Source: Crambe crambe (taxonomy: Eukaryota; Porifera; Demospongiae; Poecilosclerida; Crambeidae). Taken from it: a DNA stretch of 64,000 nt. The stretch lies in contig OZ004582.1 in NCBI GenBank assembly GCA_963924555.1, forward strand, positions 1,116,001 through 1,180,000, written 5' to 3'. A program made the position numbers and the translations under genes. Shown here in pieces: positions 1 through 64,000 of the stretch; position 1 is the first letter of the stretch; each line of letters begins with the position of its first letter. The notes beneath the pieces were generated by a model. It was given only the letters and a program-made list of their open reading frames with translations, did no database searches and had not been told where the DNA came from.

Positions 1-190
1 TGGGATAAGGCAGTGTATGTGATATCTCAGTACTGTCCACCCTGTCCATGGGACCGAGGGATGGAACGGACAGTAGTGTATGTGGGGTATCCCTAGTACT
101 GTCCACCCTGTCCATGGGATGGGACGGACAGTAGGATAATTAAGGTAGTGTATGTGGGACACTTACTGTCCACCCTGTCTATCACTATGA
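1..190. repeat. Minisatellite, about three degenerate units
   Basis: The motif ACTGTCCACCCTGTCCATGG recurs near positions 31, 93 and 162, separated by GGACAGTAG and GTGTATGTGGG. The array may continue off the left edge. The unit is GC-richer than the flanks. It shares the GTCC/GGAC word set with tandem arrays near 43.5 kb, 57.1 kb and 63.7 kb. Confidence 0.75.
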
Positions 191-404
191 ATATGCATAC
201 ACGCAAGTCCAGTTAGCCGCTCTTGGCCCATCATTGAGCGCAATGGGGTTTTTAGACGACCCAAAGTGGATATACTTCTCTCAGCCTCGCAGTTGGTAAC
301 TGGTAACACAGCTAAGACATTGATTAAGTAGAGAATGTTCGGAAATAAGCTGCCATTGATTTCATATAAGGTAGATGCTATAGTAGATTTAGTTTGTTTG
401 TTTC

Positions 405-837
405 ACTAGCACTTAATTTCAACTCTTGCCCAGTAATTTCCATGTGCTGCTTTTTAAATTCCTCAAACTTTTTCTCCCAAGTCCCAGTCCACTTGTAACA
501 CCAAATATCAAGCTCAGCATCCAGAGTGTGGGGGCAAGGTTCCATGAAGACTGCATAACCACATTAGAGGGAACAAGGGAGAATCCTTTAACCACACTGT
601 CTTGATCACTACTAAATCTACCATTGAGCCTCTTTATTAATTCATCTATTAAAGGAATAGTAAGACTAACTCGAAAATAGTCCTTAGCTTCCTGTTCAGG
701 AGACTGAGACTGGGTTGTGTGATTCTGCAGGAATCTGTCTCTGACAAGTGCGTGGCTTTTTGACCTCTACAATGCTCAAACCACTCATGATAACTTTCTA
801 CTATTTTATTTCTAGTGTGTTGAAAAGAACAAATCAC
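405..837 (-). pseudogene. hAT-family transposase fragment (ZMYM1-like)
   Basis: Read on the minus strand from about 837, the frame gives SPEQEAKDYFRVSLTIPLID, then LIKRLNGRF, then KGFSLVPSNV. This is the segment before the C-terminal dimerisation domain in ZMYM1-like hAT transposases. A frameshift near 530 moves the reading to AELDIWCYKWTGTWEKKFEE. The catalytic N-terminal half and the dimerisation end are absent, so this is a decayed fragment. Family assignment is by pattern only. Confidence 0.5.
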
Positions 838-840
838 TAC

Positions 841-1320
841 CTGAACATCTTAACCAAATCAATTCCTTTTTTCTGAAGACCAGAACTTGTAAATCTAAGA
901 TTTCTTGAGTGTGACAATGAACTCAAAATCAGTGCCTTTAAGCAGAGATGTAGCTTGAGCTACAGCCACCTCCCAGTATGATTAACTGACATTTCAACAA
1001 AGGTATCCACGTATTGTCAAGTTCAAAGAAAAGGAAATCAATAGGGAAAGTAGTGACTGTTCGTGTTGACGTTGGTATGTTGTGTGATTAAGTAATTCAG
1101 TTAAGTGGTGGTGCTCTTGCTTTTTAGCATCTCCTCAATCAGGAGGGGGGCACAGGGGAAGCTTCCCATCCCAACAGCTGAACTCCCCCCAAACTGACCC
1201 AGCTTCCCCCCCCCCCCCCCCTAAAGAAAGAGTTTAAGGACAAAAAATAGTATATTTTTTGGATCCAAGCATTTAGAAAATACTGTAGTAATTACTTCCA
1301 TTGCATAACTGTCTCATTTC
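841..1320. other. No gene seen
   Basis: AT-rich spacer with no coding block I can support. It contains a C homopolymer of about 16 near 1206-1222. Confidence 0.5.
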
Positions 1321-1323
1321 TCA

Positions 1324-1790
1324 GAGAGCGAGATTTCTAGTGCAACAAGTGGTTATGCACAAGAGAGATTGTTGGGTAGTAGAGGGTTTGGTGTTGTCTA
1401 TAAAATTATCCTCAACATCAAGAAATTAACGGAGGTAATTTTAATAGTTATAATAATAATAATAGTGCTTTCAATTGGTCACTTTCAGGATGGTGCATTG
1501 CTCTTGCTGGTGGTCAGGAAAACAAGATTCGAATTCTGTTTATTGTGTTCTAGTACTTAGTCTAATTATGCTAAAGCTCACCCCACAATGCAATTACATT
1601 CTATCATTAATTTTGTCCAGACCGAGCATCTTGATGAAGCCAGAAAGAGTGTAAATGGGTACAAGAGCATGGCTGATCCAAAGGCTGGTGAGCTGCCACA
1701 CTACCTGCTTCTTTATTATAAAATTATAGAGCAGAAACACAGCAAACGTCCTTCATCTAAAATGGTAAACCTTTGTATTCTGTTCTAGAT
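1324..1790 (+). pseudogene. Possible protein kinase glycine-loop exon
   Basis: The plus frame from 1324 reads ESEISSATSGYAQERLLGSR followed by GFGVVYK. This matches the start of receptor-like/IRAK-Pelle kinases, where the LLG-GFG-VYK loop binds ATP, although the second loop glycine is replaced (GSRGFG). After VYK the frame runs into a hydrophobic, intron-like stretch. A second open block (1588-1776) ends in KRPSSKM before GTAAAC. No catalytic loop or DFG motif is visible. It is either an exon of a broken kinase gene or a chance similarity. Confidence 0.3.
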
Positions 1791-2781
1791 AATAATTTCA
1801 ATTATTGTAGTTGATGCAGTGGTAGTGTGAAACAAACTTCTACCATTATAAAACTCTTTCAAAACACTATAGCTAAGAATTCTGTATCAGATTCATCATA
1901 AAATTTTTTGTGTTGTACTGTAAGAAATTTAGAATAAATCATCTGCTTCCAAAAGTTCAATCGGTGAACTAGTTTGATATAAGCATTCTGACAGTTATTG
2001 TGAGTGATATCACCCTCACTCAAGTGCAATTAAGTCTCTAGAGCCCTTTTTGCAACAGTCGTAAAGAAATTTGGACACAGCAATGGTGCAGGCTTTGACT
2101 CTAGCATACTCTCTGCCCACAGGCTACAATTAATGTTGGTCTTCTGAGCCTTGAAACAAAACATGGTTACCAATGAAACTAAACTCAATGCAGCAGACGG
2201 CCATGTGGAGTGTCTACAGTATGATTCTTTCTTATAGGATGATTATTCCAATCTCTGGCGAAAGCCTCCAAATCTTTATGTAAAAGGTTTCCAAACACAT
2301 AACCCAAGTGTATATCTGGAGTTAAAAAATGAGACCCTATAGAAAAGACATCTGCATTATCAACCTGTGAATATCATTGCTCTTGTCGAATAGTCCATAC
2401 CTTGATCATAAACAAGACAATTAATCAACAAAAGATCTCCCACGTATATTTACCCTACACAATGTTATCAACCAATCTGTTTTAAATCTCAACTGGGCCC
2501 CAAAAAAATTCTCTAATAAGATCTATAATTACTATGTGGGTACTTTTGTAATATTAACTTACAGTATTAGATGTTGATGGTCCATATATAAAACTCTTAC
2601 AACCAGCAAGTGAATCATTATGGTTCATTTGGAATGCTAAGTGAACTTTAGCAAGTTTGCAATTCTCAGTTCCGCAATCACATCGCACAACTTTGGGACA
2701 GCCTAGTCAAACACAGCTAGTTTATTCATGCAACCAAGCATTTGTACCTTAATTTACCTCCACCACACATTCTAAATAATA
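1791..2781. other. No gene seen
   Basis: AT-rich sequence with stops in all frames. I recognise no protein block, inverted repeat or tandem array here. Confidence 0.5.
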
Positions 2782-3207
2782 TCATGAAATCACCCTCGGG
2801 TCTCGATTTGTTGAGGACAATTTCAGCCATAAAATCTTCCTAGAAAACCTAATATAACAGCTATAGCTTTTAATAATCCATACAATGATTATGGCTAGTA
2901 GGCTTGAGGCTATTATGCCGGCACATAATGCTGGCATAATAATAGGTAAAATTTGAGCATAATCATGAAGACTTCTCTGTATTGAAGCAAAATGCTCCAG
3001 AGCTTCCATATTGGGCTGAGGCTGCACAAAATTTTTTACTAGTTCAGCCATCTTCAGCTGCCTCTGAACGTGTATTTCATTGTTAAAAGCTTCATTTAAT
3101 GAGCAGCAAGACAGTACCCTACAAGATTGCTTAGAATCATCCCTTATGCTGCAGTACAACAAGCGTTGAAATTGAATTGCACATGCACACACTTTCATAA
3201 TACTCAT
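2782..3207 (-). CDS. Hypothetical ORF with one membrane segment
   Basis: A 141-codon ATG-initiated frame with no recognised family. Residues about 86-112 (LPIIMPALCAGIIASSLLAI onward) form one strongly hydrophobic helix followed by a basic stretch, as in a single-pass membrane protein. The N-terminus has several cysteines. There is no splice context, neighbour or homology to support expression, so it may be a chance ORF. Confidence 0.25.
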   Translation of the reverse strand: MSIMKVCACAIQFQRLLYCSIRDDSKQSCRVLSCCSLNEAFNNEIHVQRQLKMAELVKNFVQPQPNMEALEHFASIQRSLHDYAQILPIIMPALCAGIIASSLLAIIIVWIIKSYSCYIRFSRKILWLKLSSTNRDPRVIS

Positions 3208-3776
3208 TCGTCAAGAAAGTTTTGAGCATAGCATTTTTCGCGAATTGCTCAAAAGCATAATAGGCTTAAAAAAAGAGCATAATAGCCTCAGGCCTAGCTC
3301 ATTAACCTTGCACTGATTTGAGAAAGCATATCACCTGCTAAGAGGATCACTTTACGATCTATGCTTGCAAACAATAAACCCTCAGCACACATGCATGAGA
3401 GGGTACTCTCAATACAAAAACTGCCCAACCACTCCTTATTGCGCATGCCCCCACACATTAATTGGGAAAAAAATACCAATAGGTAATTAGCTAAGTGTCC
3501 AGCCATTCATTTCTTCCAGGCACCTTCTCATTCGGAAGCCTCCTCATCAGTCAATCATCCCTGAGGAATATAACATTCAAAATTAATCATTCAGCTTTTC
3601 TTAACAAGGGAATGCATATAATTCTTTCCAAACCATAGGTGCAGGGTATGAAGGAATAACTACTTTTTATGAATAATTTATGTTAATAACCTTATCCAGT
3701 GCTATGTACTTACCAAAGCAGAACATTTCAGAAAATATATTTTAAATAATAGCTAATTACAAAGGAAAAGAATGGA

Positions 3777-4780
3777 AACAAGTGAGCGCAAAAAAATTTC
3801 TTCTAAATAAAAAGTGAAATAGGGATAGCCAAAAAATTTAGCTGCATTCCTATCACTCCTACCCTCCTAATTTCAATATCCATGCCCATATATATATATA
3901 TTAAGTCGGGTATATTATACCCAACTTAAATCCCTACTCTTCACTCCCCCTTTCCCTTACCCGTACCCATCACCTAACTCAAGAATCACAGCAATCATAT
4001 TATTACAAAACTACGAGTAAAGTAGGAGTAGTAGTTTTGTAATAATATGATTGCTGTGATAAGGGATTACTTGACTCACTTATTGCTGAAGGGAGGACAG
4101 AACCATAAAAATTAAAATTTTAAAACGTCCATATCTTCATTATACTACCCCCTATAAGCTTGATTTAGGTCTCAAAAGAGAGCTCTCTTGTAGAGCTTTC
4201 CAATGGTGTACTTAGTTACAACTTTACACCCCCCCCCCCCCCATATATGGAAGACCTGACATGACCTCAGAAATTAAAAAAATTCTTTTAAATTACCACA
4301 TACTTAGGAGGCCTTTGATACTCCTATCATAGCTTCTATGGGCCTAAAGAAAAAAAGGTAAATGTGAAAAAAGGTACTCGTTTCGACATCTCCCTTCATA
4401 TGTTTGGAACCATACCCCCCCTTGAAATCCCTTCGTTCATTCAAAGCAGCTAGGCCCATAGAAGCTATGATAGGAGTATCAAAGGCCTCCTAAGTATGTG
4501 GTAATTTAAAAGAATTTTTTTAATTTCTGAGGTCATATCAGGTCTTCCATATATGGGGGGGGTGTAAAGTTGTAACTAAGTACACCATTGGAAAGCTCTA
4601 CAAGAGAGCTCTCTTTTGAGACCTAAATCAAGCTTATAGGGGGTAGTATAATGAAGATATGGACGTTTTAAAATTTTAATTTTTGCAATTAGGAGGGGTA
4701 GGAGTGATAGGAATGCAGCTAAATTTTATGGCTATCCCTACTTCACTTTTATTTAGAAGAAATTTTTGCGCTCACTTGTT
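3777..4780. mobile_element. Fold-back (long palindromic) non-autonomous DNA element
   Basis: The left end AACAAGTGAGCGCAAAAAAA and the right end reading TTTTTGCGCTCACTTGTT are inverted copies. Inversion extends inward: 3778-3868 pairs with 4690-4779, and 4107-4345 pairs with 4450-4688, so almost the whole element folds on itself. The left arm is interrupted by about 240 bp (3869-4106). No transposase ORF is present, so it would depend on enzyme supplied in trans. Related ends occur at 12,137 and at 19,407-19,547. I found no clear target-site duplication. Confidence 0.8.
3869..4106. mobile_element. Insertion inside the left arm of the fold-back element
   Basis: This segment has no counterpart in the right arm of the palindrome, so it arrived later or was lost from the other arm. 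It contains a perfect 30-bp stem (3985-4014 with 4031-4060, 16-nt loop) and a smaller palindrome around TATATTATA at about 3900-3930 (TTAAGTCGGGT and its inverse). It is too short to code for protein. Confidence 0.55.
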
Positions 4781-4945
4781 TGAAATAATAATAATACATG
4801 TAGGATTTCTCTTTTCCAATTGAACAATGGTCTTCCAGCAGTCTAGAACGACCTGGTAACCAATTAAAGGACTACCATGTAGTAGCACACAGTTCTGTAT
4901 CGAATACCATAACCCTTAACTATAGCTACTACATCAATATAGTTT

Positions 4946-5560
4946 ACCTTGGCTTCCGTAAGTATAGATGGTATATCAGTATGAGATGAATCACATACTT
5001 TTTCTTTCTTCTTGTTTTTCATTAAGGCACAGCTGTAAGGGACTCCACTCTAAATATATAAGCATAGGTGATTCACGAGTACAAATTATTATATAAAACC
5101 AAGTATATACCATTTTCCTCTGAATCGAGGTCTCGTAGAGCATATTGTAGCTGCTTAGGTATATTGTGTGATGCTTTAGCATACTCAATAATTGCACCTT
5201 CCCACAGCTTCCAAGATTCGATGAAAACTTCCCAAGTATAATACTATTTTGTCGATTCACAATTAGGTCAAACTCATAGGAGACCTAATTTTTAGTTTAA
5301 GTGAAAAATTGATTTGATACTTCAAGATTCGCTTAAGTTCTCTCATGACATCAGATTTATACTTAGTTATCGTGAACTCTTTTTTTAGAAGCCCAATATT
5401 GCATTCCACAGATACATCATCCTCCGTCCCACTATCCAATACTGCATACACAGCACTCTCCAGTTTAGCTCTTTTGCACTGGCTAGTACCCAGGGTCTCA
5501 GAAGTACGTTTCCTGTTTGTATTTTGACATCTTGTATATAGAAAATGTCTCCACAACCCC
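4946..5560 (-). CDS. Hypothetical multi-exon gene fragment
   Basis: Three minus-strand blocks look like exons. About 5540-5290 reads KRTSETLGTSQCKRAKLESA and later GLLKKEFTITKYKSDVMREL. About 5231-5107 reads EVFIESWKLWEGAIIEYAKA and ends ENG before GTATAT. About 5054-4953 reads SGVPYSCALMKNKKKEKVCD and ends EAK before GTAAAC. The splice-like borders and low stop density argue for a real gene. No family is recognised. The 5' side is cut by the LTR at 5623. Confidence 0.35.
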
Positions 5561-5622
5561 TATCATGTGCCAGTTTGACAATTCTTTTATAGCTAGTGAC
5601 TGACACAAAGGTGATCATGGGG

Positions 5623-5716
5623 TGATCATGAGATAGACTAGGAACCAATGTTAATAGCATATAGAGAGCTAGCTAGTTGCACAACTCGAACTACTAACAT
5701 GTCACATGGTGATACA
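5623..5716 (-). repeat. 3' LTR of gypsy element B (94 bp)
   Basis: On the minus strand it begins TGTATCACC and ends CATGATCA. The core of about 70 bp, containing GCAACTAGCTAGCTCTCTAT, is nearly identical to 9212-9303. The TG...CA termini and matching lengths (94 and 92 bp) support LTR identity. These are unusually short LTRs. Confidence 0.65.
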
Positions 5717-8700
5717 TTAGGGAACGAAATTTTCAAGATGCTGGGGCCAGCGGACACGACGTCCTGAACGAGTGGAACGAAAAGGGCTGGTGGGTCCAGC
5801 AGATGGTGGGGAGAGATTGACTGGCTGTTGAGGGGAAACAGAGGACTGTTGTTCACTGGGGGGAGGAGTGGATTACTCGGTGTGGGCTGGCTTGAGCCAA
5901 AACGGTATCATGTTGACCATTAATGTCCACGACATAGTACTTGTTTGTTCGTTGGAGCACCTTGTATGGCCCGTTGTAAGGCTGCTGCAGTGGTATGCGA
6001 GTGGAATAAACACATGAGTACATGTAGACAGGGCTGGGCTGACATATGCTGGGCGCTGTGAAGTGCGAGAAGGTATGGCTTGCAACTGCTGCATTGCCGA
6101 TTCCAGCTGTGTGATGAAGCTGGAGGGGTCTTCTGGGTCTTTTGACGGAGTGAAGAACTCACCAGGGAGACGCAAACTGGTGCCATACACAAGCTCAGCA
6201 GCTGTGCAGTGGAGGTCTTCTTCCACTGCTGGGAGTTGGTGTTCAGGGCTGCCTTCAGCTGGCGATGAAATCGCTCAATCAAACCATTTGCAATTGGATG
6301 ATAGGCAGTGGTTCTGATTCGCTGGATGCCAAGGAGGCGTGTCAGCTGGTCCCAGAGGGCAGATTCAAACTGACGGCCACGATCAGTAGTCACCATAGAT
6401 GGGACGCCAAATCTAGAAATCCAACCACTCACGAAGGCATTGGCCACTATTTCAGCGGTGATGTCTGAGATTGGGATGACTTCTGGCCGACGAGTGAAGC
6501 GGTCGATGCGAAGCCTTTGGATGGTGGGAGAGGGCCAACAATGTCGATGTGGATGCGGTCGAAACGAGCAGTGGGGGTGAGAAAGGTGGAGAGAGGTGTG
6601 ACAGTGTGACACTGTACTTTGGACTTCTGACATTGAAGACAAGAACGAGTCCACTTGCGTGAATCAGCTTTGATGTTTGGCCACACATAGCGAGCTGTTA
6701 GGAGCCATTGTGTGGCACGGATCCCTGGATGAGAGAGGAAGTGGAGAGACTCAAAGACGGCATGGCGGAATTCTTTTGGGACAAGTGGGCGTGCGACTCC
6801 TGTTGAGGTGTCACATAAGATGGTTGAATCTGACATCGTCAGGGGGACGGCTTCAATCTTCAAGAAGATCGCAGGCAGATGATGTCATCATCTGTGTGCT
6901 GAGCTGCTGCCATGGCTCTGAAGTCGATCACAGGAGGAGAGCTGTCTAGGAGTGCATTGGTCTCAATCCTTGATAAGGTGTCAGCTGGGGTGTTGGCACT
7001 GCCCTTCACATGTCAAGTGAACTGGGTGATAAAGTCCAGGTGCCGTGCCTGACAAGGAGAATGCTTGTCTGAGCGAGTATGCAAGGCGTAAGTCAGAGGT
7101 TTATGATCTGTGAGCACGTGAAAGTGACGTCCTTCGATGAAGTATCGGAAGTGTTTCACGGCCAGATACACTGCGAGGAGTTCACAGTCGAAAGTGCTAT
7201 ACCTCATTTCGGCTGGCTTGAGGACCTTGGAGAAGTAAGCAATTGGATGCCAGTGACCGTCAATGAATTGCTGCAGAACAGCACCAACAGCAACGTCAGA
7301 AGCATCTGTCATGATGCAGGTGGGTGCATCCAGTTTGGGGTGTGTTAGAAGCGTAGCATCAGCAAGAGCATCCTTGGTCTTGTTGAATGCTGACACAGCC
7401 TCGTCTGTCCATGTAAGGGTTGTGGACTTGTCCTTGGGATGTGAGAGCAGTTGGTTGAGGGGTTGCATGATGGCTGCGCAGTCTGGCAGGAACTGGCGGT
7501 AGAAATTCACCAGACCAATGAATTGGCGAAGTTTTCGCTGGCTGAGGAAAGTTGCGGATAGCCTGGACATTGTTCTCCAGGGGCTGGATACCATCGCTGC
7601 TGACATGATGGCCAAGAAAATCAAGTGAGGGAACACCAAAGATGCACTTGGTTGGGTCGATGGAGAGACCATGGGTGGCCAAACGTTCCAGGACAAGACG
7701 TAAGTACCATGAAACGTTGAAATGACTGACCTGCATTCCTGAGGCCAAATGGCATCCGTAGGAATTCAAATAACCCAAAGGGAGTGATGACAGCAGTTTT
7801 TGGAATGTCGTCAGGCTCCACAGGGATCTGGTGATATGCACGCACAAGGTCAATCTTGCTGAAGATTGTGGCACCATGAAGAGAGGCGGTGAAGTCCTGT
7901 ATGTGAGGGATAGGATAACGGTCAGGGATGGTGCAGTTATTGAGAGCACGATAGTCGCCACAGGGACGCCAGTCTCCTGGTGTTTTCTTTGGAACCATGT
8001 GCAGCAGAGATGCCCAGCAGCTTGAGGATGGACGGACTATACCCAGTTGGAGCATGTGCTCAAACTCACGCCGAGCTATCTTGAGACATTCTGGTGCAAG
8101 GCGATGAGCACGGGCAGACACAGGTGGTCTGGTGGTCCTGATGTGGTGGGTGACATTGTGCTGCACAGGGTGGTCTGTGATGTGTACTTGTGTGACTGAA
8201 GGAAAATCACGGAGTATGGCGGCAAACTTGTCATCCGTGTCTCGGGGACATAGGGTAGGTCTGAGAGGAGGGTCAAGGTAACAATGCCCTGAATGCGGAG
8301 GTGGGTGACACTATCCAGGAGCTGGTGGTTCTTGACGTCCACCAGTAGACTGAAGTGGTGCAGGAAGTCAGCACCGAGGATGGGTCTCCGAACATCAGCT
8401 ATGATGAAAGCCCAACAGAAAGTACGGCGGAGGCCGAGATTGAGTGAGAAACCGTGTGCCGAATGTAGGAATGGATGTGTTATTGACAGCTTCAAGACGA
8501 AGACTGTGCTGGTGTTTACGATCAGTGCGTGAGGGGGGGACGACACTAACATCAGCACCTGTGTCAACGAGAAAACGTAGGCCAGATATGCGATCAGGAG
8601 AGGGAGAGGAGCGAGGTGTAGGAGAATGTCGAATGGGAGTGCGGGGTCTTTTTTTAAGAGACAAGGATTTTACCACTTCCTGGAGACGAGTGACCTCAGC

Positions 8701-9211
8701 ACGCAGCTGGTCTACCTCTGAACTGAGTTGTGGTGAAGAGTTCTTGACAGCTGAGACTGATGGTGCAGCTACTTCCACAATCTTGTCAGCCAGTTTAGCG
8801 AGATTCTCTAAGCTGGTAGTGTCAGAAGTGGAGGCTAGAACCATGCGAACATTGCCTGGTAAACGTTAGAGGAAGAGCTCACACAAAAATGCACTATCAG
8901 TTGTCTCTGCTCGTTCCCCTAAGAGTTGTTGCATCTTACGTAGGAGCTGGGTGGGCTTTCGGTCACCCAACTCTTCTGATGAGCTGCTCCCGCAGGGAGT
9001 CATAAGGTCTGTCAGCAGGTGGCCGAAGGATCAGATCACGAACCTCAGTAGCAAACTCTGGTGCAAGGGAGGCAACAATGTAGTCGAATTTTGTTCGAGT
9101 GGTAAACTGTGCCTCAACTTGGGCAAACCACACCTCCGGGTCAGCTGGCCAGAATGGTGGTAGCGTCGTGCTCTGTGTCTGACATAGTTCGCTAACGTCG
9201 GGGGTCACCAA
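5717..9211 (-). pseudogene. Ty3/gypsy gag-pol polyprotein, frameshifted (element B)
   Basis: The minus strand reads in order: a gag-like segment (9211-8963 and 8844-8600); retropepsin with VDTGADVSV (about 8570-8540); reverse transcriptase with [12 protein letters not shown] (about 7980) and [14 protein letters not shown] (about 7735); RNase H with VLTDHKPLTY (about 7100); the integrase zinc region with HPGIRATQWL...CLQCQKSK (about 6750-6610); and the integrase core with [19 protein letters not shown] and NGLIERFH. At least four frameshifts separate these. The reverse transcriptase jumps from QRFM to [13 protein letters not shown], so the block that should carry the YxDD catalytic box is missing. 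The element could not make active enzyme. Confidence 0.85.
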
Positions 9212-9303
9212 TGTCGAGTAGTAGATAGACAGGAACCAATGTTAATAGTAAATAGAGAGCTAGCTAGTTGCACAACTCGAACTACTAAGGTCACAACATT
9301 ACA
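9212..9303 (-). repeat. 5' LTR of gypsy element B (92 bp)
   Basis: On the minus strand this starts TGTAATGTTGTGACC and ends ACTCGACA. It is followed immediately by TTGGTGACCCCCGACG, a primer-binding-site-like sequence as in many animal gypsy elements. It also lies directly after the polypurine tract of the neighbouring integrase fragment at 9304-9317, so it may serve as 3' LTR of that unit as well. Confidence 0.7.
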
Positions 9304-10140
9304 CTCCCCCCTTCTTAAGTTCAGCGAGGGTTTTTTCCTCTAAATTAATGATCACTGTCCATATCGTATAATCTGTTTACGGTTACGATTACTTTGTGGT
9401 TGGGATTCAAATAGAGTTGGTGGGTTAGACCCATTGTATCGCCATAATCGACTGTGGTGCACAACTTTTGGTTTCGACTTTGGTCCGAGCTGGATTCGAT
9501 AGACAGAATCGTTAATTTTCTTTGTGTGCAACCATGCTGCATCTCCAGCTTCCAGTGAGGAGCATTCCAGGAGCCTGTGATAACGTTCCTTCATCTTAGC
9601 CGACATTTCCTGTAGTTGAGTTCTAGCAAATTGGTGAACTTGCTCCATCCAGAGTTCTGGTGTACTGCACAGCTGCTTGTACTTGCTCTTCCTCTGGCCG
9701 TCCAAACAACAAATCAATTGGTGATTTCAGTTCTCGTTCCAACATCATTTGAACTGGTGAATATCCAGTTGTTTCATGACGATATGCCAATCAAAAGAAA
9801 AGGAAGATGTTCATCCCGATCTCTTTGATTTGAGTCCACGAATTTTGACAGCTCCATCTCCAGGGTACGGTTAAATCTCTCTACCATCCCATCTGACTGT
9901 GGATGATATGGGGTTGTACGTGTTTTCTTGATTCCAAGGAGCTTACAAATCTCAGTGAAGAATGCAGACTCGAAATTTCGTCAGAGTGTATGCACAGAGG
10001 TACCCCAAACCGGCAAATGAATTCCTTGACTAGAACTTCGGCCACTGTACAGGCTTCTTGGTTGTGTATTGAGTATGTACTTGCTGCAAGACTCAGAAGT
10101 CAGTAGTGGTCCCAGCACATCAATTGCTCATCAGGAATCT
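9304..10140 (-). pseudogene. Second gypsy lineage: integrase core and tail, with polypurine tract
   Basis: The minus strand from about 10,130 reads QEACTVAEVLVKEF, then FESAFFTEICKLLGIKKTRT, a PYHPQSDGMVERF block with the catalytic glutamate, and finally a tail with YRIQLGPKSKPKVVHHSRLW. Several frameshifts are present. The tail differs from element B, so this is a different gypsy lineage. It ends in a purine tract (minus strand AAGAAGGGGGGAG, 9304-9317) that abuts the LTR, as expected for a 3' end. Upstream pol domains are lost apart from the block at 10.3 kb. Confidence 0.7.
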
Positions 10141-10259
10141 GAATGTCTTGGGTTGCTCCAACAGACCCCAACCGGATGATGTTGAATCACTGATCATTAC
10201 AGGAACCACCATTTCTGCATGAGGAGAAAAATAAATACTATCACTAAGCATAGCTTTGC

Positions 10260-10600
10260 GACACTTGGGTCTGCTAGATGTTGAGGACTTCAGTTCTCCT
10301 TCAATGGAGAATAACTCCTACTTCAAATCCACACGACAGCCATGTCTCTGCAGGAAATCAAGTCGATGCACTCATTGCGATCCACAGCTCTTGGGGTAAC
10401 ACAAGAGATCCAAGACCACATCTGCCATGGACCGATCTCTGTTCTCCTGTCACAGTGCAAAGCCTACTTGCTGCCTCCTTGGACTCTGATCATGATGTCT
10501 GGTCTGATATCAGATATTCTACAAACTACAATCTTTTCTACCTGTTGATCCTCGAAAGAGTCGATGAAAAATGAGACACTACGGAGCACAGCACTCGACT
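10260..10600 (-). pseudogene. Decayed gypsy retropepsin-type fragment
   Basis: The minus strand gives VTGEQRSVHGRCGLGSLV, then LWIA, then a shifted frame with ECI and a hydrophobic run. This resembles the segment after the protease of gypsy elements (VTGE...HG...LW-A...DECI-G-DFL). It probably belongs to the same element as the integrase at 9.3-10.1 kb, with everything between deleted. Frames are badly broken. Confidence 0.4.
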
Positions 10601-10664
10601 AATTCAATTAGTGGAAGCCATCTTTTCTATAATACGCATGTGCATGTATTTTGATATGAAGCAG

Positions 10665-10800
10665 GTGTTCTCCGCTATTATTTTTACTTGTGATAGACTC
10701 TCTCCTCGAGGAGATGGACTGTCTCCTCGTAAAGCAGGGGTCAGTCTTGTCTCTGCTATTATTTTTACTTGTGATAGACTCTCTCCTCGAGGAGCTAGAA
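10665..10800 (+). repeat. Direct repeat pair, about 45 bp each
   Basis: The block CTATTATTTTTACTTGTGAT continuing to CTCTCCTCGAGGAG occurs at 10,674-10,713 and again at 10,757-10,796, a spacing of 83 bp. It lies in an open frame of 111 codons with no recognised product. Confidence 0.7.
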
Positions 10801-11097
10801 TCTACAGGATTGGGAGTCTCGATCCATGGTCACTATCTGGCCATGCAGAAAATCTGAGAGGCGTGGCTCCAAACTTAGATATCTTGGAACAACAAGCCTC
10901 TATTGTAAGGCAGTTCACAGTAGTAAAGTACTATGTCCATAGGTAAGATGACCAAGTGGTCACATGACCTCTCTCCAACAGAGTCAATCAATCACAACAT
11001 TGCTAAGGCATAACAAACCTTCTTCGCCCACCGAGCTAATGGCATAGCTTATGGTAAGCAGAACCCGCTCTCATCCAGTGACTATTCGAGGTCTTGT

Positions 11098-11277
11098 CTG
11101 TCAGAAAACTGGATTTTAACAGAGCCAATGATCTCATCGCTCCAAGGTGAACTCGGCAAGGAAATCCTAAACCTTCCAAAACATCACTCCAATCTTCATA
11201 TCCTTCACAGCAAGATCAGTTTGCGTCTCCTCCACCCCAAAAAGGTGTCCATCAGTGTGGAGGTATTCAACATCTGA
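11098..11277 (+). pseudogene. Possible LINE pol C-terminal fragment
   Basis: One open frame contains SSLQGELGKEILNLPKHHSN followed by a basic and hydrophobic stretch. The pattern ELG-x-ILxLPK-x-SN is familiar from the C-terminal region of some animal non-LTR retrotransposons. No reverse transcriptase is seen next to it and the fragment is short, so the call is tentative. Confidence 0.35.
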
Positions 11278-11279
11278 GG

Positions 11280-11806
11280 GAGAAAGATTCTGAGCCACCA
11301 GTGATTCAGAGCAGGTTTATAAGACCAATCTGACGGAAGTTGTTTTGCAGCAAGAAGAGGATTTCATCTCACCCTGAGAGCAGTCAAAGACAAACTCCAG
11401 GCTGCTGATCGTGACCACATTAGTCCTTCGTGTTATCGTTCACAGACGATTTCGCCTGTCCTGTGCATAACCCCTTGCGAGGAAACTTTTGAAAAGGCAC
11501 TATCACTCAGAGCAATATTGCACACAACTCTTTACCTCCACAAAAATTCAAAGGGAATTTCAGTTGTCTGAGCTAGTTGCGCGCGGAAAATTTTCCTGAC
11601 CACGCCCACTTTTGTCTTAACCACACCACACATGACGTAGGGTATTATTATATAGATGCTATGATAATTATGCTCACCAAACAATAAAAAATTAATGATA
11701 CTTGAATGTCATACCTTTTGATTGTTTTTTGTTTCGTTTATGACTTGCAACTGTAGGTGCTTGCTCATTAATTAATAATGTCATGTTTTAATGGTGCACT
11801 GATGGA
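11280..11806. other. No gene seen
   Basis: Degenerate sequence with stops in all frames, possibly further decay of the LINE-like fragment upstream. The stretch CCACGCCCACTTTTG near 11,600 has the look of a short dispersed repeat, but I cannot define ends. Confidence 0.4.
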
Positions 11807-12007
11807 GTGTTTGTTTACTTTTGGGGTAAAGCACCAGCTGTCAATTACTTTGGAAGAAGAGTAAAGGTCTTTTTTGATGATAACAAATGGTATACTGGTG
11901 TCATTGTTGGACCAAACTTGCAGATGTGGGTAACAAAGTTTAAGGATGGGACAGAGCAAAGTACTGAAGATCCATCCACAGACAAGGATTACAAACTCTT
12001 GAACTGA
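11807..12007 (+). CDS. Small Tudor/PWWP-like domain ORF fragment
   Basis: Residues 16-52 of the frame read FGRRVKVFFDDNKWYTGVIV followed by a gap and VTKFKDGTEQ. This is the pattern of a small beta-barrel (Tudor/Agenet-like), in which a basic-aromatic strand meets W-Y-x-G-x-V. Such domains bind methylated tails or DNA and are common in TE-derived animal proteins. A splice acceptor may lie at about 11,820 (TTTGGGG...CACCAG); the initiating codon is uncertain. No neighbour helps to define a full gene. Confidence 0.4.
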   Translation: MFVYFWGKAPAVNYFGRRVKVFFDDNKWYTGVIVGPNLQMWVTKFKDGTEQSTEDPSTDKDYKLLN

Positions 12008-12134
12008 CTGAATTCACACACTCAGGTATGATTCCTCAGGATATTTGTGATCACATTCATACTCATTGATTTATGTATACCTATCTCCTATCTAATTAGT
12101 CAATCTTCATATTTACCAGTTGCATCATCGTTGC

Positions 12135-12178
12135 TAACAAGTGAGCGCAAAAAATTTCTTCTAAATAAATAGGTGCCA
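12135..12178 (+). repeat. Solo terminus of the fold-back/MITE family
   Basis: AACAAGTGAGCGCAAAAAAT followed by TTCTTCTAAATAAA matches the left end of the 3777-4780 element. No matching right end is seen nearby, so this is a truncated copy. Confidence 0.65.
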
Positions 12179-12373
12179 ACCGTCCCGGGACAGTCCGAAT
12201 TCATCACTATGTCACGGAGTCCCGGGAAGCTACTGTTCTGTCCCGGAAACTAGGCAGACAGCTAATTTACACTAGCCACTGACTCCTCAGTTGATATAGA
12301 GAAGGCTGCAGCATGCACTTAGCGGTAGTGGTTTTGTGGTTTTAAACCCATACAACTTGCATGCCCACAATTA

Positions 12374-12516
12374 AGGATACTCAGCAGCCTGTTGAGAATG
12401 AACTTGATGAACTAGTATCATGGATACTCAGCAGCCTGTTGAGAATGAACTTGATGAACTAGTATCATGGATACTCAGCAGCCTGTTGAGAATGAACTTG
12501 ATGAACTAGTATCATG
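12374..12516 (+). repeat. Three 47-bp tandem units
   Basis: The unit begins GGATACTCAGCAGCCTGTTG and ends GAACTAGTATCAT. There are three essentially identical copies. The 47-nt period is not a multiple of three, so the array does not encode a repeated peptide. Confidence 0.9.
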
Positions 12517-12534
12517 ATTATGAATTCTATAAGA

Positions 12535-12920
12535 ATTACGTCATTATGGGTGTGGTTGTTGGGTGTGGCCTTTGTCCCTGAAATGGATTTTGGCACCTAT
12601 GTATCACTGATCTGTGAAGTAGCACTTTAGTCAAAACTAATAGCAAAAGATCAGCCTCTAGGTGCCGAGATGGCCTATAGCCAGTAAGTCGGGGCGTTGA
12701 TCTTATATTTATTATCCTTATTAATATAAAGAAAAGGAACAAAAGTCAATTTTAGAACTCGTTTTTTCTTATGTTAGCAATGAATTGAAAATTCTCCTCT
12801 CTTCTTTGTAGATGTAATACTTCACTGTAGCCTTCTGAGAACCTGTAGAGTAAGGGTAAAAGAGAAAGAAGAGTTTTAGTTTATACTGTCTTATGACTTT
12901 TGACCCTCCATTCCTACTTA
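12535..12920 (-). repeat. Dispersed repeat, copy 1
   Basis: It contains CAAAAGATCAGCCTCTAGGT, CTATAGCCAGTAAGTC, GAACAAAAGTCAATTTT and ACCTGTAGAGTAAGGGTA. The same words occur in inverted order at 27,550-27,870, and a shorter piece occurs at 32,195-32,260. No coding sequence was seen, so this is probably a non-autonomous element. Confidence 0.6.
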
Positions 12921-12994
12921 GAGAGTGCTAATGCATTCTCGATTTCATAAGGTGGGTAGCTAGTAGTGATGTTAGTTCATTGCCATCACTGTGA

Positions 12995-13250
12995 CATTGA
13001 TATATGGGACCATCTTATGTACGGTGGGTGGAGCCCAGAGGAGTATGCTCCTGTGATGTTGTGACAACGTATGGGACTATCTTATGTACGGTGGGTGGAG
13101 CCCAGAGGAGTATGTCCCTGTGATGTTGTGACAACGTGTATGGTGGGTGGAGCCCAGAGTAGTATGCCCCTGTGATGTTGTGACAACGCACATAAGATGG
13201 TCCCTATAGAATTATATGGGTCCATCTTATGTAGAGTGGGTGGAGTATGG
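12995..13250 (+). repeat. Minisatellite, three to four units of about 60-65 bp
   Basis: The unit contains GGTGGGTGGAGCCCAGAGGA followed by GTATG and TGTGATGTTGTGACAACG. The copies are diverged, and the last is partial (GAGTGGGTGGAGTATGG). A looser AGACCCATAATATTAGGGA-type array follows to about 13,440. Confidence 0.8.
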
Positions 13251-13440
13251 GGTAAATCCGGCAATTTGAGAACTAATTGTACATAAGAAAGCCCCTTAGT
13301 ATAAGGGACTCCATACATAAGAAAGACCCATAATATTAGGGATCTCTGGTACATAAAACAGACCCATAATAGTGAGTACATAGGAAAGACCCATGATATT
13401 AGGTGGACCCATAATATTAGGGATCTTTTTGCAAATAAAG
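13250..13440 (+). repeat. Short interspersed tandem words
   Basis: ACATAAGAAAGACCCATAAT and ATATTAGGGATC recur three to four times at irregular spacing. This may be the edge of the neighbouring minisatellite. Confidence 0.55.
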
Positions 13441-13908
13441 TACTCTTCTACCAACCCCGAATATCATAAATTAAACACATCCATAGCAAAGTTATCAGTC
13501 ATGATGAACAGTTAGAGCAATAGGAAAAAATGTACACACTCACATGGTACCAATCTTTGTAGCCATGTGACCTTTTTCTATCTGCTTACAGAAGCAGAAC
13601 ACTGGAACCACCTGAAGAGAATTGCTCTTCTTTTTGTGCTAGGAAAAGGAGTGATTGCTCTGTTGTCCAAGCACTTAAGGAGGTGACATCTTAATTAAGG
13701 TATAATGCAATGATGAAGGGGCATCACCAGAACAAAGTGACTCAGCAAAAGCGATAGCGAAAAGACCACAGTCATCTGAACCCCTCTGAATATTAATGCA
13801 GCAATCTGCTCCTTGGAAATACACCAGTCCAGGAGGGTTTACTGTCATTAGAGATAGTTATCCAATCTATCTCTGATATTAATAATCTGTACAATCAGGA
13901 TCCAATCT
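13441..13908. other. No gene seen
   Basis: No supported coding block, repeat or RNA gene. Confidence 0.45.
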
Positions 13909-13933
13909 TTTTTTTTTTTTTTTTTTTTTTTCT

Positions 13934-13964
<31 letters not shown>

Positions 13965-13972
13965 GGGGGGTT
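13909..13972. repeat. Long T tract followed by long G tract
   Basis: About 33 nearly pure T are followed by about 28 G, then TTGGGGGG. On the minus strand this creates a false ORF with poly-Pro and poly-Lys. Such a compound homopolymer is polymerase-slippage-prone, and its exact length is probably unreliable in any assembly. Confidence 0.9.
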
Positions 13973-14440
13973 GGGGGGATTGAGCCTCAACTATACATGT
14001 ATGAATCTGGGCATATAGGATGTGAATGAAATAATCACAGCTTGTGCATGCATACTTACCCAAACTTCGCTTTTTTTTTATGTATTCATAGAGCTCCAGA
14101 TCAAGATATCTTGATTTATATCTTTCTAATTATAATGGATGAAAGTATATGCATGTATTATAATAATATTACAGTCCATGCAGACATGCATGACTACTGA
14201 CCTTGCTCTGAGTCTAAATTATCAGCTTTGGCATTTACATTACATTAGTAGTCATACACTCCTACATGGCCTTTTTATTTAGCATAATTTTTTTTTCCTT
14301 TCACTTGTAGTATGTAGAGTCAAGGATTCTGCTATAACTCAATTTGCTACCTTATTCTTTCCAGTAGCTTTATCAAACTTCATATAAAACACTTTTCCAT
14401 CTTTGATTTTTAATGTAACTGCCTTTCTTCGAAAATGAAC
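13973..14440. other. No gene seen
   Basis: AT-rich sequence without a supported feature. Confidence 0.4.
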
Positions 14441-14953
14441 CTTTCTTCATTGTTGGAAGAGCTCTCAGAATACAGGATACTTTTTTCAAGTATATTATCT
14501 CCATTAGATTCTGGAGATTCTAGAGATTCTAGAAACCCTGTTGGAGTTCATTTATAGGGAGCTGGAGGTGCTGGGGTTATTGACTGGAGGGCAGGTACTG
14601 GTCAAGCACTGGACGAAATTCGATTCCTGACTACTTCTACTGCTGACCATCCAACTTTCCTGTACTTTACAGGATCACTGACAATGAGGACTGTCAGAAG
14701 AAGAATGTGTGAGTATAATCTTTCAGTTCGAAGCTTGTACAGCAGTATATCCAATCAAGACCTTGATGTAATTGTAGAGCAAATACAGCAGCGATTTGGT
14801 TTGTGTGCTAGGGCATCTACTAGCCCGAGGAATCAGGGTCCAACAACGTGTCAAAGAGAGTCAAAGAAGGGTAGTGTTGTATTGCGCAGATTAACTTCCA
14901 TAAATGGACCTTTGGCTCTGTGGCACATTGATGGGAACCACAAACTCATAAGG
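14440..14953 (+). pseudogene. Integrase-core (rve-type) transposase N-terminal fragment
   Basis: The clear part reads TMRTVRRRMCEYNLSVRSLY (HTH-like), then DVIVEQIQQRFG, then VVLRRLTSINGPLALWHIDG with NHKLIR. The aspartate in WHIDGNHKL is the first acidic residue expected of the integrase core in this animal family. The frame then meets GTTAAG and the remainder of the core (second D, E) is missing. Upstream, 14,440-14,680 gives only broken similarity. It is a 5' remnant of a mobile or domesticated integrase gene. Confidence 0.6.
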
Positions 14954-15436
14954 TTAAGCTCTCTCTCCCTCCCCTCCCTCCATCCTGCTACCCGACGGGT
15001 GTTTCCTCGCGGCACTACGTTAATTTAGAACTTGTATATTTTAATTACGGTATGTGTCTCGGCCCATAGCAACCTGACCTCTTGGTTGCCTAGGGTCTGT
15101 TGACCTCCCCAGGTCCAGTAACCTTGTAGAAAATACTTAAAAAGGTCAAACAGCACTAGAACATGACCATTAATGCTTTGCGCATGCTAAATACACACGA
15201 TAAGCAACTGAGCATTCGGTTTCCAAGCAACGGTAATTCAATTCATAAAGAAGGCGGTCGCTTGTGGTTCAATTGCTGTCTAAACAGGAAGTACTTCCAA
15301 GGTATTAACCGCATGAATCAATAGATGAATAGCTAAACATCTCAATTCTCTAAATATTATACTATGGCCCATTTTTTTATAGCAATGGAACACCATCTAA
15401 GTAACCTAAAAAAATTGTGACCTGAAAATTTCAACA
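14954..15436. other. No gene seen
   Basis: The expected second half of the integrase core is not here, and no other coding block is visible. Confidence 0.4.
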
Positions 15437-16090
15437 TGGGTACCACATGAATTTTGCAATATCTGCTATGGTCGTAGTGGTGGTACTAAAAAGGTCAAGT
15501 CACAGGGAAGGCCCCGAAATGATGATAGATGTCAACACCATAAGCCCTCCTAAGTACACCGACCTAACATTGTATTCATCTCTGTTCCTTAAATCTTCAT
15601 TCCTCGATGATCTACTCTGTCAACATCGCAAATGCATCGCTAATCAACCTCTGGAACTCATCCCATGCCGGCACCTGATTTGTATATCTTGCATTTCAAA
15701 GATTACAGAGAGCCGCACCCTCACCTGTACATACAATCCCAAATATCAATACCCCACCCTTTAGTCTTGAACATACTTGGCAGTCTCTTGCTCAAATGCC
15801 CCAGGGAGTGTGGTGAAGTGATCGAGCTGGGACATCTGGAGAAACATTTGGCATCAAACTGCTCGCACACATATACTCCACCCCTATCCCAAATCACAGT
15901 AGAGCACCTACTCGATTCCATGGCCATGTTGGCTGAGAAGTTTATACCCTCTAGTGGTTCTGTCACCTACAGGTCACCCAGTGGAAAGGTTTGCCCTAAT
16001 AACATTAATTCCATAAAGTAGTAATGATCTTACCTCTACTGACATATGTCAGACTCACTACTCCAAGAGTTGCAATTCCAGGCCAAGTCA
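15437..16090 (+). pseudogene. RING-like/zinc-cluster N-terminal part of a RAG1-like-layout TE protein
   Basis: About 15,455-15,545 reads VPHEFCNICYG. A shifted frame then gives DDLLCQHRKC and PLELIPCRHLICISCISKI (RING-like C-H-C-C). Another frame gives LLLKCPRECGEVIELGHLEK with HLASNCSH, a TRAF/RAG1-type zinc knuckle, followed by VTYRSPSGKV. In uncharacterised multi-copy animal proteins this N-terminal layout goes with the C-terminal domain found here at 18,944-19,437. The central catalytic region is missing. Two frameshifts are present. Confidence 0.5.
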
Positions 16091-16100
16091 ACACAAAAAA

Positions 16101-18943
16101 ATGAGCACCTCCTTAGAACACACCGAAACCTGGGGTACACATACCTTACCACAAGTTAGCAACCCACACCTAATTTCTGCACCACATGTTGTATGGCTTC
16201 CTAGTGAGCCACTGAAATTTCACAAATTTTGGCAATATACCTGCATTCTTCAGCTAATAACTCTTGCTCTAATTAATTCTAGGGGCCAGTAATGGTATCA
16301 CTGTACTCCTTATGAAATTTCCTTTCAGATGATGAGCCTGAAGTGAGTGGTCACTTATAAAGAGGTCAAAGGTCATCAGTTATAATCTTTAATTTTGCAT
16401 TACTTAAAAACGACGTCTTTTTTTTCTGCCAAAAACTTTTTACTTAGTCTTTAACAACTATTCTTTACATTGTACAAGTTTGGTGATGGGATCTTGATGG
16501 GATTGGAAAACACAGGCTTTCAAACACAGCTGGGTAAATAGCTTTGCTACTATGTTTCACTGTCTCATGGTTAACATTCTACTGTTTTGCAATTAGTTGG
16601 TTATCGCAAAGTTGAAATGGTACCGATAAAATCAGCAATTTTTGGAAGTTGGTTATCCATGTGAAATGGCACTGATAAAGTCGACAATGTAGTAATTAGC
16701 ATTGTTGCAGTGAATGTTAATACTATTATACACAACTTTGCTGTAGTCCCTGGCAGTGGGAACACGGAAGGTATGGCTGAGTGGAGACAGAGTTGCTGCA
16801 ACCCCTTCAACAAAGTCCATCACACTGTCAGAAAAAAGAGTCAGCTTAGGGCAGTAACAAAGCAGATGTGTAAGAAGGTCCCTTCTATGCTGCCAGGAGA
16901 AAAGATATGTAGAAAACAGGTGTCAGGTATGAGTGAGCCTACAGAATCAGAAAAGTCTCAATCAAGATCATTCACCATCAGAGCAAAAGATAGGATTCTC
17001 AAAGTTTGCAGAACTGCGCCCAAGGCATTGTGTTTTGGCAGGTGCAAGTGGCACCCATTCCGTTTGCGTATGCACTATACATCAGAATGTGAAACTGATG
17101 ATGCAAAGTATCAAGGGACTCACTACATCCAATGGTACATCCCTTCAAGCATACCAACACTGTACCTCCTTTACCTAGTTGCTATTTAGGTACTTGTAAT
17201 TCTTGCCCTGGATTTGCTGCTCTAGAGGAGGTGTTACACAGTATGCTTGATGACAATGTGATTGACTACGTAACATTCAAACAGTGGGTCTCAGTGGATC
17301 ACTCTACACTGGATACATTCAGCAAACCAGCCGATGAATTTGTTGAGTTTTTCTGTGATAAACTCAAACTTCTCATTCCACATTCATTTGTTGCAACACA
17401 ACAGGCCTCCTTTTTCAGTGAGCGTAAGTCTACTCTCCAAACTGGTGAGTTGATTGTACAAGCAGACTTCTCTCTGAGAACTATGCATTTGTCCTGCAAG
17501 ATGCAGTCCAGGGCTTCCACTGGAACAATTCTCAGGCAACAGTCCATCCATTTGTAATTTACCAACAGTCAGGAGAAGAATGTCATATTAGCTATGTGAT
17601 AATCTCTGACTGTATGCATCATGACACCATAGCTCTTTACCTTTTTCAAAAGAATCAGATCACCTTTCTCAAGCAAGTACTTCATACCGGACCAAAGAAG
17701 ATAATCTATTTCTCAGATGGGGCTGCATCACAGTATAAGAACCGAAAGAATTTTGTGAATTTGTGCAATCATGAGACAGATTTTGGTGTTAAAGCTGAAT
17801 GGCACTTCAGTGCTACATCCCATGGCAAAGGAGCATGTGATGGTGTTGGCGGAACTGTAAAGCGCCTTGCTTCCCGAGCCAGTCTCCAAAGACCTTATGA
17901 TCAGCAGATAATAACTCCACATCAATTGTTTGAATGGGCGTCCAACAACATACAAGGAATTGTTTTCCAGTATTGCAGTTGCTCAGAGTATGAAGAAGTG
18001 AAAAATCAATTAGAAGCTCGCTTTCAGGCATCCCGCACCATACCAGGAACGCGCAAATTTCACTCCTTTATTCCTGTATCACAAGAAAGTATTCAAGTAC
18101 GATTATTTTCAAGAGCAACAACCATCAAAACAGAAAAGGTGACAAAATAAGAAAGTGAACTTGCAATCGATGATATTTCTGGCTTCGTCACGTGTGTTTA
18201 TGATGCTCATCGGTGGCTAGCTTTAGTGCTCGAGACAGACAAGGAGAATGCTGAATTGAAGGTGACATTCCTGCATCCACAAGGGCCTTCCCATTCCTTT
18301 AAGTACCCCACTCAACCAGACATCCTAGTTGTTCCCTCAAGTGATATTTTAACTAAGGTTAATGCAAAGACTGCTACTGGCCATACTTACACTCTCAGTA
18401 GAAAATAAGTACAATTAGTATTACCATAGCAACAACAATGATTTGTTTAGCTATATGCATTGTGAAGATATTTTTGACAGAGTACATGTACTAACATGGT
18501 ATAGCTAATACTGTTACCTAGCTGTGTTTGAAAGCCTGTGTTTTCCAATCCCATCGAGATCCCATCACCAAACTTGTACAATATAAAGAGTAGTTGTTAA
18601 AGACTAAGTAAAAAGTTTTTGGCAGAAAAAAAAGACGTCATTTTTAAGTAATGTAAAATTTAAAGATTATAACTGATGACCTTTGACCTCTTAACAAGTA
18701 CCACTCACTTTAGGCACATCATCTGAAAGGAAATTTCATAAGGAGTACAGTGATGCCATTACTGGCCCCTAGAATTAATTAGAGCAAGAGTTATTAGCTG
18801 AAGAATGCAGGTATATTGTGAAATTTCAGTGGCTCATAACTAGGAAGCCATACAATATGTGGTACAGAAATTAGGTGTGGGTTGCTAACTTGTGGTAAGG
18901 TATGTGTACCCCAGGTTTCGGTGTGTTCTAAGGAGGTGCTCAT
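16101..18943 (+). mobile_element. 2.84-kb DNA transposon with about 430-bp inverted repeats
   Basis: The left terminus ATGAGCACCTCCTTAGAACA and the right terminus (the reverse complement, ending GGAGGTGCTCAT) are inverted copies that extend to about 16,545 and 18,515. Between them lies one transposase-like gene. The element sits inside the RAG1-like-layout gene. A clean target duplication is not evident, perhaps because host sequence was deleted at the site. The superfamily is not known to me. Confidence 0.85.
16710..18408 (+). pseudogene. DDE-like transposase of the long-TIR element
   Basis: In order: CCNPFNKVHHTVRKKSQ (zinc-type N-terminus, about 16,795); MLDDNVIDYVTFKQWVSVD (17,245); GELIVQADFS, then after a 2-nt frameshift near 17,472 SENYAFVLQDAVQGFHWNNS; YFSDGAASQYKNRKNFVNLC (17,710); EWHFSATSHGKGACDGVGGT (17,800); and a C-terminal domain with VTFLHPQGPSHSFKYP. 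An in-frame TAA at 18,148 separates the last domain, but the frame reopens directly behind it. Conserved acidic and His/Gly motifs suggest a DDE nuclease. The family is familiar from invertebrate genomes but has no name I can give. Confidence 0.65.
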
Positions 18944-19437
18944 TACAATTGCTACCACCCGATGTCCAACACTCATCCACGACGCAGAATTTATGAACAA
19001 AACATTTGAGAAGGCGTTCAGCTTATTTGCAGCGTGTAGGGCAATCTATGATAGCAAATTTCAGATCTAGGTAAGTATACAAGTTAGATATGATTGATGA
19101 CTCGATCTTTCTTTGTTGCTGGATTTCCACAGAGGCGAAGATAGATAAATTCATGGAGTTCTACAGAGAATCATTCCCCGAAGCCACAGTAACCCCTAAA
19201 CTCCATATGATGGAGGACCACATTGTCCCTTTTCTGCAAAAGTGGAAAATAGGCCTAGGATTTCTAGGTGAACAGGGAGCAGAATCGATCCATGCACGCT
19301 TCAACTCAATTCGGTGCAACTACACCAACATGCCCAACAGGGTTCAAAGATTAGAGTGCATCCTAAAAGAGCATTTCAACCAAGTTTGTCCTGACAACCT
19401 TGTTATACAAATGAATGCAAAAAATTTCTTCGAATGA
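18944..19437 (+). pseudogene. C-terminal part of the RAG1-like-layout TE protein
   Basis: The first block reads EFMNKTFEKAFSLFAACRAI. After a short intron-like gap come LHMMEDHIVPFLQKWKIG and GEQGAESIHARFNSIRCNY, with a Cys near the end (VCPDN). Histidines and a conserved glutamate in GEQGAES are arranged like the C-terminal catalytic-glutamate helix of RAG1/Transib proteins. This is resemblance of layout, not proven homology. The final codons (MNAKNFFE) lie inside the MITE that begins at 19,407, so the native end is lost. Confidence 0.5.
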
Positions 19438-19547
19438 AGTAGGGATTAGCACATTGCTAGCTATTACAACTGTAGCTATGTGCTAAATTTGGGGCCATCC
19501 CTACTTCACATTTTTATTTCTAAGAAATTTTTTGCATTCACTTGTTT
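19407..19547. mobile_element. Palindromic MITE, about 140 bp
   Basis: It begins ACAAATGAATGCAAAAAATT and ends AATTTTTTGCATTCACTTGT, which are inverted copies, with GTAGGGAT and ATCCCTAC inside. The ends are related to those of 3777-4780 (AAGTGAGCGC replaced by AATGAATGC). No coding capacity. Confidence 0.8.
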
Positions 19548-19689
19548 CCATTGTGATTATGAAAATTGATAGATATTTAAGGTATAATGCTCCCTTGACC
19601 ACCTTGAAGGATGATCATCTGCAGTGTAATGGAAAATTATTAATATGATCACTGAGTACTATGAAAAATAATGTGTTTCCTTGAACATT

Positions 19690-22115
19690 CCTTCATTATT
19701 TTAGTAGGGTAAAAAACAGTGGTTTCGTGACCAACCTCTGCTGGAATAGTTGATTGTAAGGTTCGTAGAGCAGGTGATGCTGGGTCAAATGGAAAGCAAT
19801 CAAACTCCTTGAAGCATGATATTAGATCTTGTACAGCTTGCTCATCTCTGCACACACGTGCTGGAGCACATTCCTTATGCTTTTGAGAGAGTTGCTTTCT
19901 ATTCACCTGACTGTGAAGAGCAGCTCGAATTCGGCCAATGTTGTTGACATTTTTGGTATCAGCCATTAATTGCTTCTCATTGCGAAGAATTGACAGCCAG
20001 CCAGCCTTCATTTTTTAACCCTTATTCATCGTCATCTCTATCCACATGTCCCAAGGGATGGATGAGTATGGTTTACCTGTCATGGACTGAGCAAAGTTTG
20101 AGCTGAAAAATTGCTTCTGCTCAGTATTTAGTGACAAGAGCTTTGCCCAAAAATCTGGTAACCAACGTGCATAGTTGGTCTGGTCGTAGATGACTACATG
20201 TGTGTATGGCATACACATTCATCATCAGTACCTCTACCATTGACATAAAATCGATCGATCCAGTAGTTGGCCATATCTGACACTTCCAGATCCTGAAACA
20301 TGCTGGAGATCAGACTATTTATGGCTGGATCATTCTCAAGCTTTTCTAGAGCAGAAGCGAGGCACTCTTGGGAGTTTGACATTGGCTCACGGAGAACGCA
20401 TGAGTGTCTCATACATTAGAGAAAGGCAACGCAGGGCACGCCTATAGTGCTTTCCTCTCAAGGCTTGATCAACCGAACCCTCAGCTATAACTCCAGCAGC
20501 AACCAGAACGTCAGCAATACCACTTCCCTTGTAGTGCTTTGAGTATTTTCATTCTTGATCTCAACAAGCAGTGTGTAAACTGGCTGATCACCAACAACTA
20601 CTGCAAAGGGCATGTTTTTTCTTTGAATGGCTTTCTTTATTTTCCTCATGACATCATTAAGGACAGGCTTCTTGGGTAGGTCATGAAGTAGTAGGCCTTG
20701 CTCTTCTCCACAGGACCTGAGATCAAGGATTGAAAGCAGCGAACCCTGGAACTTTCTGATTGGTAGCGGCAGGTCGCTCACCAGCAACATCTGCACGTGC
20801 CAGTGCATGAATAGCACATCGCTTCCTGTGAGGTTCAGTACTTCCAACGCAAGCCTGTATTCTGTTACTGACTGGTGGTTCTCCTCGCTTTGAAGTGATG
20901 TAACGACCATGGGTCTGCATCCCTGTTGCTATCTCCTTCAGGGTGGATGATAAGGCTTTGACATCTTTAACCCGTTCATCACACTGAGGACCATGGTTTC
21001 CAAGGGAGACTCGCTGTACATACATTACATTTGTGTGATGTGATGTGTTGGCCCCTGTCAGGGTATCGTTCTGAAAATCATCATTGTCAACAATGATGAC
21101 ACCAGGCTTGTCCTCAGCTATTTCGTTGGGACAGTAGCAGAGCTGGAGGTCATGCACTGCCCATGCGTCCCTCAGGAGAAGCACTGAGGCATAACTAATG
21201 CTCCCACTCTATGAAAAACATCAACTAGCTCTTTGCTACGACTAAGTCCATGTAAATTCATGCCCAAATTGACAGAAGTTGTGGTTGGACTGCTAGTAGC
21301 ATAGTATGTGAGCATTGAAGCTAGTGCAAGAACCTTCGCATCAGGTGTGACCTGACCAGATTTTCTGAGTGAAGATATCAGCTGAACTAGAAGAGGGGAA
21401 GCATCTTCCTCCTGCTCAAGCTCCCTAACCTGTGGGGGCCAGGGAAGTTTTCTTGCTTTTCTGATCTCATCTCTCAACATACTGGCAACATTCTGTACTA
21501 GCTGATCATTGTCAATACCCAGTAATGAAATGACAGCTTCAATGTATGAGCTACTGCCACTAGTATCGTATATAACTTCACTCTGATTCTTTCTTGGGGA
21601 GACATGAAAGCCAATGCCATAACCAAACTCACGCACCAACATCTCCTTCACATAGCTTGACTTAACCCCCAAATTTGGTAAGCCAATGTCCCCATAATGC
21701 TTTTGTAAGCCCTGGAGTGTGATGATCTCGTGATCAACAAATACAACCTGACGAACATGGTCTATGAACATAGTCTGTGCCTCACGGTAAGTCGCATCAT
21801 GCATAAGAGGTACCTGTTCTTCAACTGACATCTTCTGATACTGCCCTACGTACTTTAGCCAACACTTGTGGTGGCATCTAATCTCAGTTGAAAAAGGATC
21901 AGTAATTGTATCAATGAGGCAGTTGATACGATCCGTCATAGCATCATCTTGCAATAGTATTCCAAGCTGAGGTGTAAGAAAGGAGAACCCACCTACCAGT
22001 TCGTTCAGGGTGCCTTTCATCTTCAGGTTTCATGCACCAAACACACAAGTTTTTAGATTTAAATGGAGGACAAAAATGCCTTTTATGGGCGCTAGACATT
22101 AAGTGGTAATGAATC
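19690..22115 (-). pseudogene. Cys-rich TE protein (CHHKCWLKY family), frameshifted
   Basis: From the N-terminus: FCPPFKSKNLCVWCMK (22,090); IRCHHKCWLKY (21,870); VKSSYVKEMLVREFGYGIGF (21,660); WPPQVREL and LASMLTYYATS (21,320); NLGMNLHGLSRSKELVDVFH (21,240); IIVDNDDFQNDTLTG (21,090); MPFAVVVGDQPVYTLLVEIK (20,570); YDQTNYARWLPDFWAKL (20,180); and FAQSMTGKPYSSIPWDMWIE (20,070). At least five frameshifts and one stop interrupt it. The last residues read through the left TIR. The family is recurrent in cnidarian, sponge and fish genomes and functionally uncharacterised. It probably binds zinc at its N-terminus. Confidence 0.7.
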
Positions 22116-22557
22116 AGCAGTGTGTGCAGGTTTGTGCAAGTTTAAGTCAGCTAGCTCTGTCAGGGATCCACTGTCAAAAAAAGGTACTACTGACTGTGCA
22201 GCTGAAAGAACAAGGCTAAATGCTAATCTGAACAGCTCGTTGTCTGTTCCGGTAGCTATCAAACATGAATTTCTTGGTTAACGGAACATCCAATCACAAA
22301 AATAACATCAGAAATGGATTCCTTTACCCCAAATTAGTCTAAAAAGAACCTTTATTTGAATTTTTTTGTTACTTTATTTTTGCGTATGTCGGCTAGTAGC
22401 CATTTTGGATTTTCGGCTCTACCGAACTTTCCCCGGACTTTTAAAAGAGGCGTGGGAGCTCATTTTATTTATATACCCTAAAGTACAATATTAAACCATC
22501 AAACTTTGTTAGCCAGAGGTTGGTCACGAAACCACTTTTTTTGACCCTACTATTAAT
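19703..22557 (-). mobile_element. 2.85-kb element with about 40-bp terminal inverted repeats
   Basis: The left terminus TAGTAGGGTAAAAAACAGTG followed by GTTTCGTGACCAACCTCTG is repeated inverted at the right end (22,516-22,557) with two or three changes. The enclosed minus-strand gene fills most of the interior. The flanks offer a possible TA target site but nothing longer. Confidence 0.7.
22116..22515. other. Non-coding 5' part of the 2.85-kb element
   Basis: No coding block. It lies between the start of the Cys-rich gene and the right TIR, so its promoter would be expected here. I see no specific motif I can defend. Confidence 0.4.
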
Positions 22558-22684
22558 TTTAATCTATTTCTTACACTAATGAAAATTTTGGGTATTTAGT
22601 ATTACAAAATTTAATTTAGTAATAATAAGGATATGTGACAGGATAAAAAAGGTGCAAAAAATCAAAATTGGATTATTTACATAG

Positions 22685-23876
22685 CGTGGTAACAACTTGA
22701 TCTCTCTCTTCTTGCGGAAGCTCGTCCAACCATGAGTGAGATGGCATAGGTTGGGAATGCTAGTTGTCAAGTATAGCTTTTTCTTCATTGCTGCAGCCCC
22801 ACTAGCAAGCAGGGGGAAAAGCATATCATCATCAAATGAATCAGACTGAAAAAGCCGCTTCTCAATAGGGGAGTACTTTGAGCGAGCTCGATGGTTAGTG
22901 CTTGAACCAATAGCATAGAGACACTCTTCAGAAGGAAAAATTCTCAGGTCTTTCTTCATCATTAGCTGTGGTTCCATCTGCACTTCTTCCAGGAATTTCG
23001 CTAGCTCTAAATAGTGCACATTCATATCCCAGGTGGATTTAGAGAGCTCTGTGGACTTGGCCAACATCATCTGTGGTCTTTCCAGTATACTCCAAGAACT
23101 TGCATGCAGCTTGAGTGAGAAACAATATCTTGCACGCATTATGAGCAGTCACGAAATATTGGCTTCCAACCTGACGGTCTAGAGACACTTTGGAACAAAC
23201 TGCATAGTACTCTGCTTGATCAGAATCAGAACAACACCCATAAGCATCAAATTCAGATAGTCAAGAAACCCAGATGCACCACACCCATATTCAGGCACTC
23301 CGAAAAGTTTGCAAAACTCATGAACTAGAGTGTCGGTCTGGTGGTACTTACGGCATTCATTCAACAGTCTTCAGGCCATCAAGAAATGCTTTACGCAAGT
23401 TCACCCCTAAGTGCATTGCACAGAAGTTCTCAATGACATCCAATGCATCACCACTAGCAGGGCCAAGCCTTTGCTCATCTTCTTCTCTCTTCTCTTGAAG
23501 TAGGTGATTGAACTTCTTTTGGGTGGATGCGGAGTCTGAAGTTGCTGCTGAAACAAGCGTCCAGTTGATTTTGTTAGCATTGGGTATTTTCAACATATGA
23601 GCAATATCTCTCATTTTCTCTATCTCTCTAGACATATCAGCAATTATGCTCTCAGCACTACCATCCGATCACCAACCCATTGAACGCAATGCCTCCTATT
23701 TTTCTCTGAAATTTAGTTGTCCCGTCTGAGACAGAACTTGCTTGAGAAATAATCCTTGCCATGTGAACCATGCTTACGGTTTTTAACTCATTTAGCACAG
23801 GTTTCACTTGTAGTTTTGATTTTTGATAGAGGCACCTGGTCTGCAAGAACCTGATAATACTATTACATATCACCAT
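22685..23876 (-). pseudogene. Unnamed TE protein (SDGTTKF...LRKAFLDG family), frameshifted
   Basis: In order on the minus strand: KPVLNELKTVSMVHMARI and SVSDGTTKFQRKIGG (23,730); LVSAATSDSASTQKKFNHLL (23,530); ENFCAMHLGVNLRKAFLDGL (23,400); ECRKYHQTDTLVHEFCKLFG and EYGCGASGFLDYL (23,300); VGSQYFVTAHNACKILF (23,150); FLEEVQMEPQLM; and LFPLLASGAAAMKKKLYLT (22,800). The recurrent aspartates (SDGTTK, TSDSAS) make a nuclease fold plausible but unproven. No TIR was found on its upstream side. Confidence 0.55.
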
Positions 23877-23879
23877 AGT

Positions 23880-24738
23880 AAAATGAAATATGACTTGCCC
23901 AGATGGCTAGAAGTGCACACAGCAAATGATTCCAAGTGAGCACACTACTGAGGGACATGCCTATAGCCTAGTGAAAACTTTAAGTTTGGATTTCAGGTTG
24001 ACAACCCTAACTTTGTTAAGCTGAAGCTGTAAGATACCTTGTATGTTTTGCTTTTTATCTTGTAACGTGAGAAAGGATCAAAAACACTATAAAGTTAGGT
24101 ACCTCACTTATTGATATCGTGTAATGGATGTATCAAAAAATCTGGGTGTGGCCTGTGATTAGCAGTGTTCTTGCACTCATGATGGCCAGCACTGTCGCGA
24201 AAAAGTGACACTCCATTGCTGGCCCCCCTCCCTACCACCCTCACACCCAGATCCTTGGAAATAAAAAGTAACTGCATGGCTGTGTGTGTTCCCCTTAGAC
24301 AGGTCTGGAGCGTAGGAAAACTGAAAAGTAATTTGTTTTTTGGTGCTGGTGGAACTTAAGGCAGATGTGTAGTCCCTTTTACGCTGGCACGGGTTAGGAT
24401 GTAACAAAATATTAACTGCATGGCTTATGCATAGTAGGGTCACGTTAAAATAGGAAATAAAGCACGTTATGTGTGCTCCTAACCAAGTTTGGGCCATAAC
24501 AAATAACTAAGATAATGACTGTCAAGAGTAAGAGACAATACAGGTAAGAAACTAACTGCATGTGTGTGCATTCCCTAAACACTTGGTCAGAGTGAAGTAT
24601 CAAAGAAAAAAGTTAACTGTTTTTTGTGTTTTTATGTGGAATTTAAAATTAAGGCATAAAATGTACATTTCCTAGCTGTGCCAGTGTATTAAGGGGTTAA
24701 AAGAAAAAAATGCAGGGTATGTGCATAGCTGAGAAGCC
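23880..24738. other. No firm gene; loose repeated phrase
   Basis: The phrase TAACTGCATGGCT or AACTGCATGTGTGTG followed by TTCCCTTAGAC/TTCCCTAAACA recurs about every 150-200 bp (24,270, 24,415, 24,548). This suggests a decayed tandem repeat of about 150-280 bp. No protein was recognised. Confidence 0.4.
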
Positions 24739-24769
24739 TCAGCGTAAAATTAAAGGTAACAATGATGTG

Positions 24770-25350
24770 TGTGCTCCTCCAGACCTAGAACAAAAATAAG
24801 TAAAGAAACTGAAGTCCAGACTGTGATTGCAACAACTCGTACTCAGTGCTCCTCGTTTGGACATGACCTGCTGTTCTTCCCTACAGGTACCACAGTGTCT
24901 GCTCTTCTTCGCTGGGGGAGGAGCTACAACATCCTCCTCATGCGTACCTTCGGCAACTGGGGTACCACCTCTACTTCCTGGCTTTGGTACAGAAAGTCTG
25001 GGGCAGCAATCTTCCTCAGGACATAACTCTCTGATCTGGGTCAAAAAGATACCACTGTCGCTCTGCAGAAAGACCCTTTGGCTGCACTCGCTCAGGATAT
25101 TCACTGGGATCTCTTCAATAGGGTGAACTTCACCTCCTCCTCATCCGAATGTGTCTTCACGTACACCACTGATGCTAAACTCTCCTTCACTCTATCCACT
25201 GCCTCATCCTTTAACATATCCATGAGACCATTGATGTTGACTGAGTTGTCTTTGAGATCTTCCAGCTCTTTAATGTCCCATGCCAATTTGAACAGAGTCT
25301 TTCCCACATCCTGTTTGTTGGAATATTCATCATTAGATTTCTGCAATACT
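24770..25350 (-). CDS. Hypothetical exon pair, unrecognised
   Basis: After a pyrimidine-rich acceptor (TTTTTGTAG) the minus frame reads KSNDEYSNKQDVGKTLFKLA and ESLASVVYVKTHSDEE. A second frame continues VHPIEEIPVNILSECSQRVF, GIFLTQIRELCPEEDCC and APPPAKKSRHCGTCR. The shift between frames near 25,130 looks like a lesion. The acidic, coiled N-terminal part and the later Cys and basic cluster look like a real protein, but I recognise no family. Confidence 0.35.
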
Positions 25351-25490
25351 ACAAAAACAATCAAAAACAAGGAAGATAAAATCAAAAAATAAATAAAATA
25401 ACGAAACAAATCTGATTAAAGAGTTCCACCCACCAATAAAATGCTCAAGTTGTCAACTTGAAGTCAAGCATGGAGTTAAGCTAGGGCAGC

Positions 25491-26100
25491 ATGGAATCAG
25501 GAAAAGATCTTGTCCATTATAATATTATTGCAGAGTCAAAGCGCGAAGCGCTAGTAACTAAAATAACGAAGGCCAAGTTTTTTTACCCTTCATCAACTGA
25601 TTCTGCAAATATTGATGATGAGCTTTTGTTAGTTAGCTACAGCACAAGGTATTTTCGATTCATTGCTAACTGGCTTGCAGACACTAGTCTATTTCTGAAG
25701 AAGAATGCACTAAACTTGTAGGAATTGGAACTGATGGAGCATCAGCCAATCTTGCAGCAAATGGTTTGAAAGGAATGGTCGAGGAGAAGGTTAATTGGAT
25801 TTTTTGGATGTGGTGCCTGGCACATAGATTGGAATTGGCTGTAAAGGATGCTTTGAATGACATTGATGAGATGATGTTACGTTTGTACTACCTGTATTAA
25901 AACTCCCCGAAGAAGTGCAGAGAACTTGAAGATGTTATTTCAACTCTTCGTGAATGTGTAGAATTTGAATCAAGTGGAAAAAAACCTTTAAGAGCTAGTG
26001 GCACAAGGTGGAATACTCATAAGCTTCTTGCCATGAAACGAATCATTTCCAACTATGGTGCATATTGGGGGATTAATTCTCATAGCATTTTTTATGAAGG
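25491..26100 (+). pseudogene. hAT transposase fragment (ZNF862-like)
   Basis: The first frame reads LVHYNIIAESKREALVTKI. After a frameshift near 25,715 it gives LVGIGTDGASANLAANGLKG, then WMWCLAHRLELAVKDALND with DEMMLRLYYLY. After a TAA at 25,898 it continues KKCRELEDVISTLRECVEFE and RASGTRWNTHKLLAMKRI. The D in GTDGA and the C-x2-H region (WCLAHRLEL) are hAT catalytic-core landmarks. The N-terminal zinc finger and dimerisation tail are missing. Confidence 0.75.
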
Positions 26101-26529
26101 TACATACCTATGGAGTTAGAAAATACATGATAGCATCGCAGCTGTGGTAGCTTGTGGCTTTTATCGCTCATTTTGTAGCCCCAACCACTGTGAATTTATA
26201 TCATGCATGCAGACAATGTACAAGCAGACTTGTTAACATGCATGATGATGTCATTTCATGCATGATACAATCTTGTGGTCACCTAACCACACCCTTATGC
26301 CATGTGCTGACTCATCAAAAAAAGCACATGTCTATTTCTGGCTGGCTATTTACCTGGCAGTAGAACGAGGTAAGTAAAAGCTAGCTAGTTTTACACATAG
26401 CAGTCTCAAAGAATGATAGTAAAGCTTTCTGATTTCTGTCCTTCTAGGCATTTGCCAGCTACTTCTATTATATCAACTTTTTGTAAATTTCTGGTATATG
26501 TGTAACTGTAATAATAATCTTTCTATTAA

Positions 26530-27540
26530 TGGAAGATGCCAGGGATAGAAATGAAGAGTGCTGTATTATCTGCACACAACGAACTTCAGAAAAAGATAGC
26601 CACTTATATATCCTCAAACGTATGATTCGTGGCTAACCTTGCTTAAAGCTGCTGAAACGAGAAAATATGATCCAATTACAGATGCTGCAAAAGAGTTAGG
26701 AGAAAATGAGTTTCCTAAAATTTATTACCATCGCAAGTGTAGGAGTATTTTTACCATGAAGCGAGATTTGGAGACTATTCTGAAAAGAGAAGCTAATGAA
26801 AGTCTTGGTGATGAAGCTGTCTGCTCCTCAAAGCGGTTATGCAGGAGAGTATCAGAGTCAAGGGTATATGATCCTATCTGTATTTTTTGTGAGAAAGTCA
26901 AGTTTTTAAAGAGTTCTAAGTCACGTGAAAAGCTTAGAAAAGCTGTTGAGCTGTGTGCTGACCAAACCCTGAGAGAATGTGCAACTCAGAAAGGTGATAG
27001 AAAGATTCTGGCAATAACAAGTAGAGATATAGTTGCTGCTGAGGCCGACTATCACCTTTCTTGCTATAAAAATTACACAAGAGAAAAAAGAAAGGGTGTA
27101 AGAGTGAAGATGATGCATATCAAATGGTAGAAAGAGAAGCGTTTGCTGATCTTTTTGAGCTATCCGAACTGTTGTCATTCCAAGCAAAAAAATCGTGCCT
27201 GTCAGTTCTTTGACAACAAAATTGGAGTCATCAATGTTGTCTGGCGGAATCATTTCCATCCGTGATTCAACGCGGAAGCACATCCGTCGAAGACTAGAAT
27301 CAGAGCTGGCAAATTCAGTACAAATCTATCCTGATGACAAGGGAAAGTTACTGATGGTTCCAGACAGTGTGCAACTGCGTGATGCTGTTTTAGAAATTCA
27401 GAGTCTGCGTAAAGAACTTGGAATTTGGAAACCAAAGTAACTGATCTTATGAAAATTACAGATCAAGTGTCATCAGCAATCAGATCAGCTGTCAAAGAAG
27501 ACAAAGAGCCAACTCCTTCCCCATTCCACCCATCTAATCA
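26530..27540 (+). pseudogene. Cys-rich TE ORF, N-terminal half, frameshifted
   Basis: It starts near 26,545 with NEECCIICTQRTSEKDSHLY. A frameshift near 26,610 leads to LLKAAETRKYDPITDAAKEL, YYHRKCRSIF, then DPICIFCEKVKFLKSSKSR, and ITSRDIVAAEADYHLSCYKN. Another shift near 27,195 leads to VSSLTTKLESSM and RDSTRKHIRRRLESELANSV with DDKGKLLMVPDSV. Paired CxxC and HxxC motifs indicate zinc binding. The layout is the N-terminus of the same broad class of uncharacterised animal TE proteins as the gene at 19.7-22.1 kb. The downstream half is absent. Confidence 0.6.
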
Positions 27541-27549
27541 GAGAGTGCG

Positions 27550-27870
27550 GTAGAAGTAGGGATGGCAGGTCAAAGTCCATAGGACAGTATAAACTAAAAA
27601 CTCTTCTTTCTCTTCTACCCTTACTCTACAGATTCTCACAAGTCATGGCCCTATCCCTACATCTACACAGAAGACAGGACAATGTATAATAATCTAAAAT
27701 TCATTCTATAACATCAACAAAAAATAATTTCAAAAATTGACTTTTGTTCTAGTTTTTCAACATAATAATAATCAGATCGGCGTACTGACTAACTGGCTAT
27801 AGTTGTCACAATTATAACATGGCGATTAGATGGAGCGGTACTTAGAGGCTGATCTTTTGCTATTCGTTTT
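27550..27870 (+). repeat. Dispersed repeat, copy 2 (inverted relative to 12.5-12.9 kb)
   Basis: It carries CTACCCTTACTCTACAG, ATTGACTTTTGTTC, GACTAACTGGCTATAG and CTTAGAGGCTGATCTTTTGC, each the reverse complement of words in copy 1 and in the reverse order. Confidence 0.6.
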
Positions 27871-28289
27871 CACTAAGGTTATACTTCACAATTCAGTGGT
27901 ATAGTTACGTAGTATGCAATGCGCGCACGTGCTAGCTTCTTTTGAAATGCAGCTGCTTTTAAAGTGCAATCCTTCTATCTACCTCTGAATCATATAAATT
28001 AAGTAACAGTCACTCTTCTGAGACACAAGGTCAAGGTCTTCTGCTGTTTGTTCAACAAGGTATGTTATACTCACTCTTTCCTTTGTTTGACTCCTGAGTC
28101 CAGTGCTTCTTTTCATTTTATAATCAGCTGCTTGCAACTTTGGAACTGTTTCCTTACAATTCCAGTGCTCTGCAGCTATTTGTACAAAAAAATGTGTTCA
28201 GTGTCAACCATATTCACTCTTTCATAAGTGTTTCTTTCTCTGACTATGTAGCACTATCAGTTTGGAACTACTCCACTAATCTCAACCAG

Positions 28290-28852
28290 TGCCACCTCCA
28301 GCTGCACACCCCCTCCCAAAAGGTAAGCAACTAACTAGCTATACCTCCCTTTGCACACCCCCTCCCAGAAGGTAAGTAACTAAAGATAACAATTTCATTA
28401 CTCATACAATTGCATCATCCAGTGCCACCTCCAGCTGCGCGCCCCACCTCCCATTGCACACCCCCTCCCAGAAGGTAAGTAACTAAAGATAATTTCATTA
28501 CTCATACAATTACATCATCCAGTGCCACCTCCAGCTGTGTGCCCCCTCCCAGAAGGTAAAGAATTATACATAGATAACATATTTCATTACTCTTATATCC
28601 AGTGCCACCTCCAGCTGCGCACCCCCTCCCAGAAGGTAAGCAACTATAGATAACATATTTCATTACTCTTACAATTACGTCATCCAGTACCACCTACTGC
28701 ACGCCCCCTCGGTCTCCCAGAAGGTAAGCAACTATAAATAAAACATTTCATGATCTTACGATTACATCATCCAGTGCCACCTCCAGCTGCGCACCCCCTC
28801 CCAGAAGGTAAGCAACTAACTATAGATAGCATCTTACAATTACTTCATCCAG
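28290..28852 (+). repeat. Tandem array of 33-nt micro-exon units with splice-like borders
   Basis: The unit is about 80-100 bp. Each exon-like core starts after a pyrimidine/AT-rich tract and CAG, reads TGCCACCTCCAGCTGCGCAC and then CCCCTCCCAGAAG, and is followed by GTAAGC or GTAAGT. Cores: 28,290-28,322 (33 nt), 28,423-28,474 (52), 28,523-28,555 (33), 28,603-28,635 (33), 28,688-28,723 (36) and 28,775-28,807 (33). A truncated unit without its own acceptor lies at about 28,344-28,372. The spacers also repeat (ATTTCATTACTC, ACAATTACATCATCCAG). Confidence 0.85.
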
Positions 28853-29524
28853 TGCCACTTCCAACTGCACACCCTCACCCAGGGTGGAGGGCTAGGGCCA
28901 GGGCCAGGCGCAGAGGGAGGGGTGTTCGATTCTGCCTGTTCCCATGTGAGTACATACTTAACCATTTTCCACCAACACATTATATAACATGTATCACCAT
29001 AATCTTTAATTCCAGACCCTAATATGTATCGAGGAAACTGTAAGTAATATAAAACATTACAAAATCACTTAGCTATATATAAACTGGAAGCATTCACTTG
29101 CCTTCTTTATGCCCCCAAGTTGTCATCAACTAGAATCAATGAACTTAGGTATCATCTCAAGAAAGGGGAAATCGAGAGTCATCAGCTTCCACCATGCAAG
29201 GACTGCCTAGTACAGCATACCCTAAGAGCGAACTATCAGGCCGAAATTTGGCAAAGATGTCTACAGCAGGATCCACAAGTGCCAAGTCCTATTGGTAGAG
29301 GGTGGAAGTTGGAGAAGCAGGAACAGCTCGTTATCAACTGGATGGAAGGCCAACCAGCACCTCAAGCCATTCTAGACTTGCTTGCTTGCAATCGTGCAAG
29401 GAAGTGAGCTACCCAAGTGTGAGTGTATGGCAAATGAGCTCAAGTGTACTGATATGTGCAGACTACCAGACTGTGACAACCAGCCAAACCAACAAGAGAG
29501 TGAAGATGACGATTATTAACCATT
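28290..29524 (+). CDS. Spliced gene: Pro-rich micro-exon repeat plus CXC-domain C-terminus
   Basis: If each core is spliced with 33- or 36-nt exons, phase is kept and the product contains 11-residue repeats VPPPAAHPLPE. The 93-nt exon 28,853-28,945 adds an Arg-rich stretch (GWRARARARRRGRG). A 24-nt exon follows (29,016-29,039), then the terminal exon from 29,120: LKKGEIESHQLPPCKDCLVQ, HTLRANYQAEIWQRC, NWMEGQPAPQAILDLLAC. All borders are GT-AG and all three junction phases agree. In the last exon a 2-nt loss near 29,405 shifts into ELPKCECMANELKCTDMC, a tesmin/TSO1-like CXC motif. The C-terminal layout resembles TE-derived animal proteins. The start codon and 5' exon are not identified. Confidence 0.5.
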
Positions 29525-30214
29525 AGATTGCCGATTTGTTGTCATGAGTAGTTGAATACTACAGAGTTATCTCTAATCTTAAGATAAATCAAATTTCCAC
29601 CTATACCCATTGAAACTATATGCACTATACTGGAAATTTGTGGTTGGGATTGATATATTTTTTCATTATTTACTGAAAGCTACCACTATTTCAATGCTAT
29701 CATGCATTTTTAATATATATATGAGTACACATTCCCAAAAAGTACCATGAACCTTAATCCCCCCAAATGGTACCAACCGACCCCCCTGGCTCATGGACTA
29801 ATCCTGCTATAAAAGCTTCTGACAAAGCAAAACTTCGTGGTTATTACAATAAATGGACAAGAGCAAACGATCTACTTGGATGTGGTTTAATTCTATTGGA
29901 AGTGATGATGATGTCCAGTTCTATTGTAATGAAGTTCAGGCAACTAAGTTGCTGAAGGCACTTGGCTAACTGTTCGTGGTAATTCTATTGCTGGAACCTG
30001 GTTGGAACAGTATCAGCAAATTGTTAGTAAGCCAGGTTCATCTAGGCTTACAGGGTTTCATCTAGGAATTTCAATTTGGGGGGAAGCTCACTGGGCCGTA
30101 GGCCACGGCAAGGGGAGGGTGCGGGAGGTGCGAACAAAAATTTCACTTATAATTTTTTGGAGGAGGCTAATTCTCCACAAATTTCAATACTCTATTAGGG
30201 AAGGGATTAACTCA
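29525..30214. other. No firm gene
   Basis: AT-rich 3' flank of the CXC gene, followed by a 62-codon plus-strand ORF at 29,767 with no recognised family. I would not call it a gene. Confidence 0.4.
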
Positions 30215-30266
30215 AGAACCCGACCATTGATTTTTTTTTCAAAAGCAGTGATTTGGTTTTGAATAC

Positions 30267-30900
30267 CTAGCTCTTTTTGGTAGAGATCAGGACTGAACTG
30301 CTTTTGCCACAAATGCCACGGACAGGTTCCAAAGCAGAAAATCCTTGGACGCGTAAGGACACAGTGTTTGTACAAAATTCCTGTACAGTTGGGTTGTCAT
30401 TTTTCCCCCCAGCACTTCTGTTTCCCAAAAAGGATTCTAGTGGATCTTGACAAAATCTTTCAGATAGGATGTACTCAACCCCTGATTCTGATAACAAGCA
30501 TGGGACCATCTCCATAAAAGACAGAACTAAAAGTAATTTGGGGAATAGTGTGCTCTATTAACCATAGATATAATAATCCTTCCTACCATGCACAGAGTCC
30601 TCCTAATCTTGGAGATACTCAAGAAACCAACGTGCCACTACAGAAAGAGAATTGTGTCGTTAAAAAAGTTCTTGGTATTTAAAAGACAGGGGTCTCTATA
30701 AGGTCCGGCTTTCTCTTCTTGACACACTCGGAGATGCAACGGATGTTGAAACATCGAAAATCTGTCAAACACTTCGATGAAGTTTATTTCTCCATAGTGT
30801 CATCATCCCCATAATTTTCAAGGGCATGAGCAATAGATGAACTTAAAAACCTAAATATACACTTACTTTCATCCTTGAATAAATATGGTCCCTCTGTAAC
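30267..30900 (-). pseudogene. P-element-type (THAP9-like) transposase C-terminal fragment
   Basis: The minus strand has WFLEYLQD then EDSVHGRK near 30,600. Further on it reads VEYILSERFCQDPLESFLGN, KNDNPTVQEFCTNTVSLRVQ and ALEPVRGICGK. ERFxQDPLExFFG...NDNPT is the C-terminal signature of P-element superfamily transposases. Frames are broken, and the THAP domain and nuclease core are not found upstream. Confidence 0.6.
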
Positions 30901-31664
30901 TTAGGAACAAGGCTGAGTCCAGAAGCTGTCCTGTTCTGATTATAAAGAGTGACAAGATGATTCCATCCTTCTAACCATTTGGTTTATCCATTTTGAACAA
31001 TAGTCTTAATGTGTATGCATGCAGCGCTTCTTTTATATACCCATTTGGTTATCCATAACCTGTTTGATCTGTTTCTAGGAGGATGAAAAAAAATGAGGAA
31101 GAGGAAACAAGATATATGGTGCATTCATTCCCTCAGACGATACTTCTTTTTTTTTGTTTTCCCATCCTGTATTAAATCATGCTATTGCATGTAATGGCCA
31201 TTTTGAACTTTGATATGAATGTCTTTATTTTATTACATGGGATCTCTTTGGAGTCCCAAATTAAAACTTTGAGGAATGATGATTGCATATCATATGAAAG
31301 AGCATCAAAAGAACTTCAAGATGATACAGTGGCCCCTCCCTTATCCGGACTCCCCAGATGTGGACACCTCCCTCTACCGGGCACCAATTGTGAACTTTGA
31401 ACTTAAATTTATGATGACATCATGAATATTTTATAATAACATTGTGGGTGTAGTTTAAATTGCGCAAACGTGTGTGCTCACTTGTAGTTCCTTTTCAGCT
31501 GCAAAAAATGTCTAAAAGAAAGTGCAATGTTAGCATTTGAGTACTTGCTACAGGACTAGCCATCAATGTATATACTGATGTTTTATTGCATGACATACAT
31601 ACTTATAGCTATAATACTACTTTTATAATGTACATTAACAAGCCATGCCTCCCAAAAACCAAAC
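30901..31664. other. No gene; possible pogo-like transposon end
   Basis: CAGTGGCCCCTCCCTTATCC at 31,328 resembles pogo/Tigger termini (CAGT-NACCTC...ATCCG). No matching inverted end was identified within 2 kb. The rest is AT-rich and unassigned. Confidence 0.3.
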
Positions 31665-32010
31665 TTACCACTAATGACTTTGTACTCATTTCTTCATAAA
31701 ATCTGTGCTGGATGTTTCGCTTCACATGTCATCACCACTGAGTTTAAAGAATTCTAAATATTTGCATAGGACCCTGGAGATAAGAGTGATGTTTTTCTTC
31801 AGTTTTGCATCATCAACTAGTGTTGGTAGCAAAGACTTCGCCACAGACCGAAGTTTGCCGGACAAGCTGACAAAATCAACACGATTTTCAACGGCATATA
31901 GGTGGAAATAGTGGAGAGATTTGTTACGTCGGTCTAAACGCATGTGTCGTGTACAAACATTTTTGTCAATGTTGTCTCCACATTATCAGAATACTCGTCA
32001 TAAGCACTTC
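31665..32010 (-). pseudogene. DUF6589-type TE protein fragment
   Basis: The minus strand reads DNIDKNVCTRHMRLDRRNKS, LHYFHLYAVENRVDF, then LLPTLVDDAKLKKNITLISR and HVKRNIQHRFYEEMSTKSLV. The GDN-[IV]-DK...SLHYFHxYAVxDR and PHxYSxEMSxKS patterns are typical of DUF6589 proteins found in fungal and invertebrate mobile elements. The second part is in a shifted frame. Only this core is present. Confidence 0.6.
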
Positions 32011-33549
32011 TACCACAGCACCTGCAATAACACAACATAACATCAAGGGCTTATCAACTGCCAGAGGGCTTGTAACTCCCACATGGACTAGTATAGACAG
32101 TGACATTATGGCAACATTGATCCAGATACTTTTCACTTTCAGTAAATTGCAGTGAAACTATTGACTACATTTCGCTGTCTATATTAGTTGCAAGCCTGTC
32201 CCGGCCATGTTACAATTGTGACAACTATAGCCAATGAGTCAGTACGTCGGTAAATTTCATCATGTGTGACTTCTGCCTTATCTAATTATGACACGCGATG
32301 ATGCTTCGATCGATGTGCTACAATTAGAACTAACATCAGGGGAGAAACTACCAGCAGTCTTGGAAGTGTCAAGTTGGTTATACTTATGTTCCATCATAAA
32401 AGGGTAACATAGGCTCTTTCCAAAGCCATGCTACTTCCTTCATAAACTGCTCTCATCTACAGATGCTGCTCATCCTTCAAGGAGAGATCACTAAAGCCTA
32501 ACCTTCCAAGTCAAACTAGCACTGCTAGGAACACTAGACATTATCTATGACATTATGAATCAATGACATCATTTGTATTACGCATTTGTACGTAGAATGA
32601 ACTGAAGAATTATGGAAGAATACAAATTCAGATTTCCGTGAAAAACCTGAGCATGCGCAGTCAGTGTGTACCAGGCTCTCTTTCTAAGTTTCTTACTGAA
32701 TCCTATCAAGGTGCTACTAAAATAAATAAATGTTGCAAAATCCATTCTTTAAAACAGGGGCCAAGTAGGTGGTTGGTGTGACATAAAACTCTCCTAGGGA
32801 ATATGTGGGATCAACAGTTAAAATACCTTGCCCCTTTGCTAGAAACCAGTCCAGGTCCATATTTTTGGACTGTATCAGACCTGCTGCCCCACCGACTTCC
32901 TACATAGTACCTCCAGTGCCTAGGGTTTACACATTTTTGTTCTGTCACAGGCTGGTTACAAGTTGTAGATTTTCGCAAACTTGAGTATGCACAGTGCATC
33001 CACTGGATTTGAGAAGAAAGAACTTACCACGAAGTGTTTGCTAGTGTAAAACAAGGTGGCATCCGGCAGAACCAGTATTTCATTTTTGGTCCTCGTTTCA
33101 GCCCAACACACTTGATACGAGACCATGACAAACAATCGTCAGCTTTTGCTTGACAACATCCATGACTAACACCCAGGCATCGTTGGAGAAGTATGATGGA
33201 TGTCGACATTTTCATCCACAACAGCATCTGGGAGCTTTTCTGCCTTTCTTATTTCACTGAAAGAGAAAGGTATGTTGCAATTTTAAAAGAGTACTTCACT
33301 TCAGTTATGTTTATTCTTTCCACAGTTATGTTGTAATGGTTTGTTGGTGCCAAGGTCACAGCTACAGCACTGAACAACTCTGGTCACCTGATTGATAGAG
33401 TTTTGACTATTATTAAGGCCACCAATTTTGGTTTACCAGAACAGCTTTCTTGGTATAGGTAAACCAATCACAGTAAGGTCGAAGCCCTTAGGCCGGCCCC
33501 GTTTTCGCATCACTAGGGGAGTGTGATCGCTAAGGGGGGATATCAAAGC
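32011..33549. other. No firm gene; short dispersed-repeat copy at about 32,195-32,260
   Basis: CCATGTTACAATTGTGACAA and CTATAGCCAATGAGTC match the inverted repeat family at 12.6 and 27.8 kb. Minus-strand pieces at 32,811-33,227 hold a few protein-like runs (ENVDIHHTSPTMP) that I cannot assign. The remainder is unassigned AT-rich sequence. Confidence 0.35.
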
Positions 33550-33559
33550 TATGATGATT

Positions 33560-34040
33560 ATTCTACCATTGGTCGACACACATACTGCTTACCTGTGGCA
33601 GATTGACTTTGAGTTGACAGAGTATGAATCTGTGGTGTCAAGTCAGGATCTGGTGAACCATGGGCAGATGAATGATGAGAAGCTTGGGGTGATGAATCAC
33701 CTGAAGCTGGAAGTGACACACAGTGACCTCGAGGCACAGAACTATGACCTTTAAATGATTGACAACGACCTAAACCATGATCCCGAGTTGCTTGAATATT
33801 GAGTGAACTGGGACTATTATTGGAGATGGTAGGCTGTGACCCGATGACCTATACTGGTTGTGAGAAGACGGAGCAGTAGGCGCTGGATTTTGTTGACCCC
33901 AAGATGACTGAGCAGTAGGCACTGGACTGTGTTGACCTTGAGATGGCCGAGCAGTAGGCACTGGACTGTGTTGACCCTGGACTGTCAACTGCACGAGATT
34001 GACCCAGAGCTGACGGAGCAGTAGGCAATGGACTGGGATA
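33560..34040. repeat. GC-richer tandem repeat with both strands open
   Basis: The block GAGCAGTAGGC-CTGGA-T-TGTTGACC recurs near 33,870, 33,910, 33,952 and 34,017 at about 45-bp spacing. On the minus strand it encodes repeats of GQHSPVPTAxPS (33,994-33,850), a 15-residue period. A related, more diverged GATGA-CTG-A-G-T pattern precedes it at 33,650-33,760. Confidence 0.7.
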
Positions 34041-34357
34041 TTTTTAATTCATTAACTAACTTTCATTGAACATTTTGGAGAGAATTTTTTTGAGATATGT
34101 TGATTAACATAAATTTGGGGGTGGGGTCCCTATATCTACATGTATGTAAATTTATATCAACTGGGATATGGAGAATGGTACCTATATCTACAATGGAGAA
34201 TGGTACCTATACTTACGTAGATTCGTGGATGAGATATTCTTTGTGATGAGGTATCAACGTACATTTAGGGATGGGATCCCCAATCTATGGTTGGTTCCAA
34301 TAATAATAATGGCCAGGTGGAGAATGGTGTAGATTCATCAGTATACATTTGGGGATA
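34041..34357 (+). repeat. Diverged minisatellite flanking the LTR element
   Basis: ATGGAGAATGGTACCTATAT, GATTCGTGGATGAGATAT and ACATTTGGGGAT words recur. The same words continue on the other side of the LTR element (36,889-37,090), so the retrotransposon inserted into this array. Confidence 0.7.
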
Positions 34358-34362
34358 CCTAG

Positions 34363-34555
34363 TGTAGTAATCTCAAATGTAGTAACCTCAATAGAACTTA
34401 TTATCAAACATGAATACTATCTCAATCCTTAAAAATAAACACGCACTAGCTTTTATACAAAGATAATAAACCACAAACAATAATTATACCGGTGTTACAT
34501 AACAATAAATGATTACATAATAGATAACTGTTACGATGTCTGTTACTATACCACA
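34363..34555 (-). repeat. 3' LTR (193 bp) of the young gypsy element
   Basis: On the minus strand it runs TGTGGTATAG ... GAGATTACTACA. It is preceded by the purine tract AAAAGGGGGGAG (34,556-34,567). Confidence 0.95.
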
Positions 34556-36690
34556 CTCCCCCCTTTTAAAGTTACTTTGTACCATAATAGTTAGGTCGTT
34601 TCCTGCTACGACGTGACCTTCGAACAGTGACTGGGGGTGGTGGTGGTGGTGGTAAATTAGGTACTGGTGGTGGCAGTTCTGCAGGTGGGATGAGTGGAGC
34701 TTCTGGTTCCAGGTCTGGGAAGAAAAGTGGATCAGCTGCATCAGCAACTTCGGGATCAAGTGTTTGTTCGGTGTCTCCAGATTGGGTCCTGTGACTTTGG
34801 TAACAGTTCCTGGCAACCACTTCGGTGGCGAATCTGTAAAGTTCTCTGCATAGATATGATCACCAACTTTGAAACTACGCAAAGGTCGGGTGTTATCATG
34901 ACCTTGCTTTTGTTTGGATTGTTGTGTCTGAACTTTCTGAGAGATTCCTGGATAGAGTAAATCCAATCTGGAATGTAATCTTCGTCCCATTAACAATTCT
35001 GCTGGTGACACACCTGTGACAGTATGAGGAGTAATCCGATAACTAAAAAGAAATTTAGATAATCTTTCTTGAATAGAAAATGGCTGGTGCCGACGAAATA
35101 CCAAATGGTAATCTGTTGTACTGAAAAAGGCCTTTGTGAGTGTTAATAACCAAATATTCCTTGAACGACTCGTCCACTGGCAATTGCAAATATGCATTAG
35201 ACATATCTAATTTGGTAAAACATTTACCACCTGCCAGAGCTGTGACCAAGTCATCAACTCGTGGAAGTGGGTAACATTCTGTAAGTAAGGCTTTGTTCGC
35301 TGTGAGTTTATAATCTCCACATAACCTTACAGTATTATTCTTTTTCATAACAGGCACCACAGGGGCAGCCCACTTGGAGAACTTTATGGGGAAAATAATT
35401 CCTAACTTTTCCAATCTCTGTAATTCTGTCTCTACCTTTTCCTTTAGAATGTAAGGTACAGTTCGGGGTTTGAAAAATTTCGGCTGTACTTTATCATCAA
35501 TTTGTAATTGTACAGCTGGACCATTCATACATCCCAATTCCTCAGAAAATACTATGGAATGCTTGTCTAGAATCCCTTCCAAAGGTGTTTGTTCTATAAG
35601 AATCCCTTCCAAAGGTGTTTGTTCTAGTACATTTGCATTAACAGAACCGAGGTCAACCTCCAGCTTTTGAAGTAAATCCCTGCCTAAAAGGTTAGGCCCA
35701 TCCCCTTCAACCACTTGTACATGTACATCTACCACCTGGGTACCATACCTAGCTTGTAGTGATGCACACCCAACGAGAATCGATTCACCAGTATAGGTCT
35801 TGAGTTTGACTGCAGGGCAGGAACAGCTTGGACCGAGACGGCAGCACCCGTATCCAATTCCACTTTAACAGGAACATTTTTGAGGGCAAGGTCCAGAGTA
35901 ATAGGATTACTATTTGTTTGTGCCTCCAGGTAATTTGAACGCTTCGAGTCAGATGAACCCTTAGCCCCTTGAGCTTTAGCTCTACAGACTCGTGCCAAGT
36001 GTCCCTTCTTTTTGCAATACAAACATTGGGTCTCTTTGAACTTGCATGCTGGGGCAAGGTGAGGGCCTCCACATCTATAACACACAATGTTACCAACTTT
36101 TGGCTTGACAGAGGCATCTCCAGCTGCATTCTTCCTTGGCTTACTTCCTCAAAAATTGTAGTGTATTCCTTGGCTTGTTTTCGGCGGGTTGGTGAGTTGG
36201 AGGTCCTTTGACTCCCGTTCTGCAGTTTCGATCGACTGGGCTAGAGTTAAAGCAGTCTCATACGTGAGATTCTTCTCTCCCAATAGCTTCCTCTGGATGC
36301 CTTCATGATTCACCCCGCAGACCAAGCGGTCTCGGAGCATCTCTTGTAAGGTCGTACCATAGGAGCAGTGTTCAGCGAGCTCCCGCAGTGCAGCAACATA
36401 AGTAGCTACAGATTCTCCTTGCTTTCGGACTCTCGTGTTAAATTTGTAGCGCTGCACGATAACAGAAGGCTTGGGCTTGTAGTAGTCGCCCACTAACTTC
36501 ACAAGGTCGTCGTACGAAGTAGTATCTTAGCAAAATGGACCGCTTCTTGGCTTCGGTTGTGACCTCATTCGCAAGAAAGTAGTAACGGAGACTTTCAACA
36601 TAGATCGTCCAGTCATCTTTCTTCGGTTCGAACTTTTCGAGCCTTCCATGCGTAGCCATCTTATGGTTATCTTTTTTACCTCGTCGCCAA
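34556..36690 (-). pseudogene. Deleted gag-pol of the young gypsy element
   Basis: Gag: KFEPKKDDWTIYVESLRYYF, a small deletion/frameshift at about 36,525, then VGDYYKPKPSVIVQRYKF. An in-frame TGA at about 36,150 precedes two CCHC knuckles (CYRCGGPHLAPAC, CLYCKKKGHLARVC). Protease: VELDTGAAVSV, then another frameshift. Reverse transcriptase: LCGDYKLTANK, FTKLDMSNAYLQLPVDE, LPFGISSAPAIF. At about 35,075 this is joined directly to SIQERLSKFLFSYRITPHTV of the integrase tail, so YxDD, RNase H and the DDE core are deleted. A 27-33-bp in-frame duplication (EQTPLEGIL twice) lies near 35,580. Confidence 0.9.
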
Positions 36691-36883
36691 TGTAGTAATC
36701 TCAAATGTAGTAACCTCAATAGAACTTATTATCAAACATGAATACTATCTCAATCCTTAAAAATAAACACGCACTAGCTTTTATACAAAGATAATAAACC
36801 ACAAACAATAATTATACCGGTGTTACATAACAATAAATGATTACATAATAGATAACTGTTACGATGTCTGTTTCTATACCACA
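36691..36883 (-). repeat. 5' LTR (193 bp) of the young gypsy element
   Basis: Identical to the other LTR except one base. It is followed on the minus strand by TTGGCGACGAGGTAAAAAAG, the primer-binding region. Confidence 0.95.
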
Positions 36884-36888
36884 CCTAG

Positions 36889-37090
36889 CTATATCTATGA
36901 AGATTCGTGGATGAGATATCCTTTGATCAAAGTACATTCGGGGATGGAGTCACCTAGTTGAAGATTCGTGGATGAGATATCCTTTGATCAAAGTACATTG
37001 TAGATATGGAGACCCCATTGTATGTTGATCAAAAGATATCTCATCCACATAGATATAGGTACCATTCTCCATCTGTAGATATGGGTAGCA
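36889..37090 (+). repeat. Minisatellite, continuation of 34,041-34,357
   Basis: GAAGATTCGTGGATGAGATA then TCCTTTGATCAAAGTACATT occurs twice (36,899 and 36,961), followed by an inverted version near 37,030. Confidence 0.75.
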
Positions 37091-37299
37091 GAAGGTGATA
37101 TGCAATGATCCAGATCAGATGAGAGTTTAAACTCACCCTCAATGATTTCCTCTGTCCCGACTCCTTGCTCTCACGGGCACCACTGGGGCGGGGCATTCAG
37201 TGGTGGCAATTTTAATAGCACTTATACAAAGGAGTTGAGTCAGATACCAACAGCAACATTTGCATGTCATCATAAGAGCGATTTTTAAACTGCTACGTA

Positions 37300-37475
37300 A
37301 GCTTACATACGTACGTCAACTTAAGATTGCGCATGATGCATTTCTAGGGCCATATACAATTCATAGAAGTTTAGAGAAAGGTATATACAAGGTTATGAAC
37401 CAGAAAGGTGTGATTCTTAAAAACAAAGTGAATATCAGCAGGATAAAAATGTACAAGAAGAGAGATGAATCCATG
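37300..37475 (+). pseudogene. Gypsy integrase C-terminal tail
   Basis: The frame contains FLGPYTIHRSLEKGIYKVMN and KNKVNISRIKMYKKR. This is the small barrel-like tail following the integrase core in another gypsy lineage (FLGPY...L..G.Y.L.N..G..L..K.N...LK.Y). Upstream domains are absent. It lies on the opposite strand to the young gypsy element and is unrelated to it. Confidence 0.5.
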
Positions 37476-37829
37476 GTAATGCACCCCATTATAGCTAGTT
37501 ACCTTTAATCAACTGCAGCTTCTCAAAGGCAGCCTCATTCCAAAGTAAAAGATGCTGAAATGAATGAACACTTGAAGAACTGATTGGTAGAAGAGCAAAT
37601 GCATTGCCTTCAAGAAGAGAGCGTGGAACACTATTATCTACATAAACAAAACTGTTCAAAGATTGTTGGTCACACATAAAGTATGTATATTACCTTCTGA
37701 AAGACAGTAACTTCTGAGTGCAGCATATATTTGGTATCACACAAAAGGTGCAATATTCTGCTAATACTAACCTCATAAAAGGTGTTATTTCTTGTGGATG
37801 ATATCCCAGTGGATTAGAAGATGATGGCA
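37476..37829. other. No firm gene
   Basis: Downstream flank of the CxC5/CxC6 gene. Its last exons may extend here but no motif is recognised. Confidence 0.35.
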
Positions 37830-37839
37830 CTTTCATGTG

Positions 37840-38862
37840 TCATGGCTTGTGGGAGGTACAAAACAAACTTTTTTGCTCGGGTGTATTCATGCATCCTGTT
37901 TTGACACTTCCTGCCAAGCCTTTGTATTCACTGGGCGATTATTTTTTTGATTACCATCTAAAACAAGCACTTTACCACAACCCTTTTTCTGGCAACGGTG
38001 TGCTATTTCACTACAACAGAGCAAAAAAACTTATATGTAACTATACCTGAATATTTCTCATGAAAAGCGTGTTGATAGATGGGAAAAAAAGTTAAAAGAG
38101 TATCATTCAAGTTAGGGGAAAAAATTACTTCTACATTCAGTTGGTACCAGATCAAAACATTCAATATAGCATATTTGAAGTGAGCATCTTCCAAACATCT
38201 CCTGTCTAGTTTACTGAAAGTTTGAAATGATAATTTTGTGCAATTAGATTAAAAATCATTTCATACCTCCTACTTTCCTCTTCCTCATCACATTTGTGAA
38301 TAACTCAGCTCGTTGCTTGTAACTTATTAATATTTCCTTATCAAGCCGATGTAGCATGTCCATACAAAATGCAGTTTCCCGGGTTACCATAAAATAGGAT
38401 TCTTTCCACCAGTCATCATCATACATAGTGCTGCTGTAGTGAACATCCCTTTCTATGACAATATCTTGTGTAGCGAGTAGCAGGCAATGTTCCCAGCTTG
38501 TCATCATAGATAATGACCTTGGATGTCCGGTCTCCTCTTGTATACAGCTTCATTCCACAGTTTCTGCAATTAGGCTTGCTTGAAACTAAAACAACACCAA
38601 GAGGAGCATCACCTCCAGCTTTTTTCATCATCACTATCTCTTTGATGAGGTTCTGTTCAGAAATGAGTGCCCCATGGTCCATAAATTGGAGATTTTCAAT
38701 CAACTGGAGAGCTTTTTCAGGGTTCAGGGAGTTTTTATCTTCTTTGTCTTTCAAAGCAAAGGCTGTGACATAATCCAAGTAGTTTGGCATATCCTTTGGG
38801 AGATAGCTAGCTGCAAACTCCAATCTTCTCAACACTGAAACATCTTTTATATCCTTGCTCAC
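37840..38862 (-). CDS. CxC5/CxC6-type cysteine-cluster protein, KDZ-associated family, copy 1
   Basis: Order on the minus strand: helical N-terminus; PNCRNCGMKLYTRGDR and VIIYDDKLGTLPATRYTRYC with CHRKGC (38,590-38,440); a frameshift or short deletion at HYV/TMYDDDWW; ESYFMVTRETAFCMDMLHRL and ISYKQRAELF (38,390-38,290). After an intron comes LEDAHFKYAILNVLIWYQLN (38,190); after another, HRCQKKGCGKVLVLDGN (about 38,000-37,940) and the remnant of GCMNTP. The pattern C-x2-C...YDD-LGT-PA..Y...YC then C-x3-GC..V-V-DGN matches the CxC5 and CxC6 cysteine clusters described with fungal KDZ transposases. The start lies 131 bp from the divergent DUF3987 gene. It is probably a mobile-element accessory protein; function is unknown. 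Confidence 0.55.
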
Positions 38863-38992
38863 TGGAAGCTTAACTACACAGCTAGCACACAGTGCATGTG
38901 ACTATGGTTAGCACATAAGAAGTGAGAGCACACTCAGCAATAGTAAAACCACACTGTCACATGTAGTTAGCTGAGCTACTTCTGTATGAGTC
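38863..38992. promoter_or_regulatory. Head-to-head intergenic region
   Basis: Only 130 bp separate the putative start of the CxC5/CxC6 gene (minus) from the ATG of the DUF3987 gene (plus), so the two probably share a bidirectional promoter. I see no defined motif; this is inferred from gene arrangement. Confidence 0.4.
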
Positions 38993-39665
38993 ATGGCTTC
39001 TATTTCTACTCCTGGTCGTGGTGAGTCAAAAACTAAACTCATGGATTTGAAAGAAAGGCTTGATAGATGCTGGAAGCTTCCATTTGAGTGGACACTTTAT
39101 CCAGAACATATCCGGAAGGTGATTAGCTAAGTAACTATTTACTACTATAGGTCTAAATAGCCACTCTGCTACACTGTTAAAAATAGGGTGTGCAATGTAC
39201 ACCCATATATGGGTGTAATGATACACCTACACCTGGTGTAGTGTTAAAGGTACACCCATGAAGTATTTAAATGACACCCACATTAAATTTGTACACCTTT
39301 AAGTTTCATTAGGTGTTGAAATGACGCCCTTATGCTATAAATATTTACACCTTTGACATAATTATTGTCACCTTTGGCATATTGTAGATTGAAATATTGA
39401 TGAGAGAGCACAGTTCTTATGTCCTCCAAGAGCTACAACTGCCACATAATATAATCAGTATGTATATGTAGATAGCTTATTATGTCATAATAATAATATG
39501 ACAACAAATTACATCATCACTAAAGTTCATGTGGAGTATAGTGAACTTCGTTATTGATTCTCCCTAGTCCTTCATTGATTATGGCTTTTATTAAATTGAC
39601 TCTTCCTCAATTTGAATCCTGTTATACATGCAAGAGCTAAGGCTTGTCAAATATTATTTTTACAG

Positions 39666-40888
39666 GGATCCTGGAAGGAAGCACTGAGAAATTCCTTCAA
39701 AAATTTCAGAAGGAATTGCACCTTAACGCCAACAGGAAGAAAAAGTAAGAGTAAAAGTTTAATGAGTTTCTTGGTCCATGAATTTATATTTTGGTCACAG
39801 GTGATTGTCCTTCAAAGCGACTAAAGCTATCTGATGACCAAAGTACAGATCTTGAAACTGAAGAATATGATGATGCTGTGTCTAAAATGGCAACAGAGTG
39901 GAAAAAAGGTAAAAGGAATCGAAGTTTGTCTACAATTAAGGAGTTGATGATGAAAACTGGAACCACAAGAAGAAATTGGATTACACATGAGAAACCCCTA
40001 ATAGCTGAGGTGATGGCGAAGTTCCCCTGTTTTAAAAGCTCAAGAATGGTATGTTGACTATGCAGGCTGTGTTCATACACTGTGCATTACATGTTCTTAT
40101 ATTATATCCTTAGATACGTCGGGAGTTTCCAAGTTTCTTCATTAAAGGATGGATGGCAAGACTGGAGTAAAAAGTTAGTGAATGGAGTCTTCCACTCATC
40201 CTGCCTTGAAGAAGTTACTTGGCGAATTAGAATCGAGTGCAGATGGTAAGTATGAAGTAGCATACACCATAGGACCTCACTAATCTGAACCCCCGTCTTC
40301 ATGCTGTGCATTGAATAATGTTCCCATTGAAAATACTACCATGGTATTGTAGACTAACAGAGGTTTTACTGTATTGATGTATTTTTTACACATAATCATG
40401 TAATATTGATTGTTTAGTTGCAGAGAAATGTGATCTGATAATAATGGATATCTTGATGAAGTTATTGTATCCCAGGGGACCCAAAAAGAATAGCATTTTT
40501 ATTAAACACTTAGAGGTAAATAATTATGTTTGTGGCTTAATCTGTGCACCAGTCTTTATTCCGTAATATTTTTATGCAGACGTATGATATTGATTTAGAC
40601 CAAGAAATTTCTAAGAATGAACAGTCAGAACCGTATGTTATCATTCTTGGCAAGCCAGAAACTGACCAAGTTCAATATTTTGTTTGTGGTGAGAAAACTC
40701 TCATTTGTGAATCAAAGTCAATCTTAGATTCCATTGTGGATCTCGTATCAAGTTATTATCTTTTTACTTACCCTACTTCTATTTCTGGTCCTTACCTTTC
40801 TTTTCAACACCATGTGTTCAACATTAAGGATGAACAATTGTCACCTCCCTGTTTGAAAAAACTCATTGGAAACCTATCATCACTATAG
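39666..40888 (+). CDS. Spliced gene of the intron-resident transposon, unnamed family
   Basis: The exon at 39,666-39,744 reads ILEGSTEKFLQKFQKEL. The exon at about 39,802-40,048 reads DCPSKRLKLSDD and TRRNWITHEKPLIAEVMAKF with PCFKSSRM. The block at 40,113-40,245 is shifted. That at 40,421-40,514 reads EKCDLIIMDILMKLLYPRGP. The last, 40,579-40,888, reads PYVIILGKPETDQVQYFVCG and ends KKLIGNLSSL. Acceptor/donor pairs are GT-AG. The layout resembles SAM-domain-associated multi-copy genes in fish and invertebrates, though no SAM exon is visible here. I see no nuclease signature, so the element may be non-autonomous or mobilised by a different protein. Confidence 0.45.
40263..40373. mobile_element. 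Tiny pogo/Tigger-like MITE, about 107 bp
   Basis: Between TA dinucleotides, the left end CACCATAGGACCTCACTAAT and the right end (inverse CAGTAAAACCTCTGTTAGTC) are imperfect inverted repeats of pogo type. It sits in an intron of the intron-resident transposon's own gene. Confidence 0.5.
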
Positions 40889-42185
40889 TTCATGTATACT
40901 CATACTGTTATTAATTTTATTCAATTATTAATTTTATGCAATTATTGTCACCAGGTTTATCTTATCTAGTAACACTTTTTTTGACTAAGCTAATCACCAT
41001 CATGGGTGCATGCTGAGTACTACAATGGGTGTGAACTAAACATCTTTAGCACCATGCAAAGCACCACAATGGGTGTAACTAAACACCTCAAAGGGAGCTT
41101 CAGCTTAACAGCACTTAGAACGCCAAAAAAGGTGTTCATATAGCACCCTATTTTTAACAGTGTATATCATATTTTAGGGTTGCTTTCAGGTTGGGAAGGC
41201 AATTGATATGCCACCAGAAGCTATATTGAGTGGTCTGCTGCTGTTTTTGCATGTCACACTGCACAGTAAGAGTACCTGGAACAGTGTGGGTTGAGCCTGT
41301 GATTTTATGGATTGCCATTTCAATGCCAACTGGCAGCGGAAAAACACCTCTCTTCATCTTTTTGACTGATATTCTACGAAAAGTCCGTTCTCAATTAAAA
41401 CTAACCAAATCCCACCCTCCATGGCTTCTAGATGAAGCTAGTTTTGAAAAAATGGGAGAATTGATGGCTACCAACAATTCAAAACTTCTAGGGATGTACG
41501 ATGAGCTCTCTTCATTTTTAGCTCAAATTAATGTGTATAGAGGAAAAGGTCTCTGTGATTCCTATGACCTTTCCACATTCCTGTCCTGGAATCGCTCAAC
41601 AGGTAATGGTTTGTAATATTACTATAATTTGTATAGTATCCGGAGATGCCAATTTTGATATGCAAAGGACAGCGCTTACAGTGGGAGGATTCACCCAGCC
41701 TAGTGTGGGGCGGGCTTTAATTGAACTTCCAGCAAGTATTGAGAAGGGCCTCACACAGCACTTTCTCTGGATATTCCCAAAGCCTTCTTTCTCTCCTTTC
41801 AATTCTCTTGAACTAATTGAAGAGTGTGTAGAAATAGTGAAAGTTGGTAATTATCTACAAACAAATGCCTTTATTGCCAGTTGATCGACTTGCCTCAGTG
41901 TGGAATAAGGATCAGAAGGAAGTGAGAAGGTTCACTATCCAGCAAAATAGTACAAGTTTCCAGGAATTTCACGACTCCATGCAAACATTTTGGATGAACT
42001 ATTAGCTGGTATGAGATACAATATTACTTAATATGAGAAATGAGAGTGGCTGTATTTTGATTCTTATTCCTTCATCATGTCCTGATCTTGTGTCTATGTT
42101 AAAGAGGTTCATCATACTTTGTGGGGCCCATATATCATCTGTTATAAAGAGCCCATTCTAAACATTCATAGCAAGACAATCCTAG

Positions 42186-42236
42186 CAGGCCCCACTTTTT
42201 TCACAGCCACTGCCCTGCAAAAAAGTGGGGCCTGCA
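42186..42236. repeat. GC-rich hairpin in DUF3987 intron 4
   Basis: GCAGGCCCCACTTTTTT pairs with AAAAAAGTGGGGCCTGC across a loop of about 17 nt. It lies in the intron between exons 4 and 5 and is probably the remnant of a short palindromic element. Confidence 0.7.
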
Positions 42237-43194
42237 TACGAGGCTAGACCATCCTTACCTCCCCCCATGGTGTGGTATATCTAAAATTGGGATATATTCA
42301 TGATAGGAATGCTGAGCAAGGCTAAGGGACAGGTATTGCGTGTAGCTGCTGCCTTACATGTGCTGTCTGGTGACTGTGAAGATGATGAAGGGAAGATCGT
42401 CATGTCTGATGTCAGCATGCTGCATATGTTGCAGGAAGGGGAAAAATTGAAGATGAAATTGATTCCCTTTTATCAACAGGTAAAATAGACATTGACAGTA
42501 AGTACAATTATATTGACAGTACATTTCGGTGTCGGTTTCAGAAGAAGAAAAAGGTGGTCTAACCAATGGACTAGCAACATATTGCTTGAAGCTACCAGGT
42601 GAAAGGCTTTATCTGTGTGCGTTGCTTCACCAGAAAAAGTTTCGCAACCGTGGGAACAAAGTTGGCTGCAATGCATGAATTAGAAGCAGCAGGGATAGGA
42701 GAGCTGGAGAAGAAAGAGAGCCGTAGAGGAACATCTGCTGTAAGTACAATGAGTGTTGTTTGGAAAATAACTGTAATATTTATGTGTGGTTCGGCATCAT
42801 AGACATATACCTTCGTTAAGAACACCATTGATGAAGAGAACATGGAGGACATGATGGAGAAATTATCAAAGTTTGGTATGTCGGTCTCGGCATATAAAGA
42901 AGCAATGAGACTTGAAGAGATCACAATTCCAGCTATAGTAATTCCTTCCTCGTCAGTAATGTACATACTAGCTACCATGTACAGATGGCTAATAATATTT
43001 TCCGTAACAGGGAGGATTCAACGCCACCACCTCCACAACTAAGGTCGTCCCCACGAAAAAAATTGGCTACAACGTAAGCTTATATAAAATGCTTTTGCAT
43101 TATCATTTCTCGCTCTCTAATTATCGTAGACCTCAAAAATAATTCCCTGGAAATTTACTTGTGGACATTGATTATTTCCCCTGTGATTACACAT

Positions 43195-43345
43195 ACCAAT
43201 ACCCATTACTCCATCATCCATCTCTGATCATCACTCCATAACAATCATTACTCCAATCATCCATCTCTGATCATCACTCCATAACACTCATTACTCCAAT
43301 CATCCATCTCTGATCATAACAATCATTACTCCAATCATCCATAGT
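43195..43345 (+). repeat. Tandem repeat, about 50-bp unit
   Basis: CATCCATCTCTGATCATCAC followed by TCCATAACA and CATTACTCCAAT recurs three to four times, the last copy shortened. Confidence 0.8.
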
Positions 43346-43539
43346 GATTAGATGCATAATCTCACATGGTCAACTGGGCTTACATAATTATGCTCTGCTT
43401 GATTTTGTACCTGGGATTGGGTGTTTGGAATAATAGTGAGGATAGACTATTAGCTCATTATAGCTATGTATAGAAGTGTGACACTGATGTGCATCTAGAG
43501 AGTCCCCACCACCATTAATGAGAAATCCTATAGCAACGT

Positions 43540-44300
43540 GGAAGATTGGGAATGGGAACATCCTGGGTCAGTCCCAGGATACATGGAATACTTAGTATCT
43601 GGGGATTGTGGAGTCCCCACCATAGGGACTGTCACGGGATACCTAGGATACTTAGTATCTGGTGATTGTTGGGTCTCCACTATAGGGACATCCCTGGACA
43701 GTCCCGGGATACCCGGGATACTTAGTATCTGGGGATTGTGGAGTCCCCACCGGGATACCTAGGATACTTAGAGTGTCTGGGGATTATGGAGTCCCCACCA
43801 TAGGGACATCCTGGGACAGTCCTGGGATACCTGGGATACTTAGTATCTGGGGATTGTGGAGCCCCCACCATAGGGACATCCCGGGATACTTAGGATACTT
43901 ATAGTGTCTGGGGATTATGGAGTCCCCACCATAGGGACATCCCGTGACAGTCCCGGGATACCTGGGATACTTAGTATCTGGGGGATTGTGGAGCCCCCAC
44001 CATAGGGACATACTTATAGTGTCTGGGGATTATGGAGTCCCCACCATAGGGACATCCCGGGACAGTCCCGGGATACCTGGGATACGTAGTGTCTGGGGAT
44101 TATGGAGTCCCCACCATAGGGACATCCCGGGACAGTCCCGGGATACCTGGGGATTGTGGAGTCCACATCCTGGGACCAAGGAGGGGGATCTTGGGACAAT
44201 CCCAGGATACCAGAAGTAGAAGGGACCATCCTATGAGTGTCCTGTGATGCCTGGGACAGGATCTCAGGATCAGAATAATGCATCCCAGGATAAGATATGG
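43540..44300. repeat. GC-rich palindromic minisatellite, about ten units
   Basis: The unit is variable, about 60-95 bp. It contains GTCCCCACCATAGGGACATC, then CCGGGACAGTCCCGGGATAC and CTTAGTATCTGGGGATTGTG. GGGACATCCCGGGACAGTCC is largely self-complementary, so each unit can form hairpins. Open frames on both strands are by-products of the repeat. The last units decay into ATCCCAGGAT-ATGTGGCA. Confidence 0.9.
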
Positions 44301-44372
44301 CAAAATGGTCTTAAAGGACATCCCAGGATGAGATGTGGCACTACTGGACATGTGCGATACTTTCAGTGACAA

Positions 44373-45860
44373 TCATCGCAGATCAACATACTTCCAAAAC
44401 AAGTCAAAGGTTTCTTCTGATCGAATTTGTTGAAGTGCTTTAAGGGTGACATTTACAAGGTGTTGGCCTTCACAAGCTGATGTTTTTTGAGCTTGTGATA
44501 AGTTGTTGACCATGTTGAGAAGCTTTCTACTCAATTCAACCCCGAAGAACTCAAATTTCTCCATCTGTGCTGCAACACCCCCTATTCTTGCTCTTGCTTC
44601 AGCATCTCTTGTTGCTTCTCTGGCAGCTTCCCAGGTTGATTGCAAAGCTCCATAGCCATTGATTCCGCCCTAACTGTCCACCGAGTAGGGCACAAAATTC
44701 GAATCCCTGGAGATCCCATTGCAAAGTCATCCTTAATATTTTTAAAGATCATATCTCGCTTTGGGGATCTCTTTATGAGTTTCGTAATCTCATAAACTGT
44801 ATCAAGTGTATCTTCCAAAATTTTGATACCCTTTAATGTATCTTGAGTTGCTAAATTCAATGCATGACTGTAACAGTGTGTATATAGTGCACGAGACTCA
44901 ATAGCAGATATCCTTGTTGCTACTCGTGATCATACTCCAGACATGTTAGAGGCACTGCCGTAACACTGTCCACGGCAATTATCTAACTTGAGGTCCATGC
45001 GTAATAGAATATCATGATTGTCATGATATTTTCAGCTGAAGTTGTTTCCATACTGTGCAGCCCAATTACCTCTTCATGAGCTTGTAAGCTGTCATCCACG
45101 TAATGTAAGCAGAATACCATTTGCTCAATGTCTGCTAAGTTTGTGGTTTCATCTACCATAATTGTATACCATAATACTAAGAAGCTCATTTTGAATCTCT
45201 GGTGATGTAAACTTGTCTTGACTCTTTCCCATCCACTTTAAGGTAGGATCTTCTTTGGCATGATCCTTTAGGAACTGTATGAAGTTAGAATCAAGCTCTC
45301 CTCTTTCCTCACCACTTTTATACTTACCACGCAGTGCAACCAAGAATGCGAATTGTACGCATGATATAAAGCAACATCTTTCTATTTTCAGACTTTTGTT
45401 TAGCATGGATACCACTAAGCATTTCCCCTACATCTTTATGGGTACTTTGAATCGTTTGGATAAGATTTACTGCTTCATGATGTGCAACAGACATTTGATG
45501 TTTCTCAAACTTTGAAAGAGCATTTTTCCAGTTAGAGAAACCAGTTTAACTTGAAGATGCTGTAGATCTGCTACATGACAGTAGAAATATAGAACATTGT
45601 CACTACCTTCCTGGTAGTGTGACCATGAAAACTTTTTATACCATGATGGAGAAAATGCACGATATTGCTTACCAAATGCACGCTTTGGAAAGGACAAGAT
45701 TGGTTGGTGAGCCTCTTTGGGAATGAGAACTTGATTATCTGGTTGTGGTACACTCTCCTGAAAATCATTAGAATCCTGACTATTTACACCTCCGGAATCT
45801 GCTACTACTGGCTCATCAATAGAAGAATTATCAAACTCATTTGTCTGTTCAAAGACATAC
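44373..45860 (-). pseudogene. hAT transposase (TTF-zinc/ZMYM1-like), frameshifted
   Basis: Minus-strand order: a TTF-type zinc region SFPKRAFGKQYRAFSPSWYK with FSWSHYQE and FYCHVADLQ (45,690-45,570); KWMGKSQDKFTSPEIQNELL (45,230); the catalytic-core start YTIMVDETTNLADIEQMVFC (45,155); RILCPTRWTVRAESM (44,700); and LLNMVNNLSQAQKTSACEGQ with LKALQQIRSEETFDLFW (44,440). There are several frameshifts. The dimerisation domain is missing at the 3' end next to the minisatellite. The MVDETTD box holds the first catalytic aspartate in this family. Confidence 0.75.
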
Positions 45861-46400
45861 TGCTTCCCTGGAAGGAGACTTTAAGCCAACATGTGCTTGG
45901 ATAGTGCCAAAGGTGTTAAATGGTTTCAGTTTCAGTTTTGGCTAACATGTTAAAATTAGCTAGCTATACCTCTCAAATTGCACCAGAAGTACAATCTCAG
46001 AAAAAATTCTGGGAGAGGGCCCCCCAGTTCAAAAAAGTTGTCTACACCCTTGCAGAGGCTAACAAATGGCCCTTGTGTGATTTAACAATGATTATTTCAT
46101 TTCAGGTATGCTTCTAGATGCCTACTAATCAAGTTTGCTGAACCTGCTCTTCTTCCAATGTGGCAGACCTTTCAGATCTGTACACTCTTGCATAGGATTT
46201 TGTATTTCACTCGGAGAAGAATTCTTTCAGAACAGTCTTAGTAAGCTTGATGGTCTCATCATCCCCTTCTAGTGATATGCAATCCTCTACTGGTTTGCCT
46301 CAAAGGTAGAGAATTCGATTTGTAATGTACTGCCTAGGGTGGGCATTAGCAGTTAATACCCATATATAATTCTCACCTCGTGTTGTGTGAAGGTCCGTGT
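45861..46400. other. No firm gene
   Basis: A 65-codon plus ORF at 45,920 lacks recognisable features; otherwise unassigned. Confidence 0.35.
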
Positions 46401-46654
46401 GGAAATCTATTGATCATCATCAGCTGACACCCTTTTATTTTCTTGGAAGGCACCTGTAACTACAGGATGACTGCTGAGCCTGTAGAAAGAAAGAAATGGA
46501 CACAGGAGCTTGCTATGAAAGTATAAAAGGATGATGAAGCTGTCATACAGGCAAGTCTCAAGAATGTATGATGTACCCGTGGAAAGTTTGAGGCAAGTTT
46601 GAGGCGGCGAATTATTGGTACTGTTGAAATTGACTACTTTTTTCTCTAATTGAA

Positions 46655-46742
46655 ATGTCAACAGCCATTTAAAAGGATGGTCTTTATTTAAGTTTAATGC
46701 AACAGAATATGCTACATCCTCACGTGTAAGACCAAAACCCAT
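46655..46742 (-). pseudogene. Inverted DNA-binding piece of a pogo/Tigger transposase
   Basis: On the minus strand, MGFGLTREDVAYSVALNLNK followed by DHPFK matches the CENP-B-like HTH segment that normally precedes the AGxxWxxGFxxRHP motif. Here that following motif starts on the plus strand right after 46,742 (AGHGWYEGFKSRHPNLT). The two parts are therefore head-to-head: an intragenic inversion. Confidence 0.55.
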
Positions 46743-47985
46743 ATCTGCTGGTCATGGATGGTATGAAGGTTTCAAATCTCGTCATCCAAATTTAACTCCC
46801 AACCCCTTTCGTATTGCAGAGCTTTGTGTTCAAATAAAGATGTCATTGATGATTTTTTTGGGTGGATTGTATGGTCGCCTAAATTTAATGTCTAAGTATA
46901 GGAATAGTTCATAAACCTGGAAAAGTTGTGGCCGAGTTGGGAAGGCGCAATGTTTAGAGCATTACAGCGGCAGAAAAGAGGAAAACCCACACTGCATGTG
47001 TTTCGGCATCAGGATTTGTTTTGCCACCCCTCATGATATTATACTCTTTATTCATGGTTTCAGACAATGGCTGGATCAATAAAAATATCTATCTAAAATG
47101 GTTTGATCATTTTCTCAAGTATTTACCACCAGCAAGGCCAGTCTTGTTAATACAAGATGGCCATTCTTCTCATGTATCTATCAAGTTGATTGAATTAGCC
47201 AAAGCAAATAATGTACATCTCCTTTGTCTCTCAGCACACACAACCCATTTGTTGCAGCCTCGTGTTCAAGTCTTTTTAGACTAATTTTTCTAAAGCCTGT
47301 CACCAGTACATGATGACGGACGTTGTGTTACTGCTGACAAATTAGCAATGTTGATTGGTGAAGTGTGGCCACAATCAATGACTCCATGAGTGGATTCGAC
47401 AGCTGGCACCTTCAAAAGTTATTGCTACAACTTCTAAACAGGACTCATCTGATCGATTGGCCTTTAGTCTGCAACAACAAGAATTATTCGAAAAACGGTT
47501 TGAAGAGGGCTACAACCTGATTACATGGCCTGGCTGCGTATAATCATCCTGATGCAGTTAGCAGTGCCCTGTGGATTCACATGGTTTCATCAATATCTTC
47601 AGAATCTTCTGTTTCATCATCTATTAATGATCTTTTGGTTATCAGAAGAGTCGATGAAAAAGCAATGAAATGGTATTAATAGTAAAACTATACTTGAATG
47701 ACAAACTTGATGATTTGAAGGAAAAGGAGAGAGAGAAGCAGATGGAACTTGAAGAAAAGGAGCAGAGAAAAGTCGAACGAGAGAGAAAACTAAAAGAGAG
47801 GGAAGAACATAAGGAAATGAAGTTAGAGAGAGAGGAGAAATAGAAAGAAAGAGAAAAAAGTCATCAATAAAACAATGGAACTTCTTGAGGACAATTATTC
47901 ATCAATTCCGATGACGAAGCAAAGTGTTCAATTTGTGGTCTTCAATTTTGTGATAGTGACGAGGTTTGGATTTGCTGTGATACCT
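46743..47985 (+). pseudogene. pogo/Tigger-like DDE transposase, frameshifted
   Basis: Plus strand: AGHGWYEGFKSRHPNLT; ALCSNKDVIDDFFG; a shifted frame ending in a core with NGWINKNIYLKWFDHFLKYL, RPVLLIQDGHSSHVSIKLIE and NNVHLLCLSAHTTHLLQP; then PSKVIATTSKQDSSDRLAFS; a Lys/Glu-rich coiled region (47,720-47,860); and finally CSICGLQFCDSDEVWICCDT, a PHD-like zinc tail. QDGHSSH carries the second catalytic aspartate of the DDE_1 superfamily. More than five frameshifts are present. Confidence 0.75.
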
Positions 47986-48085
47986 GCCTTACCGACATTA
48001 CCGACATTACAGGCATTACCTGCCTTACCGACATTACCTACCTTACTGACATTACAAGCATTACCCGCCTTACTGCATTAGCTAC
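47976..48085 (+). repeat. Microsatellite-like 9-12-bp repeat
   Basis: TTACCGACATTACCGACATT-type units (TACCGACAT, TACAGGCAT, TACCTGCCT) run for about 100 bp directly behind the PHD-like tail of the pogo transposase. Confidence 0.85.
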
Positions 48086-48399
48086 CAAGTATAGCTCAAT
48101 AATAACACAACACCTTGACTCGTTGATAATGATTGGGCTGGTATGCTGGAGAACTATTCTTCTTTCATCTGTCCATGGGATCAATCTTTGTTCTGTATAT
48201 CCAGCCAACAATCCCTACATATACGTACATTACTACACTATTTGTTTCCTTACTTTTTTGAGCAGTGGTCATCCCTACATCTTTTTTTCATTTCACGAAA
48301 TGCTTTTCCCTTATTAATAATACCTTTATACTAGCCTCATAATAAGTTCCCTACAATAACGCAGACCTCTCAACTTGAAAATGGAGTAAGAGTGTGATA
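48086..48399. other. No gene seen
   Basis: AT-rich flank without a supported feature. Confidence 0.4.
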
Positions 48400-48666
48400 G
48401 AGAATGTTGGGAATGTGAAATACTATTATAGTGTTTCTTGTAGCCTTTTTTGCAGCCTGAAGTAAACTCTCAGTAGGATTCCACTGTAATGGGTTCTCAA
48501 TGTGGGTTTTTACGATAATAATAGAAGAAAGTGTTCCAATTAATGATAGAAAACTCTGCTTGGAATTTAATTTTTGCTTATGTAAAAAAATTCTCTCCTC
48601 CCATGCGTTGGAGTGTGGAATTGTTACAACCACCTCAGCAATTTTAAAAAGCAAGTCAGCAGGCAT
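48400..48666 (-). pseudogene. hAT dimerisation-domain fragment
   Basis: The minus frame reads PADLLFKIAEVVVTIPHSNA, EERIFLHKQKLNSKQSF and LIGTLSSIIIVKTHIENP with a following basic helix. The IPHSNAxxER...L...L..I..VK pattern is the C-terminal hAT dimerisation domain. No catalytic core is attached, so this is an isolated fragment. Confidence 0.7.
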
Positions 48667-49052
48667 AAGAAATGGAATGAAGTGGTAGGGTACATTGTTT
48701 TAGTTTTATTTTGTTTACTTGGGCATATTTTGTTTACTTGGGCTTTTTCGCTTGTTCTCATCCCTAATTAAACCCAAAGCTTTGCATCCAGCAATATAAT
48801 TATCATTTGTTGCATCTTTACTAAGGGGGTATTTGAAAGGTGTGAAAGCTGTAGGAACTAATGAACTGATGCTAGCTATGATAATTATGTACCCTTGTAT
48901 GTTTTTAGGGCAAAGCATCCTGTCAAAGTACATGTTTGGGCTGAATTTGCTGAATTATATGTTGAAATACTGGATGAGACTCTGGTACCATTAAGTGATA
49001 GTACTTGAGAAAAGGGGACTGTTATTGGTATCATTCTAAAGCTCTTAAACTG

Positions 49053-49104
49053 GGGTGTCCCTATTCACTGGATTGGACTGCTGGACTGGACTACTGGACT
49101 GGAC
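49053..49104 (+). repeat. MULE left TIR, 52 bp
   Basis: Identical to the reverse complement of 53,043-53,094. The inner part repeats GGACTGCTGGACT/GGACTACTGGACT, giving several potential transposase contact sites. Confidence 0.95.
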
Positions 49105-49149
49105 TAATGGATCTTGGACTGCGCGCGCGAGCGCTCAAATAATTCCACA

Positions 49150-49174
49150 TGCGCATGCGCGCAATTATCACGTG
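49150..49174 (+). promoter_or_regulatory. NRF1-like and E-box sites upstream of the MULE gene
   Basis: TGCGCATGCGCG (49,150-49,161) fits the palindromic NRF1 consensus, and CACGTG (49,169-49,174) is a canonical E-box. Both lie within 45 bp of the ATG at 49,193, inside the transposon. Binding is inferred from motif match only. Confidence 0.5.
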
Positions 49175-49192
49175 ATGAATTCATGCTTCCAT

Positions 49193-52100
49193 ATGGCTGA
49201 GCTGACAGTAAGAACTTTTTTTATCCTTTTACAACGCTCTGTACAAGGTATTTCAATGGTTTTTTACAGCTTGGACTGACTAAAGAAGCCCCCATTGTGT
49301 TGGATTCTGACTCTCAAGACAGTGCAAGTGATGAGCCTGTAGCTGTACTGGGGTCTCCACTTAAAGTATTGAAGGATGGGAATTACAGGTTAGTATGGCT
49401 TAGCGCTTGCTGTTAGGATTTAGAATTGTTTATTTTTTTTAGCTTGAGACCAAAAATGGCTGCCATGAGAGCTTATTTTTCTGTGCTTTTCTTTTAGGGA
49501 TGTGATCCATAGCTTTGACAGTACCAGTGAGCAGGAGAGTGATGGTATGTAGCAGAAAGCTGCAGTGAGCATTTTTAGGTATTCATGTTCTACAGGTGAT
49601 TGTAGTGATCATTCTGATCAGCCCTCTAGACTCCCACGAAAAAAATTGAAGTTCAGGTTTGTCAAGCAATAGCTAATACTCTACTTTGCATATCTATATG
49701 CTACCTTTATTTTCATAGTGATGATATGAACCAGCCAATCTATGAAATACCACCTCCTAAGTATTCAGCAGAAACAATTTTACGGATATTGTTAGACCCA
49801 AAATTACCCGAGAACAGAGTTTGTAAAGTTAAACCAAGTGGCATCAAGTCGAGTGCTACATTTGTTGTCAATATTCGGAACTTAAAGTGTGTAGATGACA
49901 TTAAAAAGGACGAATTCGGAATATGGAATTATTCGGGATCCCATCCACAAGCATATAAAGTGTACAATGAAGATTCTGGCTTTATGTCAATTGAAAAATG
50001 TGGTAATGGAGCAAAGGGAAGCAATGTTGTTTATCTGAGACGTCTACACTGCACTCATCCTTCTAATTCTGAATTTAAGCGCCTTATCTGTTTTGTGTCA
50101 GGTATATACAAAGACCTTTATAGCATAGCCTTGGTGCACTGGGGGAAGGATTAGCAAAGTTTTTTTGTTTTTTTTCACGAGTAGTTTTTTGTATCATTGT
50201 GGATCTGTTTAGTAAAGTTTAAATGAGACTGAAACTTCCTATAATAGTTATATCCATGATAGTGAGCTTTAAATGGTCAATTTCATGTACCCGGTGTGGT
50301 TAGTATTGAGTTATGAAGAGGTGCAACTTCTAATATTACCGATAGGCGATAGGGAAGCATAAGCAAGTGCTATTGAGTAATTGGTCCATAGTATTATAAG
50401 CTGTAACAATTAACATAAAGTTATATTATGGTTGAAACCTGCAGCCAAGATGTGCTCCATTTCAAAGGAAAAATTTATTGCACTCGTCTCATGCAAGTCT
50501 CTATGCTAACCAGACCCATTAATGTATAAATAACACGTGTGGTTATAAGTATTATTTATATATTATTAGATGATTCGAATAATCCTCATCACCTCTGCTT
50601 GATAACTTATCGGCTTAGCAAGGGCTTCATTCCTTTTTTATCCAGTCATGGGAATTCCAAAGGGCAGAAACCATTTTATCCGACCTGGCCAAGTACACTT
50701 TCACGGATCAAGGATGAATGTTCAGAGGGGCCAAAGGCTACTGTTGAGAAAGTTTCATTTGAAGTAGGTGGTGTAATAGGAGCATCTGCACCTGGCCAGT
50801 TGCCAAGGAATGAGAAGCAGATAGAGAACCACAAAAGAAAAAAGAAGATCAACCAGATGTCTGGACAATCCAGTAGTGCTGCAGCAGATGAGCTATTTGT
50901 TGTGATGCAAACAGCGCATACACAGGACCCTAAAAAGAAGTTTGTGCGAGACATCAAAACTGCTCCTGAGCCAGCCATTGTGCTGGCTGATGATCAACAA
51001 CTTCGGGACATGGTCCGCTTTTGCACTTCTTCCTTCAAGTTTGGCATAGTGACTATTGATCCCACTTTTACACTAGGAGAATTTGATGTTACTCCAATTA
51101 CCTACCGCCATCTCTTATTACAAACAAGACGTGGTCAGCATCCACCGATTTTTCTTGGCCCCGTTTTAATACACTACAAAAAAACTTTTGCAACCTACTT
51201 ATTTTTTGCTTCATCGCTTATTGGCCAATGTCCACAATTGCAAGGTACACGTTCATTTGGTACTGATGGTGAACAACCACTCATTAATGCCTTCCAGCAT
51301 GAGTTTGGCTTTTCACAACATCTCACCTGTTTCATCCATGTGCGTAGAAATGTCAAGGATAAATTGCATAGTTGCTGTATACCTTCAGAAGTAGCCTGTG
51401 TAGTATTAGATGACATATTTGGCCGGAAACTTGGTACAGTGTATAAAGAAGGACTGGTTGATGCTTCTGATGCTGATGACCTCCATACTAAAGTTGAGTC
51501 AATTTTTAAGAAATGGAGAGATATTGACATGTCAAGTTCTGCAGATATGGAAGGATTTATCCAATGGTTCATTGCTAACAAGTTGAATACAATTAAGGAT
51601 ACAATGATACGCACTGTCCGAGAGGAATGTGGCCTTGGAAACCCCCCTGATGTGTTTACCACTAATCCCAGTGAAAGCATGAATGCTTTATTGAAGCACA
51701 AGGTAGATTATAAGCGAAGTGAATTGCCACAATTTATTCAGAAGGTGAAAGAGTTGGTAATGGAGCAACAGAGAGAGGTTGAGCGTGCAATCATTAATCG
51801 TGGAAAGTATCGGCTTCAAGCTCAGTACGAGTATCTTCAGGTAGCTGAAAATAAATGGTTCACTATGAATAGTCAACAGCGTACTAATCATATTGCCAAG
51901 GTTCAGTCGTTATCTGTTACAGATATGGATGAGAGTGATTTTGGAGCTGTAGAAAGATCTAGCAATGTGTCAACTTCTAACTCGTCAATGCTGTCTATAG
52001 ATGTGCAGTCAGCTGCAAAAGGAATGAATGTTCCACTCACATGCATGGAAGGAATATGGCGGAAGGCAAGTGAGTTATTGCAAGATAAAAATGGCATGTT

Positions 52101-52988
52101 TCCTGCACCTGGTCAAAGTGCAGAAGCTAGGATGGTGTTGAGTTTTAGTGGTAAGGTACCACATATGGTTCAGCCATCAAAAGGTGGAGGATTTCGATGT
52201 GATTCTAACTGCCCAAAAGCATTAGTTTGTGCTCCCATACTGTAGCAGTGGCCGAAATTAATGGAAAACTAGCAGAATTTGTGTCTTTTCTCCACAAAAG
52301 GAAGAGAGTTCCAAATGTTACTAATCTTGTTACTTCCGGCATGCCACGAGGCCGTGGTCGAAAGGGTGGTATTACACCACGAACTCGAAAGACGCAATCA
52401 GCTGCTACGACCAGAGTGCCTATATCTCTAGGTGACATGCCAGTACGAGTGGAACAGGCTGGAGAAATGTCAATTTCAAGTGGTTTCAACTACTCACCTG
52501 TCAATGTCATACACCCACCAGCTAACTATCCTGAACAGCCTGGAGTATCTATTTCAAGTAATGTTAATTTTTCACCTATGAATATGGTACCCTCATACCC
52601 TCCTACCAGTTATTATCCTGGATACTTTCCTGCTTCTCCTAGCCCATACCAGCCTTCAGATGCATTTACACCTTTTAACCCTTTCATCTTATGTTTCATC
52701 AAAGGAAATATATCTACGTGTATTGGTTGTCACAACCATTATCCCAAGTCTCCGCAGCCACCTAATGATATATGCTTGCGGCATCAAGAATGGCGCCAGT
52801 TCACACCACAAGGAAAAGAAACTCCACAAACAAAATTTTCGAATGTGTATTATCATTGTAATCCTCTCTGTGTGTGGCATCGGCACCCAAACTTCAATAC
52901 AGCAAATGTTGTTATCACAGAGATTGAAAACCAACTGACTCCAATTCACAAAGCACATTTGACATCTTATTTTGGATTGCACTTTTAG
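49193..52988 (+). CDS. MULE transposase, six exons, one frameshift
   Basis: Exons 49,193-49,207, 49,270-49,388, 49,498-49,544, 49,596-49,656, 49,719-50,101 and 50,570-52,988. All introns are GT-AG and phases agree, including the codon split across 50,101/50,570. The N-terminus is acidic/Ser-rich (VLDSDSQDSASDEP). The core has IVTIDPTFTLGEFDVTPITY (first D), RSFGTDGEQPLINAFQHEFG (second D), CFIHVRRNVKDKL and TNPSESMNALLKHK (glutamate candidate). A SWIM-type zinc motif (FRCDSNCP...CSHTVAVAE) is interrupted by one 1-nt frameshift at about 52,220. A Pro/Tyr/Ser-rich tail with further Cys/His follows. Otherwise intact. Confidence 0.8.
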
Positions 52989-53042
52989 TGTTTTTAGTGC
53001 ATTAATAAAATTTGCTTTTCAGTACTAACATACAGTCCAGTG

Positions 53043-53094
53043 GTCCAGTCCAGTAGTCCAGTCCAGCAGTCCAATCCAGTGAATAGGGACACCC
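53043..53094 (-). repeat. MULE right TIR, 52 bp
   Basis: Inverted identical partner of 49,053-49,104. Confidence 0.95.
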
Positions 53095-53559
53095 CTTAAA
53101 CTGGAGATTTACATGGTTTTTAAATCTAATTAATAATTAAATTTTACATCTCATGTACATTTTATATGTAGCTTGTAAACTTTACAAGCGTTTAACAGCT
53201 TTTAATGTTTTGCACCATAAGACCCCTTTTCTCAAGTACTATCACATTTATAAAAGAACTGATGGATTATGTAGATATGCAAGATAATGACCCCAAACAT
53301 ACGTCAGAACTGGCACAGAAATTTTGAAGAAGATAAGGGAATTTATTGGTGGGCAACACCCCCTGATTATAATCCAATTGAAAATCTGTGGCATGAACTT
53401 AAGGAGTTCCTACGATGAGAAGTTAAGCCACGAATGAAGCAAAAATTAGTAGATGGAGTTTTAAAGTTTTGGTAGACTGTAAACAGAGATAAATGTGAGG
53501 CACTTGAGGAAAGTAATACCTCATGATGCTACTAATTAATTTTATTAGCTAGCTATTTA

Positions 53560-53880
53560 CTTCTCTTTTCCCAGCCTTAGTCTTTTGCATGCCTGTTGAA
53601 TTGCCTCTAGGCACCTTTTCCATTAAATTCAGTGGGGTTCTTCCAAAACTGCATATTCATGGCCTTTTTTAAATCCATTAATTCGACTGCTGGTAATCCT
53701 GGTAGCTCTCTATTCCCACATACTTCCAAATATAGCCTCAATTTTCTCATTTTGTTGTCGATCTGTAGTATATGACGAATGGGATTGTAAGTCTCTGAAT
53801 CGTATGAAATATGGACAGGAGACCGGAAAGGGGGAGATATTGATTGGACATCACAGTTTTGATTATAAGAAAAGGACAAC
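53560..53880 (-). other. Unassigned ORF, probably not a gene
   Basis: A 90-codon minus frame (53,879-53,607) contains SPVHISYDSETYNP and LELP-like runs without a recognised family. It overlaps the tandem duplication that follows. Confidence 0.2.
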
Positions 53881-54645
53881 TTTGGAAAATTTGTTGCTCA
53901 ACCATTTTAAGCCGATAATCGAAGTCCATTAATTGAACCTCAAGATGATACAAAATTAAAAAAAGAATTGTGGAAGCTTCTAGAATTATTGTATGGGTGT
54001 GGTATGTATTAAGGAGGCTGAATTAACTTGCCAGTTTCTGATATATTCATGCTTGACTCTGACAGAAATGGAGATGGAGGCGCCAGCCATGGAGATGGGT
54101 AACATGGTCACTTTGAATGATTCAGGAACTTTTAGAGTGTTTAGTAAAGAAGCTCAGTTCTAGCTATGGTTGACAGCAATAAGGTATCTAGCTAGATAGC
54201 TAGAGAGCTGTATGAAGCCATACCACAAAAATAATTACTATGCTATATCGTATGAAATATGGACAGGAGACCGGAAAGGGGGAGATATTGATTGGACATC
54301 ACAGTTTTGATTATAAGAAAAGGACAACTTTGGAAAATTTGTTGCTCAACCATTTTAAGCCGATAATCGAAGTCCATTAATTGAACCTCAAGATGATACA
54401 AAATTAAAAAAAGAATTGTGGAAGCTTCTAGAATGATATATTCATGCTTGACTCTGACAGAAATGGAGATGGAGGCGCCAGCCATGGAGATGGGTAACAT
54501 GGTCACTTTGAATGATTCAGGAACTTTTAGAGTGTTTAGTAAAGAAGCTCAGTTCTAGCTATGGTTGACAGCAATAAGGTATCTAGCTAGATAGCTAGAG
54601 AGCTGTATGAAGCCATACCACAAAAATAATTACTATGCTATATCT
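53797..54645. repeat. Tandem segmental duplication, about 400-450 bp unit
   Basis: Copy 1 (about 53,797-54,245) and copy 2 (about 54,246-54,645) both run from CGTATGAAATATGGACAGGA through GGCGCCAGCCATGGAGATGG to AATAATTACTATGCTATATC. They appear identical except for a block of about 45 bp (TATTGTATGGGTGTGG...) present only in copy 1. The sequence is unrelated to the neighbouring elements. Confidence 0.9.
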
Positions 54646-54849
54646 AGAGCCAGCTATGCACTACACCGAGGCTTTGCTTTCATTTTCTACTGCAACTCAT
54701 TAAGGAAGAAATACCGCTTACCAAACTCATCAAGCTGCTCTGCCTCACTGAAAATTCTGCCTGCATTTTCAGAATCCTATGGGGGCAGAGATTGTCCAGT
54801 CTGGAGACTCCATAGACAATGCATATGCATTGATTCCAGCTTCTATACA

Positions 54850-55043
54850 GCTGAGGATTTACAATCGTACTCACCAATAGCCATAATTTTCCCAGCATAC
54901 TTTGATCTGCCCATCTTCACTTCACAGACATCACCCACGTTAGAACCTACCACAATATGATCGCACAACCGTTGTGCGGCAGTACTACGGAAACAGAACG
55001 GGAATTTTTTTATGACCGCTACTGTAGTAGTATTTAGTTTCAT
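54850..55043 (-). CDS. Small Tudor-like C-terminal exon
   Basis: The minus frame reads FRSTAAQRLCDHIVVGSNVG and DVCEVKMGRSKYAGKIMAIG, followed by E before GTAAGT-like sequence. GDxCEVKxxxxKYxGKIxxIG is a small beta-barrel pattern seen in several animal TE-linked genes. A following block (54,840-54,690) is open but unrecognised. Confidence 0.35.
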
Positions 55044-55044
55044 C

Positions 55045-55569
55045 TGCTGTGGTGCCCCTCAGGGTAAATTGGGCTTCCAGAAACTTGGTAGCTTGAGTGA
55101 AACAGCTTGTTCTTCTCGAGCCATAGTAAAATCAAAATGGACGTCAGGGTCACCAATATAGTGGCTTATTTTTATAACTCAACTTTGATTGATCATAGCC
55201 CTTTCAAACTTGGTGAGCTTATTCCATGATTGATTACAGACAAACAGACAAAAAAGTTACCATGGCAACAGAATTATGCGTCTGTTTCTTTTAATTAGAG
55301 AAATATTTCATTAACATCTATGTACTAATAAAAATTTCCTATAACATCAGAGACACAGGTGCAAGGATTACATTTACAGAAGCAATTCAGGATAAATGCG
55401 ATCATATTTTTGGGCTGAATTTTCTTTGAAAAGCATCAAAAATTATGTACTCATTATAAACCCCTACCAGAAAAATACCACAATCAAATAATTATAATAA
55501 AGAATGAATTATATTTACAAAAAAAATTGATGAAGTTAATGCACTATCCAATACGTCTATGCAATTTTT
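55045..55569. other. No gene seen
   Basis: AT-rich sequence with no supported feature. Confidence 0.4.
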
Positions 55570-57071
55570 TTACATTTTTTTCACATGGTTTTCCAATTCA
55601 GGACCTGCAGCAATTCCTTGTAGGTATCCAAACATATACATCCTAATTTTTCGAAAATGTTTTTTAATGCTTTCCAATGACACTGAGTCAAGGCCATCCG
55701 GAACATTTTTTCTTAGCTTTTCGATAATTTCACAGTGAAACTTGGGCAGAAGCATGCAAATATGACTGACCTTGGTCATGTAGATAATGTTCAATCTTAG
55801 ATTTTTCTTCCTTGAAATCAGAATGGCTTGCAAGCTCTTTATCCAATTTCATATTCTTTGTATTTATCCCCCTTTCTTTGAGTACTTAAATTAGGCCTTT
55901 AGGTATACCAATGTTGAAAACAAGTTGCTGTACTTTACCGCATTATCAGCTGTTTTCCACCAGGTTTTGCGTTCATTTTATGTGCATTAAGAGCATTATT
56001 GGCATATGCAGAACTGTTGATCGAATATCCAAACCAATCGATACCCCTGTGAACGCTTCAGCAATCACAGCAGCATCTTTGATTTGAGTCATAAACTTTT
56101 CAGAATTCACTCCATACTCAAGGAATGCTTGTGCCCGGCGGTTAATAGAACGATTCTTTTTCACAGCTTCTCAGTTAATTGTAAATATCCACCATGTTCC
56201 TCAATAAAATCGGATACCGTAATTCCACTATCTCTACTTTTAGGCCTCAGAACTTGCATATCTTTTTCCCCCAAATGTTTTCTGATCATCATCAGCTTAA
56301 AATGTTGATTCATCATGAAAAATAACCATGGTTTTCTCAATTTGCTCATCAGTTAGAGGTTCAAGATCTGATGGTAGGCTCTCAGCAGCTTCAGGAGTGA
56401 TTGCATTATTCTTGTTTAGAAAACCAAGACCTACCATTTTTCTTAAAAATTTCCCCTGATATTCTGACCTTTCATGACCATCACAATAAGTGCCCTTTTT
56501 ATGATCAAGGATTCTGAAACCCAAGTGGCGCAACCATTTTCGGGCAGTTTCTGTACTAACTGTACAAGGATGTTTTCCCTTAAACAAACTTAGCCCTCCA
56601 ATCCCTGATTGTACGCTCACCTTTACCACGAACATCGCCAATCAATTGGGTAATAAAGTTCATTGTGTAGCAAATGCCACAGTACAACAGAAACAGACTG
56701 TAGTGTATCCCAATCTTGTGACTCAACCCAATCCTTAGCATACACAGAAGTTGCTTCATGTTCATCAAATTCTGAGTCGTCTTGTATTGATGAATTAGCT
56801 GATGATGAAGCATCATTTGGATCCACAGAAAAAGAGTCTCATGGACATCTAAAGCTGAAGAACTAGCAGTAGGTGCTTCAGTAGGGATGGTAAATGATGT
56901 AGCTGAAAAGGAATCCAGACTGTCAGTCTGGTGAGGGGTTCCATCAGAAATTGTACTTGATTCCAAAGACTGGTGCTTTTCTCTTTTAGCCTCTCTTACT
57001 TTAGCTCTTTGGAGGCATTCTTCAACACTGAATATACTATCTTTCAAGGTGGTCATACTCTCCTCCCTCAA
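55570..57071 (-). pseudogene. DDE transposase of the LPKFHCE (IS630/Tc1-related) type, frameshifted
   Basis: Minus-strand order: a basic N-terminal helix SVEECLQRAKVREAKREKHQ (57,020); a linker; the HTH-like RTIRDWRAKF; TVSTETARKWLRHLGFRILD, KKGTYCDGHERSEYQGKFLR and MVGLGFLNKNNA (56,560-56,420); IEKTMVIFHDESTF, carrying the first aspartate (56,300); SGITVSDFIEEHGGYLQLTE; a damaged middle; then CMLLPKFHCEI (carrying the catalytic glutamate region) and LDSVSLESIKKHFRKIRMYM. Stops and frameshifts are present. Such genes occur in fungi and invertebrates. Confidence 0.7.
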
Positions 57072-57726
57072 GACAACAAAACATCCTTCAGCTATAGGCT
57101 ACAAAGTATTCATTGCATAGATCCCCTTGTGTTGTCCGGAGGATTCTGACTGTCCGGGATCCTCCCCCTCGACACCAAGAGATATCAGTGTTGTTTGGAA
57201 GATCCTGACTGTCCTGGATCCTCCCATGGTGTCCCAGTTCATGGAGGGATATCAGTGTTGTTCAGACTGTCCGGGATCCTCCCATGGTGTCCCACCCACG
57301 TAGCAAACTTTAGACCAATACAATCAAATAAAGCACAAATTGTACTTGATTCCAAAGACTGGTGCTTTTCTCTTTTAGCCTCTCTTACTTTAGCTCTTTG
57401 GAGGCATTCTTCAACACTGAATATACTATCTTTCAAGGTGGTCATACTCTCCTCCCTCAAGACAACAAAACATCCTTCAGCTATAGGCTACAAAGTATTC
57501 ATTGCATAGATCCCCTTGTGTTGTCCGGAGGATTCTGACTGTCCGGGATCCTCCCCCTCGACACCAAGAGATATCAGTGTTGTTTGGAAGATCCTGACTG
57601 TCCTGGATCCTCCCATGGTGTCCCAGTTCATGGAGGGATATCAGTGTTGTTCAGACTGTCCGGGATCCTCCCATGGTGTCCCACCCACGTAGCAAACTTT
57701 AGACCAATACAATCAAATAAAGCACA
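56949..57726. repeat. Two perfect tandem copies of a 389-bp unit
   Basis: The unit starts TTGTACTTGATTCCAAAGAC and ends CAATCAAATAAAGCAC. Copies begin at 56,951 and 57,340 and appear identical. Each contains the first 40 codons of the LPKFHCE-type transposase plus upstream GACTGTCCGGGATCCTCCCA repeats, so the 5' end of the gene is duplicated. Confidence 0.9.
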
Positions 57727-58263
57727 CTAAAGTGGTTCATATTACTTACTGCTGGTCCCATTCCTGGCTATAATAACCATCAGTATTTTAAAGAATGAAA
57801 CTGCTTGGCAAACCTGATTAAATAATGGGTCACTGTGAGGCTGAAGTTAGTGTTTCCTCCAGTATATTAGATGCAGGGTCCACCCTGTTTGGATAAAGGC
57901 AGTCCCACAATTTGAAATACAGGTCCTATAACCATTAAGGGGTGCCATCAGATGTGTACAGAATGATGATTTGGGAACAACAGTTTTGGATCTGAATCAA
58001 GAAGAGCAACAACTCTTACCACAACTATGCGCCTATCACCAACCAAAAGAACCAAAGGTACATACTACCTATAAGAAGAAATAACCAAGTTGAGAAGAAG
58101 AAACATTTACAAACAAACAAGAACATAGTATACTATAGCTAGCTATAATGATTAGTTCTTTTCATTGAGATTCACATCAGACTTTCCAGCATATACTATA
58201 GTGGATTTTCAGGCTGTCCAATAGGCTCAATGGCCTTATCATCCTCAGATACAACGAATCTCT
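57727..58263. other. No gene seen
   Basis: Unassigned sequence between two minus-strand TE genes. Confidence 0.4.
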
Positions 58264-59700
58264 TCACATACTGAAGTATAACTGCAACATACTTGCATCA
58301 GGATGAGACTTCCTCATCTGACGAGCCTGTACTGCATACTTTACTTGAAAGCGGCCAGTATAACGTAATGCATTGGTTGTGTATGGATTCCGGGGCCAAA
58401 ATTGTAAACGGATCCATTCTTCAGATGGTTTGGTATTGTCTGAAAATTGCTTAGCTAGACGCTCACTTATAATTTCACGCAGGTCCCTAACAGAAATAGC
58501 AATTGGAAGGTAAAGAGTGTTACCATGTCTACGCTCATTGACAGGAGTGACAATCTCATCCAGATACTTTTGCAGCTCTGTCCAAAAGTCTTCAAATGAT
58601 GATGCTACTTTACCATTATTTTTTCTCAGATCAATTATAACTTCTGGATCTTCAAGCTCCAATAATGCCTTGGCAACCCTCTCATCAACCGCCTGTTCAA
58701 ATATAGAAGTTGCCGCTGAACTATCATGGACTAATTCTTTAAACATGTGACGGAGAATACCAATGGGTGCATTGTCGAGTGCAGTTAAAGTTGGATCCTC
58801 AGGGGAGTCTGCAGGTAAATGCCAAACAAAGGTCATGCTCCCGAGACTATTGCCATGTGAGTAGCGTAGCGATACATCTTGACTTCAAACTCCAGTTGTA
58901 GTTTATCGAGCCAGTGTTTACGTATGAATCTATCTGAGGGTCACATTTAGCCACAGAGCTACGAACCTCTAGCAGAATGTTTTCTTCCACTTGCCGTATT
59001 GGCAAGAGAGAAGAATGTGCCAACTTCATTGACTCATTGCAGATAGCAGCAGTATTTTCTCATTACTTCAACCAATGACAACACTTCAGAATGAAGTGTT
59101 AAAACGGGGGTTATGGCTCCATGGCTGGGACAGGATAGAGGAAAGTGTTTGAACATGCCTATCAAGTTCAGTATGGGTAATTTAAGGTCGCTTTTTTTTT
59201 CCTCCTCCAGTCATTATATCCCTTAAACTTTGCAAAAGGCCCAGTGATTTCTAATGATCGATCCTTGAAACGGTCATGTTGGGGATCTAAATACCAAAGG
59301 GTTGAGGCTATGCTTTTCACACAACGTTCCCCTACAGTCTTGACTGTATCTGGTGCCCATCCCACATTCCAAGAAGCAAGCAAGTCAATGAGGTCATTGC
59401 ATCAAGCTGGACTTCATGTTGCTTGCCTTCGCCAATCTTCACACTGGCAACCTGCTTTTCTGCAAAGAGCTCTCCTTCTATTTGAGAGAGTAGCTGTCCA
59501 AATGACTGCTCTTCGAAACACTGCACTATTTTCGACCCGAACAGCACTTTTGAGCCAGAAATCACTTTGCAAATTTGAGGCCATGTTTTGATCACGTGAT
59601 TGGAATTTTTGATCATGTGATTGAAAATTTTTTTTCCAAAGCGCAAAATTTTTGCCCGCTGGGCTCGAGCAACAGAAATTTGGTCTGGCCTAATGAACAA
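58264..59700 (-). pseudogene. Unnamed animal TE protein (VIIDLRKNN...ERRH family)
   Basis: The well-preserved 190-codon block (58,836-58,264) reads LELEDPEVIIDLRKNNGKVA, FEDFWTELQKYLDEIVTPVN, ERRHGNTLYLPIAISVRDLR, WIRLQFWPRNPYTTNALRY and ARQMRKSHPDASM. Recurrent sponge and cnidarian proteins share this pattern; no function is known to me. Upstream blocks on the same strand (59,029-58,847; 59,383-59,168 with TLWYLDPQHDRFKDRSLEI; 59,700-59,332) may be more 5' exons in broken frames. The call rests on the first block. Confidence 0.5.
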
Positions 59701-60399
59701 CTGGGAGACGTGTCCCTATTCATGGATTAATTTTTTTTGGAAAGAATGAGCAGCCATTGCACTCCCGCAGAAGAGTCTGAAGGCGGATAAGCTTGTCTTT
59801 TGTAAGGTGTACTCAAAGACATGGGTGTCTATCAGGATGGCAAGGAAGCTTGCAAGGGTTGCCGGACCTTCGGTCTTATGGGCCACTACAGGGATATTTA
59901 GTTGGAATACCATTGTTTACAAAGTTAGATCTATTCATTAGCTATTGGCTGACTTCAATATCCTGTCTTAAAGCGCTTCCCGCTAACCTAAGGACCTCCT
60001 ACAACAAGGTGACTTGGGATTTGTTGTGAAGTTGGTTACTAAGACCACTGCGCATTGTTAAGTGGTATGAGCTTTTTTTCTATGCGCAAGCTTGTAAAAT
60101 GTACTTAGATAGTTGCTAAATAGGTACTGGGTTTAGAAACAATACCAGAAGTTTTGTTTGGAGTGGAGCCAGGTTACCAAGGTAAAATCGATTAATTATC
60201 ACTTATATCTACGGGTGAAAATAATTAAATGCTAAGTGCTGGGGAAAACGGCTGTGTTAACTGCGCGTGCCGCTTGTGGATCAGTATGGTTTCAATCCTG
60301 AGCGCACACGCTGTAGTAGTTCAAATGATCACCAGTTCCTCTATGCTAGTAATATCTACAGTTGACGATCTATATCTCTATTGGACATGTTTTCTAGAA
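59701..60399. other. No gene seen
   Basis: Unassigned; two short plus ORFs (59,793 and 60,229) have no recognisable features. Confidence 0.35.
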
Positions 60400-60830
60400 G
60401 AGGGGTTGATTAAGACCCATGGCCATTACTCCCTGAAAAGATAAGTTGTGTTCTGTTCCAATGGCCTCTAAACTATATCTGCACTTATATCTCTATTCCT
60501 AGTTGAGAATCTGTGGCCGTTACTCTCCGAGAATCATTGTGGCCGTTACTCTCCAAAACATAGGCGCCGGAATAGGGTGGGCAGGGGCAGCTATGGCCTC
60601 CCACTTAGCAAATGCAATATTCGTAATGGTCGTCATAGACTGGCTAGCTAGCTAGTATGGCTTCTAGTTCAGAGATATCTGTGGTTACTCATCTAAGCAA
60701 AATCAACCAAGCAAGTTTACTTTTCCCAAGAGCAAAAAAGACAATTCACACAATTTACACAATTTGAAATGAATTTGTGCATAGCTCAGTACATTGTCAA
60801 CATTTGGTGAATTCTTAATTGAAGTAGAGA

Positions 60831-60863
<33 letters not shown>

Positions 60864-61500
60864 TGTTGTAGAAATTGTAGGAAATAATTATAGGTTATCG
60901 GAAGGCCTCCCCACTTAAAAATTCCTTCCGGCGCCTATGCAAAAAGATTAGTAGTGTTCTGTTCCAATGGTCACCAGTATGAACTATATCTGCACTTGAC
61001 ATTTTATATCCATTCCTAGTTGAGAAAGATTATTTTCTAGAAGATAAGGACACATGACTGTTACTCTACAAAAAGATAAGGTGCGTTCTGTTCCAGTTGT
61101 CAGAAGAGGGGTTGATTAAGGATTCATGGCTGTTGTTCCAATGGTCACCAGTAAGTATCCTATATGCTAGTTCGCACTTAATGATCTATTCTAGAAGAGG
61201 GGTTGATTAAGGACCCATAGCCGTTACTCCCCCCCCCCCCCCCAAAAAAAAAAAAGGTTCAAATGGTCATAAGTATCCTCTATGCTAGTACAAACTACAT
61301 CTGCACTTGACGATCTGTATCTCTATTCTAGTTGTGGAAGAGGGGTTGCCATGGCCATTACTCTCCAAAGCATTCTGTTCCCATGCTCACCAGTATCTTC
61401 TATGCTATATCACTATTCCTAGTTGAGAAATCACTGAAGATTAAGGACCCATGCTACAATGATCAGGACTTAAGTTCTCCCTGAAGAGGACATGAAATCT
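60400..61500 (+). repeat. Long diverged tandem repeat with (TA)n and C/A tracts
   Basis: Phrases such as GAAGAGGGGTTGATTAAG, CCATGGCCATTACTC, TTCTGTTCCAATGGTCACCA and CTATATCTGCACTTGA recur five or more times with variable spacing. A (TA)n run lies at about 60,834-60,860, and a C14-A12 compound tract at about 61,220-61,254. Confidence 0.75.
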
Positions 61501-61749
61501 GACTCCACAAAATATTATATGTTAATAATTAACATGGCATACCCTTGAAATGCACTCTTAATCGCATACCTTTGAACACATGGTACCCATGCACTGGCTA
61601 CCATAGCCACCCCATTACTTGTGGAATGCCTGTGTCCAGGACACCAGAATACCATACACATTTCCACCCCGCTGAATACTATGAATTGTGGCATAAACAT
61701 TAATGAGTTGTGCAATCATCAACTATTATTACTTCCTGCGAGTCATCTA

Positions 61750-63492
61750 GTGTGTATTGTCTATAGCTGGCTCTAGCATGGTGGCAGCGTCTTCACTAGT
61801 CTTTAAACTCGGTTCAGAGAGTTGAGTTCTTGGAAGACAATATTTCTCATCTAGAAACCTGAAATAAAAGCCTTTGAGTTTTGCTCTTCTTTGAACTTTG
61901 ATAACCTGCTTGATAGATCCCCAATGATTGCAAGATCCCGGCCATAATCTATAAAGTGACAATGACTGTGAAATTAACAATAAACTATGTACCTACGGCT
62001 AGCATTACACTGACTGTCTTGGACAAAATTATAACAGTGCAGAGCTTATACCAGCTCACAATAAACCACTGGTGCTCATAATTCAATTCCTATAGAGCAG
62101 TGAAACTCTTTGAAAGTAGCATTATTTTTAGATACAAGGTTGTTTCAACAAGAATTTCAAATAACTTCTAAGCAACGACTTCAAATGCCTAGGAAAAGAG
62201 TGGTTGGAATATTGTACATTCAGACTTTCCCAATCATGCCACCTATATAATTCATAAAAAAACATGACCTGTAACTATCTTACAATTTAGTAGCCATTAA
62301 AATCATGGCCATTACTAACCTGATAATATGTACCACTACGAGTAGACCGTTTGCCTACAATCACTGCCATCACACCTTCTTCAGCACAGTATCTGGAACC
62401 GATTTTGGGTGTGTTCATGCAGCCTGTTTTCACCACCCCATCCAAACCTTCATACTCCATATACCCTGCATCCCTGGCTTTACACACATCCCTACAATTC
62501 TTACAGTTCCCATCAAACACTAAAACTGTGCCACAACCAGTGACTGAGCATCGGTGATCTTAAAAATAATAATAAAAAATAAAAAAAAACTCGCAGTAGT
62601 TACATTGTTTGTGTGTATCTTACTGGAGTAAAACTTCATGAATGCCTTGTGGTAGACAGGAGTGATTTCTTTCAATGTTTGGTTTAAGGATTGCCCAAAG
62701 ACTATATCATTAATCATTGATGGGTACCATAGAGCAATTTGATTGCATGCAAACTTAAAGTGGGCATCTTCTAGCCTTCTACGATCCAATAGTTGCCTGT
62801 TATGTAATAAATGATCATGATCATCACTAGTTAATTACTTTCCCCCATAACCATACCTAATCATATCTGGGCCGGCACATACCCCTTTGTCATAATGGAC
62901 TTCATTGTAAATTTCAGCTCTCTGCTTGTAGCTGATTTGCCCAATAAGTACTTCAATAACGAAGTGGCTATAGCAGTTTCTCTAGTTGAAATGAAGTAAG
63001 AAAGGTCTGTGCAATTATCATTGTAGTGTATGAGAGAATCAGATAGAAAGACCTTTTAGAGCAATACTTGTGATAGTGTGTTGCTGGAACTGTTCCCAGA
63101 TTGTCATCATAGACGACTATAGATGAAGGTTTATCTGATCGCACAATTAAACTGCTGTTACATATGATGCAGATCTCTGTTGCACTTAGTAGGACTAATC
63201 CAAGTGGTTTATTTTTCGGTGGGATCAATGTAAGCATCAGTTCTTTTTGAAGCTCTTGATCTGTGCTGAAAGCTTCCTCATCTAAACTTTTCAAGTTATC
63301 CATAAGAATTCGAGCTTGATTTGGAGTTAAATCAGTTCGTTTAGTAATAGTCTCCTTAGAGTTGATGTGTCTTTGATAAGCTTTGAAAACAGGCTTCTGA
63401 GCCCTTGAAAAAGCAAAGTTGGGCAAGGTCGAGGCGACCAATCCCAAACGTGGCACAACCAGTAAGTATTTCTTATTATACATTGTACACAC
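61750..63492 (-). CDS. CxC5/CxC6-type cysteine-cluster protein, copy 2
   Basis: Exons on the minus strand: 63,470-63,050 with QARILMDNLKSLDEEAFSTD, LGLVLLSATEICIICNSSLI and SIVVYDDNLGTVPATHYHKY with CSKR; about 63,000-62,860 with FISTRETA and ISYKQRAEIYNEVHYDKGVC; 62,795-62,640 with LLDRRRLEDAHFKFACNQIA; 62,555-62,320 with HRCSVTGCGTVLVFDGNCKN, CRDVCKARD and GVVKTGCMNTPKIGSRYCAE; a downstream exon near 61,950-61,865 (LWPGSCNHWGSIKQ) may belong. It aligns with copy 1 at 37.8-38.9 kb in the same exon order. The first cluster is damaged (a frameshift after CSKR). This copy keeps the full C-terminal Cys set lost from copy 1. Confidence 0.55.
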
Positions 63493-63744
63493 AGATTCGT
63501 ACTGTTTTCAACCTTAGATAATATTACATTCTATTTTTCATAGATTTACAAATTTCACAAAGCTGAAGTCCCCACAGGGGAGGAAGAGTTAACGAAGTTT
63601 GGGGATAAACTGTTTGTCATTGGTGGAGTATAAGGAAGCACTGGAGCAACCAGATATAACAATGTAATATTAATATTTATTAGTAGCTATTCATGTGAAT
63701 CACTTATAGCTTACTTACAGGATATTTCAATTTACATTTGGATC

Positions 63745-63900
63745 AATTGTCCCTGGAGAGAGCAGGGACTGTCAGATGTGCCCTGACATCCATGGAATAT
63801 CTGGTTGGAGTGACAATCCCTGGAGAGAGCAGGGACTGTCAGATGTGCCCTGACATCCGTGGAATAACTGACACGGGTGTGTTGGAGTGACAATCCCTGG
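63745..63900 (+). repeat. Tandem repeat, about 75-80-bp unit, two copies
   Basis: TCCCTGGAGAGAGCAGGGAC, TGTCAGATGTGCCCTGACAT and CTGG-TGTTGGAGTGACAA occur twice. Both GGGACTGTC and TGCCCTGACA are partly self-complementary. Confidence 0.85.
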
Positions 63901-64000
63901 GTCACTGTAAAAGCCGCGAGAACGCGCGCTTAAAGCGTGCTTAGCAACCGTCCGTGTCACGATCAGTAAGTGCAACTGACCAGCTAACTTCACGGGCTTA

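Follow-up and report, generated by a model that had tools for sequence, protein, structure and literature searches.

Tandem micro-exon arrays are known from a few gene families, and the array described here finds its closest precedents in two kinds of Schistosoma gene, SmPoMuc and MEG. In the polymorphic mucin SmPoMuc of Schistosoma mansoni, according to the sections of the source consulted, a single gene has up to 20 tandem copies of a 27-bp exon with the introns that flank it, the repeat number differs between genes, and the genes form a multigene family with frequent recombination, in which the intronic part of the repeat is more than 94% identical (PMC2576457). The MEG genes have many short exons, mostly multiples of three in length, that are gained and lost in frame; transposons are enriched in their neighbourhood, and one exon duplication is transposon-linked (excerpts of PMC10526429 and PMC8293314). 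Tandem exon amplification in piccolo b of teleosts changes exon number and content mostly in frame (PMC3484663), the same holds for exon change in duplicated human genes with variable internal repeats (PMC2812944), and gene fragments are reported to be carried, and alternatively spliced, within a CACTA transposon (PMC1947982), each as far as the consulted parts of these papers go.

The array considered here lies in a stretch of 64,000 nucleotides of the sponge Crambe crambe, called the window in what follows. We consider it likely that the array is part of a mobile, multi-exon micro-exon gene which changes in length unit by unit, and that the window copy is a decayed member of this family. As in SmPoMuc, a tiny (here predicted) exon is repeated in tandem with its introns, and the genes form a recombining multigene family. 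The units here measure about 80 bp, whereas those of SmPoMuc measure about 1 kb; the copies here are dispersed, whereas the SmPoMuc genes are clustered and, in the sections consulted, not described as part of a transposon; and SmPoMuc transcripts are proven (PMC2576457), those of the present family predicted. The MEG genes differ in their long introns (0.1-5 kb); their proteins carry a signal peptide, and they are reported, in the excerpts consulted, to lie near transposons rather than to be carried by them (PMC10526429, PMC8293314). For piccolo b and the human repeats, the consulted parts describe no array of ~80-bp exon-intron units in a dispersed element (PMC3484663, PMC2812944). The earlier note had called a length-polymorphic spliced repeat of 33-nt exons a rare architecture; it is indeed uncommon, but its kind was already known from the 27-bp SmPoMuc exon and its introns, repeated as described above (PMC2576457). 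What appears to be new is the mobile setting of the array: among the 8-12 best-ranked titles of each literature search, made over mostly open-access papers, no transposon-borne micro-exon array was seen.

The features of the locus, in window coordinates, are these:

27538..29081, + strand, 3'-truncated copy of a dispersed element, subfamily S1 (from a blastn comparison of the window with 20 fetched copies)
27538..27553, + strand, left terminus; elsewhere a hairpin AGAGAGTGC-NNNN-GCACTCTCT, partly deleted in the window
28290..28322, + strand, core 1, 33 nt; its equivalent in subfamily S2 is continuous with an ATG exon
28343..28371, + strand, core 2, with a donor only; the acceptor is missing in the window copy
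28423..28474, + strand, core 3, 52 nt; alters the frame and is present in 17 of 21 S1 loci, the window among them
28523..28555, + strand, core 4, 33 nt, donor GTAAA
28603..28635, + strand, core 5, 33 nt
28688..28723, + strand, core 6, 36 nt
28775..28807, + strand, core 7, 33 nt, VPPPAAHPLPE
28853..28945, + strand, exon A, 93 nt, opened by the next acceptor after the array; Pro and then Arg-rich (translations from other S1 copies)
29016..29039, + strand, exon B, 24 nt, YPNMYRGN if joined in phase 1

Between 28290 and 28807, six cores bordered by AG and GT follow each other with lengths of 33, 52, 33, 33, 36 and 33 nt. This recount agrees exactly with the earlier note, which had seen at least six such cores, four of 33 nt, one of 36 nt and one of 52 nt; its translation VPPPAAHPLPE is likewise borne out, given joining in phase 1 (G|TG CCA...). 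The cores were defined by regular expressions, and a stricter donor rule, GT[AG]AG, misses the core at 28523 and shows five of the six. Comparison with the copy L011, where a seventh core (28343-28371 in the window) is complete, reveals that the window lacks part of the corresponding unit. The 52-nt core looks like two exons fused through loss of the intervening intron. The regular units are spaced 78-88 bp apart, and the array is recognised as a tandem repeat by two programs, with a Tandem Repeats Finder score of up to 437. That the array is a structured RNA or a tRNA was considered and rejected, with no Rfam match at the gathering threshold and no tRNA match.

The array belongs to a family with at least 59 scored places in the 143-Mb genome, a lower bound that derives from scoring 40 of 78 first-look candidates. 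The 26 longer matches, including the window, have at least 86% identity, and the remaining 33 rows, several of which are short pieces of a single array, have 68-90%. From the first group 20 loci (L009-L028) were fetched as a sample of subfamily S1, and from the second group 22 loci (L029-L050) as a sample of S2; their coordinates are given in gene orientation, so that minus-strand copies are the reverse of the stored locus. The S2 loci contain 2-16 cores each, with lengths of 33 nt in 135, 36 nt in 30 and 30 nt in 9 of the 185 cores, and per-locus totals shift somewhat between counting passes owing to filters. Multiples of three account for 175 of 185 S2 cores versus 26 of 139 introns, most of which (127/139) measure 61, 47, 54, 50 or 57 nt. 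In S1 the lengths of 94 of 113 cores are divisible by three, and the common 52-nt core accounts for 17 of the 19 that are not. Serial short exons, mostly multiples of three, are thus found here as in SmPoMuc and MEG, in counts taken over related copies that are not independent, L046 and L047 looking like one duplicated locus.

From exon lengths that are mostly multiples of three, together with a single intron phase, it would follow that the Pro-rich repeat changes in length in frame. Each unit of exon plus intron would double as a minisatellite unit, whole units being gained or lost by unequal exchange or slippage. That exon and flanking intron were amplified together, as the earlier note proposed, is supported in the family by the units of about 80 bp and by L029, where the repeat period is 174-177 bp and the units have therefore been amplified as dimers. 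The further proposal that copy number changes the length of a Pro-rich protein repeat has support at the level of the family, where unit number differs among the dispersed copies inside one genome.

The window copy itself is a different matter. Its homology to the other copies ends at 29081, corresponding to 5619 in L011, the right end of which lies at about 7157 (L011 in reversed orientation). The final ~1.5 kb is missing from the window, full-length copies such as L011 being about 3.2 kb, and the last exon (exon C) is absent. Inspection of the window and the S1 sequences showed no start codon in the VPPP frame of S1; a stop (TGA; TAA in the window) lies a few codons 5' of the first core, with no ATG in between. 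This early stop without an ATG, together with the 52-nt core and the loss of an acceptor and of exon C, makes it very probable that the window copy is not translated as VPPP repeats, and it is probably a dead, decayed member of its family. Truncation and the same defects also mean that unit number probably changes no protein at this locus, so that the proposal of the earlier note is not supported for the very copy on which it was made.

On either side of the insertion, at 26600-27440 and 29120-29520, the window has an older, decayed gene-like repeat into which the element inserted; a frame break follows its last exon, in which LPPCKDCLVQHTLRANYQAEIWQRC occurs. The exons of this older repeat do not accompany the array elsewhere. 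That the array is part of a flanking gene was rejected: window positions 24001-34000 match the 20 S1 loci only over ~27530-29081, and the flanking C-terminal exon recurs at 36 further places (best 82% and 66%), none of which overlaps an array place. Other features of the window are retrotransposon fragments with RNase H domains and a reverse transcriptase domain (7013-7765 and 35055-35864, both - strand), fragments matching hAT dimerisation, DDE_1 and TNP-like RNase H families (163-402, - strand; 46958-47284, + strand; 30267-30554, - strand), a 389-bp unit duplicated head to tail with 100% identity (56948-57726), and a complex tandem repeat with several overlapping periods (43558-44151).

What the array would be part of can be read from the fuller relatives. 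In S2 copies an ATG exon and the first unit form one uninterrupted stretch (CACTTCACC ATG CCA GTG), the ATG being present in 19 of the 20 loci aligned and replaced by ATA in L036; in L030 and L032 the start exon was not found. The predicted gene would begin with this MPVPP.. start exon, continue with a variable run of exons of mostly 33, 36 or 30 nt separated by short phase-1 introns, and end with the Arg-rich exon A, the 24-nt exon B and the last exon C, which reads LHFHYH.. to a stop. The array would accordingly form the middle of a small multi-exon gene, spread within a mobile, possibly Helitron-like repeat. When a gene parser was tried on 20 S2 loci, 18 matched the start pattern and 2 of these 18 were open from ATG to stop: L045, with a predicted product of 67 aa and 3 exons before exon B in a parse that skipped one further core located after a 33-nt gap, and L050, with a predicted product of 197 aa and 14 exons before exon B, which requires one intron of 2161 nt. 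In the remaining 16 copies the frame meets a stop or is shifted, the ATG is replaced by ATA, or the parse lacks exon B or C. The predicted product contains the peptide stretch ..FPYPNMYNGNLHFHYHGR, and its predicted N-terminus, MPVPP(P)AAHPLPE, has no hydrophobic stretch by eye. All its matches to Pfam are under the cut-off (best E 0.032), and those to PDB are weak (best E 0.045).

A third group, S3/S4, of which L051, L052, L056 and L057 are examples, was found at 18 places by a search with exon B. These copies retain exon B, exon C and an apparent 3'UTR intron, together with other Pro-rich micro-exons, and the leader is retained in L051 and L052. In L056 (1-640, S4) Pro-rich micro-exons of two types, one of them bearing long poly-C tracts, alternate by eye in a dimer-like manner. 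L053 and L055 had no match in the start search and no tandem repeat, and L054 entered only the start-search alignment.

It may be asked whether any of this is coding at all. The array could be a non-coding minisatellite, in which AG and GT stand by chance beside a Pro-rich open stretch, spread by a transposon and neither spliced nor translated. With such a minisatellite agree the S1 copies, where no start was seen in the VPPP frame and the 52-nt core is frequent, the broken state of 16 of the 18 S2 copies tested, and the lack of constraint in single copies: variable non-CpG sites are alike in exons and introns, both within S1 (5/134 versus 8/162) and within S2 (13/140 versus 14/165). From this equality follows that single copies decay freely, and that constraint can be visible only between subfamilies.

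Between subfamilies it shows in the two exons beyond the minisatellite, B and C. B|C reads YPNMYRGN|LHFHYHQK in S1 (L011) and YPNMYNGN|LHFHYHGR in S2 (L029). When S1 is compared with S2, exons B+C differ on average by 2.7, 3.0 and 11.3 nucleotides at codon positions 1, 2 and 3, as means over 19 x 14 related copies, the S1 set excluding L017 (no usable tail) and the S2 set excluding 8 of 22 loci without an intact last exon. In the predicted frame 8.25 codons differ synonymously versus 3.17 non-synonymously (means over the same pairs), while the two shifted frames give 0.07 versus 12.51 and 1.09 versus 11.56. With exon A included the differences by codon position are 8.6, 7.8 and 19.5, which by subtraction leaves for exon A alone a weaker bias of about 5.9/4.8/8.2. 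The LHFHYH exon with a preceding acceptor occurs at 59 genome places in several spellings, with 0 in the reversed control, for a search pattern that permits almost solely synonymous change. The third-position bias, the exon order conserved in S3/S4, and the lengths of exons rather than introns being mostly multiples of three, albeit in related copies that do not record independent events, all argue against a non-coding minisatellite, which we regard as unlikely.

The distribution of differences between exons and introns is not what plain purifying selection predicts, introns A-B and B-C being more alike than exons A to C. Between L011 and L029 these two introns differ by 5% and 4%, while exons A, B and C differ by 23%, 29% and 40%. 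For the intron leading into exon A the figure is 31%, and for the one preceding it 8%; the last two array exons differ by 18% and 6%, and the 3'UTR intron by 9%. Along the 3'UTR the difference is 10-16% in the first ~900 nt, 3-5% thereafter and 12% in the final 57 nt. CpG decay alone was rejected as the source of the exon divergence: majority differences between S1 and S2 at non-CpG sites number 31/130 in exons A-C versus 5/117 in introns A-B and B-C (13/43 in the intron before A).

One conceivable source of this pattern, beyond concerted evolution, is selection on the spliced RNA, for instance to escape small-RNA silencing, which would drive the synonymous divergence of exons B and C. The contrast of 29% and 40% in these exons with 5% and 4% in their introns is in line with such selection, and the close pair L028 and L011 points in the same direction, with 5/49 differences in exons B+C versus 1/129 in introns A-B and B-C. 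Exon B is, however, identical across the S3 and S4 copies read, and the exon-divergence effect is therefore not general. The 3'UTR, which would likewise be in the mRNA, diverges by 10-16% in its first part and less further on. Moreover, introns that are more homogenised than exons are described in SmPoMuc and spider silk and put down to concerted evolution (consulted parts of PMC2576457). We hold selection on spliced RNA to be very improbable; concerted evolution may be the source of the homogenised introns A-B and B-C here.

The ends of the element bear on the nature of its carrier. The left end, A|TCAGAGAGTGCGG, also given as A|TCAGAGAGTGCGGTAGCACTCTCT, is shared by the window and other copies: the rows listed for it come from the window, 14 of the 20 S1 loci and a single S2 locus. 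An A precedes the TC in 15 of these 16 left ends, and a T in L014, so that a 5' TC inserted after A, as in Helitrons, is the rule. A pattern for the left terminus (at most 2 mismatches) has 1875 matches in the genome (960+915) and 0 in the reversed control, and the spacing, among the matches listed, is often ~230 bp. The right end, ..TTTTTTGCACTTACTTGT, GCACTTACTTGT or shorter forms, was listed for 17 of 20 S1 loci and one S2 locus. In L011 (~6649-7157, reversed orientation) the right part reads by eye as a long palindrome with arms of ~250 bp.

With Helitron, Helitron2 and their non-autonomous derivatives, as described in the consulted parts of PMC4067079, the element shares the TC start after A, the terminal hairpin, tandem end copies, and the presence in the genome of Rep and helicase ORFs (67 Helitron_like_N and 60 PIF1 places). 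It differs in its right end, GCACTTACTTGT or shorter forms instead of the CTRR that canonical Helitrons have ~11 bp after a 3' hairpin, and in its own hairpin, which sits at the TC end. No target-site duplication was noticed by eye at the ends of the fetched copies. Palindromes at both ends are described for Helitron2 in the same source. Because of its right end and the position of its hairpin, the element is not assigned to the canonical Helitrons.

Upstream of two of the three Rep places on C1, and on their strand, left ends (among those listed) lie at distances of 4.0 and 4.1 kb; 3 of the 18 S3/S4 tails follow a Rep place of the same strand, at 7.7, 9.2 and 10.2 kb downstream. In 20,000 trials of random placement, with all 67 Rep places included, two tails within 10 kb were reached in 23 and three within 10.2 kb in 2, three within 15 kb in 4 and within 20 kb in 1, and, for any side or strand, three within 15 kb in 47, in a test whose limits were set after the pairs had been seen, with guessed lengths for C13, C15 and C17, for transposons that cluster, and with two of the three pairs so close together on C6 that they perhaps stem from one duplication. 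The carrier may be Helitron-like, these data being suggestive only. That a Helitron-like rolling-circle family carries a micro-exon accessory gene of its own, and that its transposition yields copies differing in exon number, and so length variants of a spliced Pro-rich and Arg-rich protein maintained by selection, we put forward tentatively, as an idea with less than even prospects.

A gene inside a mobile element may also have come from the host. It would then be a captured host gene, now a transposon passenger, with its function in an unsampled host copy and with the dispersed copies as pseudogenes. In its favour, Helitrons are reported to take up host DNA, and the majority of the tested S2 copies are broken. 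Nevertheless, the genome match lists, of which a minority of places was read, contain no recognised single-copy, non-mobile homologue, and several subfamilies have diverged while the encoded C-terminus was kept, which implies more than one functioning lineage. Capture of a host gene is in our judgement rather unlikely, though less so than a non-coding minisatellite.

If the array is part of a mobile micro-exon gene, as we favour, then it would be possible to count, within one genome, how units come and go, how exons of 33 nt are spliced between introns of ~50 nt and what becomes of the reading frame; the 22 S2 loci fetched offer 2-16 cores each. If, in addition, the carrier is a Helitron, its accessory gene would be of a type not encountered in those parts of the literature with which it was compared.
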